Of a stretch of 64,000 nt of DNA, positions 1 to 64,000 are shown one piece after another. This DNA is from Acidimicrobiaceae bacterium (lineage in GTDB: Bacteria > Actinomycetota > Acidimicrobiia > Acidimicrobiales > Ilumatobacteraceae): positions 62,001-126,000 of the forward strand of contig CANFGT010000003.1 of assembly GCA_947446815.1 (NCBI GenBank), given 5' to 3'. Below the pieces are notes generated by a model. It ran no database searches and was not told where the DNA came from. It was given only the letters and a program-made list of their open reading frames with translations. Position numbers and translations under genes: made by a program. Numbering within the stretch: the first letter of the stretch is position 1; every line of letters starts with the position of its first letter.

Positions 1-64
1 AGAACCGACGACACATTTCAAAGTTGTTGCGCATGAAAGCTTGCGCAGTGCCACCTTCAAAGAA

Positions 65-682
65 TTAACGCATTTCAGAATTCTGAGGAAGCATGCGGCG
101 CCGCCGCCACCTTTTACGAATGGGTCCAGTGGCGTATTTGCTTGTTGCGCCGATGAGCGCGGTGGAAATCAGAACGCGAGGAAGTATTGCCAACTTGGCA
201 AGGTGCGGCGCAAGAGCGATTGATGAGATGAGGGCAATGGGGTAAATCCAGGCGATATCGGCCACGAATCGCCCTGTCTTGCTGCGATGTCGGTCAACTT
301 CGCCGAGTGCGTTGAAGAACTCTTCAGTACCTGCAGTGACCGTAACGCGCTCAGAATTGATCAATTTGTCACCACGCTCACGCAAAGATTGACGAACTTC
401 TGAACGCTCCCATCGACGCAATGAAATGACGTCAGCAAAGCGAAACACCATCTGATAGGTAGAGCCACCTTGGTCGGGGCGAAGTGTCGTGGCTCCGAGA
501 CAACCTGGGGCTTCCTGCACTGCTTGTTGCATTTCGTTACACCACTGTTCAAATTCATCCAGATGATCCCGCTGTGGAACTCGGGCAATAGTGACGGTGA
601 CAGTGCTAGGAGCAATCTTTGGGAGCTTGCCGGTCTCGAAGTTTCCTGTTAAGTCGGCCATGAGGGTTACGGTAGTGGTCAT
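65..682 (-). CDS. Antibiotic-biosynthesis-monooxygenase (ABM) domain membrane protein
   Basis: The 205-residue product has an N-terminal ferredoxin-like ABM domain (about residues 18-115; a VTVTIARVP strand, then a 'PGCLGATTLRP' segment typical of the fold). It ends in a hydrophobic helix (about 150-185) and an Arg-rich tail, which suggests a membrane-anchored cytoplasmic domain. Members of this family with a C-terminal membrane part are known from actinobacteria, but their substrate is not. I chose ATG at 682 because GGAG lies 6-9 bases upstream and the conserved part begins soon after. The divergent flavoprotein gene starts only 24 bases away, and the two ribosome-binding sites form one small palindrome (CTCC-ATG-GGAG). 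Co-regulation with the quinone-reductase-like genes is an inference. Confidence 0.72.
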   Translation of the reverse strand: MTTTVTLMADLTGNFETGKLPKIAPSTVTVTIARVPQRDHLDEFEQWCNEMQQAVQEAPGCLGATTLRPDQGGSTYQMVFRFADVISLRRWERSEVRQSLRERGDKLINSERVTVTAGTEEFFNALGEVDRHRSKTGRFVADIAWIYPIALISSIALAPHLAKLAILPRVLISTALIGATSKYATGPIRKRWRRRRMLPQNSEMR

Positions 683-706
683 CCCGTCTCCATGGGAGTC
701 ATCTCT

Positions 707-1294
707 ATGCGTGCTCTCGTTGTCTATTGCCATCCTGTTGAAGGAAGTTTGTGTTCTGCAATGCGAGATGCCGCGATTCACGGCCTGACATCTGCGGGTC
801 ATCAGGTAGATGTCGTCGACCTTTGTGCCGAGAATTTCAACCCGGTCATGCCTGCAGAGGAGTGGCAGTTCTATATGGCGGGAGAGCAAGTACAAAATCC
901 GGTGTTACGGCGCTACATCGAGTTGGTGCAGAGAAGCGAAATACTTGTTTTTGTGTATCCAACGTGGTGGTCAGGCTTGCCTGCACAACTCAAAGGGTGG
1001 TTAGAGCGAGTTCTTGTTGTCAATGTCGCTTTTGTTTTTAATGAGCAGAATCGAGTGCGCCCTGGGCTCAAGCAATTGCGCCGAATACATGTGATCTCAA
1101 CGTATGGTTCGCCAAAGTTGTATGTGCAAATCGTCAATGACAATGGGCGACGGATACTTTCCCGCGCTTTGCGTTTTTGTGGAACTTGGCGGACTCGTAC
1201 GTCGCATCAAGGTCTGTATTCACTTGATACATCCACTAGTGAAAGCCGTCAGAAATTTCTATCTGACATTGAGAAAAAGACAGCCTCACTATGA
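707..1294 (+). CDS. NAD(P)H dehydrogenase (quinone)-like flavoprotein, copy 1
   Basis: This 195-residue protein has a flavodoxin-like fold of the KefF/MdaB/NQO family. It opens with a beta-strand and phosphate loop (ALVVYCHPVEGSLCSAM) and carries the family signature 'VYPTWWSGLPAQLKGWLERV' at about residues 83-102, followed by 'STYGSPK'. These features predict FMN or FAD binding and two-electron reduction of quinones or similar compounds by NAD(P)H in the cytoplasm. ATG 707 is preferred over the in-frame ATG 692 because GGGAG sits 8 bases upstream of 707. Its stop overlaps the start of a paralogous gene (ATGA), so the two are translationally coupled. The substrate cannot be read from the sequence. 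Confidence 0.82.
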   Translation: MRALVVYCHPVEGSLCSAMRDAAIHGLTSAGHQVDVVDLCAENFNPVMPAEEWQFYMAGEQVQNPVLRRYIELVQRSEILVFVYPTWWSGLPAQLKGWLERVLVVNVAFVFNEQNRVRPGLKQLRRIHVISTYGSPKLYVQIVNDNGRRILSRALRFCGTWRTRTSHQGLYSLDTSTSESRQKFLSDIEKKTASL

Positions 1295-1902
1295 AGGTGC
1301 TCGTCATATCTGCACATCCATCAGAGAATTCATATATACATTCTCTAAGGAAAGTGGTTCTTCATGAATTAGAAGTCTTGCGCCATGAAGTGAGACATCG
1401 TGATTTATACGCCGAAAACTTCAACCCTGTCTTTAGCGCGTACGAACGGGTGAACCACGTTGGCAATCTCGAGCAGAAATTACAGGCACTTCCTGATCTC
1501 CGGTCGCACGTTGAAGACATTCAATGGGCCGACGCATTGGTTCTTGTCTATCCAACGTGGTGGTCTGGTCAGCCAGCCATTCTGAAGGGTTGGATTGATC
1601 GTGTTTTGATGAACGAAGTCGCCTGGGTACTTCCTGAAGGAGCCAGCAGAATTAAGCCACTTCTTGGGAATATTCGCAATGTCATCGTTGTCACCACTCA
1701 TGGGTCTACAAAGTTTGTTAATGCTCTACAGGGTGAATCAGGAAAACGGACTGCGTTCCGGTCAATTCGTCTGATGTTTCATTTGCGCACGCGATGCCAT
1801 TGGATTGGTATGTATGCGCTTGATCACATTCCACATGCAGAACGTGGGAAGTTGATCACGAAGGTTCGACGACGGATCCGTCGATATTTGCCTTCTGCCT
1901 AG
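1291..1902 (+). CDS. NAD(P)H dehydrogenase (quinone)-like flavoprotein, copy 2
   Basis: This is a 203-residue paralogue of the preceding gene with the same architecture: an 'ISAHPSENSYIHSL' phosphate loop, 'YPTWWSGQPAILKGWIDRV' at about residues 86-104, and 'TTHGSTK'. It starts inside the stop codon of copy 1 (ATGA overlap), which points to a coupled pair and possibly a heterodimer, since this family is dimeric. Its 3' end overlaps by 47 bases the 3' end of the convergent membrane-protein gene, so the last 15 or so codons are read on both strands. Residues equivalent to the flavin loop are kept in both copies, so neither looks decayed. Confidence 0.82.
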   Translation: MKVLVISAHPSENSYIHSLRKVVLHELEVLRHEVRHRDLYAENFNPVFSAYERVNHVGNLEQKLQALPDLRSHVEDIQWADALVLVYPTWWSGQPAILKGWIDRVLMNEVAWVLPEGASRIKPLLGNIRNVIVVTTHGSTKFVNALQGESGKRTAFRSIRLMFHLRTRCHWIGMYALDHIPHAERGKLITKVRRRIRRYLPSA

Positions 1903-3154
1903 CACAAGGCAAAGCGAGAACTGCAGAGACACACGCAATAAGGCGAAGTGCCGCAGCAGATGTCACTGCATGTCGTGGATGTTCAATTCCTGAGGACAAC
2001 ATTGAAATCGTATAAACGCCAAGGCCAGAGATGGCAAAGGCAAGAAGCATCGTGAATTCTTTTGGTTTCTTGAAAAAGACAACAACGAGTGAGCCAATTC
2101 CTATTAGAGACCACAACTCCCATGCGCCAAACAGGACCCGAGGAATCATTGGGCCGTTGTCGAGCGGAAGAAAGTCATCATTAGGAGGAGAAAGAGTGGC
2201 ATTGGTTAACGATGTGATCCGAGAAAGTGAATCCTGCGGGTGTGTCCCAATGAACCGTGCATAAGTTTTCCAGCCATGCTCCGTCACCCAGCGAGCGAGT
2301 TCTACGCCACCAATGCGCATTAATGAAGGCGGCTGCTGTCCTGTAGGTAAATCAACAATCGCTGCAACATCGCTAGGAAGTTGCTCGGCAAAGTCATAGC
2401 CAAGAGCGTCTCTCATTCCGACACTCGTCGGCATCCCATGTTGTTGAAACCATAGGAAGCGTTCGTCATTACGTAGAACTCTGTCTTGTAACACGGTGTA
2501 GAAGTTGAGAGTAGAAGTAGATGAGTTTGCTCGTACTTGGAGAACGCCGACAAGCAAAATAAATACAAGAAATGCCGTGGAAAGGTTTGCGCGTTTGCCA
2601 CGACTTGCTACGAGTGCGATGAATGGCGCGGCAAGAACGACAGCAAGGATCCATAGATGAACTGGTCGAGTCAGTGCACAAGAAAAAATGGAAACAAGCC
2701 AGATGGAAACTGTCAGGGGAGAACGTTGACGTTGAACGTTGATGGTGGACGCGACCGCAAAAACCATGAAGGTAATTCCAAGCGACTCGGACAAAATGGT
2801 GAGGTCGTAACGCACCACTTGAGGCGAGACACCGAGTAACAAAATAAAAGTGAGCACGATGCGCGGATATTGAGATGTGCGTGCCATCAATAACGCGACC
2901 CAGGTCCAAGCAGCGACACCAAGAAGAATTTGTGTGGCCACTCGTGCTGGGTCGCTGTGAATGAGGGAGTAGAGAATTGGAATGGGTCCAATTCGATTAA
3001 CGGGGCCAAAGAGACGAAAGAATTCATATCCGATGGTGTCGGGGAAGCGAGCGATGGGTTGACCGAGGGATGCAAAGACTCGGATAATGGCGGCGAGCGC
3101 GATTGCAAGCGGGAAAAATACTGATGTGCGCATCAATGTGCTCAGACGACGCAT
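1856..3154 (-). CDS. Polytopic membrane protein of unknown function
   Basis: The product is 432 residues with about ten hydrophobic segments and a soluble loop in the middle (about residues 205-330) that contains 'NDERFLWFQQHGMPTS' and 'ALGYDFAEQLPSD'. The layout of N-terminal helices, a large extracytoplasmic loop and further helices resembles GT-C type glycosyltransferases or O-antigen-ligase-like proteins. I see no diagnostic DxD or ExD near the first loop that would settle this. An internal ATG seven codons downstream is an alternative start. It is transcribed away from the quinone oxidoreductase gene and converges, with overlap, on the flavoprotein pair. I would annotate it only as an integral membrane protein. 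Confidence 0.65.
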   Translation of the reverse strand: MRRLSTLMRTSVFFPLAIALAAIIRVFASLGQPIARFPDTIGYEFFRLFGPVNRIGPIPILYSLIHSDPARVATQILLGVAAWTWVALLMARTSQYPRIVLTFILLLGVSPQVVRYDLTILSESLGITFMVFAVASTINVQRQRSPLTVSIWLVSIFSCALTRPVHLWILAVVLAAPFIALVASRGKRANLSTAFLVFILLVGVLQVRANSSTSTLNFYTVLQDRVLRNDERFLWFQQHGMPTSVGMRDALGYDFAEQLPSDVAAIVDLPTGQQPPSLMRIGGVELARWVTEHGWKTYARFIGTHPQDSLSRITSLTNATLSPPNDDFLPLDNGPMIPRVLFGAWELWSLIGIGSLVVVFFKKPKEFTMLLAFAISGLGVYTISMLSSGIEHPRHAVTSAAALRLIACVSAVLALPCARQKANIDGSVVEPS

Positions 3155-3207
3155 ATATGTACGGTACTCGGGTCACGCTAGCCACTGGGGCGTCTAGTAC
3201 GGTCGCC

Positions 3208-4185
3208 ATGATGAAGACACTGTTGGTAGAAGCCCTTGGTTCAGTTGATGATTTGAAGATTGTGGAGATGGAAACTCCAAAGGTCGGCGCAGGTCACGTG
3301 AAGATTGAAATTTTGGCGTGTGGCCTCAATTATGTCGATGCATTGATGATTGAAGGCAAGTATCAAATAAAGCCTCCCGTTCCGTATCGCCCAGGTTCTG
3401 AAGTTGTCGGTCGAGTTGTTGAAGTTGCATCGGATGTCACTCGCGCAAAAGTGGGTGACCGCGTATTTGCGCCAGTGGGTATCGGGGGATTCTCTAATGA
3501 AGCGGTGCTACATGAATCTCGAGTGATTCCGATTCCGGCGAATCTCACCGACGGACAAGGCGCAACTTTTATGCAGAGCTATCTCACCGCGTGGTTCGCT
3601 TTTAATTTCCGTGCATCCCTTGTCAAGGGCGACACCATGCTGGTGTTGGGTGCAGGAGGCGGCGTTGGGCTCGCTGGAGTAGACCTTGCAGTTTCCATGG
3701 GAGTGCGCGTGATTGCCGCTGCATCATCGGAAGAGAAGCGTCAGCTAGCGCTAAATCACGGAGCTTTCGCGGTCATTGATACGACTACAGAAGATGTCAA
3801 AGTACGTGCTCGCGAACTAGCGGATAATCAATTAGATCTTGTGTACGACCCCGTCGGTGGAGAACTGGCAGAGCAGGCGCTTCGTGCGCTTGCACCTGGT
3901 GGTCAATACATGGTGGTGGGATTCGTCGGAGGCATTCCCCGGCTTCCCGCCAATCACATTCTTCTGACAAACCGCACGGTGGTGGGAGTCGATTGGGGCG
4001 CATGGATGGCGCGTAATCAATTAGAGAATTCCAAAATACTGATGGAAGTTCTGGATGAAATTTCTCAAGGCAAGTTGCACCCTGTGGAACCAGTGACGTA
4101 CCCAATGTCGAGCGCTGCCCAGGCATTGCACGACATGCAGGATCGCAAGATTGCGGGCAAGGTCGCGCTTATTCCTGACTTTTAG
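3208..4185 (+). CDS. Zinc-free quinone oxidoreductase / MDR-family NADPH dehydrogenase
   Basis: The 325-residue protein belongs to the medium-chain dehydrogenase/reductase superfamily, NADPH:quinone oxidoreductase branch. The N-terminal GroES-like domain contains 'CGLNYVDALMIEGKY' and 'PGSEVVGRV'. The Rossmann domain follows, with the nucleotide loop 'LGAGGGVGLAGVDLA' at about residues 148-162 and 'DLVYDPVGG' at about 212-220. The cysteine cluster that binds structural zinc in true alcohol dehydrogenases is absent. I chose ATG 3208 because the family's N-terminus (KTLLVEALG) begins right after it; the open frame extends upstream without homology. Likely activity is NADPH-dependent reduction of quinones or enones in the cytoplasm. 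Confidence 0.83.
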   Translation: MMKTLLVEALGSVDDLKIVEMETPKVGAGHVKIEILACGLNYVDALMIEGKYQIKPPVPYRPGSEVVGRVVEVASDVTRAKVGDRVFAPVGIGGFSNEAVLHESRVIPIPANLTDGQGATFMQSYLTAWFAFNFRASLVKGDTMLVLGAGGGVGLAGVDLAVSMGVRVIAAASSEEKRQLALNHGAFAVIDTTTEDVKVRARELADNQLDLVYDPVGGELAEQALRALAPGGQYMVVGFVGGIPRLPANHILLTNRTVVGVDWGAWMARNQLENSKILMEVLDEISQGKLHPVEPVTYPMSSAAQALHDMQDRKIAGKVALIPDF

Positions 4186-4191
4186 TGATTG

Positions 4192-6225
4192 CTATGGGGT
4201 GCAGGTCGCAGTTCCAGCGTCATAGGCAAGATTGTCGGTTGCGTTCATAAAGGCCCACGAAAATGTTGTCGGGGTCAATGTCACCAAGACGACACCATGA
4301 TCGCTATTGGAACTGAACTGACTTCCTGGAGCGGTTGTTTCAATGGGGGTCGCTGGTGCACCACCTAATCCACTGATGATGAGGGGAACCCCGCCGGCTG
4401 CAGGAGTCCCAGCAGCATTGAGCGGTTCAAAGCGTTCGTAATGATGGTCATGGCCGGTGAAGACAACATCTGCACCACCATTCACAATTGCTTCCCAAAG
4501 TGGTCGCACACTTGAAGTGGCATACCTTCCACTTGAAACAAACGGATGATGCATCATGATCGCCGCACATCGACCATCGGCATGTGCACGTTGCAGTTCG
4601 CTGGTGAGCCACTGTGTTTGTGGTGAAGTCGCAGAGCAACCCGTGTATAACAATCCTTGGCACCAGGAATCTGTTGCGATGATTCGCCAACCGCCTGCGT
4701 TTGTTGACCAATACGACGGTGACATCTCCGAGAAGTAGTCCACGTATCCCGATGCGCCGCCCGTAATGTACTCATGGTTGCCTCGTATGGGATACGTGAT
4801 GTTTTTAAAACGTCCCCAAGTGGTGTCGTAGTTGTTCTTTAATTCTGGTGTGCTTGCGCCTTCGTATTGAAGATCTCCGAGAGCGACGACTGCATCAGGC
4901 AATAGCGAAGATGTCAATGTGGCTGTTGCAGATTCGCCACATTGCGAACCGATTGATCCGACGCCATTTGCATTACGCCGTGCTGCGTCACATGCAATGT
5001 CGCCCGCAACAACGAGGCGAGCAGAATTATCTGTGCCGATTGTCTTCATCTGAACACCGCTTTGCCAAACTGCGACTCCACGTGTTCGATTTCCACCACC
5101 GCTATCACCTAATTGCCCATACAAACCCTGACCCCAGCACCACATGGCTGATGTGGTCGAAGAAATTGCGCATGCGTGCGATGCACCTGCTGAAACGGTC
5201 GTTAATACTCCGACGTAAGCGGATGCAATAATTTTTTGAGGCGTTGACTGACGGATTGTATTTCCGTTACCAAGCTGGCCATATCGATTGCGCCCCCAAC
5301 ACCATGTGGTGTTGACAATTGTCGATGCACATACAAATTCGGAACCGGCGGTGACCGAAACGGGATTTTTTACTTTGAGCGTTGAGGGCATGGCCTGCGA
5401 TGCACCTGATGGCAATCCCAGTTGTGCATAGTTGTTGCGTCCCCAACACTGCACACTGCGAGCAATTGACTGAATGCATGTAAAGGCATCTCCTGTCGTG
5501 ACGGCTTGTGCACGCACCTTTGGAACAAGTGTGGGAACCAGTTTTTTCCCTGATGACTTCAAACCAAGTCGGTGGTACTGGTTTGATCCCCAGCACCACA
5601 CAGAACCAGTAGTGCGCACGGCACATGTATGGGAAACGCCAACATCGAGGGACCGCACTTTGTCGATGCGTGCTTGAACCGGTGTCGGGCTGCTGTTGTT
5701 GGTTCCGTCTCCCAACTGTCCATTGGTGTTAAGGCCCCAGCACCACACGTGTGAGTCCGTGAGAATTGCACATGAATGATTTGCGCCAACTGCAACAGAT
5801 GTAACAGAAGTCAGTGGAATCTGAACTGGTGAGACGGCATCGGTGCGGATCAGTGTGGGTGGGATTGCTAAGGGATCAAGAGTGGACGTCAATTGACCCC
5901 AACACCACAATGTTGCATCACTGCGAACTGCGCATGTTGTGTTTCCACCTGCAGCAACACGAACGACAGAGGAGATGAGTGAAGGTGAGAATGCTGAGGA
6001 CTTCGCCGTTGTGCCATTGCCCAGTTGTCCATGTGAATTGGAGCCGGTACACCAAACGGAGACATCGCGCACGATGCATGTGTGCTCGTTTCCTGCCGCC
6101 GGAGAGGACAGAGTTGGAACAACTTCTAGGCCTGGCACATTCGGAGATGCTGAATGTGCAATGGGTGCAGCAATCGATGCAAAGAGTGCAATGCTGAAGG
6201 CGCAGAGAAATGAAAAGAATTTCAT
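4192..6225 (-). CDS. Secreted RCC1-repeat protein fused to a purple-acid-phosphatase-like metallophosphoesterase
   Basis: This 677-residue protein begins with a signal peptide (hydrophobic core at residues 5-22, then 'AHSASP'). Residues 40 to about 395 contain seven repeats built on 'WCWGxNxxGQLGxGT' with a 'HTCAV' strand, that is, a bacterial RCC1-type beta-propeller whose repeats carry paired cysteines. From about residue 405 there is a calcineurin-like phosphoesterase with 'GDIACD', 'ALGDLQYEG', 'IRGNHEY', 'MMHHPF' and 'FTGHDHHYERF', which supply the expected metal ligands. The protein is probably exported and could act as an extracellular phosphatase docked through the propeller. The fusion is continuous in one frame with no sign of a sequencing error. 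Its substrate is unknown. Confidence 0.85.
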   Translation of the reverse strand: MKFFSFLCAFSIALFASIAAPIAHSASPNVPGLEVVPTLSSPAAGNEHTCIVRDVSVWCTGSNSHGQLGNGTTAKSSAFSPSLISSVVRVAAGGNTTCAVRSDATLWCWGQLTSTLDPLAIPPTLIRTDAVSPVQIPLTSVTSVAVGANHSCAILTDSHVWCWGLNTNGQLGDGTNNSSPTPVQARIDKVRSLDVGVSHTCAVRTTGSVWCWGSNQYHRLGLKSSGKKLVPTLVPKVRAQAVTTGDAFTCIQSIARSVQCWGRNNYAQLGLPSGASQAMPSTLKVKNPVSVTAGSEFVCASTIVNTTWCWGRNRYGQLGNGNTIRQSTPQKIIASAYVGVLTTVSAGASHACAISSTTSAMWCWGQGLYGQLGDSGGGNRTRGVAVWQSGVQMKTIGTDNSARLVVAGDIACDAARRNANGVGSIGSQCGESATATLTSSLLPDAVVALGDLQYEGASTPELKNNYDTTWGRFKNITYPIRGNHEYITGGASGYVDYFSEMSPSYWSTNAGGWRIIATDSWCQGLLYTGCSATSPQTQWLTSELQRAHADGRCAAIMMHHPFVSSGRYATSSVRPLWEAIVNGGADVVFTGHDHHYERFEPLNAAGTPAAGGVPLIISGLGGAPATPIETTAPGSQFSSNSDHGVVLVTLTPTTFSWAFMNATDNLAYDAGTATCTP

Positions 6226-6277
6226 GGGAGTCCTATCACGCTAGTGAGATAGGACTCTCGGTGTTGGTCGCGCCTTG

Positions 6278-7627
6278 TTACAAGGAGAATTGTGTGTATC
6301 CAGGTGCAGTGAGCGCCCAAGGCTGGATTTTTTCGAGATGTGCTGCAAGACCCAAAGCAAGCCCGTCTTGGAAACGGGGTGCTGTGATTTGGATACCGGA
6401 CGGGACGCCGTGTTCATCGAGACCCATTGGAACGGAGACTGCGGGATGCCCCGTGAGGTTTGCATCGGGAGTGTTCAGCGTGATCATTGGATCCTCAGTT
6501 TTACCTGCGCGAGTGGGCAGAGGTCCTTCGGCGGGCCATGACCGCGCATTAGCAGTAGGTGTGACCAGAACTGTTCCCGCAGTAAGGACATCATCGAATC
6601 GAGCCGAGACTTCATGTCGCTTTCGTTGTGCTGCGATGTATTGATCAATTGTCACGGTTGCCCCGAATCTCAACTGTGCTTGCACATAATCGCTTAATTG
6701 ATCCCACCGATGTTCTTCATGTCGAAGACTCTGTGTTAACTCGGCAGTGGAAATAACAAACCAATTCCAGATGGTGTCGTTGTCCGAAGGTGCATCAATT
6801 CGTTCAACAGAAATTCCACTCGCTTCGATTGCTGAGATAGTGCGCTCAAAGTTTTCTTCAATATCGGGGTCCACATCGGTACGAAATGTGCGGCAAGCGA
6901 CAACGCGAGTGGGCATGACTGGTTGAAAGTGCACACCATCTCGTGGGACGGACAAGAAATCGCCGCGTGCTTCGCCGAGCGTGACGGATGCTTCGGTGAT
7001 GACATCGGCAACGCTTGCGCAGGTGGTTCCCTGTGTTGAGAATTCAATCCATCGTGGCAACACATTGCGACCGATTGCGCCCATTGTGGGTTTGTATCCA
7101 ACGAGTCCCGATGATGCAGCTGGTCCACGAACACTGCCTCCACCATCTGATGTTGTTGCAAGAGGCGATAATCCTGCGGCCAGTGCTGCGGCGGAACCGC
7201 CGCTTGATCCTCCTGGAGACTTTTCTGTGTTCCACGGATTACGCGTTGCACCGAAGACTGAATTCGAGGTGAATGCGGTGGCACCAAATTCAGGGCTGTT
7301 GGTTCTGCCAATCACGATTGCACCTGCAGCACGGAGGCGCTCAACAACAGTGTCATCCACTTCGTCGGGAGCGGCATCAACGTATAAGCGTGAACCGGAG
7401 GTTGTGACGTGGCCTTTGACGCGAGCCATGTCTTTGACAAGTAATGGCAATCCGGCGAGTGCGCCTTGTCGTGAGTGCGCGCGGGCTGTTTCTAATGCTT
7501 CCTCTGCGTATACAGCAACGACTGCATTAAGTTCCTTTGCTGCCTGGATACGGCGAAGACTTTCGTTGACAAGGTCAACGGGGTCGACGACGCCGGAACG
7601 GACTTGATGTGCGATTTCTGCAAGCAT
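6278..7627 (-). CDS. Amidase-signature family hydrolase
   Basis: The 449-residue product has the complete Ser-cisSer-Lys triad of the amidase signature family: Lys65 in 'LLVKDM', the Gly/Ser-rich stretch 'SPGGSSGGSAA' at residues 137-147, and the nucleophile Ser165 in 'DGGGSVRGPA'. Length and C-terminal features ('HPAVSVPMG') fit amidases such as indoleacetamide hydrolase or enantioselective amidases. The GatB and GatC subunits are not nearby, so it is unlikely to be a GatA. It is codirectional with the double TetR gene upstream (33-base gap) and with the RCC1 fusion downstream. The substrate cannot be assigned. Confidence 0.85.
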   Translation of the reverse strand: MLAEIAHQVRSGVVDPVDLVNESLRRIQAAKELNAVVAVYAEEALETARAHSRQGALAGLPLLVKDMARVKGHVTTSGSRLYVDAAPDEVDDTVVERLRAAGAIVIGRTNSPEFGATAFTSNSVFGATRNPWNTEKSPGGSSGGSAAALAAGLSPLATTSDGGGSVRGPAASSGLVGYKPTMGAIGRNVLPRWIEFSTQGTTCASVADVITEASVTLGEARGDFLSVPRDGVHFQPVMPTRVVACRTFRTDVDPDIEENFERTISAIEASGISVERIDAPSDNDTIWNWFVISTAELTQSLRHEEHRWDQLSDYVQAQLRFGATVTIDQYIAAQRKRHEVSARFDDVLTAGTVLVTPTANARSWPAEGPLPTRAGKTEDPMITLNTPDANLTGHPAVSVPMGLDEHGVPSGIQITAPRFQDGLALGLAAHLEKIQPWALTAPGYTQFSL

Positions 7628-7660
7628 GAATTGAGACTAGTGATGTCTCAGGGTCAGCGA

Positions 7661-8854
7661 TTACCGAACTGGAACCCAGCGCCAATCAAGGGATGCAATT
7701 GTTGGGTCAACTATTTCAAAGATGGAGAGGCCGATAACTGTGGATCGTGAAGACATGCCAGTGTCAAGCCGAATCGCTGCATTCGCGGGAGCCTTTTCGG
7801 CTGCTTGCAAAATAGTGCTGCGTGCATTTGCCGCGTATCCAGCAATCTGTGTAGAAATCGCTTCTGAATGGCGTGCAGCAATAAAGCTTTCTAAGCGGAA
7901 TCGACGCCATTGCACATAAGACGGTGACATGTAATTGGACAAGATTTGAGTGACCATTGCGCGTTGATCGGGCGCAGTGAAAACTCCAGCCCAAGATCGA
8001 GCGTCATTGGCAGTTTGAGGAGGAAAGAGCACCTCAAGGCAATCAGCAACGAGCGAATCCTTGTTCTCGTATAGACCATAAATTGCTCCCACGCTCACGC
8101 CAGCGCGGCGAGCAATACGTGAGACCGTTGCTCGGTGAACGCCTGACCGAGCGATGACATATTCGCTGGCTGAGATAAGCGCATCCCGGACGTCGTCATA
8201 TGTCGTAGGGAATGCATATGGAGAAATTTCACGTACCGGACCTGCTGGTTTTGATGGCTTCGTAGTGCTTTGTAACTTGACCATGAATGAATCCAGAAAT
8301 GGAAACGGATCAATGTTTTCAATAGATTCGTTGTTGTAAACAGAGTTAAGAAGTGCGGCACCAAACACCGTGCAGACTGCGCCAACTGCAGCTTGTCGAT
8401 CTGCGCCATCGGTTGATGGTCCTACTCCGTAATCGTCCATGAGCCCGTTGATATCTCGTTGTACAACTTCGGCGATGACTTCATCTCGTCGTGAAGCAAC
8501 GATGACTTCCATTGCGCTTCCTAAGTCTGGAACAGCATCTGGTGCACTCGCGGCGACGAACAGTTCTCTGATGCGCTCAGAATTTCCGTTGTTCTTTGCA
8601 ATCACCGACTGAATCAGAAGCGACAAGATTTCGGACAGCATCGGCCAGATACTTTTCTCCCAAGCAAGAACAACCAACTCGGAGCGATCATCACAACGTG
8701 CATAAATAGCACCACTAGAGAATCCGGCGTCAGCGGCGACGCGGGTGAGCGCCATCTGGTCGACGCCAACAGTGCGTACGGCCTTGGCTGCACTCTGAGC
8801 AACTTTGAGATCAGTCTGACGAGATTTCTCAGATTGTCGACTTGTAAGCGCCAT
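7661..8854 (-). CDS. Tandem TetR-family regulator with two HTH domains in one chain
   Basis: This 397-residue protein contains two separate TetR N-terminal DNA-binding domains. The first is at residues 15-65, with the helix-turn-helix around 'LTRVAADAGFSSGAIYARCDD'. The second is at about 220-270, around 'VSRIARRAGVSVGAIYGLYEN'. Each is followed by a helical region of ligand-domain size. Normal TetR repressors are about 200 residues and dimerise, so this looks like a covalent dimer or a fused duplicate. The two halves are clearly diverged, which argues against a recent tandem duplication artefact. It lies upstream of the amidase gene in the same direction, so the amidase is a candidate target. 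No ligand can be inferred. Confidence 0.83.
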   Translation of the reverse strand: MALTSRQSEKSRQTDLKVAQSAAKAVRTVGVDQMALTRVAADAGFSSGAIYARCDDRSELVVLAWEKSIWPMLSEILSLLIQSVIAKNNGNSERIRELFVAASAPDAVPDLGSAMEVIVASRRDEVIAEVVQRDINGLMDDYGVGPSTDGADRQAAVGAVCTVFGAALLNSVYNNESIENIDPFPFLDSFMVKLQSTTKPSKPAGPVREISPYAFPTTYDDVRDALISASEYVIARSGVHRATVSRIARRAGVSVGAIYGLYENKDSLVADCLEVLFPPQTANDARSWAGVFTAPDQRAMVTQILSNYMSPSYVQWRRFRLESFIAARHSEAISTQIAGYAANARSTILQAAEKAPANAAIRLDTGMSSRSTVIGLSIFEIVDPTIASLDWRWVPVR

Positions 8855-8936
8855 AGAAAGATTGTCTCACAGCATCTTGTGATTTGCCGATGCGCTGTGA
8901 GTGGGTTCTATTCGTAGCGAGGACGGCAAACCGTGG

Positions 8937-9602
8937 CTAGAGGGAAGGAATTGCCCAGTCAATAGGGGAAAGCCCCACTGCAAGTAAGGCTTCATTGATG
9001 TGAGAGAACGGCTTGCTGCCGAAGAATCCACGATGGGCCGAAAGAGGAGACGGGTGGACCCCTTCGAAAACGACATGGTGGTCGTTTGTCAGAAGGCTTC
9101 TTTTCTGGCGAGCATGTGCGCCCCACAAAAGGAATATGACGGGGTCTGGCTTGGCGTTGATGGCGCGAATGATTGCATCGGTGAACGTCTCCCATCCGTG
9201 GCCCCGATGTGAACCGGGTTGCCCTTCACGCACAGTGAGTGTGGTGTTGAGAAGGAGGACGCCTTGGGCGGCCCACGATGAGAGACATCCATGCGTGGGA
9301 AGCGGTGCACCGATGTCGTCGTGAAGCTCTTTGAAAATATTTCGGAGTGATGGTGGTATTGGAAAATTGGGCTGAACAGAAAACGCAAGACCGTGTGCTT
9401 GGCCAACACCGTGATACGGATCTTGTCCGAGTATGACGACCTTCGTTTCATCAAGAGATGTTGTTTCGAATGCTGCGTAGATGTTTTCGGTAGATGGAAA
9501 GACGGGAAATTTTTGTCGTTCTGTTTCCACGAAATCTGTAACTGATAAAAAATAAGGACAGGACATCTCGTGTTGAAGTATGAATTCCCAATCTTTTTTC
9601 AC
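8937..9602 (-). CDS. ung: Uracil-DNA glycosylase, family 1
   Basis: Ung removes uracil from DNA as the first step of base excision repair. The 221-residue chain has the family-1 water-activating loop 'GQDPYHG' at residues 59-65 (catalytic Asp61) and the Leu-loop 'HPSPLS' at 183-188 with catalytic His183. It also has 'FLLWGAHARQK' at about 157-167. Length matches bacterial Ung (about 220-230). The gene is monocistronic as far as can be seen. It starts at ATG 9602 and diverges from the ROK kinase gene across an AT-rich intergenic region. The assignment is secure. Confidence 0.96.
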   Translation of the reverse strand: MKKDWEFILQHEMSCPYFLSVTDFVETERQKFPVFPSTENIYAAFETTSLDETKVVILGQDPYHGVGQAHGLAFSVQPNFPIPPSLRNIFKELHDDIGAPLPTHGCLSSWAAQGVLLLNTTLTVREGQPGSHRGHGWETFTDAIIRAINAKPDPVIFLLWGAHARQKRSLLTNDHHVVFEGVHPSPLSAHRGFFGSKPFSHINEALLAVGLSPIDWAIPSL

Positions 9603-9651
9603 ATCTTGATCGTAGAAAACTTGGGACTATTTATTGCAATTATTTTTTTAA

Positions 9652-9668
9652 TCATCTCGTGGAGATGA
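9652..9668. promoter_or_regulatory. Operator-like inverted repeat between ung and the ROK kinase gene
   Basis: A perfect 7-base inverted repeat (TCATCTC, 3-base spacer, GAGATGA) sits next to an A/T run in the 95-base divergent region between ung and the ROK gene. On neither strand is it followed by a proper T-tract in the right orientation, so a terminator is unlikely. A binding site for a dimeric regulator is the simplest reading. This is a sequence-only suggestion. Confidence 0.3.
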
Positions 9669-9697
9669 GTGGATGATTTGCGAGAATGGAAAACATC

Positions 9698-10591
9698 ATG
9701 GATGTTGCACTTGCGATTGATATTGGCGGAACAAAGTTTTCCGTCGGACTCGTCTCCCGTGCGGGTGAACTCATCGACCGCATCAACGTTCCAGTGCATC
9801 ACTCTGCAACTGCCGACGAACTTTTTGACGACTTAGATCAAGCTGTGCAATCACAGATGTCGCGCGCACAAAATCATCATGGTGTCACTCCCACCGTTGT
9901 CGGAGTTGGCTCTGCAGGTCCCATTACGCGAAACGTTGAAACAGTTTCGCCGCTCAATATCGCTCAATGGAAACATTTTCCTCTTCGAGATCGACTTTCT
10001 TACAGCACAGGTCTTCCTGTCTTTGGTGATGGCGATGCAAAGGCGCTTGCTCTAGCTGAAGGCTGGTTAGGGGCTGCAAAGGGTGTCGACAACTTCATGG
10101 CAATGGTGGTCTCCACCGGCGTCGGAGGCGGAATCGTGCTCAATGGCCAGTTGCTAGACGGCGAAAGTGGCAATGCTGGTCATATTGGCCATGTCATCGT
10201 TGAACCAAACGGTCGCCGATGCAATTGTGGTGGCCGTGGCTGTCTCGAAGCCGAAGCCTCCGGGCCTGCCATTGAAGCAATTACAGGCCGTCCTCCATCG
10301 CAGCCCACATACGAGACAATGGTCCGTACGGGTCGAATGGTGGGGCGCGGTGTTGCCTCGGTCTGCAACCTATTGGATCTCAAGTTGGTCTGTGTCGGTG
10401 GCAGCGTTGCACTTGGTTTTGGCGCAACATTTTTTAACTCTGCTCAAAAAACACTTGATGAGTTATGCGGACTTGAGTTCTCAAAAAATGCGCGCATTGT
10501 TCCAGCACGACTTGCAGACGAAGGTCCGCTTGTTGGAGCATCAGCAGTTGGTTGGCGAGGGCTCAACCGCGCTGTGTCAACTCACGCGTAA
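9698..10591 (+). CDS. ROK-family sugar kinase (glucokinase-like)
   Basis: This 297-residue ROK (repressor, ORF, kinase) protein lacks the N-terminal HTH of ROK repressors and is therefore a kinase. It has the ATP phosphate-binding loop 'DIGGTKFSVGLV' at residues 8-19. It also has the ROK zinc motif 'CNCGGRGCLE', preceded by the substrate-proximal His in 'GHIGHVIVEP'. Glucose or a related sugar (N-acetylmannosamine, allose) is the likely substrate. ATG 9698 is preferred over ATG 9686 because GGAAA lies 7-10 bases upstream of it. It converges on the PLP-enzyme gene of the mycofactocin operon with a 14-base gap. Confidence 0.87.
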   Translation: MDVALAIDIGGTKFSVGLVSRAGELIDRINVPVHHSATADELFDDLDQAVQSQMSRAQNHHGVTPTVVGVGSAGPITRNVETVSPLNIAQWKHFPLRDRLSYSTGLPVFGDGDAKALALAEGWLGAAKGVDNFMAMVVSTGVGGGIVLNGQLLDGESGNAGHIGHVIVEPNGRRCNCGGRGCLEAEASGPAIEAITGRPPSQPTYETMVRTGRMVGRGVASVCNLLDLKLVCVGGSVALGFGATFFNSAQKTLDELCGLEFSKNARIVPARLADEGPLVGASAVGWRGLNRAVSTHA

Positions 10592-10605
10592 ATTCAGCAG
10601 CGTTT

Positions 10606-11562
10606 TTAGCGCATCCATTGCAGGAGATCAACCTGCACTCGTGTCAACGGTTGTTGAACATCGATCCACTCGCCAATACTTGGAATGGGTCGACCGCGCG
10701 ACACAAACAACATCGATGTGTGCATGTGTGGCGCTTCCAAAAGATTCAGGCGTTGGCTCTGATAGTGAAATGGACTTCGACCATCCGGAAGCAACGTGAC
10801 ACCATGTGCAGTTCCACAGCCGACGAGAACAATTTCGCCGGGTCCATCAACTTTGGATTGTCTATAGCCAGCGCGCATTCCAGACTCAATGGGGTGCCGA
10901 TCCACAATGTCTGCAGATATTTGCATCATTGACTTGTCGCCATGCCATAGCGATGTACCGAGGCGAATACGGAAATCATTTTCGGGGTGATCGCGACGCA
11001 ACTTTTCGTATGCCGCAGCATCAAGATGGCTGACGTAGATCGGTACACGCGCATCGAGCACATCAAGCCAAGAGGTGATGTCCTTCAGGTGGGATGCGCT
11101 ATCTCCATCAAGTGGAGGATGAATTGAAAATCCTCGAACTGTGAGGCGTGCGGCTTCAATATCGGAAAGAAGTGGTTGCAGTAATTCACGTTCTACCCCG
11201 TACCTCATGACAGATGACTGCAACTTCACGATCACATCACCAGACCACCCAGCGGTGCTTAACGCAACAACATGATGCGGTGAACTCACGGTGAGAATTG
11301 TGTTGAGCGGAAGATTCTTCGGAGGAGCTGTCAGCGTCGGTGTGAGAACAATAGGAGTGACATTGCTTGGGATATCACGCGCTTCAAAAACAGTGCCCAC
11401 TGCAACTTCATTGGCAAGTTGTCCAGCTAATGGCATGAGATTCCATCGACGAAAGCCATAACCGTTTCCCTTGACCACTGGGACAAGGCCTGGCATTGAT
11501 TTGGCCACCCCTTGAACATGTGCGAGCCAGCGAGGCTCATTCACTGCAAGTCGAATCGTCAC
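10606..11562 (-). CDS. PLP fold-type III, alanine-racemase-like enzyme at the end of the mycofactocin operon
   Basis: The 318-residue product begins with a GTG that overlaps the mftF stop (GTGA), so it is translationally coupled to mftF. The N-terminal half is an alanine-racemase-type TIM barrel with the PLP lysine in 'VPVVKGNGYGF' (Lys31), and with 'VKLQSSVMRYG', 'GFSIHPP' and 'RIRLGTSLWHG' at the expected spacings. The C-terminal domain is short and the usual Alr tyrosine/methionine catalytic block is hard to recognise, so a plain alanine racemase (about 370 residues) is doubtful. Placement at the 3' end of a mycofactocin operon that lacks mftD makes a role in cofactor maturation possible. 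That is inference. A cell-wall role cannot be excluded. Confidence 0.75.
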   Translation of the reverse strand: MTIRLAVNEPRWLAHVQGVAKSMPGLVPVVKGNGYGFRRWNLMPLAGQLANEVAVGTVFEARDIPSNVTPIVLTPTLTAPPKNLPLNTILTVSSPHHVVALSTAGWSGDVIVKLQSSVMRYGVERELLQPLLSDIEAARLTVRGFSIHPPLDGDSASHLKDITSWLDVLDARVPIYVSHLDAAAYEKLRRDHPENDFRIRLGTSLWHGDKSMMQISADIVDRHPIESGMRAGYRQSKVDGPGEIVLVGCGTAHGVTLLPDGRSPFHYQSQRLNLLEAPHMHTSMLFVSRGRPIPSIGEWIDVQQPLTRVQVDLLQWMR

Positions 11563-12938
11563 GCCTTTGACCGTAGTCGCATTGCACTGCGTGTGACTAC
11601 TGGCAAAAGACAACGAATGGATCGTTCGCGAAAAACCCCGACCCAGACGCCACATCCGTATGCCATGGGGTCAAGAACACGCAGAGCGAGGTATCCAAAC
11701 GTGTGGAGGGGTTTGCGCCGCATCAGTCCAAAGAGTGCAGGGAGGATGGCGCTAAAGGCAAAGACTGCTCCGACGCGGAGTGAATACTGACCAATAAGCA
11801 GAACCGGTGGCCACCAGGCACGGACCACTGCTGAAGCGAACAGTCTGACCGTCGCAAACCAGCCGGTCATCGTGAGCTTCACTCTGGTGCTCAATGAAAT
11901 TTTGGTTGACCGAAGAGAGACCGCGAACCACATCACCATGAATGGAAGAAGTGCCGCAGTGATGAAGAGGTACCCACTCAATAATGCGACTGCAGGAATG
12001 AGCATGACAATGTTGGCGCGAAGTGGAGCTGCAGTGAATTTGTGTTTCTTATCGAGCGAGGCAGCGCTGCGGCCATAGCCACATCGTTGTCGGAGGAGTG
12101 CGCGAACTGTTGAGCGCGGCGCATGTTGGCAAACAATTGTTGGGTCGTAACGAACTGTTCTGCCGGATTCAGTAAGACGCCATATCAAGTCGACGTCTTC
12201 GCCGAGTCTCATCGAAGAATCAAATCCATGAAATTCCTTCATGATGTCTGTACGTACAACAAGAACTGCAGCAGGTACATACGAGACTCGAGAGAGTGGA
12301 CGCACAACTGCTGGTTCGTGGCCAAGATCTAGTGGTGAATGGTGTGATTCATATTCAGCGATCAGTTTTGTGCCTCCCACACTTGTAATTCGTGGAGCAA
12401 CAGCAGCGACGGATTCATCAAAAAAATGCGCAGCAAGCGCACTGATGTTGTCAATCGTAAGAACAACATCGTCATCAACGAAGGCAACATAGGGCGTGGA
12501 GACCAGTTGTAATCCTGCATTTCGGGCACCACCGGGTCCGATATTTTCAGCAAGTCGAATGACTTCTGCTCCAGCAATTTCAAACGCAATTGGTGAGCAA
12601 TCATCGACAACAATGATTCTTGGTCCCGTGATCGAATCAACCAATGTTTGCAGGCGGTTTTGGGCTATTTCATCACGAACGAAACTAGGAATGACAACCG
12701 TGATCAGGGTGAGAGGAACCGAGGTGTCGTATACGGGGTGAACGGCTCCCACTGCGAGAAGCCTTTGGGTCAGAGCCGCGTGATTGCTAGGAAGTGGCAA
12801 CTCATTCTCGATGGCATCAAGTACTGCAACACCTGGTGCAGTCACTGTGAACGATGTCAGAGGTGAACCTGCAAGGAGTTGTGTTCGGTCGTGCGAGCGA
12901 AACCACTGTTGATCAGCAATGAGGTGGGGGATGGTCAC
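11559..12938 (-). CDS. mftF: Mycofactocin system glycosyltransferase MftF
   Basis: MftF is a GT2-family membrane-associated glycosyltransferase that adds beta-1,4-glucose units to the mycofactocin core. The 459-residue protein has 'IIVVDDCSP' (nucleotide-binding Asp pair), 'YVAFVDDDVV' (DXD-like metal site) and 'LGEDVDLIWRL' (catalytic base region). C-terminal hydrophobic segments and 'DPMAYGCGVWVGVFRERS' resemble mycobacterial MftF. I chose GTG 12938: it overlaps the mftE stop (GTGA), has GGAAAG six bases upstream, and gives an N-terminus like that of the mycobacterial protein. The upstream ATG 12953 has no ribosome-binding site. It is coupled to the PLP-enzyme gene downstream in the same way. 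Confidence 0.9.
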   Translation of the reverse strand: MTIPHLIADQQWFRSHDRTQLLAGSPLTSFTVTAPGVAVLDAIENELPLPSNHAALTQRLLAVGAVHPVYDTSVPLTLITVVIPSFVRDEIAQNRLQTLVDSITGPRIIVVDDCSPIAFEIAGAEVIRLAENIGPGGARNAGLQLVSTPYVAFVDDDVVLTIDNISALAAHFFDESVAAVAPRITSVGGTKLIAEYESHHSPLDLGHEPAVVRPLSRVSYVPAAVLVVRTDIMKEFHGFDSSMRLGEDVDLIWRLTESGRTVRYDPTIVCQHAPRSTVRALLRQRCGYGRSAASLDKKHKFTAAPLRANIVMLIPAVALLSGYLFITAALLPFMVMWFAVSLRSTKISLSTRVKLTMTGWFATVRLFASAVVRAWWPPVLLIGQYSLRVGAVFAFSAILPALFGLMRRKPLHTFGYLALRVLDPMAYGCGVWVGVFRERSIRCLLPVVTRSAMRLRSKA

Positions 12939-13657
12939 TCCGAAGCTTTCCATTTTTGATTACAAGAGTTGAGGTGATCAACCAGTGATTGTGTGTACAA
13001 CATCAAGACTGCAACTCCATGTTCTGCGGTCGCTGTCGTCGCATCTCCAATGATTCCATTTTCAGCAATTGCCTGCACACCGTTCTCACGCATCGCTTCG
13101 ATAATCCCTGTCTCATGCATTGCACCAGATGCGATTGCACCTATGCGAACGCTCTCGGGAGAAATGTGAAGCATCACCGATGTTTCGGTATGACCAGCGT
13201 GCATATCTCCACCGACATAGGACGGAAGAGACCAAATGCTGTGTGTAATTTTTTCGTACTGAAGGGCCGAACTGATTGCGGCGAGTGCATCGCTGTTCCC
13301 GCCATGTCCGTTCACGATGCACACCCCACGTGCCCACGAAGCGGAACGACAGATAGCAACGACGGTGTCTTTCAATGCATTCGTTCCAGAACTGAGAGTC
13401 CCAGCGAAGCCGTGATGTTCGTCGCTTGCCGTGATGGGCAATGTGGGAGCGAGGACAACCTCAAATGCGGTGTCTTGCAACGCATCGCCAACAACGCGGT
13501 TGACGATGATTGTGTCGGTATCAAGAGGGAGATGCGGTCCGTGTTGTTCCCACGCACCGAGAGGGAGGATAAGAAGTGGTGCGCGTCCAGAAATTTCCGG
13601 TGACGTCGCAGTAAGCACGGTGACGTTGTTACTTCGTGACGTCGAGCGTGTTTTCAT
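12935..13657 (-). CDS. mftE: Mycofactocin precursor peptide peptidase MftE (creatininase family)
   Basis: MftE is a metal-dependent creatininase-family hydrolase that releases the C-terminal Val-Tyr-derived AHDP from modified MftA. The 240-residue form has the metal-binding block 'LPLGAWEQHGPHLPLDTDT' at residues 31-49, 'IVNGHGGNSDA', and 'GDMHAGHTETSVMLHISPE'. All are strongly conserved in the family. The start is uncertain. ATG 13657 overlaps the end of plsY by 29 bases and gives an N-terminus of mycobacterial length. GTG 13618, 10 bases after the plsY stop, would give a protein 13 residues shorter. Neither has a strong ribosome-binding site. It is followed by mftF with a four-base overlap. 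Confidence 0.9.
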   Translation of the reverse strand: MKTRSTSRSNNVTVLTATSPEISGRAPLLILPLGAWEQHGPHLPLDTDTIIVNRVVGDALQDTAFEVVLAPTLPITASDEHHGFAGTLSSGTNALKDTVVAICRSASWARGVCIVNGHGGNSDALAAISSALQYEKITHSIWSLPSYVGGDMHAGHTETSVMLHISPESVRIGAIASGAMHETGIIEAMRENGVQAIAENGIIGDATTATAEHGVAVLMLYTQSLVDHLNSCNQKWKASE

Positions 13658-14219
13658 TGCCCGACAACATCCGCTTGATGTTTGACACGTGTCTGACTTC
13701 AATGAGAAGAGTGATGCCCACAAAAGCGAAGACTTCCCACGAGGCGCGCTTGCCCATGGTGACAATCAAAACAAGCGAGAGCGGCACGACAAGTACCGAG
13801 GCGAGCGCGGCTTTCTTGGACAGCTTCATGATGGTGAACCACGAAACCATGCAGATCAACATGATCACGGGGAACAACGGAAGAAGTACTCCGGCGCCGG
13901 TTGCAACGCCTTTGCCCCCCTTGAACTTGCGAGTGATGGGGAAGACGTGGCCAAGTACGGCGGCCGCACCACAGATGTATGCGGCTGGTCGGTTATTCAA
14001 GACGAGGAGCGTGGGAATTGCGCCTTTTGCGACGTCAATAATGAAGACCACTGCGAAGTACTTGAAGCCCAATGCGCGCCCAACATTGCTCGCCCCGGGG
14101 TTACCCGAACCGAACGATGTGATGTCGATGCCTTTTGCGCGAGCAACAATGATGGCGCTAGGAATCGTGCCAACGAAGTAAGCGGCAACTGCAGAAATTG
14201 CAATCGCAAGGGGACTCAC
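13629..14219 (-). CDS. plsY: Glycerol-3-phosphate acyltransferase PlsY, embedded in the mycofactocin operon
   Basis: PlsY transfers an acyl group from acyl-phosphate to glycerol 3-phosphate in the membrane. The 196-residue protein shows all three family motifs: 'GTIPSAIIVARAKGID' plus 'GSGNPGASNVGRALG' (residues 18-50), 'GHVFPITRKFKGGKGVAT' (about 89-106), and 'EVRHVSNIKRMLSGNE' near the C-terminus. It also has five or so transmembrane helices. It overlaps the mftC stop by four bases (ATGA), so it is translationally coupled inside the mft operon. I do not know this arrangement from mycobacteria, where mftD follows mftC. The protein looks fully functional. Whether it serves general phospholipid synthesis or something specific to this cluster is unknown. 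Confidence 0.93.
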   Translation of the reverse strand: MSPLAIAISAVAAYFVGTIPSAIIVARAKGIDITSFGSGNPGASNVGRALGFKYFAVVFIIDVAKGAIPTLLVLNNRPAAYICGAAAVLGHVFPITRKFKGGKGVATGAGVLLPLFPVIMLICMVSWFTIMKLSKKAALASVLVVPLSLVLIVTMGKRASWEVFAFVGITLLIEVRHVSNIKRMLSGNENTLDVTK

Positions 14220-15331
14220 GATGTGACCTTGATTCGTTCTGGCTTGGAATGGTCCATGGACGGACGTGGAAGAAGTGCAACAGGAACCGCGCCAAGAAGT
14301 TTTTCACCATCGCCACCGACACACTCTGGGTCGGGACCATCAAGTGGAATGCCTGTGAAGAACTTTGCTGCCATACATCCGCCTTGGCAGGCGTCAAATG
14401 CACCACAAGATGCACATGCACCGGCGCTTTGTGGTTCACGCAGTTCAGTGAACAAATCTGAAGCACGCCACACCTTGGTGAAGCCGCCATCGTCAAGAAC
14501 ATTGCCAGCTTTGAAATCTTCATGAATTACAAACGGGCATGCGTAGACATCGCCGAGCGGATCAATGAGGCACACCACGCGGCCAGCACCACACATGTTG
14601 AGTCCAGGAAGTGATTCTCCAAATGCATTGAGATGGAAGAAGGAGTCACCGGTGAGAACATTCTCGCCATGAGCTAACAGCCAGTCGTAGATCTGGCGCT
14701 GTTGTGCATTGGTGGGGTGCAGTTCATTCCATGTGTCTGCGCCACGACCAGCAGGGCGCAGACGCGTGATGCGCAACTGTGCGCCGAATGAATCAGCGAG
14801 TGCTTTGAACTCATCGAGTTGATCAACGTTATGGCGAGTGACAACAACCGAAATCTTGAACTGACCAAAACCTGCATCGCGAAGATTTTCCATTGCGCGA
14901 ATTGCGGTGTCGTACGAACCTTCACCGCGCACCGCATCGTTCACTTCGGCGTTTGTGCCGTCGAGACTGATTTGAATGTCGAGGTAGTCCATCGCGGCAA
15001 GACGTTCTGCGTTCTTCTTGTCGATGAAAGCACCATTGGTGGAGAACTTCACACCGATGCCATTAGATATGGAGTGTTCGAGAATTTCGAAGAAGTCACG
15101 ACGCACCATTGGCTCGCCGCCGCCGATGTTGATGTAGAAGACCTGCAAGTCGCGAAGTTCATCCAGAACAGCTTTGGCTTGTTCTGTTGAGAGTTCACGC
15201 TCGTCGCGCTGACCTGAACTGGAGAGGCAGTGAACACATGCAAGGTTGCAGGCGTAGGTGAGTTCCCAAGTCAGACAGATCGGGGCATCAAGCCCTGACT
15301 TCATTTGGGCAACAAGGCTTTCAGCGGACAC
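14216..15331 (-). CDS. mftC: Mycofactocin radical SAM maturase MftC
   Basis: MftC is the radical SAM/SPASM enzyme that oxidatively decarboxylates the C-terminal Tyr of MftA and then cross-links it to the neighbouring Val. The 371-residue protein has the SAM-cluster motif 'CNLACVHC' (Cys28, 32, 35), 'INIGGGEP' (67-74) and 'QISLDG'. Its SPASM domain carries the cysteine set in 'NMCGAG', 'CLIDPLGDVYACPF', 'CASCGAFDACQGGCMA' and 'DPEC'. Similarity to mycobacterial MftC is obvious over the full length, from 'GLDAPICLTWELTYACN' to 'FTGIPLDGPDPEC'. The start is a GTG that overlaps the mftB stop by 11 bases; a later in-frame ATG is nine codons on. Confidence 0.97.
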   Translation of the reverse strand: MSAESLVAQMKSGLDAPICLTWELTYACNLACVHCLSSSGQRDERELSTEQAKAVLDELRDLQVFYINIGGGEPMVRRDFFEILEHSISNGIGVKFSTNGAFIDKKNAERLAAMDYLDIQISLDGTNAEVNDAVRGEGSYDTAIRAMENLRDAGFGQFKISVVVTRHNVDQLDEFKALADSFGAQLRITRLRPAGRGADTWNELHPTNAQQRQIYDWLLAHGENVLTGDSFFHLNAFGESLPGLNMCGAGRVVCLIDPLGDVYACPFVIHEDFKAGNVLDDGGFTKVWRASDLFTELREPQSAGACASCGAFDACQGGCMAAKFFTGIPLDGPDPECVGGDGEKLLGAVPVALLPRPSMDHSKPERIKVTS

Positions 15332-15587
15332 GAATGATCTCCGATGTGGTGAGAGAGGAAAGTGCCTTCACAAAGGAAGGCCAACGCTGCTCTTCCACGC
15401 CCTCACCTGCGAGTGCTTCGCGAAGTGATGGGTAGGAAGAGGCATTACGAACGACCCGAACAATGTCGGGATGGCGAAGAAAGACAAGGCGACGGTTGCC
15501 GTAGTGATACGCCAAAGCCCCGAATGGCTCGGGTCTCAGCGCGACTTGCGGGTGCATTTCACACGCCGACTCGAGCGTGAGGGTCAT
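15321..15587 (-). CDS. mftB: Mycofactocin chaperone MftB (peptide-binding RRE protein)
   Basis: MftB is a small RiPP-recognition-element protein that binds the MftA leader and presents it to MftC. From ATG 15587 the product is 88 residues and contains 'HPQVALRPEPFGALAYHYGNRRLVFLRHPDIV', the characteristic PqqD/MftB-like beta-hairpin and winged region; I name only key parts here (RPEPFGALAYHY and RRLVF). The open frame extends upstream, but that would run through mftA, so the ATG 19 bases after the mftA stop (or the GTG just before it) is the sensible start. It overlaps mftC by 11 bases. Length and position fit the family exactly. Confidence 0.93.
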   Translation of the reverse strand: MTLTLESACEMHPQVALRPEPFGALAYHYGNRRLVFLRHPDIVRVVRNASSYPSLREALAGEGVEEQRWPSFVKALSSLTTSEIIRVR

Positions 15588-15606
15588 CACAGGGGAGCCC
15601 GTTGGC

Positions 15607-15726
15607 TCAGTAGACACCGCACATGCCGTCGATGGAGATTTCCTCGACGAGGAGCTCCTCGGTGACAACTGCTTCGGTGACTTCTGCCTGCTCGGCGACC
15701 GGGGACTGTGGGGTGTCTTGTTCCAT
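15607..15726 (-). CDS. mftA: Mycofactocin precursor peptide MftA
   Basis: This very small gene (39 codons plus TGA) encodes the ribosomal precursor of mycofactocin. The peptide starts MEQDTPQSP, continues with an acidic Glu/Val-rich leader (EEISIDG region), and ends in the diagnostic core 'IDGMCGVY'. The last two residues, Val38 and Tyr39, become the redox cofactor after decarboxylation, cross-linking and release. It is first in the minus-strand operon and is followed after 19 bases by mftB. Everything needed is intact: the start ATG, the conserved GMCGVY end and the stop directly after Tyr. It diverges from the NDMA-dependent alcohol dehydrogenase gene. Confidence 0.97.
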   Translation of the reverse strand: MEQDTPQSPVAEQAEVTEAVVTEELLVEEISIDGMCGVY

Positions 15727-15797
15727 GCCTATGAGAGTACCTTCGCCGAGCACCACTAGAGAAGGTTGGGGGGCTGTGAGTAATCTTCAAGGACACC

Positions 15798-15818
15798 GGT
15801 GGGGGCTCTGCCCCGACC
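15798..15818. promoter_or_regulatory. Palindrome in the mftA / alcohol dehydrogenase divergent promoter region
   Basis: In the 114-base region between the starts of mftA and the first dehydrogenase there is an imperfect 21-base palindrome. Its arms are GGT-G-GGGGC and GCCCC-G-ACC around a TCT centre, with a single G-G mismatch. In mycobacteria the TetR-type MftR controls this locus, but no mftR lies in the window. The palindrome is 23-43 bases upstream of the dehydrogenase ATG and so overlaps the place where its promoter or 5' UTR would be. Operator and mRNA hairpin are both possible. Confidence 0.4.
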
Positions 15819-15840
15819 AACCGAACCATAAGGGGACGTC

Positions 15841-16956
15841 ATGAAGACGAAGGCAGCTGTGCTCTGGGAAGTAAATGCTCCATGGAGTGTTGAAGAGATC
15901 GAGCTTGACGCTCCTGGCCCAGGCGAAGTCCTGGTCAAGATCGCCGCATCAGGCATGTGCCATTCAGATGAGCACCTCACCACGGGCGACCTTCCGTTCG
16001 CTCTGCCCATCGTGGGTGGCCATGAAGGCGCCGGCGTTGTCGAGCAGGTGGGCGAAGGCGTTAGCTGGATTGCTCCTGGTGACCATGTCGTTTTTGGTTT
16101 CATCCCTTCATGTGGTCGCTGCCCAAGCTGCTCTACCGGTCACCAGAACTTGTGTGACCTCGGTGCACTCATGGGACTCGGTCTGCAAATCTCTGACGGC
16201 ACATCACGTCACCACGCACAAGGCAAAGACCTCACCCTCATGTGCATGCTCGGAACATTCGCGCATCACACCGTGGTGAACGAAGCATCCTGCATCAAGA
16301 TCGAAAAAGACGTTCCACTCGACAAGGCTTGCTTGCTCGGTTGTGGCGTTGTCACTGGTTGGGGTTCTGCGGTGTATGCAGCCGACGTCACTCCTGGCGA
16401 CACCGTTGTTGTCGTTGGTGTTGGCGGTATCGGTGCAAACGCAATTCAGGGCGCAAAGATCGCTGGTGCAAAGCGCATCGTTGCTATCGACCCAGTGGAA
16501 TTCAAGCGTGAAAAGGCAATGGAATTTGGTGCAACTCACACTGTGAGCTCGATGGCTGAAGCATTGCCGTTCTTGCAGGAACTCACATGGGGAACCATGG
16601 CAAACAAAGTCATCATGACAATGGGCGTTGGCGATGGGCAGCTCATGGGCGAAGCAATGGCACTTGCCGCAAAGCGTGGTCGTGTTGTTGTCACCAACAT
16701 TCACCCTGCATTTGAGATGGGTGGCGCAAACATGAGCCTCCTCGACCTCACTCTTATGGAGAAGCAGCTCGTTGGCTCGTTGTTCGGTTCCGGTAACCCA
16801 CGTGCAGACATTCCAAAACTCCTTGGCATGTACCGCGAAGGCCAGCTTGATCTCGATGGTTTGGTGACCAACACCTACACACTCGATGACATCAACCAGG
16901 GCTACCAAGACATGCGTGATGGCAAGAACATCCGCGGCGTTCTCGTTTACGAATAA
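15841..16956 (+). CDS. NDMA-dependent (mycofactocin-associated) alcohol dehydrogenase, copy 1
   Basis: This 371-residue zinc-dependent MDR alcohol dehydrogenase is of the group that keeps its NAD(H) tightly bound and relies on mycofactocin (or the dye NDMA) as electron acceptor. Catalytic zinc ligands lie in 'GMCHSDEH' and 'GGHEGAGVV', with the third Cys in 'LLGCGVVTGWGSA'. Structural zinc cysteines are in 'CGRCPSCSTGHQNLC' (residues 97-111). The Rossmann loop is 'VGVGGIGANAIQGAKIAGA'. A good AAGGGG ribosome-binding site precedes ATG 15841. It diverges from mftA and is followed 29 bases later by a paralogue, which supports dependence on the cofactor made next door. The alcohol substrate is not known. 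Confidence 0.93.
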   Translation: MKTKAAVLWEVNAPWSVEEIELDAPGPGEVLVKIAASGMCHSDEHLTTGDLPFALPIVGGHEGAGVVEQVGEGVSWIAPGDHVVFGFIPSCGRCPSCSTGHQNLCDLGALMGLGLQISDGTSRHHAQGKDLTLMCMLGTFAHHTVVNEASCIKIEKDVPLDKACLLGCGVVTGWGSAVYAADVTPGDTVVVVGVGGIGANAIQGAKIAGAKRIVAIDPVEFKREKAMEFGATHTVSSMAEALPFLQELTWGTMANKVIMTMGVGDGQLMGEAMALAAKRGRVVVTNIHPAFEMGGANMSLLDLTLMEKQLVGSLFGSGNPRADIPKLLGMYREGQLDLDGLVTNTYTLDDINQGYQDMRDGKNIRGVLVYE

Positions 16957-16985
16957 ATCGATCAGAAAATACTGAGGGGGAAATC

Positions 16986-18137
16986 ATGAAGTCACGTGCA
17001 GCGGTTTTGTACGGAATTGACCAGCCATGGGTCGTCGAAGAAATTGAAGTCGACGAGCCAAAAGCCAATGAAGTGTTGGTGAACTGGAAAGTTTCTGGCA
17101 TGTGCCACTCTGACGAACACTTCGTCACGGGCGACATGGTCCCCCCTAAAGAGCTCCTCGCCATGATGGGCGTCGACGACTTTTTCCCATTTATTGGTGG
17201 GCATGAAGGCGCTGGCGTTGTCGTTAAGTGCGGCCCTGGTGTCACCTCTTTGCAGCCCGGTGATCACGTGTCGGCAAGTTTCGTGCCCTCATGTGGCCGC
17301 TGCCGTTACTGCTCCACGGGTCGTCAGAACTTGTGCAACCTTGGTGCAGGAACCCTCACCGGTGGAATGATCACCGATGGAACTCATCGTCACCATGTGA
17401 AAGACGGTCGCTCCGTCAAGCTCATGGCGAAGTTGGGCACATTCTCTGAATACGCCACAGTCGCTGAAGCATCGCTGATCAAGGTGGAGAAGGATCTCCC
17501 GCTTGATGCTGTTGCTTTGGTGTCATGTGGCGTGGCAACTGGTTGGGGCTCAGCGACTAATCGCGCGGACACCCAGCCTGGTGACACAGTTGTGGTCGTC
17601 GGTATTGGTGGAATCGGCATCAATGCTGTGCAGGGTGCGCGTATGGCGGGTGCAAAGCGCATCATCGCAATCGACCCAGTGGAGTTCAAGCGTGAAAAGG
17701 CAATGGAGTTCGGTGCAACGCACACGTTCTCTTCCATGGCTGAAGCGATTCCTCATATCAACGAACTCACCTGGGGTGAGATGGCCGACCGCGTCATCAT
17801 GACTCCTGGCGTGTTGCACGGAGACATGATGGGCGAAGCAATGTCAATGGTGGGCAAGGGCGGCACGTGTGTTGTTACTGCAATTTCTCCAATGCAAGAA
17901 ACCAGCGCGGACATCAACCTCTTCCAATTGGCAATGTGGAACAAGGAAGTGAAGGGCACCATATTTGGCAGCCTTAATCCTCGTGCCGATATTCCAAAAC
18001 TTCTCGACATGTATCGCGTTGGCGACCTCAAGCTTGATGAATTGATCACAAAGCGTTACACGCTTGATCAAATCAACGAGGGGTACCAAGCAATGCGTGA
18101 CGGCGAAAATATTCGCGGCATCATCGTCAATGACTAA
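16986..18137 (+). CDS. NDMA-dependent (mycofactocin-associated) alcohol dehydrogenase, copy 2
   Basis: This 383-residue paralogue of the preceding enzyme keeps the same zinc ligands: 'GMCHSDEH', 'GGHEGAGVV', 'CGRCRYCSTGRQNLC' and 'VSCGVATGWGSA'. It also keeps the Rossmann loop 'VGIGGIGINAVQGARMAGA'. It differs by an insertion after the catalytic Cys region ('DMVPPKELLAMMGVDDFF') that would lie near the active site, and by a diverged C-terminal substrate region. Different alcohol specificity is therefore likely. GAGGGGG lies just upstream of the start. The last eight bases overlap the start of the MoxR gene, so the ATPase is translationally coupled to this dehydrogenase. Confidence 0.93.
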   Translation: MKSRAAVLYGIDQPWVVEEIEVDEPKANEVLVNWKVSGMCHSDEHFVTGDMVPPKELLAMMGVDDFFPFIGGHEGAGVVVKCGPGVTSLQPGDHVSASFVPSCGRCRYCSTGRQNLCNLGAGTLTGGMITDGTHRHHVKDGRSVKLMAKLGTFSEYATVAEASLIKVEKDLPLDAVALVSCGVATGWGSATNRADTQPGDTVVVVGIGGIGINAVQGARMAGAKRIIAIDPVEFKREKAMEFGATHTFSSMAEAIPHINELTWGEMADRVIMTPGVLHGDMMGEAMSMVGKGGTCVVTAISPMQETSADINLFQLAMWNKEVKGTIFGSLNPRADIPKLLDMYRVGDLKLDELITKRYTLDQINEGYQAMRDGENIRGIIVND

Positions 18138-19059
18138 CTCTGCATCGTTGCGCAACGCACTCTCCACGCAAGTGGTGGGTCGCACACGCGAACTTGAATT
18201 AGTCATTGCGGCGTTGGCTGCAGACCGCCACGTGTTGTTGGAAGGTCCTCCGGGAACTGGTAAATCAACATTGCTGCGTGCCGTAGCGCAGGGTTTAGGC
18301 ATTGGCTTTGAGTTTGTAGAAGGCAATGCAGAACTGACACCTGCACGTTTGGTGGGCCACTTCGACCCTGCACGTGTGCTCAATGAGGGCTACGACCCAA
18401 CAGTGTTCGTTGATGGTCCCTTGGTTTCGGCAATGCGTGATGGTTCGTTGTTGTATGTGGAAGAAATCAACCGCATCCCTGAAGAGACTCTGAACGTTCT
18501 CATCACGGTGATGAGCGAAGGTGAACTAAATGTCCCTCGTCTTGGTCGCATCACTGCTGCAAAGGGATTCCGCCTTGTTGCCGCGATGAACCCATTCGAT
18601 GCAGTCGGCACTGCACGCATTTCTGGTGCTGTGTACGACCGAGTGTGCCGCATTGCGATGTCGTATCAATCTGCTGAGGAAGAGCAAGCAATTGTTCGTC
18701 GTAATACTGAAGGTTCATCAGTAACAGATGCGTGGTTGTCTAAGGCTGTAGAAGTTGTGCGTCGCACACGGTCACACCCCGATTTGCGGGTGGGTTCATC
18801 TGTGCGCGGCGCTGTTGACTTCGCAAAGGTGGCGGTTTCATTGGCCGAATTGCGTGAATCAACGGTTGAACAACCAAGTGTTGGTGTTGATGCAGCGCTT
18901 GTTGCGCTCTCTGGTCGCGTGCGCGTGCGCGAAGGCGGAGTGCGTACCTCTGAAGAGATTGTGACGGAAATCTGGCAAGACGTCTTTGGGCGTGTTGAGG
19001 GAGAACCCGGCGAGGGAAAAGCTGGAGCCCCGATGAACCGGGGCACGACCTCCCTGTAA
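18130..19059 (+). CDS. MoxR-family AAA+ ATPase
   Basis: The 309-residue product is a MoxR-type AAA+ ATPase with Walker A 'GPPGTGKST' (about residues 39-47), Walker B 'LLYVEEINRIPE' and sensor-1 'AAMNPFD'. The lid domain contains 'LRVGSSVRGAVDFAKVA'. Such ATPases work with VWA-domain partners to insert metals or assemble metalloenzymes (CO dehydrogenase, NorQ/NorD, methanol dehydrogenase). ATG 18130 lies within the stop region of the upstream dehydrogenase (ATGACTAA). A VWA gene follows directly. The coupling to a zinc dehydrogenase suggests a maturation or activation role for these dehydrogenases, which is inference. Confidence 0.9.
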   Translation: MTNSASLRNALSTQVVGRTRELELVIAALAADRHVLLEGPPGTGKSTLLRAVAQGLGIGFEFVEGNAELTPARLVGHFDPARVLNEGYDPTVFVDGPLVSAMRDGSLLYVEEINRIPEETLNVLITVMSEGELNVPRLGRITAAKGFRLVAAMNPFDAVGTARISGAVYDRVCRIAMSYQSAEEEQAIVRRNTEGSSVTDAWLSKAVEVVRRTRSHPDLRVGSSVRGAVDFAKVAVSLAELRESTVEQPSVGVDAALVALSGRVRVREGGVRTSEEIVTEIWQDVFGRVEGEPGEGKAGAPMNRGTTSL

Positions 19060-19127
19060 CAAAGGAAGGCGACGCAGCCGACCAAGCTGTCGCCGAGGCA
19101 GGGAAGCGCACTACATCACGTCGTGAT

Positions 19128-19985
19128 TTGTCGCGCAATGACAACTTCGAACAGATCTCTCCAGAAGTGGGAGAACTCGATGAGTACGCCGTTGATGAAG
19201 CAATGCAGAACAGCCCTGATGAAATGTTGGGATTGCTTGCAGATCTCACAGGAGCTACCGACCCAAAGTTGCGTGAGCTAGCGAAGCGCCTCGCTGGCCG
19301 TTTGATGTTGGACCTCGGCGCGCGTGGTCGTGCAAAACCTCGCGGCATTGGCAAGATGGTCGAGCAGCCCTACAGCCCTGAAGCAGGCGACATTGATATC
19401 GATGCGAGTTTGGAAGCAATTAGTGAATCGCGCCGCGGGCAAGCGATTGACCCCGAACGATTGCGAGTGCGTGGATGGCGTAAGCCCGGCACAGCATTCT
19501 GTTTATTGCTTGATCGCAGCGGGTCGATGGGTGGGCAGCCATTGGCAACGAATGCAGTCGCGACCGCTTCGATTGCAAGTAGGAATCCTGAGGATTACAG
19601 CGTGATTGCTTTCGGCAAAGACGTAGTCGTTACGAAGAGCCAAGACGTGCCGAAGTCAAGTGAACGCGTTATCAATGACGTGCTCACATTGCGCGGACAC
19701 GGCACAACGGATCTTGCTGGCGCGTTACTTGCTGCGCGGTCACAATTGTCGCGTTCGCGTGCTGGCCGACGTGTCACCATTTTGTTGTCAGATTGTCGCG
19801 CGACTGTTGAAGGTGATGCTGAAGCTGCAGCACATGGCATGGAAGAACTCATTGTGATTGCTCCCCGCGAAGATCATGAAGAAGCTCGCGCGTTTGCAAA
19901 CAGAGTTGGTGCACGACTAGCGCTTGTTGGAGGTCCTAGCGAGATCCCAGAAGTTATTGCTTTTGCACTTGAGGCAAGCGCCTAA
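19128..19985 (+). CDS. VWA-domain protein, partner of the MoxR ATPase
   Basis: The 285-residue protein has a C-terminal von Willebrand A domain with an intact MIDAS site: 'LLLDRSGSMGG' (DxSxS, about residues 126-136), the Thr in 'GHGTTDLAGAL', and the Asp in 'LLSDCRATVEGD'. The N-terminal 110 residues are helical and have no recognisable domain. This is the CoxE/NorD-like partner arrangement. The start is uncertain: the first usable codon is TTG 19128, 68 bases after the MoxR stop. An AAGGAAGG sequence lies at 19062-19069 with no standard start codon shortly after it. A few more N-terminal residues could be missing if a rare start is used. Confidence 0.85.
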   Translation: MSRNDNFEQISPEVGELDEYAVDEAMQNSPDEMLGLLADLTGATDPKLRELAKRLAGRLMLDLGARGRAKPRGIGKMVEQPYSPEAGDIDIDASLEAISESRRGQAIDPERLRVRGWRKPGTAFCLLLDRSGSMGGQPLATNAVATASIASRNPEDYSVIAFGKDVVVTKSQDVPKSSERVINDVLTLRGHGTTDLAGALLAARSQLSRSRAGRRVTILLSDCRATVEGDAEAAAHGMEELIVIAPREDHEEARAFANRVGARLALVGGPSEIPEVIAFALEASA

Positions 19986-20006
19986 AACGCTGAATTTATT
20001 GGCGAT

Positions 20007-21254
20007 TTAGTACTGGCAGTTGGGGTCATTCGGAGGAACAACGCCGCGAGTGCTCTGGTCGATATATACCTTGGGCACTGTCGTGGTGGTAGTGGAAGTT
20101 GTCTTGCCGCTACCTGATGACTTCGGAACAGTTGTAGTTGCAAGTGCGGCCAATGTCGTCGTGGTGGCATTAGCAATCGTTGTAGTCGTGGCACCTTTGA
20201 TTGTGGTTTTCAGACTTGCTTTGCCTTGGAAGACCGCAAGGATGTTCTTTGCAACGCTGCTTTCGAAGTCCGGCAAGATGACGGACGCTTTGTCAATCAT
20301 TGTTCCGGTGCCTGGCATTGTGTAACTACCCATCGCGCCGGTATCGAAGTTCTTCATTGCTTGACCCAACTGCAACACGGTCAGTGGTGTGAGCTTGTCG
20401 TCCGTGATGATGTTTTTCAATGCGGCGTTCATAATTCCCGTTGCGACGCGTGGATTTGTGCGTGCCTTATCCAACGCTTTGCGAATAATTCGCTTCATGA
20501 AATCTTGTTGGCGAGATATGCGGCCGTAGTCCGATGTGCCATCGTTGCGCCAGGTTCGTGTTGCGGGGTCTAGCCAGAAATAGTGACGCGATCGCATGTA
20601 AGCAAGTGCGTGATCGCCATGGAACGTGAAACACACGCGTGCTCGAGGCACGTTGAATCCAGTTCGTTTGTCACGAGCTCTGTATTGGAATGGCACACGC
20701 ACACCGCCAACTGCATCCACGATTGCAGCGAATGCACAGAAGTCAACGTTGATGTAATGGTCAATGTTGATTCCGAAGTTCTCTTTTAGATTCCGAATCA
20801 GACGGTTGGGGTCCTTCTTGTTGAAGTTCGCGTTGATGCGGTTGCTTCGAGTGGAACCAGCTTGCTTGACCCACATGTCTCGAGGGAACGAAAGAATTGC
20901 GGCTTGATTATCGATGGGGTTGACGCGTACGACCATGAGCGAGTCGGAACGGCTTCCGTACGCACTTCGCTCGCCGAATCCGCCATAGAAACGCGAAGTT
21001 TTACTGACGCATGCATTGTTATCTGAGCCTGTGATGAGGAAGTTCTTAGCGGTGCGGTCACCTTCGGGCAGATTGAGGTTTCCGTCGCTGCTCGGCACAG
21101 TGTCGATGGTGACAACTTGACGATTTCCGAGTTTCCAGTTGGCATACAACAATCCGGTACCGGCGAGAATGGTAACCACGGCAAGTCCGATATTGAAGAA
21201 CACAAAGATGCGCTGTTTTCCGCTGTGGCGAGGGGTGAGTTTGGCGTCCGACAT
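20007..21254 (-). CDS. LytR-CpsA-Psr (LCP) family cell-wall polymer ligase
   Basis: LCP proteins attach wall polymers or glycans to peptidoglycan outside the membrane. From ATG 21254 the product is 415 residues: a short cytoplasmic N-terminus, one transmembrane helix (about residues 15-36) and then the LCP domain. The domain has 'SRSDSLMVVRVNP', 'AILSFPRDMWV', 'NANFNKKDP', 'HYINVDFCAF' and 'YMRSRHYF', which includes the Arg/Asp set of the pyrophosphate-lipid site. The C-terminus is a Thr-rich low-complexity linker (about 340-390) of the kind common in secreted actinobacterial proteins, then 'NDPNCQY'. It converges on the VWA gene with a 21-base gap. Confidence 0.88.
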   Translation of the reverse strand: MSDAKLTPRHSGKQRIFVFFNIGLAVVTILAGTGLLYANWKLGNRQVVTIDTVPSSDGNLNLPEGDRTAKNFLITGSDNNACVSKTSRFYGGFGERSAYGSRSDSLMVVRVNPIDNQAAILSFPRDMWVKQAGSTRSNRINANFNKKDPNRLIRNLKENFGINIDHYINVDFCAFAAIVDAVGGVRVPFQYRARDKRTGFNVPRARVCFTFHGDHALAYMRSRHYFWLDPATRTWRNDGTSDYGRISRQQDFMKRIIRKALDKARTNPRVATGIMNAALKNIITDDKLTPLTVLQLGQAMKNFDTGAMGSYTMPGTGTMIDKASVILPDFESSVAKNILAVFQGKASLKTTIKGATTTTIANATTTTLAALATTTVPKSSGSGKTTSTTTTTVPKVYIDQSTRGVVPPNDPNCQY

Positions 21255-21312
21255 GTGTGTGTAACCGTAGTTCTCGAGGCGACTGTGAGGAGGTCGCCGT
21301 GGGGCAGAATTA

Positions 21313-23886
21313 TTATTCGGTTGGCGGTGTAAGGGTGACGGCGACTGCAACCTCTGCGGCATTAGCCACTGTGATTGTCCAGTTGGTCACTGAACCAGCA
21401 TTTGCAATGTCTTCCCAGCCGGCAGTGATTGCCTGGGCTGCCACGTCAGACGCGGTGATGGCTGCCAACTCAACCACTGCGCGTTGGCTGACTTTTGCTT
21501 CGGTCTTGGCTCGTCGAATAAGTGCAAGAGTCCCGCATACAGCGTCGATGAAGGCGTCATCGGCGACTGCTGTGAGTCCTGCAGTGAGCTCGGATGAAGT
21601 GGGCCACGCGGCTTTGTGGATCGAACCGTTCTGCCACCAATTCCATACTTCTTCAGTTGCAAAGGGGAGAATGGGAGCGAACAAACGCTGCAATGTTGAC
21701 AGCGCACGACGCAATGCAGCGCGTGCAGATGCTGCGCCTTCTGCAGTGCCGCCCTCGCCGTAGGCACGTGTCTTGACAAGTTCGACATAGTCATCACAGA
21801 ACCACCAGAAGAATGATTCTGTGCGTTCAAGAACTCGCGCATAGTCGTAGTTCTCAAATGCGGTGGTGCTTTCGTCGATAACTGCAGCAAGACGGCGCAG
21901 CATGGCGGCATCAATGTGGTGTGTGGGTGCAACAGTTTCATCTGCATCGCCAAACCCAAGAACAAACTTGCTGACATTCAACAGTTTGGTTGCAAGCTTG
22001 CGGCCCACCTTCATCTGGTCTTCACTGAAAGCAGTATCGATTCCGGGGCGAGCACCTGCTGCCCAATAGCGAACTGCGTCACTGCCATACTTCTCAAAGA
22101 GATCAATTGGAGTGACAACGTTGCCCTTTGACTTCGACATCTTCTTGCGATCGGGGTCGAGGATCCAACCGGACATCGCAGCGTTGCTCCATGGAGCCAT
22201 GCCGTGTTCGAAGTGTGAACGCACCATGGTGGAGAACAGCCACGTGCGAATGATGTCGTGACCTTGCGGACGAAGATCAAACGGATAGACGCGAGAGAAC
22301 ATGTCTGCATCGTCTTCCCACTTCGCGGCAATCTGCGGTGTGAGAGATGACGTTGCCCAGGTGTCCATGACGTCGGGGTCACCAATGAAGCCACCAGCAA
22401 CACCACGTTGTTCGGCGGTATATCCAACAGGAACGTCGGTACTGGGGTCAATCGGCAACGCAGATTCGTCAGGAACGATGGGGCTGTCGTGCATTGTTTC
22501 GCCATTGGCGTCAAGCGGGTACCAAACAGGAACGGGAACACCGAAGTAACGCTGACGACTCACGAGCCAGTCACCGTTGAGACCTTCGACCCAGTTGGAG
22601 TAGCGGTGACGCATGTGATCGGGATGCCATGTCAGACCTGCGCCGCGAGCCAGCAACTCATCGCGTAATGAAGCATCGCGGCCACCGTTACGGATGTACC
22701 ACTGGCGGCTCGTCACAATTTCCAATGGGCGATCGCCCTTTTCGTAGAACTTCACAGGGTGAGTGATAGCGCGCGGTTCTCCCACCATCTCGCCGCTCTC
22801 GGCGAGCATTGTTGCAATTGCCGTTTGTGCTTGCTTTGCAGACTTGCCAACGAGGGTCGCGTAATGCTCTAGGCCTTTTGTATCGCTGAGTCCTTCTGGT
22901 GCATCGACAACAATGCGTCCGTCGCGAGCGATGATGGGTCGCATTTGCAGTTGCAGTTCGCGCCACCAGATGACGTCGGTGAGGTCGCCGAAGGTACAGC
23001 ACATTGCAATACCTGTGCCTTTATCGGGCTGTGCAAGTGGATGCGCAAGAACTGGCACTTCGACATTGAACAATGGCGTACGAACTGTCTTGCCAAAATA
23101 TGGGATGTAGCGCTCATCTTCGGGGTGTGCAATCAAGGCAACACAGGCAGCAAGAAGTTCAGGTCGCGTGGTGTCGATGAGGATGTCGCCGGAACCATCG
23201 GTCTTGTGGAACTTCAGCGTGTGATACGCGCCAGGACGTTCACGGTCTTCGAGCTCTGCTTGAGCGACTGCTGTTTTGAAATCAACGTCCCACAGGGTCG
23301 GTGCTTCTTGTGTGTATGCCTCGCCACGCTTCAGGTTGCGAAGGAATGCGCGTTGACTCGCACGACGTGAACGTACGTCAATGGTGGAGTAGAGCAATGT
23401 CCAATCGACAGAAAGTCCGAGACGACGAAAGAGGTCTTCAAAAATCTTTTCGTCTTCAGCGGTGAGTTCTTCGCATAGTTCGATGAAGTTCGGCCGTGAC
23501 ACAGGAACTGGTTTGTGATCCTTCGGCGGATCTCCTCGGAATGGGGGAGTGAAATTGGCAACGTAGGGAACAGACGAGTCACATGAAACTCCGAAGTAAT
23601 TCTGCACGCGACGTTCAGTGGGCAAGCCGTTGTCATCCCAGCCCATGGGGTAAAACACACTTTTACCGCGCATACGCCAGAAGCGGGCCACGGTGTCGGT
23701 ATGGGTATACGAGAACACATGTCCCATGTGCAGCGAGCCGCTAACAGTGGGCGGAGGGGTGTCGATGGCGAACACATTGGACCGCTCAGCGGAGCGATCG
23801 AAGGAATATGTGCCCTGGGTTTCCCAAGAAGTGACCCATTTGGGTTCGATGTCGTCGAGGGAAGGCTTCTCAGGGACTGTGGACAT
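21313..23886 (-). CDS. valS: Valyl-tRNA synthetase, archaeal-type
   Basis: The enzyme charges tRNA-Val. The 857-residue protein has the class I HIGH motif as 'GSLHMGHVFSYTHTD' (about residues 50-64) and KMSKS as 'DRKKMSKSKGNV' (about 560-571). The editing domain lies between them ('STIDVRSRRASQRAFLR', 'RDGRIVVDAPEG'). The sequence 'YPMGWDDNGLPTERRVQ' after the HIGH motif is typical of the archaeal-like ValS branch; the common bacterial form has a 'PGTDHAG' motif there. The C-terminal coiled-coil arm of ordinary bacterial ValS is not apparent. Divergent from cysS across 26 bases. No second valS is visible in the window. Confidence 0.95.
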   Translation of the reverse strand: MSTVPEKPSLDDIEPKWVTSWETQGTYSFDRSAERSNVFAIDTPPPTVSGSLHMGHVFSYTHTDTVARFWRMRGKSVFYPMGWDDNGLPTERRVQNYFGVSCDSSVPYVANFTPPFRGDPPKDHKPVPVSRPNFIELCEELTAEDEKIFEDLFRRLGLSVDWTLLYSTIDVRSRRASQRAFLRNLKRGEAYTQEAPTLWDVDFKTAVAQAELEDRERPGAYHTLKFHKTDGSGDILIDTTRPELLAACVALIAHPEDERYIPYFGKTVRTPLFNVEVPVLAHPLAQPDKGTGIAMCCTFGDLTDVIWWRELQLQMRPIIARDGRIVVDAPEGLSDTKGLEHYATLVGKSAKQAQTAIATMLAESGEMVGEPRAITHPVKFYEKGDRPLEIVTSRQWYIRNGGRDASLRDELLARGAGLTWHPDHMRHRYSNWVEGLNGDWLVSRQRYFGVPVPVWYPLDANGETMHDSPIVPDESALPIDPSTDVPVGYTAEQRGVAGGFIGDPDVMDTWATSSLTPQIAAKWEDDADMFSRVYPFDLRPQGHDIIRTWLFSTMVRSHFEHGMAPWSNAAMSGWILDPDRKKMSKSKGNVVTPIDLFEKYGSDAVRYWAAGARPGIDTAFSEDQMKVGRKLATKLLNVSKFVLGFGDADETVAPTHHIDAAMLRRLAAVIDESTTAFENYDYARVLERTESFFWWFCDDYVELVKTRAYGEGGTAEGAASARAALRRALSTLQRLFAPILPFATEEVWNWWQNGSIHKAAWPTSSELTAGLTAVADDAFIDAVCGTLALIRRAKTEAKVSQRAVVELAAITASDVAAQAITAGWEDIANAGSVTNWTITVANAAEVAVAVTLTPPTE

Positions 23887-23912
23887 AGTTCCTAAATCGT
23901 AGGCTGGACAAA

Positions 23913-25274
23913 GTGCTGAACCTCTATGACACCGCGACTATGAACGTGAAACCTCTGGCTATGCGTGAGCCGGGCGAGGTCAGCATCTATTTGTGTGGGC
24001 CAACGGTGTACGGCCCGCCGCATCTGGGCCATGGCCGAGCCACCCTGGTGTACGACATCCTGCGTCGCTACCTCTCTTATACGGGGCTGCAGGTGCGGTT
24101 GGTTTCCAACATCACCGATATTGACGACAAGATCATCGACCGTGCCCAGCGCGAGGACCGACCTTGGAACGAAATCACGGAGAAGTGCGAGAACGTCTGG
24201 TTTGAGGCGATGAGCAAGCTGGGAGTTTTACGCCCCGATGATGTTCCTCATGCCACTGATTACGTCGAATCAATGGTCGAGATGATCGGGACTCTGATTG
24301 AGCGTGAAGCTGCGTACGTCACTGATGACGGTGTGTATCTCAGCATCGCCGCAGTGCCTGATTACGGCTTGCTTGCGCATCAAAGTGTTGATGACATGTT
24401 GAGCGGTGGTGGTGACCGTGAAGTGTTCGGCGCTGGTAATAAGAAGCATCCTGCAGATTTTGCGTTGTGGAAATTCACAAAGCCTGGTGAGCCATCGTGG
24501 CCGTCACCATGGGGTGATGGTCGTCCTGGTTGGCACAGTGAATGTGTCGTGATGAGCCTTGACTTGCTCGGTGAAGGTTTTGATCTTCACTGTGGTGGTG
24601 CTGACCTTCGCTTCCCACATCATGAGAACGAGCGCGCGCAAGCTGTTGCGTTGGGTAAGACTTTCGCAAATCATTGGATGCATAACGGTTTTGTTGTGGA
24701 CCTTGAAGGCGAAAAGATGTCGAAGAGCCTTGGCAATGTGCTGAATCTTCTTGATCTTCTTAAGAAATACGACCCACGGGCCTATCGCATGTTGTTACTA
24801 CAAACGCATTACCGCTCACCGGTCCGTGTTGGGCAAGACAACATCGACTCTTGCGTTGCAGCACTCGCAGGACTTGATTCATTCGCTGCTCGTACTGCTT
24901 CGTATTCAGGAGGTGTTGCCGACCGTGACATCGTTGCGATGTTCCGCGCGTCTATGGATAACGACCTCGATACTCCCGCTGCGATGGCATTGATATTCGA
25001 CACCGTGCGTCGTGCAAACATTGCGACGGACTCTGGCAAGGATGCTGCAGTTCCAGCAATGCGTGCAGCAGTCATCGAGGTTCTTGAGGCACTTGGTCTC
25101 ACGTTGTCATCGGGGGATGACACAGATGCCGACATTCTCGCGAAGGGTCGTGCATTAGACGAAGCTCGCGCCGCGAAAGATTTTGCAACGGCTGATGCGA
25201 TTCGCATTGAACTGCAGGGCCTGGGCTATCTCGTCGAAACCTTCAAGGAAGGCACGCGCATTCGTCGTGGCTAA
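23913..25274 (+). CDS. cysS: Cysteinyl-tRNA synthetase
   Basis: The 453-residue class I synthetase charges tRNA-Cys. It has zinc ligands in '[18 protein letters not shown]' (residues 27-44; Cys29 and the HIGH motif as HLGH) and '[10 protein letters not shown]', with '[16 protein letters not shown]' supplying further ligands. KMSKS appears as '[11 protein letters not shown]'. The C-terminal DALR-like anticodon region is present ('[21 protein letters not shown]'), which distinguishes it from the related mycothiol enzyme MshC. The start is GTG 23913. The stop overlaps by eight bases the GTG start of the downstream transporter gene. Confidence 0.95.
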
Positions 25275-26451
25275 GCGAGAACGCACGCCAATGCCTGCGG
25301 GCTTTTGGCCCATTTGGACAACCGTTGCTCTCGACCTCGTGGGATTTGGCATTGTTGCGCCAATCCTTGGTCGGTATGCAAAAGACTTTGGCGCTAACGG
25401 TCTTGAAGTCGGGCTCATGTTTGCATCGTTCTCGATTGCTCAGATGATTTTTGCGCCAATCCTTGGTCGAGTTTCAGACCGCATTGGTCGCAAGCCAGTC
25501 ATCATCATTTCGCTGATCGGAACCGCTGTTGGCAGTTTTGTTACGGGCATCGGTGGTGCAATGTGGGTGTTGTTCGTCGGCCGTATTATCGATGGCGCAT
25601 CAGGTGCAAGTGTTTCGGTAGCACAAGGGGCAATCTCTGACATCGCGCCACCAGAACGTCGTGCGCAATTGCTCGGCATGTTGGGTGCAGCATTTGGCAT
25701 CGGATTTGTTGTGGGGCCAGCACTCGGTGGCCTTGCATCTCTAGGCGGAACTCACATTCCGTTCTTCCTTGCCGGAACTATTGCGGCCGTAAACGCTGTC
25801 GCTGCATTTATTCGTTTACCCGAAACAAAAACGACCAATGCACCAACGAAACCACCGGCAACAAAACATGAGTCAGCTCGTTCGCCAATTCTCATGCGTT
25901 ACGCATTTGCATCAGTGCTTGGCACGCTTGGCTTCGCTGGGTTTGAAGCAACGTTCTCATTATTCGGTGGCGAGCGTTTTAAGCTCACCGTCGGTTCAAG
26001 CGCAATGGTGTTCTTGTTTGTGGGTGTCATTCTCACGGTTGTACAAGGTGGTCTCATCGGTCCACTGACACAAAAATTTGGTTCACGCAGATTGGTGCGG
26101 ATGGCGCTTCCTCTTAATGCTGTTGGCCTCATCGTGCTTGCATTTACGCCGAATATGCAATGGACCATGTTGTTTGCCGCCATGGTGCTGGTGTCTGTTG
26201 GTCAAGGCATCGTTTCGCCATCGGCAACGGCTCTTGTTGCTGAGGCGGCTCCCGCAGATCGCAGAGGAGAAGCTCTGGGTTATCAACAAAGCGCTGGCGC
26301 TTTTGCACGTATTGCCGGACCAATCATCGCGGGAGCATTATTCGATCACGCCGGCATCGGGTCGCCATATTTGGTGGGTGGAATTCTGTTCATCGCCGCC
26401 CTCGGTGCCGTGTGGAGAGTCACGCGTCCACTGGCTGTTGCCGCACAGTAA
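25267..26451 (+). CDS. MFS transporter, TetA/DHA1-like
   Basis: A 394-residue, twelve-helix major facilitator protein. The loop 2-3 signature is 'GRVSDRIGRKPVIIIS' and the motif after helix 5 is 'GMLGAAFGIGFVVGPALGGL', both typical of DHA1 drug/proton antiporters. The GTG start at 25267 lies within the end of cysS (GTGGCTAA), so the two genes are translationally coupled. The longer upstream frame would run inside cysS and shows no transporter homology. The substrate is unknown; multidrug or tetracycline-like export is a family-level guess. Confidence 0.85.
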   Translation: MAKRERTPMPAGFWPIWTTVALDLVGFGIVAPILGRYAKDFGANGLEVGLMFASFSIAQMIFAPILGRVSDRIGRKPVIIISLIGTAVGSFVTGIGGAMWVLFVGRIIDGASGASVSVAQGAISDIAPPERRAQLLGMLGAAFGIGFVVGPALGGLASLGGTHIPFFLAGTIAAVNAVAAFIRLPETKTTNAPTKPPATKHESARSPILMRYAFASVLGTLGFAGFEATFSLFGGERFKLTVGSSAMVFLFVGVILTVVQGGLIGPLTQKFGSRRLVRMALPLNAVGLIVLAFTPNMQWTMLFAAMVLVSVGQGIVSPSATALVAEAAPADRRGEALGYQQSAGAFARIAGPIIAGALFDHAGIGSPYLVGGILFIAALGAVWRVTRPLAVAAQ

Positions 26452-26697
26452 TTAACGGAGCGAGTTAACCATCGTAGCCATGATGGCCACAGTGACGGCT
26501 TGCGATGTTCCAATCGCTGCGACCATTTTCCAGGTTTGCGCGCGAAAGCCCTTTTCCATCGCAATGCGAACGTCTGCGATGTCGGCTTTGAGTTCTGCTT
26601 TGATCTCAGTCATCTCAGCACGGAGCTCAATCTTGGCCATCGTGACGTCGTCTTTGGTGGCGAGGTGGGACCATCCGGCTGGCGGTAAGTGCTCCAT
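26452..26697 (-). CDS. Small coiled-coil protein with C-terminal membrane anchor
   Basis: The 81-residue product begins 'MEHLPPAGWSHLATKDDV', continues with a charged amphipathic helix (about residues 18-50, 'EMTEIKAELKADIADVR' repeats) and ends in one transmembrane helix (about 58-78). This layout matches small bacterial tail-anchored coiled-coil proteins often found in actinobacteria, and the 'LATKDDV' opening is a recurrent feature of them. The function is unknown. An upstream in-frame extension lacks these features, so I start at ATG 26697. Its stop is immediately adjacent to the stop of the convergent transporter gene. Confidence 0.68.
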   Translation of the reverse strand: MEHLPPAGWSHLATKDDVTMAKIELRAEMTEIKAELKADIADVRIAMEKGFRAQTWKMVAAIGTSQAVTVAIMATMVNSLR

Positions 26698-26851
26698 TGC
26701 GCTCAAAGTACACCTCTTTTGTGAATAGTTTCCAGTGATGTGCACATGAGAAAGCCCTGTGGGCATGGCGAAAAATCGGTACCCCGCCGTGTGCATCGGA
26801 ACACACCTCACTATTTGTGGCAGTTGGACTACCCGCTAGTAACTTTGAGAC

Positions 26852-28066
26852 ATGGCTGATTTTTCCCTCCAACTGAATGATGACCAACTCCAAATCAAGG
26901 ATTGGATCCATGGTTTCGCGAAGGACGTCATGCGTCCTGCGGCTCAAGAGTGGGATGACCGCGAAGAGTTCCCATGGCCCATCGTGCAAGAGGCCGCAAA
27001 GATGGGTTTGTACGGTCTTGATTTCCTGATGAACGCAATGAGTGATCCAACAGGTCTCACTCTTCCCGTCGCCATTGAAGAGATTTTCTGGGGCGATGCT
27101 GGTCTCGGTATGGCCATTATGGGTTCAGGTCTTGCAGCTGCTGGCATCACCGGTAACGGCACTCCAGAGCAAGTGATGGAGTGGGTGCCACAGTGTTATG
27201 GCACCGCCGATGATGTGAAGTTGGGTGCGTTCTGCGTGTCAGAGCCCGACGCTGGATCCGACGTGTCGTCACTTCGCACACGCGCCGTCTACGACGAAGC
27301 AACTGATGAATGGGTACTTAACGGAACGAAGGCATGGATCACCAACGGTGGCATTGCAAACATTCACGTTGTTGTTGCAGCAGTCGACACTTCACTCAAG
27401 GGTCGTGGTCAGGCTTCATTCGTTGTTCCACCGGGCACTAAGGGTCTATCCATGGGGCAGAAGTACAAGAAGCACGGCATCAAGGCTTCGCACACATCAG
27501 AAGTTGTTCTCGACGACGTGCGTATTCCTGGTCGTTGTTTGTTGGGTGGCAAGGAAAAGCTTGATGCCAAGTTGGCTCGCGCTCATGAAGCCGGTCGCAC
27601 TGGCGAAGGTCAGCCTGCGATGAAGACATTCGAAGCAACCCGTCCAGCAGTTGGTGCACAAGCACTTGGTGTTGCACGCGCTGCTTATGAAATTGCACTT
27701 GACTACGCCAAAGAGCGCGTTGCGTTCGGCAAGCCCATCATCATGAACCAAGCAATTGCGTTCAAGCTTGCAAACATGGCAACACAAATTGATGCATCAC
27801 GTTTGCTCATCTGGCGCGCAGCATGGTTGGCCCGTAACGGTGGCTTCACGAATGCCGAGGGTTCGATGAGTAAGTACTACGCATCGGAAACCGCAGTACG
27901 CGTGACAGAAGATGCAATTCAGATTCTTGGCGGCTACGGCTACACCCGTGAATACGACGTAGAGCGCATGCACCGTGACGCAAAGATTCACACCATCTTT
28001 GAGGGCACCTCAGAGATTCAGCAGCTGGTGATTGCTCGTGCAATCTCCGGCCTGCGCGTGGAGTAA
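26852..28066 (+). CDS. Acyl-CoA dehydrogenase
   Basis: The 404-residue flavoenzyme has the complete acyl-CoA dehydrogenase layout. The N-terminal helical domain begins 'FSLQLNDDQLQIKDW', the middle beta-domain has 'GAFCVSEPDAGSDVSSLRT' and 'WITNGGIA', and the C-terminal helices carry 'QILGGYGYTREYDVERMHRDAKI' and 'IFEGTSEIQQLVIARAI', with the catalytic-base Glu in FEGTSE. A 30-residue insertion ('GGKEKLDAKLARAHEAGRTGEGQPAM') before the C-terminal domain is longer than usual. It oxidises an acyl-CoA to the enoyl-CoA and passes electrons to ETF. Chain-length preference is not readable. It appears to be a single-gene unit. Confidence 0.93.
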   Translation: MADFSLQLNDDQLQIKDWIHGFAKDVMRPAAQEWDDREEFPWPIVQEAAKMGLYGLDFLMNAMSDPTGLTLPVAIEEIFWGDAGLGMAIMGSGLAAAGITGNGTPEQVMEWVPQCYGTADDVKLGAFCVSEPDAGSDVSSLRTRAVYDEATDEWVLNGTKAWITNGGIANIHVVVAAVDTSLKGRGQASFVVPPGTKGLSMGQKYKKHGIKASHTSEVVLDDVRIPGRCLLGGKEKLDAKLARAHEAGRTGEGQPAMKTFEATRPAVGAQALGVARAAYEIALDYAKERVAFGKPIIMNQAIAFKLANMATQIDASRLLIWRAAWLARNGGFTNAEGSMSKYYASETAVRVTEDAIQILGGYGYTREYDVERMHRDAKIHTIFEGTSEIQQLVIARAISGLRVE

Positions 28067-28093
28067 CGCATCGAACATTTTTTAAACAGGCAT

Positions 28094-29863
28094 CTATGAC
28101 ACGCGTATTTTCGTTGACGTAGTTTTGCGAGTCTTTATCCCAGCCTTGGTGCGTGATGTTCCGGTGATTTTGATGGAACACACTCCGCGCTTCGTTCGGT
28201 TGGCGATAACAAGCAGCTTTGATCTATTTACGCTGCATGGCCCACTTATGACAAAGACTCTGCTTCCGTGGGGAACACTCAAATATTTAGAGAGCTTTGC
28301 AGTCATTCCACGTTTCAGTGTCTTAATGGTTGGTGGCAACGTAGTCGTTGGTCCGACTGGGGTCGAAGATTTGGTGTAATACACCGTGTATGGAGTGCTC
28401 CAGGTTCCTCGCACGTTGTATAAATCGACCTTGTATGTCGTTTCGTTTTGAAGGGTGGTAACGATGCATCCAGTCGAGGTAACCGAGCAGAACGAGTTGC
28501 CGGGTGTGAAAAACACGTACCACGTTCCAGATCCGCCAGTCACTGGTCCGTTCCATGAGACTTGTACTCCACCGTTTACATTCTGAGAAAGTGTGAGATT
28601 TCTTCCTGGACACACGATTGTGGTGTCTCCAGCCGGATTTTTCAGAGTGATGCGGAGATTGCCTTGTCTTTTCCAACCGTTGCTGTCTTCTGCCTCATAG
28701 CGCAGGCTGTACAAAGTCTTGCCGGCGCTGAGTTCGCCAATATTCTGCACAACACCTGCAGCATTGATCAGAAAAAACCCGTTATCTGAATCGCCGTAGC
28801 CGCTCACGAGGTGGTAGCTCGAGGTGTCGCCATCTGGATCGACGAGGTTTACTTGGGAGATGTTGCTCCCCGGCGATGCACATGTAGATGCTCCCCATCC
28901 AGCCACACTCACTTGGCGAGGTGGTTCATTCACGTGCACCACGGTTACTTGATACGAATACGAGCTTGTGGCTCCACCAGTAACACCCGTGATGTTCACT
29001 GTGTAGGTGGTGTCAGTGGTGACTTTCTTGCTGGGCAGTGTCGGAGTGAACACAATCCCAGCCTCGAGAAAGCCGGTACGACTGTTGACAACAACTGGTA
29101 CAGCGCCATTAGGTCCGATGACAGCGATGTTCGCATTCTGGTAGCTGACACCTGCACCACCTGTGGTGAAGCTCCATCTCGCGTACATCACGGCGTCGGG
29201 TACGTACCCGCTTGGCGGCCAGGCGATATATCCGTCTCGAGGGGTTGCAGTTGTCCCACCACCGCCCGCCACGTACATAGCGTTTGCTTCCATATGGCTG
29301 CTGTCAGATTCGATATCGCCTGTGGCAATGGGACCTAGAGAACGGGAGAGTAGCCACGCTCGATGCCCGACGCTGGTGTTGTTGTCGCCTTCGTCATCTA
29401 TGTAACCATCTGCTGCCTTAACACCGGAGAGTCCGAGCGCGAGGTTGCTGTGGGATGTTCCTGTGAACCCGCTCTGGGTAAAACAGTTCGCAGTGTTAGC
29501 TGGTGTATGACTTAACTTGCCTTCAGCGCTACTGATCAAAGCCCCAGCCTGCGCATCTTGATTGAGCGCAACGTTGTAGCCAACACTTGGGAGTCCCGCC
29601 ATGCCTCGGTACCAGTTGACACGCTGAAGAACACTCAGTTGATATGCGGTTGTTGTTGTTCCGCTCTGACACGCATCAACGTTTCCGTTCCAGGCGCTTC
29701 CTGGTTCAACGCGGTTGAACTCAGCGTTGTAGGCCGCTATCACCGAAGCACGGTCACGAATGTTCACGGTTAATGCCATCACAGGCGGAACAACCACAAT
29801 TTGACTCAGAACAAGAAAACTGGAAATTCCGAGAAAATAGCGAGAGTGAGTGCGTGCGAACAA
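28094..29863 (-). CDS. Secreted CAP (SCP/PR-1)-domain protein with C-terminal Ig/Fn3-like modules
   Basis: This 589-residue exported protein has a signal peptide (hydrophobic residues 10-30, 'VMALT'). Residues about 70-215 form a CAP domain: 'VLQRVNWYRGMAGLPSV', 'AGALISSAEGKLSHT', 'SNLALG', 'VGHRAWLLS' with the conserved His. Beyond it lie a cadherin-like segment (about 310-410, 'VNLVDPDGDTSSYHLV') and an Fn3-like segment (about 415-510). After a 'TTTLPPT' linker comes a basic repeat domain common in Acidimicrobiia secreted proteins. CAP proteins can bind lipids or act on the wall. Substrate unknown. No sortase motif is seen. Confidence 0.82.
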   Translation of the reverse strand: MFARTHSRYFLGISSFLVLSQIVVVPPVMALTVNIRDRASVIAAYNAEFNRVEPGSAWNGNVDACQSGTTTTAYQLSVLQRVNWYRGMAGLPSVGYNVALNQDAQAGALISSAEGKLSHTPANTANCFTQSGFTGTSHSNLALGLSGVKAADGYIDDEGDNNTSVGHRAWLLSRSLGPIATGDIESDSSHMEANAMYVAGGGGTTATPRDGYIAWPPSGYVPDAVMYARWSFTTGGAGVSYQNANIAVIGPNGAVPVVVNSRTGFLEAGIVFTPTLPSKKVTTDTTYTVNITGVTGGATSSYSYQVTVVHVNEPPRQVSVAGWGASTCASPGSNISQVNLVDPDGDTSSYHLVSGYGDSDNGFFLINAAGVVQNIGELSAGKTLYSLRYEAEDSNGWKRQGNLRITLKNPAGDTTIVCPGRNLTLSQNVNGGVQVSWNGPVTGGSGTWYVFFTPGNSFCSVTSTGCIVTTLQNETTYKVDLYNVRGTWSTPYTVYYTKSSTPVGPTTTLPPTIKTLKRGMTAKLSKYLSVPHGSRVFVISGPCSVNRSKLLVIANRTKRGVCSIKITGTSRTKAGIKTRKTTSTKIRVS

Positions 29864-30054
29864 GGTGCAACGGTTCAGTCGTTATTTTGATGAATGAGAG
29901 TGCATGGTATTCACAAGTTGATGCGGTCTAATTGTGAATATACAACAGATATTTGGGGGCTTGACACACAAATACGAAGCTTCTCAGTGATTTCGGACTA
30001 CTGGGGAATCTGTGGTCAACGCATCGAGTAACGAGCTTGGCGTAATCTCTGCCT
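29864..30054. other. Divergent intergenic region
   Basis: This 191-base AT-rich stretch separates the secreted CAP protein from the small membrane protein. It must contain promoters for both directions. I see no palindrome, RNA gene or short open frame in it that I could support. Confidence 0.5.
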
Positions 30055-30246
30055 ATGCCTCGTTCTGAAAAAATTGGATACCTCATCGCGGTACTCATCC
30101 TCGTGGTGGGCGGTGCCTTTTTCCGCTCCGTCATTCTCAATTGGATCTCTGGTCCGGCAATCGTGATTGGTTCCGTAGTTATGAGTACACGATTATTTGA
30201 GAGATTTGACAAGCCTCTGGAGACGTCTGAGGAGGAGCCAGTATGA
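30055..30246 (+). CDS. Small two-helix membrane protein
   Basis: A 63-residue hydrophobic protein with two transmembrane segments (about residues 8-24 and 29-46) and a charged, Glu-rich C-terminus ('ERFDKPLETSEEEPV'). The stop overlaps the start of the next gene (ATGA), with a GAGGAG ribosome-binding site inside its last codons. The two are therefore translationally coupled and probably work together in the membrane. I do not recognise the family. Confidence 0.65.
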   Translation: MPRSEKIGYLIAVLILVVGGAFFRSVILNWISGPAIVIGSVVMSTRLFERFDKPLETSEEEPV

Positions 30247-31121
30247 GTTGGGCTGCGCATGAACTAGAGAGTTATTTCCTTCAAGAGCACCTCAAAGGAA
30301 AATTCAAAATCAAGGTGAGTTATTTGGCGATTCTTTTGGGTTGTCTTCTCCCAGACTTGTTCACCAAGCTTCCTGTTTACGGTCTTCACATTGGGAATAT
30401 GACATTCCTGAAAGCATCGGAACCTTGGAAATACCATCGTGGTTGGCCAGGTGTTGGTCCGACTCACTCGCTGCTCTTCATTGTCATTGTCGCGTTAGTG
30501 ATTCTTGCGTGGAAGAAAAATAGAGCGTGGGCGTTTGGTCTCTTGCTTGGTGGATGGGCGCATGTGCTGACTGATTGCTTTGACTCTGTTGGAACAATGT
30601 TGTTCTTCCCATTCACCACGCAGCATTATTCAACGGGGATGTGGGCCTATGCGGCACAAGCTGGCCGCTATGGAGATGCTTCGGCGTATTACAGCAGTTT
30701 TGGGGGGCTCTGGGACTTCTTGTGGCTGTGCCTTGCGATGGGCGGACCCAAAGTTTTCACTCGAAAGTTCTTCAGGGAGGAAATTGTTCCAAACGACCCT
30801 GCTTGGGCGTGGATGAAGAAAAAGTTTGCCATGGGTGAAACCGCAATGATTGCTGTGTATCGCGCATATTTTGTCTATGGCGGATGTCGAATTTTCGGTT
30901 GGTTCTTGTGGTCACGTCTTGTGAATCCAGAGCGAGGAACGCAAACACTTGACTGGACATGGGGTGGCCCCAAATGGGTCGATAAGGCGCCTCATTTTCA
31001 ACGTGCACACACGTGGCTTGGGTTTTTTGGACAGACTGCTTTTGGTCTTGCTGGACTCAGCCTTGCAATGTGGCTTCTCTGGCGTCTGGTTGGTCGTCGG
31101 TTGTGGAGTCGGGCTGAATAG
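30243..31121 (+). CDS. Membrane-bound YdjM/DUF457-like metal-dependent hydrolase family protein
   Basis: This 292-residue multi-pass protein opens with 'MSWAAHELESYFLQEHLKGK' and has 'LGCLLPDLFTKLP', 'THSLLFIVIVALV' and 'GGWAHVLTDCFDS'. These His/Asp-rich membrane motifs (HE, PD, THS, HxxxD) are those of the DUF457/LexA-binding YdjM superfamily of predicted membrane hydrolases. The C-terminal half has extra hydrophobic helices and a Trp-rich region. It is coupled to the upstream 63-residue membrane protein. Reaction and substrate are unknown. The last 65 bases overlap a candidate small gene on the other strand. Confidence 0.72.
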   Translation: MSWAAHELESYFLQEHLKGKFKIKVSYLAILLGCLLPDLFTKLPVYGLHIGNMTFLKASEPWKYHRGWPGVGPTHSLLFIVIVALVILAWKKNRAWAFGLLLGGWAHVLTDCFDSVGTMLFFPFTTQHYSTGMWAYAAQAGRYGDASAYYSSFGGLWDFLWLCLAMGGPKVFTRKFFREEIVPNDPAWAWMKKKFAMGETAMIAVYRAYFVYGGCRIFGWFLWSRLVNPERGTQTLDWTWGGPKWVDKAPHFQRAHTWLGFFGQTAFGLAGLSLAMWLLWRLVGRRLWSRAE

Positions 31122-31233
31122 TGGTGTCGACTTCGGCGGTTGCTTGACGCATGTGCCGATGAACGAAAAGTGCACGTGACGCAACTAGTGCGGCAGGAAC
31201 AACTTGAATTCCAGAAAAGCACACAGCGCACAT
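31057..31233 (-). CDS. Candidate small protein with N-terminal CxxC
   Basis: A short frame encodes 58 residues: 'MCAVCFSGIQVVPAALVAS' with one hydrophobic helix, a basic turn ('RALFVHRHMRQ') and an acidic polar tail. It starts 9 bases after the stop of the EEP-family gene on the same strand, so it could be the second gene of that operon. An AAGAAG sequence lies about 14 bases upstream, which is rather far. It overlaps the convergent membrane-hydrolase gene for its last 65 bases. The hydrophobic start followed by positive charges looks protein-like, not random, but conservation would have to be shown. Confidence 0.4.
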   Translation of the reverse strand: MCAVCFSGIQVVPAALVASRALFVHRHMRQATAEVDTTIQPDSTTDDQPDAREATLQG

Positions 31234-31242
31234 GGACTCAGA

Positions 31243-32004
31243 TTACTTCTTGTTTTCTATGTCAGTAGCCATTGGCAACAACGCAGTCGCCATGACTGGA
31301 AGATGATCGGAAAGTTCCGTAAGCCGTGGCGTTGGACTCGGAATTCGTGTCTGCACGGATGTGGATGCAATTGGTAGCAAGATGTGATCAAGACGTAGTT
31401 GGGGATGAATGCTGGGGCAAGTGCATCCGGTCCCAGTGGGTTCAGATTTCCACGCATCAATGCATTGATCTCTGCAAATACATTGAACGATTTCCGGTTC
31501 CTCGTGATCGTTGAGATCTCCCATGAGCAGCCATTCTTGACTGACGTTTTCATCAATAAATGAACGCACTCGTCGTGCCTGGTCGAGACGTTCTGCTTCT
31601 GCATCGTGGGATGCAAGATGTGTGTTGACGAGAGTTATTGAAAGAGATTCAGACTTCATGTGCGATGACTGCACAATGCGACGACGGTGAGATCGTTGTA
31701 CAACATGTGAATTTAGAGCTTGCGAACAATGTGAGGTGAGCTGGTGCGGGCTCAGAATAGCGAGACCTTCTGCCGACCTTGGGAAAAGCGGTGCGAACGG
31801 ATTGTGTTTGAGGTCCCAGACGAAGTTCATCTGAGTTAGTTGAGACAATTCGCGAATTTGACGTTGTGAGACTTCTTGCAGTCCTACGGCATCGGGTGCA
31901 AATTCTGTGATTTCCTGAGCAATTTTTGCGAGATCTGGTCGTGCACGCCCGTGGATATTCCAAGACATCACTCTGATGTGGGAAAAAGTTGGTTCGGCGC
32001 TCAT
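31243..32004 (-). CDS. Endonuclease/exonuclease/phosphatase (EEP) family hydrolase
   Basis: From ATG 32004 the 253-residue product shows the EEP fold motifs in order: 'VMSWNIHGRARPD' (metal-ligand Asn), 'VGLQEVS' (catalytic Glu), 'LVNTHLASHDAEAE', 'LLMGDLNDHEEPE' (Asp/Asn pair), 'LRLDHILLP' and 'LSDHLPVMA' (catalytic His). The residues for Mg-dependent phosphodiester or phosphomonoester cleavage are all present. The substrate could be DNA, a lipid or an inositol phosphate. There is no signal peptide. It diverges from the serine hydrolase gene and may be followed by a small CxxC protein gene. Confidence 0.87.
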   Translation of the reverse strand: MSAEPTFSHIRVMSWNIHGRARPDLAKIAQEITEFAPDAVGLQEVSQRQIRELSQLTQMNFVWDLKHNPFAPLFPRSAEGLAILSPHQLTSHCSQALNSHVVQRSHRRRIVQSSHMKSESLSITLVNTHLASHDAEAERLDQARRVRSFIDENVSQEWLLMGDLNDHEEPEIVQCICRDQCIDAWKSEPTGTGCTCPSIHPQLRLDHILLPIASTSVQTRIPSPTPRLTELSDHLPVMATALLPMATDIENKK

Positions 32005-32147
32005 AAGAAAATCAAATGGAGTCTTTCGCAGTAGCAGACCATTCACAAGTCAGAAAATCTCGTGGACCTTCTTGCTGTCGTATACAGTCTCCTCGTCCGC
32101 GGGCAGTTCCTCAACTTTGTCCATCGGGCGTCCTGAGGGGGAAATAG

Positions 32148-33278
32148 ATGGTCACCATGAACGGCTTCATGAAGCCTGGCTTCGAACAAGTGGGCGAGGC
32201 TCTAGCGCAGAATTTCAACGACGACTTTGAGGTAGGCGCATCCGTCTCCGTTGTCTATGGCGGCGAAGCCGTCGTTGACATCTGGGCAGGTCATGCGGAC
32301 ATGGAACGCACAACACCGTGGGAGCGCGACACCATCACAAACGTATGGTCGAGCACGAAGACAATGATGTTCCTTACTTTGCTTGAGCTTGCCGACAAGG
32401 GTGCACTTTCTCTGCATGATCCCGTGCATAAGTACTGGCCAGAGTTCAAGGCAAACGGTAAGGACGACGTGACCGTGGCGCACCTCATGGCCCACACGGC
32501 CGGTCTGCCTGGTTGGGACCGTCCTATGAAGCCCGAGGACTACTACGACCACGACCTTTGCGCATCAGCGCTGGCCGAACAGGCGCCATGGTGGAAGCCG
32601 GGAACTGCCAGTGGGTATCACGCGATTTCACAGGGGTACCTCATCGGTGAAGTCGTGAAGCGGGTAACGGGGATGTCCTTAGGGACGTACTTTAAAAAGA
32701 CATTTGCAGAACCGCTTGGTGCCGACTTCCACATCGGCACACCAGCCGAGTGCGATGCTCGCATCTCGAATGTGATTCCGCCGGCACCGTTGGATTTCGG
32801 CACTGCCGATCCTCAGTCGATTGCAGTGCGCACGTTCGCCAACCCAATTATGAATGCGGCGCAATCATGGGAGACGGGATGGCGTCGTTGCGAGAGCGCT
32901 GCTGCGAACGGGCATGGCAACGCACGGTCTCTAGCTCTTCTCCAATCAATTATCTCCCACGGCGGAGAGACACAAGGCAAGCGATTCATCAGTGCGGCCG
33001 GTGTGGAGAAGTTGTTCGAGGTACAGGCCGATGGTATTGACTTGGTGCTTGGCATGCCCTCGCGCTTCGGCATGGGGTACGGCCTAAACAGCGAACACAC
33101 GCCAATCAGCCCGAACCAGCGCGCGTGCTTCTGGGGCGGCTGGGGTGGTTCGCTCATTGTGAATGATCTTGATGCATGCATGTCATTTGCCTACGTGATG
33201 AACCGAATGGGCGCGGGGACGGTGGGCGACATGCGTTCAGCAGGGGCATTGATGGCAACGTACGCAGCCATTGGCTGA
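32148..33278 (+). CDS. Serine beta-lactamase-fold esterase (EstB-like, class C family)
   Basis: The 376-residue protein belongs to the beta-lactamase/penicillin-binding-protein-like family used by actinobacterial esterases. The nucleophile motif SxxK is 'SSTK' in 'TNVWSSTKTMMFLTLLELADKG' (about residues 68-71). A Tyr motif follows in 'SGYHAISQGYLIGEVVKRVTG', and a late 'CFWGGWGGSLIVND' segment replaces the KTG triad, as in EstB-like enzymes. There is no signal peptide, so it is cytoplasmic. GAGGGGGAA precedes the start; ATG 32157 is a possible alternative to ATG 32148. The substrate is unknown (short-chain esters are typical for the group). Confidence 0.87.
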   Translation: MVTMNGFMKPGFEQVGEALAQNFNDDFEVGASVSVVYGGEAVVDIWAGHADMERTTPWERDTITNVWSSTKTMMFLTLLELADKGALSLHDPVHKYWPEFKANGKDDVTVAHLMAHTAGLPGWDRPMKPEDYYDHDLCASALAEQAPWWKPGTASGYHAISQGYLIGEVVKRVTGMSLGTYFKKTFAEPLGADFHIGTPAECDARISNVIPPAPLDFGTADPQSIAVRTFANPIMNAAQSWETGWRRCESAAANGHGNARSLALLQSIISHGGETQGKRFISAAGVEKLFEVQADGIDLVLGMPSRFGMGYGLNSEHTPISPNQRACFWGGWGGSLIVNDLDACMSFAYVMNRMGAGTVGDMRSAGALMATYAAIG

Positions 33279-33291
33279 TGTCATAGTAAGA

Positions 33292-33474
33292 ATGTGGATT
33301 GTGAACAAGACCAATACATCTGAGACAGAACCTGTTGTAGCGCCTACTTATGATCAGTGCAGGGCTCGTTACGGCACCTTCACAGAGTGTCAATTGTGCG
33401 GAGCTGATTTGATTCCTGAACACGCTCATTACAAATGCCGCACATGCGGCTGGCGCGATAGTTGCTGCGACTAA
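33292..33474 (+). CDS. Small zinc-ribbon-like protein
   Basis: The 60-residue product contains 'CQLCGADLIPEHAHYKCRTCGWRDSCCD', of which the key parts are two CxxCG knuckles 17 residues apart and a Cys-Cys end. This is a treble-clef or zinc-ribbon arrangement. Small actinobacterial proteins with a near-identical C-terminal pattern are known, but their function is not. The frame is open further upstream to TTG 33271, overlapping the preceding gene. I start at ATG 33292; GTG 33301 is also possible. It is codirectional with the esterase upstream and with the DinB-like gene downstream. Confidence 0.7.
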   Translation: MWIVNKTNTSETEPVVAPTYDQCRARYGTFTECQLCGADLIPEHAHYKCRTCGWRDSCCD

Positions 33475-33537
33475 GCATCAATAATTTCAACTGCGCCTAG
33501 TGATGCCCGAAGAGGGTAGTTGGACTATTTTTTGTCC

Positions 33538-34101
33538 ATGTCAATTGCACTTCTTCAGTCCGCTATCAACTGCTTCACGGCAGAACTCGACATGACGGCA
33601 GATGCTGATTGGTCTAAGGCGACAAAGTGCGAAGGTTGGGATGTCACCGCACTTCTTCGTCACATCGTCGGTGGAGCAGTCTCCTGCAACATGGCACTAC
33701 GTGGAGCAAAGCGCGACGAGCTTGCGCCGTTCTTTCACAACTATGAGTTCAGTGCAGATCCGCGCGCGGATTATGCATCAGCAGTTGCTGATCATGTGAA
33801 GGCTTTCGAAGCAATCGCAGATCCTTCGACTGTGGTGGAGCACCCAATGATGGATATGCCGGTTGGCCAATTAATGATGTTCCGCATTTGCGACTTTGCG
33901 TTGCATGCATGGGACCTGGGTGCTGGCATGGGACGCGAAGTCACACTTGACCCAGCAGTGGTGGAGTTTGCCTGGGACAGTTTGTCGCCAATGGCACCGA
34001 TGATTGGAAACCTTGGCATGTTTGGCGAAGGTCCGAGTGGCAATGTTCCTGAGACAGCCGATCTTCAGACACGCCTCATCGACCTCACTGGTCGTCGCTA
34101 G
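33538..34101 (+). CDS. TIGR03086-type DinB-like / mycothiol maleylpyruvate isomerase-like protein
   Basis: The 187-residue protein has the hallmarks of the actinobacterial metal-binding DinB-like family: 'TKCEGWDVTALLRHIVGGA' (His in a four-helix bundle), 'HPMMDMPVGQLMMFRICDFALHAWDLG' (HxxxD-type ligands), and length near 190. Some relatives are mycothiol-dependent isomerases or transferases, which fits an actinobacterium, but most are uncharacterised. I start at ATG 33538 because the conserved helix begins there. It converges on the DUF1330 gene, whose stop lies in a small hairpin. Confidence 0.82.
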   Translation: MSIALLQSAINCFTAELDMTADADWSKATKCEGWDVTALLRHIVGGAVSCNMALRGAKRDELAPFFHNYEFSADPRADYASAVADHVKAFEAIADPSTVVEHPMMDMPVGQLMMFRICDFALHAWDLGAGMGREVTLDPAVVEFAWDSLSPMAPMIGNLGMFGEGPSGNVPETADLQTRLIDLTGRR

Positions 34102-34118
34102 ACCCAGCCAAACCTCGA

Positions 34119-34135
34119 AGCGCTTAGTGAGCGCT
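34119..34135. terminator. Hairpin between convergent genes
   Basis: AGCGCT, five spacer bases, AGCGCT forms a 6-bp stem at the junction of the two convergent genes and covers the stop codon of the DUF1330 gene. There is no T-tract on either side, so intrinsic termination would be weak. Confidence 0.25.
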
Positions 34136-34549
34136 GAATAGTTGAGATAGTTCAACTAACCGGCTGTCGAGAAGTGCAGCCTCACGAACTTTCGAAATCT
34201 CGCGATATTTTGCGTTATCTAATTTGTCGATGAAATGTTGACGGGTGGGGTAGCGCACGAGAATTGCTAGATCCCAATCTTCGTCTCCGATAATTGTGTT
34301 CTTCGCAATGCCCATCCAAATGGGTTCACTTCCAAACTTCACATCTTCTTTTTCGTTCAGTTCCCCATAGCGACGGAAAGCCTCGCTTCCGGTCATGCCA
34401 TCGACGCCGAATCCGTCCAATGCAAACTCACGAAACTTGAGCAGGTTTAACATCACTACTGATTCGGTGGGGTCCAGGATTCGCATTGCGTCAAGGGCTG
34501 CATTGTTTGCTTCAACATGTGGCATACCAAAATTGTATTGCTTCAGCAT
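34124..34549 (-). CDS. DUF1330-family (dimeric alpha-beta barrel) protein
   Basis: From ATG 34549 the product has 141 residues, with 'ESVVMLNLLKFRE' near the start, 'SGSEAFRRYGELNE'-like helix residues (GSEAFRRYGELNE) and 'AILVRYPTRQHFIDKL'. This is the pattern of DUF1330/ferredoxin-like proteins that resemble ABM monooxygenases. Function is unknown. The frame continues further upstream, but that part would overlap the divergent monooxygenase gene and lacks homology. ATG 34525 is a second possible start. It is divergent from the Baeyer-Villiger monooxygenase with an 84-base gap, so shared regulation is possible. Confidence 0.72.
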   Translation of the reverse strand: MLKQYNFGMPHVEANNAALDAMRILDPTESVVMLNLLKFREFALDGFGVDGMTGSEAFRRYGELNEKEDVKFGSEPIWMGIAKNTIIGDEDWDLAILVRYPTRQHFIDKLDNAKYREISKVREAALLDSRLVELSQLFSAH

Positions 34550-34633
34550 TGCACTGCGAATTTGGAGGATGGCTTCGAACATGCATGGCGGCTCGGCTAG
34601 GTAGCAAAGTCCTGCGTTGTGCGAACATGAGAT

Positions 34634-36442
34634 ATGGCAGTTCAACTCACTGAGATCGATCGCGAAGAACTTCGACAGAGATACATCGCGGAACGCGACA
34701 AGCGTCTTCGTTCTGATGGCAATGAGCAATATCAAGAGCCATCTGGGAGATTCTCTAATCTGCTCGATGATCCGTACGTTCAAACTGCCGACAGAGATGC
34801 AATCCATGAAGATGTAACAGTCCTCATCGTCGGGGCAGGTTTTGCTGGCCTTGTTACTGGCGCTCGTTTAAAGCAGGCCGGAATCCACGACGTGCGTCTC
34901 ATTGACAAGGCAGGTGATGTCGGCGGCGTTTGGTACTGGAATCGTTACCCCGGCGCGATGTGCGACACGGCAGCGATGATTTATCTTCCTTTGTTGGAAG
35001 AGACAGGAACAGTGCCCTCGGCAAAATATGTTCCAGCGCCAGAGATTCATGCACATGCAAAGCGCATAGCGACAACCTTCAATTTGTATGACGGTGCATT
35101 GCTTTCAACGGGGATTACCTCTATTGAATGGGATGCAGCAATCTCGCGTTACATCGTGCACACAGATCGCGGTGACGTTCTTCGTGCTCGTCATCTAGCG
35201 ATGGGCACTGGGCCGTTGCATCGCGCAAAATTGCCCGGTATTCGAGGTTTGCAATCATTTAAGGGTCATGCGTTTCATACAAGTCGTTGGGATTACGACT
35301 TCACAGGCGGTGATCCGACTGGTGCACTCATGGAGAATCTTTCTGACAAGCGCGTGGGCATCATCGGCACAGGTGCAACATCAGTGCAGTGCATCCCGCA
35401 TCTATCTCGTGCGGCGAAGGAACTTTTCGTGTTTCAACGCACCCCATCTGCGATTGACGAGAGAAACAACCATGCCATCGACCCAGAGTGGTTTGGCACA
35501 TTGGGAACAGGTTGGCAACGCGAATGGATGATGAACTTCACCACGTTGCAGACAATGGGCTTCGCTGATGAAGACTTAGTGAAGGATGGTTGGACAGATA
35601 TTTCCCTACGCATTCGTGATCGTGTGATTGAAAAAATACAGGCAGGGGAGTCTCCCGGACCTGAGACTTTGCTCGCCGCATATGAAGAGAGCGATGACGA
35701 AAAGATGTCGGAGATTCGCGCGCGTGTTGACAGCATCGTGCGTAATCCGCAAGCAGCGGAGGGATTAAAGCCGTGGTATCGCCAACTCTGCAAGCGCCCT
35801 TGTTTCCATGATGAGTATTTGCAGTCTTACAACAACCCATCGACGCATCTCATTGATACCGCGGGTAAAGGCGTTGAACGTATTGATGAAACAGGTGTGT
35901 GGGTCAATGGTGTCCATTATGAACTTGATTGTTTAATCATTGCCTCGGGTTTTGAGGTCGGGACTTCATACACGCGTCGCAATGGTTACGACGTTGCTGG
36001 TCGCGAAGGTCAACTTCTCTCTGACTATTGGGCAGAAGGAATGCACACGTTGCACGGTATTCACGTTCACGGGTTCCCCAATATGTACATCTTGGGCGCA
36101 GCACAAGCTGCGAATCTCATCTCCAACATCCCGCAGAACTATGTCGAGAACAGTGTTGCAATTGCGGCTGTGATTGCCGAAGCGGAACGCATGGGTTCGC
36201 CAGCAGTGGAAGTAACGAAAGAAGCCGAAGATGCGTGGATTGAACTGATCACGTCGAATACTCGTGGTCTCCGTGGCGGAGAAGACTGCACCCCTGGCTA
36301 TTACAACAACGAGGGCAAACCTGTTGGTCGTAAAGAGCAACTGAATAGCAGTGGTCATCCTGGTGGCCCCATTGCATTTTTCAATCATCTTGAAGAATGG
36401 CGAGCCGCAGGCACTTTTGCCGGTTTGACCTTTACGAAATAG
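34634..36442 (+). CDS. Baeyer-Villiger monooxygenase (type I, cyclohexanone-monooxygenase-like)
   Basis: The 602-residue FAD/NADPH enzyme inserts oxygen into ketones. It has the FAD Rossmann motif 'IVGAGFAGLVTGARL' (residues 65-79), the BVMO fingerprint 'FKGHAFHTSRWDY' (209-221), and the NADPH motif 'IIGTGATSVQ' (243-252). An N-terminal extension of about 60 residues precedes the FAD site, as in phenylacetone- and steroid-type BVMOs. 'GVWYWNRYPGAMCDT' gives the GGxWxxxxYPG signature. Probable substrates are cyclic or aryl ketones. It stands next to a DUF1330 gene and near other lipid/ketone catabolism genes, but its own operon is just itself. Confidence 0.93.
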   Translation: MAVQLTEIDREELRQRYIAERDKRLRSDGNEQYQEPSGRFSNLLDDPYVQTADRDAIHEDVTVLIVGAGFAGLVTGARLKQAGIHDVRLIDKAGDVGGVWYWNRYPGAMCDTAAMIYLPLLEETGTVPSAKYVPAPEIHAHAKRIATTFNLYDGALLSTGITSIEWDAAISRYIVHTDRGDVLRARHLAMGTGPLHRAKLPGIRGLQSFKGHAFHTSRWDYDFTGGDPTGALMENLSDKRVGIIGTGATSVQCIPHLSRAAKELFVFQRTPSAIDERNNHAIDPEWFGTLGTGWQREWMMNFTTLQTMGFADEDLVKDGWTDISLRIRDRVIEKIQAGESPGPETLLAAYEESDDEKMSEIRARVDSIVRNPQAAEGLKPWYRQLCKRPCFHDEYLQSYNNPSTHLIDTAGKGVERIDETGVWVNGVHYELDCLIIASGFEVGTSYTRRNGYDVAGREGQLLSDYWAEGMHTLHGIHVHGFPNMYILGAAQAANLISNIPQNYVENSVAIAAVIAEAERMGSPAVEVTKEAEDAWIELITSNTRGLRGGEDCTPGYYNNEGKPVGRKEQLNSSGHPGGPIAFFNHLEEWRAAGTFAGLTFTK

Positions 36443-36444
36443 AA

Positions 36445-37767
36445 CTACGCATCTTCATCATGCATGACATGAATGGGCTGATGGGTCCGTGACTCTTGGT
36501 ACTTGTCAATACGACGATTAATCAGTGTCGCAATGCCGACGGCGACAGCAAAGATAGGTAGAACCGACATCTGACCGATCATCTCTGCAACAACAACGAC
36601 AGCAAGCAATGGGGTCCGCAGGCTGACGGCAACGCTGACGGCCATAGCAACAAGCATGCCGTCCCACCATGTGGCGGGGAGATGCACACCCATTGCGTGA
36701 AGTGCAGTGAATGTGAGCATTGCCCAACCAGCCGCAACAGTCATTGACGGCGCAAAGACTCCGCCAGGCACTTTTGCCCCGAGGGTTGCGGTGACGGCAA
36801 TCATGCGCGCAAAAGACATCGCAAGAGCAATACCGATACTGGTAGTGATTGCAGCTGCCCGAAGGGCCTCCATGCCATTTCCTGCGCTCATCGGAGCGAT
36901 GGCAACAGTGAGTGCAGCTATTGCGATGAGTACAACAACGCTGATGCGCGGGTGAGTCTTGTGCATTGCCAATTTGCCGACACGTTCGCGCATCTCAAGA
37001 AAGAGACGACTACCAATGAGTGCCGGGATGAGTGCAATCGAACCAAGGATGATCATGTTGCGCACTGAACCCTGCGTATGAGGAAACAAAATGTGTCCTT
37101 TGAGGTACTTCATGCTGATGAAGTAGGAAAACGAAGCGCCAAGCGCGCTGTAGACAACAGAACGGCGGTTCTTCCACATGCCGAGGTGCCCGGCTGTGTA
37201 GATGACAGCACCAATGGGTGCGTGATACGCAGTTGCGAATGCAGCTGCGATGCCCCCCGCTGCTAGCGCAGGTGCCATGCCACGCAATCTTCGGCCAGCA
37301 AAAAATCCGATTGCTCCACCAGCTTCGAGAATTGCGGATTCGCGTCCAATCGATGTGGCACCAAAACTGGCAACAAGAGTTGCGCTGGACCGCAAGAGAG
37401 TTGCACGCACTGAGGGGCCTTCGCCTTCACCGTTTGCTGCATGAGAAATTGTCTCGAGACCTAAGCGTTCGTGGCGCCATCTTGTTGCGGCTTTGCTAAT
37501 GAAACGAGAAACGGTGATAACGGCAGCGATGATGAGAACAACTTTGAAAGATGCAATGCCACGAACAACAAGAGTTGCATTGTGTTTGTTGTTGATCCCT
37601 TCAATGGTTGACGTGCGCTCGCCGTAAATGTGATCCAATACATAGAAAATGAGTTCGCGAAATTTATGAGCAAACTCAGCAGCAATAAATGCAACAAGTG
37701 CGAGAACAAGAAGTGTGATTCCTTCTAATCCCCAACGTCGAAGTGGGGAAGTATCTGAATCTGGCAC
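36445..37767 (-). CDS. ClC-family chloride channel/antiporter with altered selectivity motifs
   Basis: The 440-residue polytopic protein is a ClC homologue. The second selectivity motif is 'GRESA' at residues 141-145 (canonical GREGP), which keeps the gating Glu143 but changes the next two residues. The third motif 'GGVFAPSMTVAAGW' is canonical. The first motif (GSGIP) is not recognisable; the corresponding stretch is 'RLGLETISHAANGEGEG'. There is no C-terminal CBS domain. The ion carried may thus not be chloride, or may be handled differently. It converges on the BVMO gene with two bases between the stops. Confidence 0.85.
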   Translation of the reverse strand: MPDSDTSPLRRWGLEGITLLVLALVAFIAAEFAHKFRELIFYVLDHIYGERTSTIEGINNKHNATLVVRGIASFKVVLIIAAVITVSRFISKAATRWRHERLGLETISHAANGEGEGPSVRATLLRSSATLVASFGATSIGRESAILEAGGAIGFFAGRRLRGMAPALAAGGIAAAFATAYHAPIGAVIYTAGHLGMWKNRRSVVYSALGASFSYFISMKYLKGHILFPHTQGSVRNMIILGSIALIPALIGSRLFLEMRERVGKLAMHKTHPRISVVVLIAIAALTVAIAPMSAGNGMEALRAAAITTSIGIALAMSFARMIAVTATLGAKVPGGVFAPSMTVAAGWAMLTFTALHAMGVHLPATWWDGMLVAMAVSVAVSLRTPLLAVVVVAEMIGQMSVLPIFAVAVGIATLINRRIDKYQESRTHQPIHVMHDEDA

Positions 37768-37902
37768 GCATCAATTGAACCACATGGACGAATAGACATT
37801 GTGGGTGTCGAAGGATGAGATTCCCTTGCTGACACGGGGTATACCTAGCACTTCGCTGGCAACCTGAATTCCGACTACCGTCAAGAGAGTAAAGGGGGAA
37901 AA

Positions 37903-39138
37903 ATGACGGCACCGGTGTATGTCCTGGGGGGCTACCAAACCGACTTTTCGCGCAGTTATGCGAAGGAAGGTCTCGACATCTCGGACATGATGCGCGAAGC
38001 CATTGAGGGCGCGCTTTCTGACGCAAATGTGGACGTTTCCGAGATTGACACCGTGCATGTAGGCAATGCGTTTTCGGAATTACAGCGGGGCCAAGGTCAC
38101 CTTGGTGCAATGGCATCGCAGGTCGTGCCTGGCTTGTGGGGAAAGCCTGCAATGCGCCATGAAGGTGCATGTGCTTCGTCATCTTTAGCGATCCTCTCAG
38201 CGATGTCAGAGATTGAGGCTGGTCGATACGACGTCGCGCTTGTTCTCGGGGTGGAAGAGCAGAAGGCGCTTCCGGGCGATCAATCATCGGTAAATCAGAA
38301 TGCCGCTTCGTGGCAGGGACATGAAGGCATTTCGTGCACATTTATGTGGCCTGCAGTTTTCGGGTTGCTCGGCGAGGAATACGCATATCGGTACGGGCTT
38401 GATCGTCAGTATTTGAATCGCGTCGCAGAAATCAATTACGGCAATGCCAAGTTGAACCCGTTGTCTCAAACTCGTGCATGGAAGTTCACAGACCTCAGCT
38501 TCACCGATGACGATGTTGCAAACCCCATCATCGAGCCAGGGACTCGTCGTCAAGATTGCGGTCAGATCACCGACGGTGCATCTGCTCTCATTCTGTGTTC
38601 AGAAAAGTTCATGCAGCAATATGCACAACGTCATGCAAAGAAGTCTTCTGAGACCGCACAAATTCTTGGCTGGGGTCACCGCAACGCAGGTATTAAATTC
38701 ATGGACAAGTTAGAGCGCAGCAAGAACGAAAAGTTCATCTTCCCGCACGTGAATGATGCGATCACAGATGCATTCCGTCGCGCTGGTGTTTCCGATGTGA
38801 TGCAACTTGATGGAATCGAAACACATGACTGTTTCACCACGACCGAATACATGGCAATTGATCACTTCGGAATCACTGCCCCAGGTGAATCATGGAAGGC
38901 TATTGAAAGCGGGCTGATCGAGCGTGATGGCGAATTGCCTATCAATGCAAGTGGTGGCTTGATCGGTGGCGGACATCCCGTGGGTGCAACTGGTGCACGC
39001 ATGGTGTTCGATGCAGTGAAGCAGGTAACAAATCGCGCAGGTGATGTGCAAGTAGAAGGCGCTAAAACATATGGCACCTTGAACATCGGCGGTTCACTTT
39101 CCACTGTTGCCAGTTTTGTTATTGGCGTCAGGGACTAG
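37903..39138 (+). CDS. Thiolase-family acyl-CoA acyltransferase
   Basis: The 411-residue thiolase has the acyl-accepting nucleophile Cys90 in 'HEGACASSSLAILSA', the second active-site pair in 'GIETHDCFTTTEYMA' and the C-terminal His in 'GGGHPVGATGARMV'. The position of the reactive HDC Cys matches SCPx/Ltp-like thiolases used in sterol and branched-acyl degradation more than the common AtoB type. It probably cleaves a 3-ketoacyl-CoA. A good AAAGGGGGAA ribosome-binding site precedes ATG 37903. It heads a six-gene plus-strand run, with only 10 bases to the carotenoid-oxygenase-like gene. Confidence 0.92.
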   Translation: MTAPVYVLGGYQTDFSRSYAKEGLDISDMMREAIEGALSDANVDVSEIDTVHVGNAFSELQRGQGHLGAMASQVVPGLWGKPAMRHEGACASSSLAILSAMSEIEAGRYDVALVLGVEEQKALPGDQSSVNQNAASWQGHEGISCTFMWPAVFGLLGEEYAYRYGLDRQYLNRVAEINYGNAKLNPLSQTRAWKFTDLSFTDDDVANPIIEPGTRRQDCGQITDGASALILCSEKFMQQYAQRHAKKSSETAQILGWGHRNAGIKFMDKLERSKNEKFIFPHVNDAITDAFRRAGVSDVMQLDGIETHDCFTTTEYMAIDHFGITAPGESWKAIESGLIERDGELPINASGGLIGGGHPVGATGARMVFDAVKQVTNRAGDVQVEGAKTYGTLNIGGSLSTVASFVIGVRD

Positions 39139-39148
39139 GAGAGAGATC

Positions 39149-40663
39149 ATGGATCTTCGTACACGTGTATTGCAATCACAGATGCCCGACCCTGCTGATG
39201 CGCCGGCTTGGATCAACGATGAATTACATGCTGGAAACCCCTATTTACATGGGTTTTATGCACCAGTGATGACTGAGATGACAGCCGACGATCTCGAAGT
39301 CGAAGGCACAATCCCAGTCGATATGTATGGCGCGTATTACCGCCAGTCACCCAACCCGATGTTCCGCCCGAAGTTTGATCATCACTTCTTTGACGGTGAC
39401 GGAATGGTCTACGGCATCTACTTCCGTGACGGGAAGGTGAGTTTCTCTCGAAAATATGTGCGCACAGAAGTGTTAAGCGAGGACATCAATGGAGTTGTCA
39501 CAACGCGCAACGGGATGATGGCCGAGTTTGATCTTCGTGATGCAGAAGCGCGCGGTTATGAAGAAGTGCGTAATCCTGATTATGTGCGTGATACCGCGAA
39601 TACCACGTTGAATATGCACAACGGCAAGTTGCTCACGGGTTGGTACAACGCTGGCGCGGTCTATGAACTTGATCCGGTCACGCTTGATACCAAGGGTCTG
39701 CAGGATTTTGGAGGCAGTTTGCGCACAACGTTGAATGCTCATCCGAAGACGGATACGCGTACGGGCGAACTCATCGGCTACGACTACGCAGACTTTGAAA
39801 GTTTTTATACCTATTACGTATGGGACAAGCACGGTGCTTTGAAGCATGTTGCGCGCATTGATTTGCCAGGGCCACGTCTGCCCCATGACATCACCATCAC
39901 GGAGAACTACAGCTTGCTGCACGACTGGCCGTTCTTTCATGACCCAGAGATGTTGAAGAGCATTGGTCGACGTGTTGTCACATTTAAGCCGGATATGCCT
40001 TCTCGTATTGGTGTGATGCCGCGTTATGGCACGCAAGATCAGGTGATGTGGTTTGAGTTCAAGCCGGGATATGTCTTGCATATGGTGAATGCATGGGAAG
40101 AGGGCGACTGGATCATCATGGATGGCTGCATGCAGCCAGATCCGCGCATCAAGCGCGATCCAGCAGAAGGTCCACTTGCGAGCATGTTGGCGTATATGCG
40201 AGTGAAGTCGCATTTGTATCGCTGGCGTATGAATTTGCGCACGGGAGAAACCTCAGAAGAGTCGTTGGATGATCTGAATGTTGAGTTTTGTTTGCCTGAC
40301 GTCGACTTGTATGGCCAAAAGACGCGCTATTCGTATCACCAACACATTCCGTTGGAAGCAAAGACACTTATCTTCACCGACCTCGTGAAGTATGACCACG
40401 AAACACTGAAGCGCGAAGTGGTGAGCTATGGCGATGGTTGGCTGGGAAGTGAATCATCGTTTGCTCGCAGTACAAATGGCGGGGCAGAAGACAACGGGTA
40501 CGTCGTCACTATCTGCACGAACGTCGAGACCTATGCGTCAGAATGTTGGATATACGCAGCTCAGGACATCACTAGTGGTCCCATTGCAAAAGTGAAACTC
40601 CCTAGCCGTTGTGGACCCGGATTCCATGCAACATGGGTTCAGGGCGAACACATCTGGGGCTAA
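39149..40663 (+). CDS. Carotenoid cleavage oxygenase family protein
   Basis: The 504-residue protein is a seven-bladed-propeller dioxygenase of the RPE65/CCD/lignostilbene-dioxygenase family. The four Fe(II)-ligand histidines are visible: His198 ('LNAHPKTD'), His246 ('LPHDITI'), His311 ('VLHMVNAW') and His493 ('GFHATWV'). The family cleaves a central C=C bond in carotenoids, apocarotenoids or stilbenes. I start at ATG 39149 because GGAGAGAG precedes it; the longer frame would overlap the thiolase stop. Co-transcription with a thiolase and enoyl-CoA hydratase suggests that the products enter acyl-CoA degradation. That pathway is inferred from position only. Confidence 0.93.
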   Translation: MDLRTRVLQSQMPDPADAPAWINDELHAGNPYLHGFYAPVMTEMTADDLEVEGTIPVDMYGAYYRQSPNPMFRPKFDHHFFDGDGMVYGIYFRDGKVSFSRKYVRTEVLSEDINGVVTTRNGMMAEFDLRDAEARGYEEVRNPDYVRDTANTTLNMHNGKLLTGWYNAGAVYELDPVTLDTKGLQDFGGSLRTTLNAHPKTDTRTGELIGYDYADFESFYTYYVWDKHGALKHVARIDLPGPRLPHDITITENYSLLHDWPFFHDPEMLKSIGRRVVTFKPDMPSRIGVMPRYGTQDQVMWFEFKPGYVLHMVNAWEEGDWIIMDGCMQPDPRIKRDPAEGPLASMLAYMRVKSHLYRWRMNLRTGETSEESLDDLNVEFCLPDVDLYGQKTRYSYHQHIPLEAKTLIFTDLVKYDHETLKREVVSYGDGWLGSESSFARSTNGGAEDNGYVVTICTNVETYASECWIYAAQDITSGPIAKVKLPSRCGPGFHATWVQGEHIWG

Positions 40664-40716
40664 CTTCTCCGTAGCGAGATGTATTGGCATCACGTGCAAC
40701 AAATAGAGGTATTGAT

Positions 40717-41172
40717 ATGGCCACCGTTTCCGTCACGCAAGAAATTGCAGCACCAGCAGAACTCGTATGGGCATTGGTGACTGACTTGCCTCGCATGGGT
40801 GAATGGTCACCAGAGAACCTCGGCGGCGAATGGGTAAAGGGTGCAACGGGTGCTGTTGTAGGTGCACGCTTCAAAGGTCGCAATAAGAACGGCAGCAAGG
40901 CCTGGTCAACATCGGTCAAGGTGAACGAGGTCGATGCCCCCAAGAAATTTAGTTTTGCATTGATGGCCCTTGGCAAGAACTGGTGTGACTGGGTATACGA
41001 AATCACTCCTACCACCAGTGGTTGCTCCGTGACACACAGTTGGATCGATCACCGCAGCAAATTGGACAACTTTCTCGGAAAGATTGTCAGTGGCGTCTCA
41101 GAGCGCTCGGAACATAACCGTCGCAATATGGAACAGACCCTGAAAAACCTCAAGGCTGCTGCGGAGAACTAG
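40717..41172 (+). CDS. SRPBCC (polyketide cyclase/dehydrase-like) protein
   Basis: The 151-residue protein has the START-like helix-grip fold: 'VTQEIAAPAELVWALVTDLPRMGEWSPE' at the N-terminus (the 'APAELVWALVTD' helix and the WSPE turn are characteristic), a central beta-sheet, and a long C-terminal helix ('EHNRRNMEQTLKNLKAAAE'). The fold binds hydrophobic ligands, such as lipids or aromatic or isoprenoid intermediates. It is the third gene of the thiolase operon, so a role as ligand carrier or cyclase for that pathway is plausible. No catalytic residues can be assigned. Confidence 0.83.
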   Translation: MATVSVTQEIAAPAELVWALVTDLPRMGEWSPENLGGEWVKGATGAVVGARFKGRNKNGSKAWSTSVKVNEVDAPKKFSFALMALGKNWCDWVYEITPTTSGCSVTHSWIDHRSKLDNFLGKIVSGVSERSEHNRRNMEQTLKNLKAAAEN

Positions 41173-41226
41173 CCCCAGTCGACTCTGTTGTGGCATTCTA
41201 AAACATCACTTTTGAAGGGGATTGCA

Positions 41227-41970
41227 ATGGAAGTCTTGACAGAAATCACGAACAACGTTCTCGTTGTCACACTGAACCGTCCTGAAGCTGGAAACGCATT
41301 GAATGGTGCACTCAGCGAAGGTCTTTCCAACGCATTGACTGAAGCTGCAGATAATCCTGAAGTGCGCGCCATCGTTATTACAGGTGCTGGCGAAAAAATC
41401 TTCTGTGCAGGAATGGATCTCAAGGCATTCGCTGCTGGCGAAGACATCGCAAAGATTGGTCTTGGTTTCGCAGCTTTGCGCAAGTGCAAGAAGCCGCTCA
41501 TTGCTGCAGTGAATGGTCATGCACTCGCCGGAGGTTTTGAAGTCGTGTTGTTATGCGATCTCATCGTCTCGGTGGATACAGCTCGCTTCGGTATTCCTGA
41601 AGTGAAGCGTGGCTTGTTCGCGGCTGGTGGTGGAGTTCGCTTGCCAGCACGCATCCCAATGGCGGTCGCTATGGAAATGGGTCTCACCGGCGACCCCATC
41701 AGTGCCGATCGAGCAAAGGAACTTGGCCTGATCAATGAGGTAGTGCCAGCGACTGGTCTTCGGGAAGCAGCGCTTGCTCTCGCGGCACGCGTTTCCGCCA
41801 ATGGTCCGCTTGCCGTACAAGCCACCAAGCAACTCATGCTCGATGAAATCGGCAATGGCAACCCAGCGCTCATGGGTGAACTGCAAAAGACAGTTTTCAG
41901 CAGCGAAGATGCCAAGGAAGGCGCCACGGCTTTCGCCCAGAAGCGCGCACCTGAATGGAAGGGTCGCTAA
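41227..41970 (+). CDS. Enoyl-CoA hydratase/isomerase family protein
   Basis: The 247-residue crotonase-fold enzyme has the two oxyanion-hole segments 'FCAGMDLKAF' (about residues 58-67) and 'VNGHALAGGFEVVLLCDLI' (about 95-113). The catalytic region is 'FGIPEVKRGLFAAGGG'. Hydration of 2-enoyl-CoA or a related isomerisation is expected. ATG 41227 follows GAAGGGG at a good distance; the longer frame lacks homology. It is the fourth gene of the thiolase operon, just before two transporter genes. Confidence 0.9.
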   Translation: MEVLTEITNNVLVVTLNRPEAGNALNGALSEGLSNALTEAADNPEVRAIVITGAGEKIFCAGMDLKAFAAGEDIAKIGLGFAALRKCKKPLIAAVNGHALAGGFEVVLLCDLIVSVDTARFGIPEVKRGLFAAGGGVRLPARIPMAVAMEMGLTGDPISADRAKELGLINEVVPATGLREAALALAARVSANGPLAVQATKQLMLDEIGNGNPALMGELQKTVFSSEDAKEGATAFAQKRAPEWKGR

Positions 41971-41991
41971 GACCTTTCGCAGTAACCTCGC

Positions 41992-43287
41992 ATGGTGCGT
42001 AAAAACCCCATGCTCCCCATTTTCTTAACGGTCTTCGTAGACCTCCTTGGATTCGGCATCCTGATTCCTGTCTTCCCACTGTTGATTACCCCTGGACCGT
42101 TCTGCGTGACGCCGGGATGGCATGGAACTGCACCGCTCATCCTTTTGGGTTGGTTGCAAGGAATCTTCCCGTTCTGCGTGTTCCTGGCCGCACCAATTCT
42201 TGGTCAGTTGTCTGATCGTTTTGGCCGTCGACCTATCCTTGCGCTCTCCATCTTCGGAACTGCCATTGGCTATTTCTTGTTCGCAGTAGGAATTGCCACA
42301 AAGAACATTCCGTTGTTGTTTGCGTCGCGCGCACTTGACGGTCTCACCGGCGGAAACATTGCTGTTGCGAATGCTGCAGTAGGTGACATCAGCACTCCCG
42401 AGACCCGAGCAAAGAACTTCGGCATGCTTGGTGCAGCGTTTGGTATGGGGTTCGTCATCGGACCATACCTCGGTGGAAAACTCAGTGCACCCGGCATCAG
42501 TTTCTATGGCTTGTTCCACACTCCAAGTTGGTTTAGCGCAACGACGCCGTTCATCTTTGCTGGCATTTTGTCACTCTTAAACTGCCTTGCGATTCTCACG
42601 ATGTTCCCAGAGACCATTAAAGAAAAGTTCCACGCTGGCCGTATCAAGGTCTCCCAAGCAGTGACAAATGTGGTGCGCGGATTTAGTTCGCCACGTTTGC
42701 GTGTTGTCCTGCTCGCAAGTTTCTTGTTTAGTGCTGGATTCACGTTCTTTACTTCGTTCTTCGGCGTGTACTTGCGTAATAACTTCCATTTCGGATCATC
42801 CAAGATTGGCGACTACTTCGCTTTGGTAGGAATTTTCATCGCGATTTCACAGGCTCTATTTGTTCCACGAGTTGCAAAAAAACTTGCCGACTTCCAAGTT
42901 CTGAAGTTCAGTATGTTCGGGAACGCTGTGATGATGGCGGTGTATTTCCTCACTCCAACTTCGTCGCAGATCTGGCTGTATCTCGCGATTCCGTTCTTTA
43001 CGTTCTTTAATGGTCTCACGATGGCGAACACCACGAGCCTTGTCAGTCGATCCGCAGAGCCAGGTCAACAAGGTCAGGCGATGGGTATTTACTCCAGCGT
43101 GCAGAGCCTTGCCCAAGTACCTGCAGCGATTCTCGTTGGCTACATCGCAACTGGTTTGTCTTCAAACCAGCCATTGATCGTGTCGTCGATCTGTATCGCT
43201 GCCGGTGGACTCGCATTTCTCCTGTTATTCCGCCCAACATATGTATCGGCACCTGCTGGCGCACCTGAGGGCATGCCTACTCATTAG
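41992..43287 (+). CDS. MFS transporter, TetA-like
   Basis: The 431-residue protein has twelve predicted helices with 'VFVDLLGFGILIPVFPLL' in helix 1, the loop 2-3 signature 'GQLSDRFGRRPILALS', and 'GMLGAAFGMGFVIGPYLGG' after helix 5, all typical of the TetA/DHA1 branch. It follows the enoyl-CoA hydratase by 21 bases and is itself followed by another MFS gene after two bases. It may import the operon's substrate or export a product. The substrate is not determinable. Confidence 0.87.
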   Translation: MVRKNPMLPIFLTVFVDLLGFGILIPVFPLLITPGPFCVTPGWHGTAPLILLGWLQGIFPFCVFLAAPILGQLSDRFGRRPILALSIFGTAIGYFLFAVGIATKNIPLLFASRALDGLTGGNIAVANAAVGDISTPETRAKNFGMLGAAFGMGFVIGPYLGGKLSAPGISFYGLFHTPSWFSATTPFIFAGILSLLNCLAILTMFPETIKEKFHAGRIKVSQAVTNVVRGFSSPRLRVVLLASFLFSAGFTFFTSFFGVYLRNNFHFGSSKIGDYFALVGIFIAISQALFVPRVAKKLADFQVLKFSMFGNAVMMAVYFLTPTSSQIWLYLAIPFFTFFNGLTMANTTSLVSRSAEPGQQGQAMGIYSSVQSLAQVPAAILVGYIATGLSSNQPLIVSSICIAAGGLAFLLLFRPTYVSAPAGAPEGMPTH

Positions 43288-43289
43288 TT

Positions 43290-44516
43290 ATGAATGACCA
43301 AGTGCGCGAACTGTGGCGCAACGCAGACTTTCGAAAGATGTTTGCATCGCGTGTAGTGAGCAATCTTGGAAATGGGATGGCGCCCATCGCCTTGGCATTT
43401 GGTGTTCTTGAACTTCCAGGTGGAAACGCAGGTTCGCTCAGCATCGTGACCGCTGCACACATGGTGCCACTGGTGCTCTTCATGGTCATCGGTGGGGTAG
43501 CAGCGGATCGCTTTGGTCGAGCGATGCTCGTGGGCAGTACGGATCTCATAGGAAGCATCTTTGTTTCGATCAGCGCATTCGCTTTCCTCACACATCACGC
43601 ATCGATACCACTTCTTGCGTTTAACGGGTTTGTCTTTGGTGTGTTGAATGCACTGTGGTATCCCGCTTTTATGGGTCTCATGCCACAGATTGTGGAGACA
43701 AGACTTCTGCAATCGGCCAATGCGTTAGTAGGCATGGGCGCCAATCTTGCATTGACACTTGGTGCGGCAATTGCAGGTGTTCTTGTTGCAGCCTTTGGAT
43801 CGGGATGGGCGATTCTCATAGATGCTGCCTCGTTCTTTATTGCTGGCTGTTTGGTGATTTCGCTACGTCACCTCGACCGCGAAGCGCCCACTGCTGAAGA
43901 AAAAGAAGTTGGAGTCATTGCACAGTTGAAAGACGGGTGGACTGAGTTCTCGTCGCGTCGGTGGATTGTGATTGTTGTCTTTTCTTTCGCGTTTTTCCAT
44001 CCTGCATTCGAGGGCTTCATCGGTGTGATGGCACCAGTGCGTGCCAAAGAAGTGCTGCACGGTGCGCGCGATATGGGATTCATGATGGCGGGCTGGGGCT
44101 TCGGTGGGCTACTCGGCACAATTGCTGCATTACGTATTCATGTGAAGCGACCATTGCTTCTTGCTGTGGGTGTGATGCCAACAATTTCGCTGTGGATCTT
44201 TGCAATGGCTGTGCCGATGCCCATTTGGTTCTTGGTGGGAACTGCAGTCATCGGCGGCATCGCTATCGACATCATGTATGCAAACTGGCTCACGACATTG
44301 CAGACGCATGTTCATGAAGAGGCAATGTCGCGTGTTGGCGCCTATGACGCTTTTGGCTCTATGGTCTTTGCACCCATTGGACTTTTTGTAGCAGGACCAT
44401 TCACGAAAGTTGTGGGGACTCAGACAGCGTTAGTAGTTGCAGGCAGCATCGCATTAGTTGCAGCGTCGGTTCCATTGTTTTCGCGTGAAGTGCGAACATT
44501 GGCTCGGGCAGATTAA
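43290..44516 (+). CDS. MFS transporter, EntS/MFS_3-like
   Basis: The 408-residue MFS protein is of the MFS_3/enterobactin-exporter-like branch: 'RELWRNADFRKMFASRVVSNLGNGM' at the start, 'GGVAADRFGRAMLV' as loop 2-3 motif, and 'RLLQSANALVGMGANLALTLGAAIAG' in helix 5. It is a different subfamily from the preceding transporter, so the pair is not a simple duplication. The start is two bases after the preceding stop, so the two are co-translated. It converges on the amidohydrolase gene. Substrate unknown. Confidence 0.86.
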   Translation: MNDQVRELWRNADFRKMFASRVVSNLGNGMAPIALAFGVLELPGGNAGSLSIVTAAHMVPLVLFMVIGGVAADRFGRAMLVGSTDLIGSIFVSISAFAFLTHHASIPLLAFNGFVFGVLNALWYPAFMGLMPQIVETRLLQSANALVGMGANLALTLGAAIAGVLVAAFGSGWAILIDAASFFIAGCLVISLRHLDREAPTAEEKEVGVIAQLKDGWTEFSSRRWIVIVVFSFAFFHPAFEGFIGVMAPVRAKEVLHGARDMGFMMAGWGFGGLLGTIAALRIHVKRPLLLAVGVMPTISLWIFAMAVPMPIWFLVGTAVIGGIAIDIMYANWLTTLQTHVHEEAMSRVGAYDAFGSMVFAPIGLFVAGPFTKVVGTQTALVVAGSIALVAASVPLFSREVRTLARAD

Positions 44517-44519
44517 TAA

Positions 44520-46265
44520 TTAGGCGCGAACTAATCGGCCTGGGCGTTCACCCGTGTCAATACCGTTTCGGCGTGTAACAGTGCCGTTCACGATGGTTGC
44601 GACATAACCGGTTGCAGATTGCAGTAAACGACGCCCACCGGCGGGCAGGTCATTTGCTGTGAATGGTGCGGTGATGTTCAACTTTTCGAAATCAATGATG
44701 TTCACATCGGCGCGCTGCCCGACGGCAATACGGCCACGATCAGTGAGGCCTAAAACCTCTGCTGTAGCTGTTGTCTGCAAACGCACTGCTTCTTCTATCG
44801 CAAGCTTTGGTCCGCGAGCACGATCGCGTGCCCAGTGGGACAACAAGTACGTGGGAATAGATGCATCGCAAATCATTCGCACATGTGCTCCGCCGTCGCT
44901 CAGACCGTTAATCACAGCAGGGTGCGTCAGCATTTCATAGATGACATCATGGTTTTCGCCGACGTAGTTCAATGTGGGGAACATGAGGAAGGCATTGCCA
45001 CCATCTTCATTGAGCAAGTCGTATGCCTTTTCAAAAGTTGAAACACCATCAGCATCGGCTAATGCCTTCACACTCATTTCGTGTGTGGGTTCGTAATCGG
45101 TGCCATTTCCCATTGCATACACGAGGTGAGGTATCTGTCCAAGGCGAGGTCCGAGAGCATCGAACTGGATATGAGGATTGACCGGCTCATCTTCTTCCGA
45201 AAGAATCTGAGCACGTACATCGGGCTTTGCAAGTTCCTTCTTCAAATCATCAAGTGACAGCGACTTCGCAAGCTCAATAAATGTCGCACGCTTGCTGAAT
45301 GGGTGGTAACCCGCCCAGCCGACCATCATTCCGAATGGTCGTGCAGCAACTTGTGGTCGAAGATAGCCACCTTGGTCAAGAATCTTTGATGAGTGATCAA
45401 GTGCCTGCTTCCATGCGTCGGGCATTGTCATGTATTGCAATAACAAGAATGTCACCTTGAGGTCGGTGCGCAATGCGAGATCTCCCATCCATTGCAATTC
45501 TTCATTCATTCCCATTGTGGGTTGGTCTCCGCCATCAGGTAATACCTCTGGCGCAATTTCAAATATTCCACCACCACCGGCGACAAGGGCATCGGCTAAC
45601 GCGTTGAGTTCTTCGGCGCTTGCAAAAGTTCCTGGAACAGGTTGACCATCTTTTGCTTTATGTCCCATCGTGCGGCTCGTAGAGAAACCAACAGCGCCGG
45701 CTTCGCGTGCCTCGCGCACGATGCGTGCCATTTCAGCAAGATCCTCAGCAGTGGCGTCTTCGTTACGCGCACCACGTTCACCCATCACGTATCCGCGAAC
45801 AGGCCCGTGCGGAACATATGCAGCGATGTCAACTGCATAGCGACGCTTGTCAATCGCGTGGAGATATTCGGGGAAGGTTTCCCACTCCCAACTGATGCCC
45901 TCATGAAGTGCAGTGCCAGGGATGTCCTCGACACCTTCCATGAGTTGCACAAGCCATTCCTCTTGGCCAGGGCGCACCGGCGCAAACCCCACGCCGCAGT
46001 TACCAACAACAACAGTGGTCACGCCGTGGCAACTGGAAGGCTCCAAGAGAGTGTCCCAGCTGACCTGACCGTCGTAGTGGGTATGAATGTCGATAAACCC
46101 GGGGGTCACTAACTTGCCGTGTGCATCAATCTCTTCGTGCGCTTCGCCAACAATGCGCTGTGCAACTTCCACGATGGTGCCGTCAATGATGGCGACATCG
46201 GCGATCTGTGACGGCGAGCCAGTCCCATCAACGACCGTGCCCCCGCGAATAATGATGTCAAACAT
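44520..46265 (-). CDS. D-aminoacylase/N-acyl-D-amino-acid deacylase-like amidohydrolase
   Basis: The 581-residue metal-dependent amidohydrolase opens '[16 protein letters not shown]' and has the metal motif '[15 protein letters not shown]' (HxH), '[14 protein letters not shown]' (with a conserved Cys of the D-aminoacylase group), '[12 protein letters not shown]' (Asp/His), and a C-terminal composite domain '[16 protein letters not shown]'. It most likely hydrolyses an N-acyl-D-amino acid or cyclic amide. It is transcribed alone and diverges from the EthA-like monooxygenase with a 139-base intergenic region. Confidence 0.88.
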
Positions 46266-46404
46266 GTCTAACCCCCGATATGGAGACTAATTCAGGAATG
46301 TGACACATCCGCACGGCAGACCAAACCAGTGCTACGCAGGGGTTTCGACCATGCCCTTACAGGGCCACAGTCTTAGTATCAGTAGTGGAAAGCAGGGGGC
46401 AAAT

Positions 46405-47904
46405 ATGACCATGACCGCAGACTCGTCAACACAGCGCAAGCAGGGCCTTGAGCATTTCGACGTTCTCATCGTTGGTGCTGGCATCTCGGGTGTTGGCACG
46501 GCGTATCACCTGCAAGATCAGGCTCCGAACAAGTCTTTTGTTGTCCTTGAGGCATACGAATCCTTTGGCGGCACCTGGCACATGCATCAGTACCCCGGTG
46601 TTCGCTCCGACAGTGACCTCTATACGTTCGGCTATCGCTTCAAGCCATGGGTCGGTACCCCAATTGCTTCATCTGAAGAAATTAAGAAGTACATGGGCGA
46701 AGTGATTGAGGACAATGGTCTCAACAAGCACATTCGTTACCGTCATCGCATCACTGGGGCTTCATGGTCGAGCGCTGACAACTTGTGGACCGTTGATGTC
46801 ACCAACTTGAACACTGGCGACACCTTCCAGATGACAACAAACTTTTTGTGGATGTGCCAGGGCTACTACAAGCATTCAGAGGGCTACACCCCTGAGTGGG
46901 CCGGCATGGATTCCTACAAGGGCAAAATTGTCCACCCGCAAACGTGGCCACAAGATCTCGATTACAAGGGCAAGAAAGTTCTTGTCATCGGTTCGGGTGC
47001 AACGGCAGCAACAGTGGTGCCTGCAATGGCGCAAGATGTGGAGCACATCACGATGTTGCAGCGTTCACCGACGTATTTCATTCCTGGTCGTAATGCAAAC
47101 GAGCTTGTTGATCAGCTGCGTGCATTAGATGTTGACGAAACATGGATTCATGAGATTGCACGTCGCAAGACATTGGCAGACCAGCACATGGTCACAGTGA
47201 TGTCAGTGCAGGAACCTGATTTTGTTCGCGACATGTTGCTCACTGGCGTGAAGGATCTCTTGCCAGAGGGCTACGACATGAAGCACTTCACTCCGTCGTA
47301 TCGCCCATGGCAACAGCGCATTGCATTCGTGCCAAACGGTGATTTGTTTGCAGGTATTTCTTCGGGCAAGGCCAGTGTCGTGACCGATGAGATTGAAACA
47401 TTCAATGCAACAGGTGTGCTCACAAAGGGTGGCACTCATATTGATGCGGACATCATTGTCACTGCAACCGGTTTCAACCTCAGTGTGTTAGGTGACATCC
47501 CATTCGTCGTCGATGGCAAGCCTGTTGAGTGGAGCCAGACCGTGACATATCGCGGGATGATGTTCACCGATGTGCCGAACCTTGCGTGGGTGTTTGGCTA
47601 CTTCCGCGCAAGCTGGACATTGCGTGTTGACCTCATGGCCGACTTCATTCTTCGTATGTTCACGTTGATGGAAGAAAAGGGCGCGCAACGCGTGATACCT
47701 CAGCTTCGTCCCGAAGATGCAGATATGGAAATCGGCAGTTGGATTGAGCCAAGCAACTTCAACCCGAACTACCTCATGCGTGCACAGCACCTCATGCCAA
47801 AGTCGGGCACAAAGTCAGAGTGGAAGCACGACCAGGATTATTGGGCAGAGAAGGAAATCCTTCCTGTTGCCAACCTCGAAGATGGTTGCTTGCGTTTCGA
47901 GTAA
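46405..47904 (+). CDS. EthA-like Baeyer-Villiger/flavin monooxygenase
   Basis: The 499-residue FAD/NADPH monooxygenase strongly resembles mycobacterial EthA across its length. It has the FAD motif 'LIVGAGISGVGTAYHLQDQ' (residues 21-39), 'FGGTWHMHQYPGVRSDSD' (54-71), a BVMO-type fingerprint 'YKGKIVHPQTWPQD' (171-184), the NADPH motif 'VIGSGATAATVVPA' and 'LPEGYDMKHF'. EthA-type enzymes oxidise ketones and thioamides/sulfides. AGCAGGGGG precedes ATG 46405; the open frame upstream to 46300 is not part of the family. A long hairpin follows the stop. It is divergent from the D-aminoacylase-like gene. Confidence 0.92.
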   Translation: MTMTADSSTQRKQGLEHFDVLIVGAGISGVGTAYHLQDQAPNKSFVVLEAYESFGGTWHMHQYPGVRSDSDLYTFGYRFKPWVGTPIASSEEIKKYMGEVIEDNGLNKHIRYRHRITGASWSSADNLWTVDVTNLNTGDTFQMTTNFLWMCQGYYKHSEGYTPEWAGMDSYKGKIVHPQTWPQDLDYKGKKVLVIGSGATAATVVPAMAQDVEHITMLQRSPTYFIPGRNANELVDQLRALDVDETWIHEIARRKTLADQHMVTVMSVQEPDFVRDMLLTGVKDLLPEGYDMKHFTPSYRPWQQRIAFVPNGDLFAGISSGKASVVTDEIETFNATGVLTKGGTHIDADIIVTATGFNLSVLGDIPFVVDGKPVEWSQTVTYRGMMFTDVPNLAWVFGYFRASWTLRVDLMADFILRMFTLMEEKGAQRVIPQLRPEDADMEIGSWIEPSNFNPNYLMRAQHLMPKSGTKSEWKHDQDYWAEKEILPVANLEDGCLRFE

Positions 47905-47928
47905 CTAGTAACGCACACGTTTCACAAG

Positions 47929-47968
47929 AAGCGCGTTGTTATGCCAGCGATGGTGTGATAACGCGCTT
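47929..47968. terminator. Hairpin downstream of the EthA-like gene
   Basis: A 9-bp perfect stem (AAGCGCGTT with AACGCGCTT) around a 22-base loop lies 24 bases after the stop of the plus-strand monooxygenase and is followed on that strand by TTTTs. A second register pairs GTTAT with ATAA in the loop. It overlaps the last ten codons of the convergent MFS gene. A terminator for the plus-strand transcript is the simplest reading. Confidence 0.4.
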
Positions 47969-49210
47969 TTGTGTCATACGGCCCGCACCAAATGCGGCAA
48001 TAAGACAAGCAACGCCGGCGATGAAGAACGCGGATTGATAGGAGCCAGTGGAGTCCCGCAGATAACCGGCGCCCCATGCGGCAACAGCAGCGCCTACTTG
48101 GTGACCGAAGAATACCCATCCGTAGACAAGCGGTCCTCGTTGGGCGCCGAAGCGTCGAATACACAATGTGACAGTGGGTGGCACAGTGGCAACCCAATCG
48201 AGTCCGTAGAACATCATGAAACCGGCAAGGCCAAACCCGCCACTTGCAAGTGCAGGGTCCAACACCATCAAACTGAGACCGCGGAATGCGTAGTAACCGA
48301 TGAGAAGTTTTGCTGGGTCGTATCTGTCTGTTAACCAGCCGCTGAAAATGGTGCCCGCAACGTCGAAGCCGCCGATGAGAGCTAGGTATGTAGCGGCCGT
48401 TGTCGTTGAGACTTGGTGGTCATGCGCGGCCGATAAGAAATGCGTTTGTATCAATCCGTTAGTGGAGAACCCGCAGACGAAGAATGATCCCCACAACAAC
48501 CAGAAGATGCCGTCACGACGTGCCTCACTCAACGCAGAAAACGCTGAACGAATTGGATTCTGCAGTGGTAACGGAGCCTCGTATGTGTCGTCGGCGCCAT
48601 AGGGGAGGAGACCCATATCCGCAGGTGCGTTGCGAAGGAAGATCGCAACAACAGGGATGACCGCGAGAGCACTGATGGCGATGGTGATGCCCACCCAGCG
48701 CCATCCTTGGTGGTCGGCGAGGCGAGTGAGCACCGGAAGAAACACAAGTTGGCCACTTGCGGAAGCAGCGGTCAATGCGCCAGTGACGAGACCTCGGCGT
48801 GCGACAAACCAGCGCGATGCAACGGTGGATGCAAAGACAGTTGCCATGCAGCCCGAGCCTGTGCCGACCACTGCACCCCACAGCAAATACAGATGCCAAG
48901 GTGCGGACATTTGTGTTGTGGCAAGTGCGCCGGTACTAATGACTGCAAGTGCTCCGATGGTGACACGTCGAAGGCCATAACGAAGTTGAAGTGCAGCAGC
49001 GAATGGCCCCATGAGTCCGAACAACATCACGTTGATGCTGACGGCAGTTCCAATGGTGCTGCGGCTCCAGCCGAATTCGTCGCGCAACGGATCGATGAGT
49101 ACAGCGGGAGTGGCGCGAAAACCTGCAGCACCGAGGAGCGTGATGAACGCCGTGACAAAGATGACCCACGCGTAGTGCGGGCGACGCGTGGTGGATTCTG
49201 GCGAACTCAT
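47939..49210 (-). CDS. MFS transporter, oxalate:formate/monocarboxylate-like
   Basis: The 423-residue MFS protein has 'HYAWVIFVTAFITLLGAAGFR' in helix 1, 'EFGWSRSTIGTAVSINV' in the 1-2 loop, and 'SGWLTDRYDPAKLLI' as the 8-9 loop signature. This pattern is typical of the OFA/MCT branch that carries organic anions. The C-terminus overlaps a hairpin that may terminate the convergent monooxygenase transcript. It follows the DUF421 gene on the same strand (25-base gap), so it may be the last gene of the nuclease/YetF operon. Confidence 0.87.
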   Translation of the reverse strand: MSSPESTTRRPHYAWVIFVTAFITLLGAAGFRATPAVLIDPLRDEFGWSRSTIGTAVSINVMLFGLMGPFAAALQLRYGLRRVTIGALAVISTGALATTQMSAPWHLYLLWGAVVGTGSGCMATVFASTVASRWFVARRGLVTGALTAASASGQLVFLPVLTRLADHQGWRWVGITIAISALAVIPVVAIFLRNAPADMGLLPYGADDTYEAPLPLQNPIRSAFSALSEARRDGIFWLLWGSFFVCGFSTNGLIQTHFLSAAHDHQVSTTTAATYLALIGGFDVAGTIFSGWLTDRYDPAKLLIGYYAFRGLSLMVLDPALASGGFGLAGFMMFYGLDWVATVPPTVTLCIRRFGAQRGPLVYGWVFFGHQVGAAVAAWGAGYLRDSTGSYQSAFFIAGVACLIAAFGAGRMTQKRVITPSLA

Positions 49211-49235
49211 GAAGAGCGAGCCTAGTTGCGTTGGC

Positions 49236-49778
49236 TTACTTCTCTGAAAGGAGTTTGTCGATCTTCTCGTTCAAAAGTCGAATTTGCTCAGCCAGGTTCA
49301 CTTGCGAAATGAGGACCACATGGATAGTTCCATCGGACGCAAGCGTCGCGCGTTCAATGTCGTGCAGTGTTTCACCTCCGGCAGAAATTGCCGCTTGGGT
49401 GAGATCGTCTTCGCTGAGACGTTGACGACGCAATGTGCGGACTTGCACTCGATTGTGAATGACTAATTCTGCAGGTCGCCCAAGTACCAGCGCATGAGCC
49501 CTTGGGCTCCGACTAGTGACGATTTCTACAATGCCATTCACAAGAAAGAGCGTCACGGCACCAATGATTGCGCCCGAGACGGACACATCGTTTCCGATGA
49601 TTCCGTTTTGTACAGCATTTGCAACAGACAGCAACAACACGAATTGCAGTGCATTGGTCTGGCTGATTTCTCGTTGCCCACCGAGACGAAGTGCAATAAG
49701 CAGGAAGACATAGATGATGATCGGCCGCACAATTTTCTCGAGTATCGAGGGATCGAGATGAAGGATGGAATGCCACAT
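49236..49778 (-). CDS. DUF421 / YetF-like membrane protein
   Basis: The 180-residue protein has three N-terminal transmembrane helices with the DUF421 signature 'ALRLGGQREISQTNALQFVLLLSVANAVQNG'; key parts are 'GGQREISQ' and 'LLSVANAVQNG'. A soluble C-terminal alpha/beta domain ('RVQVRTLRRQRLSEDDL') and a coiled-coil end follow. YetF-like proteins assist germination or stress traits in bacilli, but the biochemical role is open. It lies between a RecB-like nuclease gene and an MFS gene on the minus strand. Confidence 0.85.
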   Translation of the reverse strand: MWHSILHLDPSILEKIVRPIIIYVFLLIALRLGGQREISQTNALQFVLLLSVANAVQNGIIGNDVSVSGAIIGAVTLFLVNGIVEIVTSRSPRAHALVLGRPAELVIHNRVQVRTLRRQRLSEDDLTQAAISAGGETLHDIERATLASDGTIHVVLISQVNLAEQIRLLNEKIDKLLSEK

Positions 49779-49788
49779 AAAGGTTCAC

Positions 49789-50565
49789 TCAGCTCTTGTG
49801 AGCGGGGCAGATGCCGATCTTTTTGTAGTGGCACCAATCGCACAACTTGGTGACGTTGCAATGGAAATCGCCTGTGCCACATGCGGCATCGAGTGCTTCT
49901 TTGGTTTCCACAATGGTTCCCTTAGCTATTGACAGCTTCACTGGAGTCGCAGCGAGTTCGTGCTTTGCAGACTGTGTGAGATACAAGAGTTCGACTTTGC
50001 TGGTGGGCACACCATCTGATGCTTCGAGCATCAATGCATATGCGAGCAATTGAAAGAACTTGTCGTCTTCAGAAGTGAAACGTTCGTTAGGAATTTTGCC
50101 GGTCTTGTAATCAGAAATGATTGCCGACTGTTCGTCGTCAATAACGAGACGGTCGATGTAGCCGAGCATGCGAACACCTTCGACGTCTGCTTCGATCTTC
50201 ATTTCCATCTCATCAAGATCTGTTTCAGCAGGATCTTCCAACTTCCACAAGTTGGTCATGCTGGCAAACGCTTCAACTTTGAAGTCACGAATGCCGCCCT
50301 TTGGCTCTGTGAGCTCAAGAACCTTGGCTTCCCACTCGTTAGTGGTCCAGAGTTCGCCGGCAAGTGTCTTCAGAGAATCATTGGTGCGGTCTTCGTGAGG
50401 AAGACCATAGAGGTGTTCGAGAACCTCGTGTACAAAAGAGCCAAGGTGCGTTGCCCATGATGGCGGTTCTTTGATGTTGTCGAATCGGCTGATCTTGAAC
50501 TTCTGCGGACAATCGCGGAAGGTGCGGATAGACGAAGGGGAGAGATACTCAGGCGGCGTGAACAC
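49789..50565 (-). CDS. RecB-like PD-(D/E)XK nuclease with Fe-S-type cysteines
   Basis: The 258-residue single-domain nuclease opens 'YLSPSSIRTFRDCPQKFKIS' and has 'GSFVHEVLEHL' and the active-site block 'GYIDRLVIDDEQSAIISDYKTGK' (key: GYIDR, then IISDYKTG). A QxxxY-type motif follows ('FFQLLAYALMLEA'). One N-terminal Cys (CPQKF) plus the C-terminal 'CNVTKLCDWCHYKKIGICP' gives the four-cysteine pattern of AddB/Cas4-like Fe-S nucleases. Actinobacteria often encode such a stand-alone protein. No cas gene is nearby, so it is not a CRISPR Cas4. It overlaps a small hydrophobic gene upstream by 17 bases. Confidence 0.88.
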   Translation of the reverse strand: MFTPPEYLSPSSIRTFRDCPQKFKISRFDNIKEPPSWATHLGSFVHEVLEHLYGLPHEDRTNDSLKTLAGELWTTNEWEAKVLELTEPKGGIRDFKVEAFASMTNLWKLEDPAETDLDEMEMKIEADVEGVRMLGYIDRLVIDDEQSAIISDYKTGKIPNERFTSEDDKFFQLLAYALMLEASDGVPTSKVELLYLTQSAKHELAATPVKLSIAKGTIVETKEALDAACGTGDFHCNVTKLCDWCHYKKIGICPAHKS

Positions 50566-50788
50566 CCGTTAAGTATTCCACTGCGGTGTGACGTGGTGTG
50601 TCCATCACGGGAAGGACAGCTTTTTTACGGCGCTGAGAGAGAAACAGTGTTGTAGGAGGAATTGACATCAGAACCGCCTGCATAACGGGCTGGTGGGCGA
50701 ATGATGCGCAATAACCGCCAAGGCCGACAGAAGAGATGGCCAGTACTGCTGATTCGAGAACTGAACTTTTCTTTGCTGAATTTTCCAT
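50549..50788 (-). CDS. Putative small hydrophobic protein
   Basis: A 79-residue product from ATG 50788 has 'SVLESAVLAISSVGLGGYCASFA' as one hydrophobic segment, followed by a second ('VMQAVLMSIPPTTLFLS') and a basic 'QRRKKA'. It ends inside the start region of the RecB-like nuclease gene, so the two could be translationally coupled. No family is recognised. It may be real because the hydrophobic pattern is membrane-like. Codon use was not measured. Confidence 0.45.
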   Translation of the reverse strand: MENSAKKSSVLESAVLAISSVGLGGYCASFAHQPVMQAVLMSIPPTTLFLSQRRKKAVLPVMDTPRHTAVEYLTGVHAA

Positions 50789-50868
50789 GCCTTCATGTTG
50801 ATACAGGCATATTTCTTCCAAGTGAACGATGGACGAACCCCACTAGAAGTCGGTGGAAACTTTGAGCG

Positions 50869-51843
50869 TTAGCGACCCATGGCGTTCATAGCGCCACGTG
50901 CGTGTAACCGCTCCATGAACTCGGGCAGGTATGCATCTTTCGGTGCCTTGCGCACTTCATCATCGAGGACAACTGCATCGGCACCCACCAGGATGCGCCA
51001 GTCCCCACGAGACACAGAATCAAGAATGAACTTGGATGCCTCGCCGGCTGACATGGGGGCCATATCGCGGAATCCTTCAGCTCCCATTTTCAGAAGTCCG
51101 CGAAGGTCTTCATCGCTGATCGCAGACATGTCAGTGCCCTGACGTTCGTAACGGTCACGCACTTGATCGAGTTGATCTTGCGACATTGTTTCGGGGTCTG
51201 CACCTTGCAACTTCTGCGAGTTGATCATGATGTCCGTGCCGATGTGGCCGGGCATGACAACGGATGCGCGCAGTGTTGGTGCATTCAAACGGAAGTCAGT
51301 AATGAGTGCTTCGGTGAAGCCCTTCACGGCAAATTTTGCAGCGCTATACGCCGTGTGCGAAACGTTGGGCCCGAGCGTTGCCCAGAACCCATTGACAGAA
51401 CTTGTGTTGACGACCTGGCCAAATGGAGCAGCGAGGAGAATCGGAAGAAATGCGCGTGTGTTGTTGTACACGCCGCCAAAGCACACGTTGAAAGTCTTTT
51501 CCCAGCCAGCGCGTTCATCAAGGACGAAACTGCCGCCGCCGCCGATGCCTGCATTGTTGAACAACACGTGGACGTGGGGACGCCATTTCGCAACGGCATC
51601 ACGGAACGAAAGAACTTGTGCTTCATCCGACACGTCTGCGATGTGCGTAAGAATTTGACCCTTGTTGCCGTCCGCTGCACAGATCTCCACTGTGGTGGCG
51701 AGATTTTCTGCAATGACATCACACGTTGCAACATCGCAACCTTGCGCGGTGAGCTGACGAACTAGTTCGCGACCCATTCCTGTGCCGCCGCCGGTGACGA
51801 CTGCGATAAGTCCGCTATAACCATTTTCAAAACGCTCAGCCAT
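50869..51843 (-). CDS. Short-chain dehydrogenase/reductase (SDR)
   Basis: The 324-residue SDR has the NAD(P) loop 'VVTGGGTGMGRELVRQL' (TGxxxGxG), 'LFNNAGIGG', and the catalytic residues in 'VNTSSVNGF' and 'YSAAKFAVKGF' (YxxxK). An unusual C-terminal part of about 80 residues continues past the SDR core ('DQLDQVRDRYERQGTDMSAIS' and following). Such long SDRs are common near actinobacterial catabolic genes. It starts at ATG 51843, after the longer frame's unconserved lead, and diverges from the secreted coiled-coil gene. Substrate unknown. Confidence 0.9.
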   Translation of the reverse strand: MAERFENGYSGLIAVVTGGGTGMGRELVRQLTAQGCDVATCDVIAENLATTVEICAADGNKGQILTHIADVSDEAQVLSFRDAVAKWRPHVHVLFNNAGIGGGGSFVLDERAGWEKTFNVCFGGVYNNTRAFLPILLAAPFGQVVNTSSVNGFWATLGPNVSHTAYSAAKFAVKGFTEALITDFRLNAPTLRASVVMPGHIGTDIMINSQKLQGADPETMSQDQLDQVRDRYERQGTDMSAISDEDLRGLLKMGAEGFRDMAPMSAGEASKFILDSVSRGDWRILVGADAVVLDDEVRKAPKDAYLPEFMERLHARGAMNAMGR

Positions 51844-51944
51844 GACAGCCCCCCATGTGTGTGTTGCACGGTGCAACACATTGAGAGTAGTGGCTCACCG
51901 AACCGCACTACTTAGGCGAGCCACCCCCTTCCTACAGTGAAGGC

Positions 51945-52556
51945 ATGCGTAGATTCACGTCAAATATGGTCGGAGCCTCATTGATAGCGGTGGCATTGTC
52001 CATCGTGACCGTTGGTGTCGTGTGGGCGGGGTCTTCCGCCATGCAGATCTTTGCTGATGACAGCACTGATACAACGGTGCCCACCGAAGGTGAGATTCCA
52101 GACCTCAGCCCTGGTGATGTCTATACGCCTGAACAGCTCACACAACTGGTGACAGAACTTTCCGACAAGGTTGATGCATTGCAAGACAAGGTGGATGCTT
52201 ATGAAGGTGACATCGCAGCTGCGCGTGAAGCGGCAAGCAAGGCGTCAGCAGCAGCCGACGCCGCAGTCACGAAAGCAGAAGAGGCGAAGTTGCGAGTCGC
52301 TCAATTCGAAAAGCGCACATCGAAATTAAATGATGATGGTGTGTACACGGGCACGATTACCCCTGCTCAACTTTCGCGCAAACTAACCGCACTCGATCTC
52401 AACGGAGACTGGCCTCTAGACCGCACAAGTGGTGAACTCAGTGGCGAGAAAATCAAGGTCAGTGGGTCCAGCTGTTGGACGGACTATCGATACAACATCC
52501 TTATTACGCCCGACACATTCCGTGGACTGACGTGTCTGAAGGTTTTGAAGCAGTAG
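51945..52556 (+). CDS. Exported coiled-coil protein
   Basis: The 203-residue product has a hydrophobic N-terminal signal or anchor (about residues 9-30, 'LIAVALSIVTVGVVWAGSS'). An acidic Thr-rich linker follows, then a heptad-patterned coiled coil (about 62-125, 'LSDKVDALQDKVDAYEGDI' then Ala-rich). A C-terminal globular part has two Cys residues in 'SGSSCWTDYRYN' and 'RGLTCLKVLK' that could pair. Export is predicted. I do not recognise the family. It is convergent with the alpha-mannosidase gene, with three bases between the stops. Confidence 0.68.
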   Translation: MRRFTSNMVGASLIAVALSIVTVGVVWAGSSAMQIFADDSTDTTVPTEGEIPDLSPGDVYTPEQLTQLVTELSDKVDALQDKVDAYEGDIAAAREAASKASAAADAAVTKAEEAKLRVAQFEKRTSKLNDDGVYTGTITPAQLSRKLTALDLNGDWPLDRTSGELSGEKIKVSGSSCWTDYRYNILITPDTFRGLTCLKVLKQ

Positions 52557-52559
52557 TGA

Positions 52560-55500
52560 TTAGCACCTAATGCGGATTGTCTGAATCTCGAATGGACGCA
52601 TGTCAATTTCCATCACCTGGTCGGTGACATCCAAGGGGACATTGATGGGTTCTTCAAGTCCATTACATAATTCAGCGTCGGTAGCGCCTATCAGTTGAAA
52701 TGTGCCACTGGTATGTGCACCCAAAGTTTCCCAGATGCGCACGATGAGATCACCAGTGTCGTCATCAGCAGGTTTCACAGCGCTAACTAATGCACCTGGC
52801 ACTCGAAGTTCTATACCTAATGAAGTAATAGACGGAGCCCCATCAATGATTCGAAGTGGGTGGGCGATTCGAGTGGCTTCTTCTTCCAGGCCATGCAGCA
52901 ATGGATCTCCGTCAGTGAGCATGACAGACCATTCCAAGTGTTGTTGACCAATGTCTGCCCGTGGGTCGGGAAAGCGTGGTGCACGCAGAAGAGTGATCTT
53001 TAGTTCATCACCTCGTACGTCGTATCCATGTGGCCCATCGGCGATGATCGCAACTCCGAAGGAACGTTCATGTACTGCGACATATCGGTGTGCGCACACC
53101 TCAAAGCGTGCAACATCCCAACTGGTGTTGGTGTGACGGGCACGCTCAACATGACCGAATTGTGTGCCGCAGAGAGCATTTACTGAACGAAGACCGGTGG
53201 GCAATTGCCATTGCAGTCGGCGCTCTGTTTCGTGCCAATTTGCATCGAGGGTGATATCGATTGTTGGTGCATTCGCACGCAAGGTGTAACGCACGGTGAA
53301 TTGTGAGACATCCGTGGAATAAGAGCATTCCACTATGGCGCGAAGCGGGCCAGATTCGATAATGGCAGTGAGTCCCTCGTTCAGCCACGCATCTATTGGC
53401 GCATTCGCATCTGTTGCATCAATGTCCCACGCGTCGTATTCCGCGGGGCGGTCTTGCCGCAACGTAAATGATGGAACAAGACCTGGTGGGAGGAGATTGC
53501 GAGCCCCATTGGAGATGGACTCAATGTGGCCATTGCGGGAGATGTCAAATGAGATGATGCCATTCGCAATTCGCCATCCGTCATTTAGTTCCTCAACAGA
53601 CACAGCCTGAATATGGTGAGGAATATCTGACGTGGTCGGTGCAGACGAGAAGTTTGGTGCATCGACCCACGCAGGATTTCCATCGACGTCCACTACTGCA
53701 GTTACTGCAACGGGCGCAGGATTCAGAACATGGGTGGGGCCGGCTGATACGGGAATCACACGCGCAAGAATGACTTCCACTTCTTCCGCGATAGCAGCAT
53801 GTTCTGCTTCTGCGTCATCATGCACCCACGCAATTGATGAACCAGGGATGATGTCGTGGAACTGCTGAGTAAGTACTCGTTGCCAGAGATTGTCGATACT
53901 GGAAGGACGTACTCCTGCTGAGGCAGACCACAGCTCAAGTTCGTGAAGCAGGCGTTCACTCCATCTATTTCCTTGTTTTGTTTTTACCTGAGTGGAGTAC
54001 GTGCCACGATGCTTTTCGAAATACATCTCACCGACCCACCGCGGAGCAGAGGCACCGTATTCATCCATGGTGTCGGCAAAGAAATCCTTCACAGTGCCGA
54101 AGGAAACGCGAGGTACGCCTTCCAAATCATTGGCGAGTCGACCGCGGTCAATCATCGTTTGGGTGGGTCCACCACCACCATCACCATGGCCGTACAACAC
54201 GAGAGAAGATGATGCGCCGACATGATCTCGGAAATTTCTCTCTGCAAATCGCAGTTGCGATGTCGTCAATAGCGCGTTGTAGGTATCCACGGGACTGAAA
54301 TGAGTGAACACTTGTGTTCCGTCGATACCTTCCCACCAGAACGAATGATGTGGCATTCGATTCGTTTCGTTCCAACTCAACTTTTGCGTAAAGAACCATT
54401 CGCATCCGCCATGCGCCACGATTTGCGGCAGTCCGCCGGGATAACCGAAGTCATCCGGAAGGAACGCACCGTTACATGTTGAGTTAAACCACTGTGAGAA
54501 TGCGCGTTGCCCTTGGAGTAATTGCCGTAACAAACTCTCGCCTGATGGCAAGTTGAGGTCTGTCTCCACCCACATGCCACCGACTGGCTCCCATCGACCT
54601 TCTGCGACTAGTCGTTTCACTTCTGCAAAGAGTTCTGGGGCATCCTCTGCAACCCAGGCATAGTGCTGAGCTTGACTGTGGCAAAAGACAGCGTCTGGAT
54701 TGTTCTCGAGAAGTGAGACGGCGTTAGCGAATGTGCGTACAGCCTTTCGACGTGTTTCACGAATTGGCCACAGCCACGCGGTATCAAGATGTGCATGGCC
54801 TGTTGCAACAATGCGATGTGCAGAAGGGCCATTACCGACGGAAAGAACAGTGTCTAATTCTGCGCGTGCTTTCGGTAAGGATTCCGCAAGGTTGTTTGAA
54901 TCAAACGCTTGGTCACAACGCTCAAGAGCCGCAAAAAGCCGCGCTCGTTGCGGGGATCTTTCTTCAAGATCAATACATAAATTGATACATGTGTGTAGAG
55001 CGATGGAGAACTCGTTGATTTCTGCATGGAAGACACAGAGACGTGCAGTACGAAGTGTGTAGATCGGTGTTGTCGGCGCAGTCGATGGGTCTCCAAAAGG
55101 AGTAGGACCGTATCCAGACTGGTGTCCGGCGATGATTGGTGTGGCAGCAGCTTCTATCCACAGCTCGATGAATTCGCCTGCAGTGCCAACTCCTAGATGA
55201 ATGGTCCGACGATCGGGTTGGATGGCATGAAGAATGCGGCCGTTGCGATACGCAAGAGCTTCAACCTCAAACCCGTCGCCACGACCAATAAATCCAAGGT
55301 CGATATGTGCAACCAGTTGTTGACCCTCTAAGTGAGATGGAACAGTTGCTGTCAAGCGGAACCAACGCGTATGCCATGCCCGACCCCACTTGGTGCCCAA
55401 AGTGAAATGCTCCAGCTGCGATGCAGTGGCCACGTCGTAACCAGGTGACTCAAAAAACTCAGCAGTTGCGGCAACCTCAAAATTCAGTCCATCACCTAAA

Positions 55501-55574
55501 ACGTGTGGTGAGACGCGGTCATTGAGAAGACGCTGTGCACGTTGCATTGCAGGGGCTGTAACGCGATGTGCCAT
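52560..55574 (-). CDS. Alpha-mannosidase, glycoside hydrolase family 38
   Basis: The 1004-residue GH38 enzyme has the zinc site 'GHAHLDTAWLWP' at residues 259-270, the nucleophile segment 'LPDDFGYPGGLPQI' (372-385, catalytic Asp) and 'WVETDLNLPSGESLLRQ' (335-351), plus 'YGHGDGGGG'. The N-terminal beta-domain and the long beta-sandwich C-terminus fit full-length bacterial alpha-mannosidases. It has no signal peptide, so it would act on mannosides or mannosylated lipids or glycans in the cytoplasm. It follows the SdsA1-like gene by six bases in the same direction. The 3' end converges on the coiled-coil gene. Confidence 0.94.
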   Translation of the reverse strand: MAHRVTAPAMQRAQRLLNDRVSPHVLGDGLNFEVAATAEFFESPGYDVATASQLEHFTLGTKWGRAWHTRWFRLTATVPSHLEGQQLVAHIDLGFIGRGDGFEVEALAYRNGRILHAIQPDRRTIHLGVGTAGEFIELWIEAAATPIIAGHQSGYGPTPFGDPSTAPTTPIYTLRTARLCVFHAEINEFSIALHTCINLCIDLEERSPQRARLFAALERCDQAFDSNNLAESLPKARAELDTVLSVGNGPSAHRIVATGHAHLDTAWLWPIRETRRKAVRTFANAVSLLENNPDAVFCHSQAQHYAWVAEDAPELFAEVKRLVAEGRWEPVGGMWVETDLNLPSGESLLRQLLQGQRAFSQWFNSTCNGAFLPDDFGYPGGLPQIVAHGGCEWFFTQKLSWNETNRMPHHSFWWEGIDGTQVFTHFSPVDTYNALLTTSQLRFAERNFRDHVGASSSLVLYGHGDGGGGPTQTMIDRGRLANDLEGVPRVSFGTVKDFFADTMDEYGASAPRWVGEMYFEKHRGTYSTQVKTKQGNRWSERLLHELELWSASAGVRPSSIDNLWQRVLTQQFHDIIPGSSIAWVHDDAEAEHAAIAEEVEVILARVIPVSAGPTHVLNPAPVAVTAVVDVDGNPAWVDAPNFSSAPTTSDIPHHIQAVSVEELNDGWRIANGIISFDISRNGHIESISNGARNLLPPGLVPSFTLRQDRPAEYDAWDIDATDANAPIDAWLNEGLTAIIESGPLRAIVECSYSTDVSQFTVRYTLRANAPTIDITLDANWHETERRLQWQLPTGLRSVNALCGTQFGHVERARHTNTSWDVARFEVCAHRYVAVHERSFGVAIIADGPHGYDVRGDELKITLLRAPRFPDPRADIGQQHLEWSVMLTDGDPLLHGLEEEATRIAHPLRIIDGAPSITSLGIELRVPGALVSAVKPADDDTGDLIVRIWETLGAHTSGTFQLIGATDAELCNGLEEPINVPLDVTDQVMEIDMRPFEIQTIRIRC

Positions 55575-55580
55575 GTCTAG

Positions 55581-57482
55581 TTATGGTTCAACGATGTGGA
55601 ATGCAGGCGTAAACACGTCAAGATTTCCGAAGATTGTCAAGAGTGCCGCTGGGTCGCCATCAATCACGATGTTGCCTTCATTGATTTGATCCGCAAATGT
55701 TGTCGCCTGTGTGACGACATCAATCAGTGTCATGCGCTTCATCGAAACGGTGACCGATGCTGCTGCATCGTGGCGACCCTGGATGTGGAAGAGAGTGCGG
55801 TTTGAAAGCCCCAGTGTCCACTTTTCATTGAGGTCGGTGAATGCCCAGTTGATAAACAACTTCTGACCACCGACATCTTCGGACTTGAGTCGCACCGCAA
55901 TGGTGTCAAACACTTGGTCGACAGACATTGCACGAAGTAATCCGCGGGCACGTAATGGGCCATTGGGCGCTGGTGGTGGTCCAATGCGCAACTCTTGAGC
56001 GCCATTGAGATACGCATTGCGGAATGTTGAAGATTCAGCCTGGTAGCCCATCTGTTCCAAAGTGTCAGCCTGCAGATCGCGGGCTGCTTGGTTGGTGGGG
56101 TCTGCAAACACGAGGTGGTTGACAAGTTCAGCCACCCAGCGGTAATCGCCGGCATCAAATGCTGTGCGTGCTTTTGCTAGAAGAGCATCTGCACCGCCTG
56201 CAAGTTCAACGTATCGCTTGCCAACTTCTACTGGGGGAAGCTTGTTGAGATTTGCAGGGTTGCCGTCGTACCAACTGAGGTAACGCTGATAGACGGCCTT
56301 CGAGTTGTGAATGAGGTCGCCGTAGTAACCACGGGTGTGGTCGTTGGCGAGAAACTCTTCGGGCAAACGCAATGTCTCGGCGATCTCAGTGGGAACAAGA
56401 CCATGGTTTGCGTAGCGCATCGTTTGGTCATGCATCCACTTGTAGAGGTCGCGCTGATTCGTGAGGAATCCCATGAGGTCTTCGTTGCCCCATCGTGGCC
56501 AGTTGTGCGATGTGAAAACAACGTCAGTTTGGTCGCCGAACATTTCCATTGCCTGATTGATGTACTTCGACCAATTCATTGCGTTGCGCACGAGTGCACC
56601 ACGAATAGGAATGAGGTTGTGCATTGTGTGGCTGCAGTTCTCCGCCATGCACAGTGCGTTGAGATCGGGGAAGAAGAAGTTCATCTCCGCTGGTGCTTCT
56701 GTTTCAGGCGTGAGTTGGAAGATGATGCGAATTCCGTCAACAATCATCTCTTCGCCAGTGGAAGTGATGTCATGTGTCGGCGCAATGAGACCTGGAGGCC
56801 CAATCGGGACAGAGTTGCCCAAGCCACAGTCAACATGACCGGTCGGACCGGCGGGAAGCAATGGTCCGAATTGATAGATGGCACGTCGACTCATCGCTGG
56901 ACCAGCGATCACGTTCTCGCCGACGGTCTCGCGCATGAAGTGCTCTGGCGCGATGATGATGCAACGACCAGCATCCACTTCTTCCTGCGATGTGACTCCG
57001 AGAACTCCACCGAAGTGATCGGTGTGTGAGTGGGTGTAAATCACGGCGACGACGGGAAGAAATCCGAGTTGAGCTGTGATGAGATCGTAACTATCGCGAG
57101 CGGTTTGCTCGGTGGTGAGAGGGTCGATGACCAACCAGCCGGTATTCCCGCGCATGAACGTGATGTTGGAGATGTCGTAGCCACGTACTTGGTACACGCC
57201 TTCACGAACCTCGAAAAGGCCATGATGATGATTGAGTTGCGCATGACGCCACAAACTGGGGTTCACTGTGTCGGGAGCCTCGTTGCCCACTGCGAGGAAT
57301 TCGTAGTCATTCACATTGATGACAGTGCGTCCGGTGGGGTCCACAATGTGGCCAGTGGGGTGCGGAGCGATGAAACCACGGGTTGCACGCTCGAAGTCGC
57401 CCCCATCGGTCGGGGTAGTAACAGTGGCATTACGAGCCTTCGTATGCGCTGTTGCGGGCTTGTGATCTTTGAACCTCGACAT
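55581..57482 (-). CDS. SdsA1-like alkylsulfatase (metallo-beta-lactamase fold)
   Basis: The 633-residue protein matches the secondary/primary alkylsulfatase family. A metallo-beta-lactamase domain with 'THSHTDHFGG' (His151, His153, Asp155, His156) is followed by a dimerisation segment and a C-terminal SCP-2-like domain ('VDQVFDTIAVRLKSEDVGG'). The family hydrolyses alkyl sulfates such as SDS to alcohol and sulfate. GGGAGG precedes ATG 57482. The frame continues 13 codons upstream, but the ribosome-binding site decides the start. No signal peptide is visible, unlike the Pseudomonas enzyme. It is codirectional with the mannosidase (six bases). Confidence 0.92.
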   Translation of the reverse strand: MSRFKDHKPATAHTKARNATVTTPTDGGDFERATRGFIAPHPTGHIVDPTGRTVINVNDYEFLAVGNEAPDTVNPSLWRHAQLNHHHGLFEVREGVYQVRGYDISNITFMRGNTGWLVIDPLTTEQTARDSYDLITAQLGFLPVVAVIYTHSHTDHFGGVLGVTSQEEVDAGRCIIIAPEHFMRETVGENVIAGPAMSRRAIYQFGPLLPAGPTGHVDCGLGNSVPIGPPGLIAPTHDITSTGEEMIVDGIRIIFQLTPETEAPAEMNFFFPDLNALCMAENCSHTMHNLIPIRGALVRNAMNWSKYINQAMEMFGDQTDVVFTSHNWPRWGNEDLMGFLTNQRDLYKWMHDQTMRYANHGLVPTEIAETLRLPEEFLANDHTRGYYGDLIHNSKAVYQRYLSWYDGNPANLNKLPPVEVGKRYVELAGGADALLAKARTAFDAGDYRWVAELVNHLVFADPTNQAARDLQADTLEQMGYQAESSTFRNAYLNGAQELRIGPPPAPNGPLRARGLLRAMSVDQVFDTIAVRLKSEDVGGQKLFINWAFTDLNEKWTLGLSNRTLFHIQGRHDAAASVTVSMKRMTLIDVVTQATTFADQINEGNIVIDGDPAALLTIFGNLDVFTPAFHIVEP

Positions 57483-57627
57483 GGTGCCTCCCATATAGAT
57501 AGAGGAAATGACCTTAGCCAATAAGCCCTAGGGCATCCGAAGAGAGGTTCCGCCATGGGCTGGAAGAGCCGAGGAGAACTAGGGTGACATCAGGGGCCAA
57601 CTGAGACCCCACGACACGAGGGAGCGC

Positions 57628-58950
57628 GTGATGCCAAAGCCAGGAATGCATTCAGGTGTAGAGACCGACGAGGGTTTGAACCTCGCAATGTCACAGAAGG
57701 TTCAGCCTCTGTACAGCGCCGTCAAGAAGTTCATCGCTGAAGAAGTTGAGCCAGCAACGGAAGAGTTCTATGCGTTGGGTGAAGGTCGCGCCGACCGTTG
57801 GTCGTATGCACCAGGACAACTTGAAATTCTTGAAGGACTGAAGGCCAAAGCTCGCGAGCGCGGATTGTGGAACTTCTTCCTTCCCGACGCTGCGACAGGC
57901 GAAGGCTTGTCGAACCTTGACTATGCATACATTGCAGTGGAGTTGGGCAAGAGCCCACTCGCATCAGAAAGCATGAACTGCGCTGCTCCCGATACAGGCA
58001 ACATGGAAGTGCTGGAGCGTGTTGGCACGCCAGAGCAAAAAGCCAAGTGGCTTGAACCGCTGTTGCGGGGCGAAATCCGCTCGGCATACGCAATGACTGA
58101 ACCAGACGTTGCCTCGTCAGATGCAAAGAACATCGCATGTCTCGCACAACTCGATGGTGATGAATGGGTGATCAACGGAGAGAAGTACTACATCTCTGGT
58201 GCTGGCGACCCACGTTGCAAGATCATGATCGTGATGTTGCTCACGAGCCCTGATGGTCCACCAAGCCGCAAGCACTCACAAATTCTTGTGCCGATGGATA
58301 CTCCTGGAGTTGAAATTGTTGGCCCGATGGAAGTATTCGGTGAAGACGATGCGCCACACGGACACATGCACTTGCGTTTCAACAATGTGCGCGTGCCGAA
58401 AGACAACCTTCTTCTCGGCGAGGGCCGTGGCTTTGAGATTTCTCAGGTTCGCCTCGGACCTGGTCGTATCCACCACTGCATGCGCTCCATTGGTGCAGCA
58501 GAGCGTGCACTTGAGTTGATGGTTCGTCGTGGACTGACTCGCGAAGCTTTTGGTCGCCCCATTGCGCGTTTGGGTAAGAACCCAGAAATCATTGCAAAGG
58601 CTCGTATCGAGATTGAAGCATGTCGTCTGATGGTGCTTCGCGCAGCGCGGGCCATGGACACCTTGGGTAATGCTGAAGCACGTATCTGGGTCAGCGCGAT
58701 TAAGGCGATGGTGCCAATTCGTGTATGCCAGATCATCGACGAAGCAATTCAGATGCACGGCGCAACAGGTGTATCGCAGTGGACACCGCTTGCACGCATG
58801 TACGCCAGCCAGCGCACATTGCGTTTGGCTGACGGTCCAGACGAAGTGCACTGGGGTGTTGTTGCTCGTGCAGAAACAACTCGCTACGAAGGTGAATCCA
58901 CCCCACCGAAGCCAACGGCATACCGCGGTATGTTCAGCGGACCAAGCTGA
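57628..58950 (+). CDS. Acyl-CoA dehydrogenase (ACAD10/11-like)
   Basis: The 440-residue protein has the acyl-CoA dehydrogenase middle domain with 'SAYAMTEPDVASSDAKNI' and 'INGEKYYISGAGDPRCK', the C-terminal helices with 'RLGPGRIHHCMRSIGAAERALELM', and 'QMHGATGVSQWTPLARMYASQRTLRLADGPDEVHWGVVAR'; the 'DGPDEVH' end is typical of the ACAD10/11-like subgroup. The N-terminus contains 'MPKPGMHSGVETDEG'. It likely oxidises a long or branched acyl-CoA. It is followed after 12 bases by an LLM-class oxidoreductase, forming a two-gene unit. Confidence 0.92.
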   Translation: MMPKPGMHSGVETDEGLNLAMSQKVQPLYSAVKKFIAEEVEPATEEFYALGEGRADRWSYAPGQLEILEGLKAKARERGLWNFFLPDAATGEGLSNLDYAYIAVELGKSPLASESMNCAAPDTGNMEVLERVGTPEQKAKWLEPLLRGEIRSAYAMTEPDVASSDAKNIACLAQLDGDEWVINGEKYYISGAGDPRCKIMIVMLLTSPDGPPSRKHSQILVPMDTPGVEIVGPMEVFGEDDAPHGHMHLRFNNVRVPKDNLLLGEGRGFEISQVRLGPGRIHHCMRSIGAAERALELMVRRGLTREAFGRPIARLGKNPEIIAKARIEIEACRLMVLRAARAMDTLGNAEARIWVSAIKAMVPIRVCQIIDEAIQMHGATGVSQWTPLARMYASQRTLRLADGPDEVHWGVVARAETTRYEGESTPPKPTAYRGMFSGPS

Positions 58951-58962
58951 AAAAGGAACATC

Positions 58963-59874
58963 ATGTATTTCTCCGCTTGGGCAAATAGCGCACATCCATG
59001 GACTGAAGTTCGCGACTTCGTTTCCGAAGTTGAAAACATGGGCTGGGACGGCTTCTGGTATGCCGACCACTACATGCCAAATACTCCCGATGGTGAACCC
59101 ATCGGCGGCAACTTCAATGAATGCTTCAGTGTGTTGTCTGCACTCGCGGCGACAACATCACACCTGCGTCTCGGATCGCTGGTGACACCAACAACGGTGA
59201 ATCATCCCGCGCTGATTGCTAACCGCGCAGCAACGATTGATCAGATCAGCAATGGTCGCTTCGTATTGGGTATGGGAGCCGGTTGGCAGATCAACGAACA
59301 TAAAGCGTTTGGTATTGAACTGTTCGATGCCAAGCCGCGAGTTGATCGATTCGCCGAAGCGATTGAAATTGTGAGCAGCATGCTCAGCCAAGAGCGCACC
59401 ACGTTCAAGGGTGAGCACTTCACGATTACTAACGCACCGTGCGAGCCAAAGCCTGTTCAGTCGCCATTGCCCATCTTGGTAGGTACCGGCGGTACTCGCA
59501 TGTTGCGCCTCACCGCACGTTTCGCTCAAGAGTGGAATACATGGGGAACGCCCGAAGTCGCTGGTGGAGTCATCAAGAAATTGCGTGAAGCATGTGAGAA
59601 GGAAGGCCGCGATCCTGCGACTGTCCGCACATCAGTGCAACCATTGTTCTTCCTCACACCTACAGAAGATGCAGCTGAAAAATTGAAGGCACATGTGCCC
59701 GCAGATCGCGCAGTTGTCGGAACTCCCTCACAAATTGTTGACGCCGTTGCTGAATACAAGGCGCTTGGATTCGATGAGATTTGTGTTCCCGACTTCACGA
59801 TGGGTGCAACACCGCAAGAGCGTCTCGAGAAGTACGGCATCTTCTGGAATGAAGTTGCTTCGCAATTTCGCTAA
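58963..59874 (+). CDS. LLM-class (luciferase-like) F420/FMN-dependent oxidoreductase
   Basis: The 303-residue TIM-barrel protein is of the luciferase-like monooxygenase superfamily. It begins 'MYFSAWANSAHPWTEVRDFVSEVENMGWDGFWYADHYMP' (key residues: GWDGFWYADHY), has 'RLGSLVTPTTVNHPALIANRAATIDQISNGRFVLGMGAGW' (key: NHPALIAN, GMGAGW) and 'PILVGTGGTRMLRLTARFAQEWN' (key: VGTGG). This is the pattern of actinobacterial F420-dependent members, but FMN use cannot be excluded. It is cotranscribed with the acyl-CoA dehydrogenase gene and converges on trhO. Substrate unknown. Confidence 0.9.
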   Translation: MYFSAWANSAHPWTEVRDFVSEVENMGWDGFWYADHYMPNTPDGEPIGGNFNECFSVLSALAATTSHLRLGSLVTPTTVNHPALIANRAATIDQISNGRFVLGMGAGWQINEHKAFGIELFDAKPRVDRFAEAIEIVSSMLSQERTTFKGEHFTITNAPCEPKPVQSPLPILVGTGGTRMLRLTARFAQEWNTWGTPEVAGGVIKKLREACEKEGRDPATVRTSVQPLFFLTPTEDAAEKLKAHVPADRAVVGTPSQIVDAVAEYKALGFDEICVPDFTMGATPQERLEKYGIFWNEVASQFR

Positions 59875-59887
59875 CTAATTTCGCCGG

Positions 59888-60769
59888 CTATACGCCTGAG
59901 CGACAATTAACGCACTGCGGCTCTTCATCTGTCGTGCAGTTGTTGCACACAAGAATGCGCGTACGACACGCGAGATTACGGCAGTTATAGAAGTCGTTGG
60001 TTGGCTGACTGCAGTAATCGCATTCACCAAGCAGAGTCTCTTCTTTCCCGTATTCAAGTTTGAGACGCTTGTCAAAGACGTACAACGAGCCTTCCCATAA
60101 ACCTTTGTCGCGGAATTGCTCTGCATACCGGACAATGCCGCCCTCAATTTGATACACCTCTTTGAATCCACGGTTCTTCATAATGACCGACAGGATTTCG
60201 CAGCGAATACCGCCAGTGCAGTACGAAACGATGGGCCTGTCTTTGAGGTGGTCATACTTGCCACTCTCCAGTTCACGGACGAAGTCAGGCGTTGTTTTGG
60301 TATCGGGAACGATTGCATCACGGAAGCGACCAATGCGCGATTCAAACGCATTGCGACCATCGAAGAACACAACATCGTCACCACGTTCGGCCACTAATTC
60401 ATTGACCTCGTTCGGCTTCAAGTGCTGTCCACCACCGATTATTCCGTTTTCATCCACCTGAATTTCTTCGGGAACACCGAACGTCACGATCTCTTCTCGG
60501 ACACGAACACTGAGTCGAGGAAAATCATCGCCCAATCCCTCTGACCACTTGAAATCAATGTCTTTGAACGCTGCGTATTCGCGTGTTTCGCGTAAGTACA
60601 ACTTGATGTTCTTCAACTCTCCGCCAACGGTTCCGTTAATGCCGTGCTTGGAAAGGATGATGCGACCTTTCAGATTCAGTCTCTCGCAGAGGGCGCGTTG
60701 CCACATCCGAATCGCAATGGGATCGGCGAGCGGAGTGAATTTATAGAAGAGAATAATCTTTGCTTCGAT
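59888..60769 (-). CDS. trhO: tRNA uridine(34) hydroxylase TrhO (rhodanese-domain), non-canonical start
   Basis: TrhO hydroxylates U34 of certain tRNAs. The rhodanese domain has '[11 protein letters not shown]' with the catalytic Cys, and the N-terminus has the family's '[23 protein letters not shown]'; key parts are 'YKFTPLADP' and 'RMWQRALCE'. The C-terminus carries a Cys-rich zinc region ('[16 protein letters not shown]', 'CNNC', 'CVNC'). The conserved N-terminus extends 21 residues above the first ATG (60706), up to an in-frame TAG at 60779-60781, and that stretch contains no ATG, GTG or TTG. ATC 60769 gives an N-terminus ([10 protein letters not shown]) like the family, with GGCAGGTAG 8-16 bases upstream. 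I therefore start there, provisionally. Confidence 0.87.
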
Positions 60770-60790
60770 GCAACGAAACTACCTGCCGAA

Positions 60791-62446
60791 CTAGTCAGGT
60801 TCCGAAATTTCGATGCTGGGAACTGTTGTTCGTGTTGTTTGGTTTGGCTTGCCTGGGGTGAAATTTGGGACTTTAGGAACGACAACTCGGACTGGCTCAA
60901 GTCGTGAAGGCAGAAACGTGAGATGACCTCGATCATCGATGGACATGGTGAGTTCGATTGTTTCGGATTTCTGTAGAAGGGGAATCTTGGCGAAAGGAGT
61001 CGTGGCGCCCTTTGCGCCTTTAAGAGCGACTTCGATGCTGTTTCCTGAAATTGAGCGCACGGTAATGATCTCGCCGGCATTCAAAGTACGGCGAGTAATG
61101 CGCGAGCCGGCAGCAAGGCTGAGCTGTGCTGAGTTACTGGAGGGAGCATGAACGAGTGTGCGATCTTTATGAACTGAGAGCAAAGCTGATGATTGATGTG
61201 CGTCATCCAAAACATCACGCGCCAAGTCGCCAGTCACTTGCAAGGTTGCGCCGTCGGAGCGACGTAAACCGACGACGACGTCTGCAGCTGAAAGATTTTT
61301 TGATTCTCGTTTCAGTCGAATGTCGAAGTCGGTGATGGCATGCGGAATGGTGACAGTGATGAGACCACCAGTGCTGCCCTTGCCGATGGAGTAGGTGGCG
61401 CCACTAATGGTGTTAGTGATGCCTGTTGGAGAACTGAGAAAAGTTCCTGCGTCTGTTGTGACTTCAACAAATCCAGCCTCAGAGACATCACGCGAAGCAA
61501 TAGTGACGACATTTGGTGCAGTCGCAAGTGAGGTGGTGCAGAAGGGGCATCGGAAAGGTCCTTTACGAGAAGACATGGGTGTGAGTTCAAGTGAGCCAGT
61601 ACCGCCTTTCCAAGTGATGACCGATCCATCGAGACCGTGAAACGCATTTGGGTAGCGCCAAGTGTTTGTCTTGGAGTTCACGAATATTTCAAACCGTTTA
61701 CCCGGATGATTGTTGTCGTAGACGTGAATAATGAAGTCATCTCCGCGAAGTGTGATGGCAAAAGGAGTCACCGAGTGCCCCGATGTTCCTTGGTACATGC
61801 CAATGGTGTCTCCACGATCGTTGCCAAGACTGAAGAAGAGATCGCCGACGAGTTGAAGAGGGGACCGTTCGCGTGCTTCTGCGGCTCGATGTGTTACTTC
61901 TTCCAAGAATTGTGTGGCCCACCATCGAACAATTGATTCGTTCAGCAGAGGATTATCGACACTCAATTCCGCTGTATTGCGCGCATTGGGCTGATAGGCG
62001 CTCAATGATTCCATTCCCAAGCGAAGGCGAGTACTCAGTGTGGCAAGACCTTCGCATCGTCCGCCGTTTAATGCTGTATTCCATTCTTCGAGTTTTTGAA
62101 TAGCCGCAGGGCGAAGAATGCACGATGACGCTTCGCTTGCGACACATACGGCGTCATGGCCAAAGAGGCTCACCAATGTTTGTGCGGTCACATTGCCCGT
62201 CGCCATTGTGGAACTACCCCAGTTAGCGAAAGAGAAATCATCAGTCGACCAACGGAAGTCTTTGTCGAGACACAGTTTCCCCGGACCAAGTTTTGGTACT
62301 GATAAATCGGTGCAATGCGTGAGCAGTTCGTGCACCAGAGAATCAGTGCTCGGGGCTGCATCTGCTGATTCAGATGACGAAGTGCTGCAGGCATTGAGCG
62401 TGATGGTTGTAATGACTATGAGAGAAGCGAGCCACGTCCTGCGCAT
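60791..62446 (-). CDS. Secreted lipoprotein of unknown function
   Basis: From ATG 62446 (AAGGA just upstream) the 551-residue product starts with a lipoprotein signal peptide. It has a basic start, hydrophobic residues 6-16 and the lipobox 'LNAC' with Cys20 as predicted acylation site, then a Ser-rich linker. The mature part shows no domain I recognise. There is a Cys-rich helical N-terminal region (several Cys between residues 50 and 120) and beta-rich repeats in the C-terminal half. Its stop lies 21 bases before the proposed trhO start, so the two genes could share a transcript. It diverges from the TauE/SafE gene. Confidence 0.75.
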   Translation of the reverse strand: MRRTWLASLIVITTITLNACSTSSSESADAAPSTDSLVHELLTHCTDLSVPKLGPGKLCLDKDFRWSTDDFSFANWGSSTMATGNVTAQTLVSLFGHDAVCVASEASSCILRPAAIQKLEEWNTALNGGRCEGLATLSTRLRLGMESLSAYQPNARNTAELSVDNPLLNESIVRWWATQFLEEVTHRAAEARERSPLQLVGDLFFSLGNDRGDTIGMYQGTSGHSVTPFAITLRGDDFIIHVYDNNHPGKRFEIFVNSKTNTWRYPNAFHGLDGSVITWKGGTGSLELTPMSSRKGPFRCPFCTTSLATAPNVVTIASRDVSEAGFVEVTTDAGTFLSSPTGITNTISGATYSIGKGSTGGLITVTIPHAITDFDIRLKRESKNLSAADVVVGLRRSDGATLQVTGDLARDVLDDAHQSSALLSVHKDRTLVHAPSSNSAQLSLAAGSRITRRTLNAGEIITVRSISGNSIEVALKGAKGATTPFAKIPLLQKSETIELTMSIDDRGHLTFLPSRLEPVRVVVPKVPNFTPGKPNQTTRTTVPSIEISEPD

Positions 62447-62494
62447 TCCTTGAACGATACGAAACTTGGGCAAGTTGTGGAAGCATTGCGAGCA

Positions 62495-63301
62495 ATGTCT
62501 GAGCCACAAACATCGCAGCGCGATACAAAACAATTACTCGCCATCCTTTTTGTCGGAATTGGTGCTGGGTTTCTCTCGGGAATGTTTGGCGTTGGTGGTG
62601 GCATCTTGCTGGTGCCAGGTTTAGTTCTGGTTATCAAACTTGATCAACGCATGGCCCATGGCACATCTCTCGCGGCTGTTCTGCCCATCTCTGCTTCGTC
62701 GCTGGTTTCCTACTGGATGCATGACAACGTGGACTGGCGCGTCGCGTTGTGTCTTGCAGTGGGTGCGCTCGCAGGTGCATTCATCGGTACTCGACTTCTC
62801 GAGGTACTCCCACACCGGACGCTTGCACTCGCGTTTTCTGGTTTGCTCGCAGTCACTGCTATTCGTTTATTTCTTCCGTTGGACTCTGGAGTCCGCGGAG
62901 TTCTTTCTCTGGGAATGATTGCTGCCCTTGTCTTCATTGGCCTTATTACCGGTGTACTGGCAGGTCTTCTGGGGGTAGGCGGAGGTGTCGTCATGATCCC
63001 CGCGATGATGATGCTGTTGCATTTGCCAGCCACCCTTGCGAAAGGAACGTCCCTCGCCGTCATCATCCCGACCTCTCTTATGGGTACGTGGCGCAATCGG
63101 GCAAAGAAGAACGCAGATCTCCAGGCGGCCGCGATTCTTGGACTCGGAGGGATTCTGTCGGCGTATGCAGGTGGCTGGATCTCCGGAAAAATGTCCGACA
63201 CTGTCTCAAATGTGTTGTTTGCATCCCTCCTCATCGTTGTTGCGGTGCGCCTGATACTCCAGGTACGGGCTGAGGACAAAGCAGGGGTAGTCCAGCAGTA
63301 A
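62495..63301 (+). CDS. TauE/SafE-family membrane permease
   Basis: The 268-residue polytopic protein contains the two duplicated signatures of the TauE/SafE/DUF81 family: 'GMFGVGGGILLVPGLVL' in the first half and 'GLLGVGGGVVMIPAMMM' in the second. About eight transmembrane segments are predicted. Members move sulfite, sulfonates or other organic anions across the membrane. ATG 62495 is preferred; a TTG start at 62450 is possible, but that would leave a long hydrophilic tail and overlap the divergent lipoprotein signal. A new SDR gene starts 22 bases downstream. Confidence 0.86.
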   Translation: MSEPQTSQRDTKQLLAILFVGIGAGFLSGMFGVGGGILLVPGLVLVIKLDQRMAHGTSLAAVLPISASSLVSYWMHDNVDWRVALCLAVGALAGAFIGTRLLEVLPHRTLALAFSGLLAVTAIRLFLPLDSGVRGVLSLGMIAALVFIGLITGVLAGLLGVGGGVVMIPAMMMLLHLPATLAKGTSLAVIIPTSLMGTWRNRAKKNADLQAAAILGLGGILSAYAGGWISGKMSDTVSNVLFASLLIVVAVRLILQVRAEDKAGVVQQ

Positions 63302-63323
63302 CGCCATGGAGTAGAACTTCTCC

Positions 63324-64000
63324 ATGGGAAAATCACGTCTTGACGGAAAAGTCGCACTCATCACGGGTGGTGCTCGTGGAATGGGTGCATCCGAGGCACA
63401 GCTCTTTATCGACGAAGGTGCCCGAGTAGTGATCACCGACATTCTGGATGAAGTTGGGCAAGAGACCGCCAAGCGACTTTCCCCTGATGGCTCGAAGTGC
63501 ATCTTCCTGCACCATGACGTAACGAATGAAGCCGATTGGAAAGTTGTTGTTGAAGAGTCGATCAAAGCGTTCGGTCAGGTGGACATCTTGGTGAACAACG
63601 CTGGCATTTTTGAACGTGGTTCCATCCTTGACACTGAGCTGCGCGCATTTGAGCGCACGATGGACATCAACGTCACTGGCGTCTTTCTTGGTATGAAGGC
63701 ACTCGCTCCCCACATGGTGCAGAACAAAAAAGGCAGCATCATCAATATCTCGTCTGTTGCTGGTCTTGATGGCACGCCCGGTTTTGTTGCGTATGGTGCG
63801 AGCAAGTGGGCTGTGCGCGGAATGACAAAGGGTGTCGCGAAAGAACTTGCACCGTTCGGTGTTCGTGTCAATTCAATTCACCCTGGAATTATCGATACGC
63901 CAATGCTTCAAACATTTGATGAAGCCGGAGATGGTGTGCGGGAAATGGTGCGCACACGAATACCGCTTGGTTATGAAGCAGAACCAATTCATGTTGCTCG
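63324..64000 (+). CDS. Short-chain dehydrogenase/reductase, cut by the window end
   Basis: The first 225 residues of an SDR are present and the gene continues past the edge. Seen are 'LITGGARGMGASEAQLF' (TGxxxGxG loop), 'ILVNNAGIFERG', 'INISSVAGLDGTPGFVAYGASKWAV' (catalytic Ser, Tyr, Lys; key parts: ISS and YGASK), and the conserved 'HPGIIDTPM'. This is the classical SDR layout resembling 3alpha/20beta-hydroxysteroid or 3-oxoacyl-reductase-like enzymes. ATG 63324 has an AGAACTTCTCC lead and the family N-terminus begins right after it. Substrate unknown. Confidence 0.9.
   Translation, partial: MGKSRLDGKVALITGGARGMGASEAQLFIDEGARVVITDILDEVGQETAKRLSPDGSKCIFLHHDVTNEADWKVVVEESIKAFGQVDILVNNAGIFERGSILDTELRAFERTMDINVTGVFLGMKALAPHMVQNKKGSIINISSVAGLDGTPGFVAYGASKWAVRGMTKGVAKELAPFGVRVNSIHPGIIDTPMLQTFDEAGDGVREMVRTRIPLGYEAEPIHVA

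Follow-up and report, generated by a model that had tools for sequence, protein, structure and literature searches.

The mycofactocin locus

The window analysed here, a 64,000-nucleotide stretch of contig CANFGT010000003.1 from an Acidimicrobiaceae bacterium (GCA_947446815.1; family Ilumatobacteraceae in GTDB), carries a mycofactocin biosynthesis system, as MftA, MftB, MftC and MftF all score above their family cut-offs within one operon (Table 1). The order mftA-mftB-mftC-plsY-mftE-mftF proposed in an initial annotation of the sequence holds, with all six genes on the minus strand and each above a curated cut-off. In translation, the MftA precursor ends in the standard core, IDGMCGVY.

Table 1. 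Features of the mft operon and the adjoining genes, in window coordinates.
Feature	Position	Strand	Profile match
mftA, mycofactocin precursor peptide, 39 aa	15607..15726	-	TIGR03969, 48.5 bits (cut-off 25); PF23709
mftB, chaperone	15321..15587	-	TIGR03967, 94.5 bits (cut-off 33), from a query 4 codons too long, starting at 15599
mftC, radical SAM maturase	14216..15331	-	TIGR03962, 627.2 bits (cut-off 265)
plsY, glycerol-3-phosphate acyltransferase	13629..14219	-	TIGR00023, 144.7 bits (cut-off 137.2); PF02660, 148.6 (cut-off 24.1)
mftE, peptidase	12935..13657	-	TIGR03964, 219 bits (cut-off 172)
mftF, glycosyltransferase	11559..12953	-	TIGR03965, 308.7 bits (cut-off 280)
PLP gene, alanine-racemase N-terminal fold	10606..11562	-	PF01168, 41.8 bits
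NDMA-dependent alcohol dehydrogenase, divergent from mftA	15841..16956	+	TIGR03989, 562.8 bits (cut-off 440)
Second NDMA-dependent alcohol dehydrogenase	16986..18137	+	TIGR03989, 561.4 bits (cut-off 440)

The operon genes lie mostly in overlapping frames, with the PLP-fold gene last. The GTGA couplings described earlier at mftC-plsY and mftF-PLP are present as 4-nt overlaps; the supposed ATGA at mftE-mftF is instead a 19-nt overlap. Overlaps of 11 nt join mftB to mftC and of 29 nt plsY to mftE, and a gap of ~19 nt separates mftA from mftB. We placed the mftB start at an ATG, and the GTG codon immediately before it is another possible start. Because the PLP gene is also found in a relative that gave no match to mftC (stretch L158), it is not specific to mycofactocin loci.

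Like the mycobacterial mftABCDEF(G) system, the genome encodes members of the MftA, B, C, D, E and F families above cut-offs, and NDMA-dependent alcohol dehydrogenases adjoin the locus, of which the one divergent from mftA is a predicted mycofactocin-using enzyme. The window differs from the mycobacterial arrangement in that mftD is unlinked, plsY stands between mftC and mftE, and MftG does not reach its cut-off in the window's own genome (best match 43.8 bits against 387.45) or in any of 61 genomes searched; MftG occurs in 75% of mftC genomes according to the accessible part of PMC11778925. Two TetR-type proteins, one in the window and one near mftD, were considered as MftR and set aside, neither giving a TIGR03968 match at E 1e-8. 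In a literature search for mycofactocin with Acidimicrobiia or Ilumatobacter, no paper among the matches listed mentioned mycofactocin.

A lone mftD gene 87 kb from mftC

As noted initially, there is no mftD at the mft locus itself. The suspicion that the gene might be absent from the genome altogether was unfounded: a profile search of this genome (90.85% complete) found one copy, intact and free of stops (G000:C3:164280-165428; 701.1–701.5 bits against a cut-off of 470.85), so loss of mftD could be discarded. Of the alternatives offered, a location of mftD outside the locus is the correct one here. The gene is a lone one rather than part of a second, conserved mft locus, and its place 86,970 bp from mftC on the window's own contig means that a binning error is not needed as an explanation. 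All six biosynthetic genes are therefore present, and the empty mftD slot, a false lead, does not amount to a missing step. Co-clustering of mftD with mftC, typical and not universal in the portion of Haft 2011 available to us, is not seen in the window.

As a member of the FMN-dependent alpha-hydroxyacid dehydrogenase superfamily (PF01070), the distant gene might be a lactate dehydrogenase and not MftD, yet this is exceedingly improbable, as the best lactate dehydrogenase model gives it only 244.5 bits, against 701.5 for MftD. The next match after mftD, an LldD-like gene of the same genome (C6:69267-70355), shows the opposite pattern, with 348.1 bits to the lactate dehydrogenase model against 248.1 to MftD, a better fit that led us to reject it as a second MftD. 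The bare locus, together with the existence of same-family relatives that have mftC and no mftD match, could also suggest that the lineage uses another AHDP-oxidising enzyme or makes a different cofactor. We regard this as very unlikely given an intact, above-cut-off MftD in the genome and the failure to find the OYE oxidoreductase 1 family (OYE_1, TIGR03996) there at E 1e-100; the different cofactor in particular finds no support in an MftA core of standard ending.

Lack of linkage is general in the window's family, where mftD lies on another contig or more than 80 kb from mftC in 30/30 genomes with an over-cut-off mftD. These comprise 24/24 in the relatives sample and 6/6 further family members in the class sample; in 22 of the 24, mftD is on a different contig, a weaker indication than a measured distance where the assembly is fragmented; three of the genomes with unlinked mftD (G062, G087 and G207) are single contigs. 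Partial, under-cut-off mftD matches on other contigs in G010, G014 and G022 stand outside the 24. Consistently, mftD occurs in 0/33 of the family's mft stretches in the relatives sample.

The inheritance of the two genes also differs. A single clade for the window's family is rejected on the MftD tree (p-AU 3e-16, or 1.9e-47 on 49 shared genomes) and not rejected on the MftC tree of the same 49 genomes (p 0.40). MftD was extracted for 51 genomes, the shared 49 being those without G125 and G215; in the MftD tree, support is weak for 12 branches and the row of G125 is long. The window's MftD is 76–81% identical to eight of 11 MftDs from family f22 (the other three, 72, 71 and 55%) and only 61–68% identical to those of its own-family genomes G062, G068, G087, G091, G102 and G207, for which MftC identity is 73–81%. 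As the MftD tree departs from the family and that of MftC can follow it, mftD appears to have moved on its own. We infer that it arrived in the window's lineage independently of the other mft genes, horizontal transfer being the probable route, and such a separate arrival would explain the lack of linkage.

plsY among the mft genes

The mftD position is, as first described, held by an intact plsY, whose product is above cut-off and aligns over residues 10–191 to the solved PlsY 5xj5, with the SGNxGAxNV, FKGGKGVAT and RHxxNIxRxLxGxE stretches and loops kept, the comparison being otherwise one of gene context only. Rather than being special to this strain, the insertion is family-wide: in 44/44 of the family's mft stretches (the window, plus sets of 33 and 10), plsY follows mftC downstream at a distance of no more than 4 kb. 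Of the two findings that the initial annotation named as refuting it, an mftD elsewhere in the genome was found, though alone, and a strain-specific plsY was not. It is not general to mft loci either, occurring downstream of mftC in 0/49 stretches outside the family. Nor is it an extra copy, since a search at E 1e-5 located PF02660 nowhere else in the window's genome. In the relatives sample, PF02660 was found in 35/37 family genomes, beside mftC in all but G034, and at two places only in G004, which has two mft copies, and G013, where contig ends split the gene.

Across the family, plsY and the PLP gene are retained at this place, often together with dedA, and mft genes flank them on both sides. 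In G034, which has no mftC match, the series valS-LytR-plsY-dedA-PLP is kept. A gene that is the only PlsY found, and that has dedA and the PLP gene as neighbours even where mftC is missing, is most simply read, from its gene context, as a housekeeping gene sharing the operon. A role for plsY in the mycofactocin system itself, acylating or anchoring the cofactor or coupling its supply to membrane lipid synthesis, could draw on the constancy of its place in the family, on its overlapping frames with mft neighbours, and on the response of M. smegmatis MftR to long-chain acyl-CoA (in the part of PMC8728441 available). We consider such a role unlikely, as an essential lipid function suffices for a sole PlsY whose conserved stretches are intact, and both its absence from mft stretches outside the family and its persistence in G034 speak against it; dedA, another membrane gene, likewise intrudes into the loci of many relatives, though not in the window. 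The membrane-lipid link raised in the initial annotation finds no support here, and a literature search found nothing joining mycofactocin and glycerol-3-phosphate acyltransferase. Lasting family-wide co-transcription would also be expected from a functional link, a point that counts against mere sharing.

Coupling these findings, we have considerable confidence in a mycofactocin system of ordinary chemistry and unusual layout, in which mftD would have been acquired separately and plsY would be a housekeeping gene on the shared transcript. MftA–F would then make normal mycofactocin, presumably serving the two alcohol dehydrogenases transcribed divergently from the operon.

Oxidoreductases of relatives without mftD

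The initial proposal that another enzyme oxidises AHDP, not needed for the window, probably applies in sister genera, where genomes without mftD and with OYE_1 were found. In M. smegmatis, loss of mftD reportedly leads to a build-up of AHDP-glycosides at the expense of mycofactocin, which disappears (PMC7491314). Among 38 mftC genomes of the class sample, 24 have mftD, 13 have OYE_1, none has both and one has neither; for many genomes only the 3 to 9 top-ranked first-look candidates were scored, and a partial gene that falls short of the E limits is counted as absent. All 13 OYE_1 genomes of the class carry mftC and none mftD, as do 7/7 in the phylum sample, six of which are the same genomes. 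Conversely, among the genomes searched for it, OYE_1 is present in 13/14 class and 7/8 phylum genomes with mftC and without mftD. The class genome with neither enzyme is G244 (88% complete, its mftC cut by a contig end) and that of the phylum is G415, whose mftC scores only 335 bits; the OYE_1 label of G040 comes from a tblastn match rather than the family search. Outside the set covered by the genome-wide OYE_1 search stand G052 (95% complete) and six incomplete members of the genus (71–82%); those six have mftC, gave no match to mftD and show no OYE within their mft stretches.

On an MftC tree of 63 rows, the mftD/OYE_1 state changes about seven times. A first quick tree (66 rows, nine changes) joined long branches and was rebuilt without G415, G187 and G125. 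Both trees include the window and 6/30 other genus members with mftC, and leave out rows shorter than 300 aa (L098, L103, L226 and L248) as well as L252, a second stretch of the already represented G054.

OYE_1, OYE_2 (TIGR03997) and mft_etfA/B (NF038209, TIGR04503) occupy the mft locus in sister genera, in some cases flanking plsY; NCBIfam classes OYE_1 and mft_etfB as hypoth_equivalogs. OYE_1 is often joined by OYE_2 and by dedicated ETF/FixCX proteins. A second, OYE_2-like match accompanies it in 12/13 class genomes, and in the thirteenth, G223, a fragment of OYE_2 lies where a contig ends. In G415 and on two plasmids of haloarchaea, ETF parts occur with an enzyme of the OYE_2 type and no OYE_1. 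Judged by this distribution, OYE_1, perhaps only together with OYE_2 and the ETF/FixCX proteins, probably stands in for MftD.

A fuller account, to which we give slightly better than an even chance, is that in mftD-less producers a module of OYE_1 and/or OYE_2, mft_etfA/B and FixC- and FixX-like proteins would oxidise AHDP and pass electrons to ETF and the quinone pool, probably independently of O2. MftD and the module would have displaced each other repeatedly, and in the window's lineage a separately acquired, unlinked mftD would have replaced OYE genes that still flank the same plsY in sister genera. A literature search found nothing joining mycofactocin and electron transfer flavoprotein.

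The complementarity of mftD and OYE_1, seen in a collection of plasmids and in two genome samples that overlap, offers a concrete predicted role for a family to which no function is attached, and may explain mycofactocin made by organisms without mftD. Saccharopolyspora clusters, as given in the accessible part of the BGCFlow study (PMC11162802), contain a TIGR03997 OYE to which no function is assigned, and mftD was not found in them. The window resembles these clusters in lacking mftD within the cluster and differs in that its genome has mftD and no OYE_1. S. erythraea makes methylated mycofactocin, according to work cited in that part of the same study.

Operon layout and the position of mftD

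The gene order proposed in the initial annotation, mftA-mftB-mftC-plsY-mftE-mftF followed by a PLP-fold gene, was confirmed, with the mft genes and plsY all scoring over their curated cut-offs. The GTGA overlaps it described at mftC-plsY and mftF-PLP were likewise found; mftE and mftF, however, overlap by 19 nt rather than by 4 nt, and the frames also overlap at mftB-mftC (11 nt) and plsY-mftE (29 nt). Upstream of the operon and divergent from it are two NDMA-dependent alcohol dehydrogenases, a class tied to mycofactocin by Haft 2011 (PMC3023750). The window holds a layout variant of the known mycofactocin system.

Genes of the mycofactocin operon in the window
Gene	Position	Strand	Remark
mftA	15607-15726	minus	over curated cut-off
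mftB	15321-15587	minus	over curated cut-off
mftC	14216-15331	minus	over curated cut-off
plsY	13629-14219	minus	over curated cut-off
mftE	12935-13657	minus	over curated cut-off
mftF	11559-12953	minus	over curated cut-off
PLP-fold gene	10606-11562	minus	last of run, after mftF

Although mftD is indeed missing from the mft locus, as first noted, it is present in the genome: a genome search gave a single match over the cut-off (701.1 bits), an open frame on the window's own contig (C3:164280-165428), 86,970 bp from mftC. From their translations, the genes around it were named as a HAD-type hydrolase and a znuABC-like set; in some members of the genus, some or all of these again adjoin mftD. A second mftD match in this genome was rejected as a lactate-dehydrogenase-like paralogue.

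In the window's own family, f1, mftD was unlinked in all 24 genomes of the relatives sample with an over-cut-off match (on another contig in 22, more than 80 kb away in 2), and the same held for 6/6 further genomes of the class sample, including three assembled as a single contig. Outside f1, 37 genomes have both genes, and by coordinates from the relatives, class and phylum samples the two are no more than 10 kb apart in 30 of them; since mftD is not this close to mftC in the other seven (G057, G157, G161, G172, G291, G459 and G470), an unlinked mftD is not peculiar to the family. The MftD tree rejected a single f1 clade, as it did again on 49 shared genomes, for which a single clade of f1 MftC was not rejected (p 0.40). 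Even one clade of the nine MftDs of genus g1 with those of G032 and G036 was barely compatible (p 0.0255), and the window's MftD clusters with those of two other families, f22 and f27 (support 100/99). The simplest reading would be that mftD was transferred horizontally by itself.

Several minor features were also observed. The mft locus of genome G087 (L192, L249) is split, with mftBC and plsY ~4 kb downstream at one place and, ~160 kb off, mftD adjoining mftE, DUF4395, acyltransferase-like, PLP and ROK genes. Genome G215 (97% complete; L187, L340) has an over-cut-off mftD and no mftC match at E 1e-100. Outside the mft operon, window 7661-8854 encodes a single protein with TetR-type DNA-binding matches at both ends, and 34634-36442, 46300-47904 and 39107-40663 include two Baeyer-Villiger-type flavin monooxygenases, one with 684.8 bits to PtlE (below its cut-off of 1100), and one carotenoid-oxygenase-like protein.

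plsY within the operon

The position of plsY is not restricted to this strain, as the initial annotation had allowed, but is family-wide: plsY lies downstream of mftC in 44/44 f1 mft stretches read, window included, separated from it by nothing, by an OYE_1 gene (TIGR03996; G033, G129) or by a 4-kb gap (G087), and is absent from all 49 mft stretches outside f1, a few of which end soon after mftC (L226 at once). In the relatives sample, PF02660 matched in 35 of 37 f1 genomes, with no match in G029 and G035; it had one place in 33, and two in G004 (duplicated mft stretch) and G013 (gene split by contig ends). Among 18 stretches read around plsY, from G034 and other families, the window's PlsY as query had no match in two, and the window's neighbours were shared by G034 only, an f1 genome (91% complete, no mftC match) with the order valS-LytR-plsY-dedA-PLP. 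A DedA-type gene (PF09335) follows plsY in many relatives, though not in the window; in six loci (L070, L082, L083, L086, L088 and L089) this membrane gene comes after plsY and, in those where mftE could be identified, separates plsY from it. Given this distribution, the G034 arrangement and the dedA pattern, plsY is most simply the housekeeping copy: no role of plsY in the cofactor is needed, nor is the membrane-lipid link suggested earlier, and the data fit an mft operon arranged around, or into, a pair of resident genes. Our literature search, which covered few subscription journals, gave no publication on both mycofactocin and glycerol-3-phosphate acyltransferase.

Other families of the order (L159, L160, L163-L166) have weak MftC-like radical SAM genes (26-28%) at a distance of a few kb from plsY; these are probably unrelated paralogues.

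Distribution of mftD and OYE_1

The new and testable part of this work, the mutual exclusion of mftD and OYE_1, lies outside the window. In the class sample (198 genomes), mftC was found in 38 and mftD in 25, 24 of them with mftC. OYE_1 was found in 13 at E 1e-100, eleven over the cut-off, the others being G150 (gene cut by a contig end) and G187 (divergent); each of the 13 genomes also carries mftC, none gave an mftD match, and no genome of the sample has both enzymes. The phylum sample comprised 376 genomes, of which 47 have mftC (23 of these shared with the class sample); it gave mftD in 39, OYE_1 in seven (only G284 new) and both in none. Fisher tests that ignore kinship gave p 3e-9 (class) and 1e-7 (phylum). 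On the MftC tree the mftD/OYE_1 state changes at least 7 times, with 6 changes required by strong branches; a single clade of OYE_1 genomes was rejected. G244 (class) and G415 (phylum) have mftC with neither enzyme. Seven mftC genomes count against a clean rule, having neither an mftD match nor an OYE in the mft stretch: six genus members 71-82% complete (G005, G011, G017, G019, G023, G024) and G052 (95% complete, mftC cut by a contig end).

Among the best 80 of 201 OYE_1 loci in named genomes, a few of which had already been sampled, none had mftD in the stretch and 63 had mftC; of the 17 without mftC, 11 start less than 1.2 kb from a contig end, and in L316 mftC is 17 kb away. Twelve mftC records in a plasmid collection, counted on plasmids alone (11 regions read, S. 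lavendulae CP077967 from match tables), included four with mftD, six with OYE_1 directly after mftC and none with both; two haloarchaeal plasmids had neither. OYE_1 and mftD were together in no stretch or sampled genome. OYE_1 near mftC, often with OYE_2 (TIGR03997) and a dedicated ETF/FixC/FixX set, was seen in sister genera (L087, L191, L195, L196, L198) and on Streptomyces plasmids (L344-L346, L348, L350), the latter in the order mftA-B-C-OYE_1-OYE_2-ETFa-FixC-like-ferredoxin-ETFb. With some genomes counted twice, ETF genes were present in 49/100 stretches with OYE_1, 0/33 with mftD and 3/51 with neither.

A candidate AHDP oxidase

MftD uses oxygen. Deletion of mftD in M. smegmatis is described (PMC7491314) as leading to accumulation of AHDP-glycosides and no mycofactocin, which implies that producers without mftD need a substitute. 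Saccharopolyspora clusters lack mftD and carry a TIGR03997 gene of unknown function (BGCFlow, PMC11162802); the section on these clusters claims neither substitution nor exclusivity, and cites a report of methylated mycofactocin from S. erythraea. The same literature search, covering few subscription journals, found no mention of TIGR03996 among the seven papers listed, and no publication on both mycofactocin and electron transfer flavoprotein.

OYE_1 has four invariant cysteines (C335, C338, C342 and C354, numbering of A1), an apparent Fe-S site. Among its relatives of solved structure are 2,4-dienoyl-CoA reductase and two amine-oxidising enzymes, histamine dehydrogenase and trimethylamine dehydrogenase. 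Dehydrogenases of the latter type can hand electrons to an ETF-type acceptor. Aligned to 1ps9, OYE_1 has Ser and Val at the positions of the catalytic Tyr166 and His252 of the reductase, arguing against plain ene-reduction. Given this kinship and electron transfer to ETF, an amine-oxidising OYE, either OYE_1 or OYE_2, with its dedicated ETF would be a sensible AHDP oxidase. That an OYE preceded mftD in f1 is only a guess, because tree counts do not separate gain from loss.

Three divergent mft loci, L228 (G415), L353 and L354, carry an OYE_2-type enzyme and ETF parts, with no OYE_1 or mftD in the stretch.
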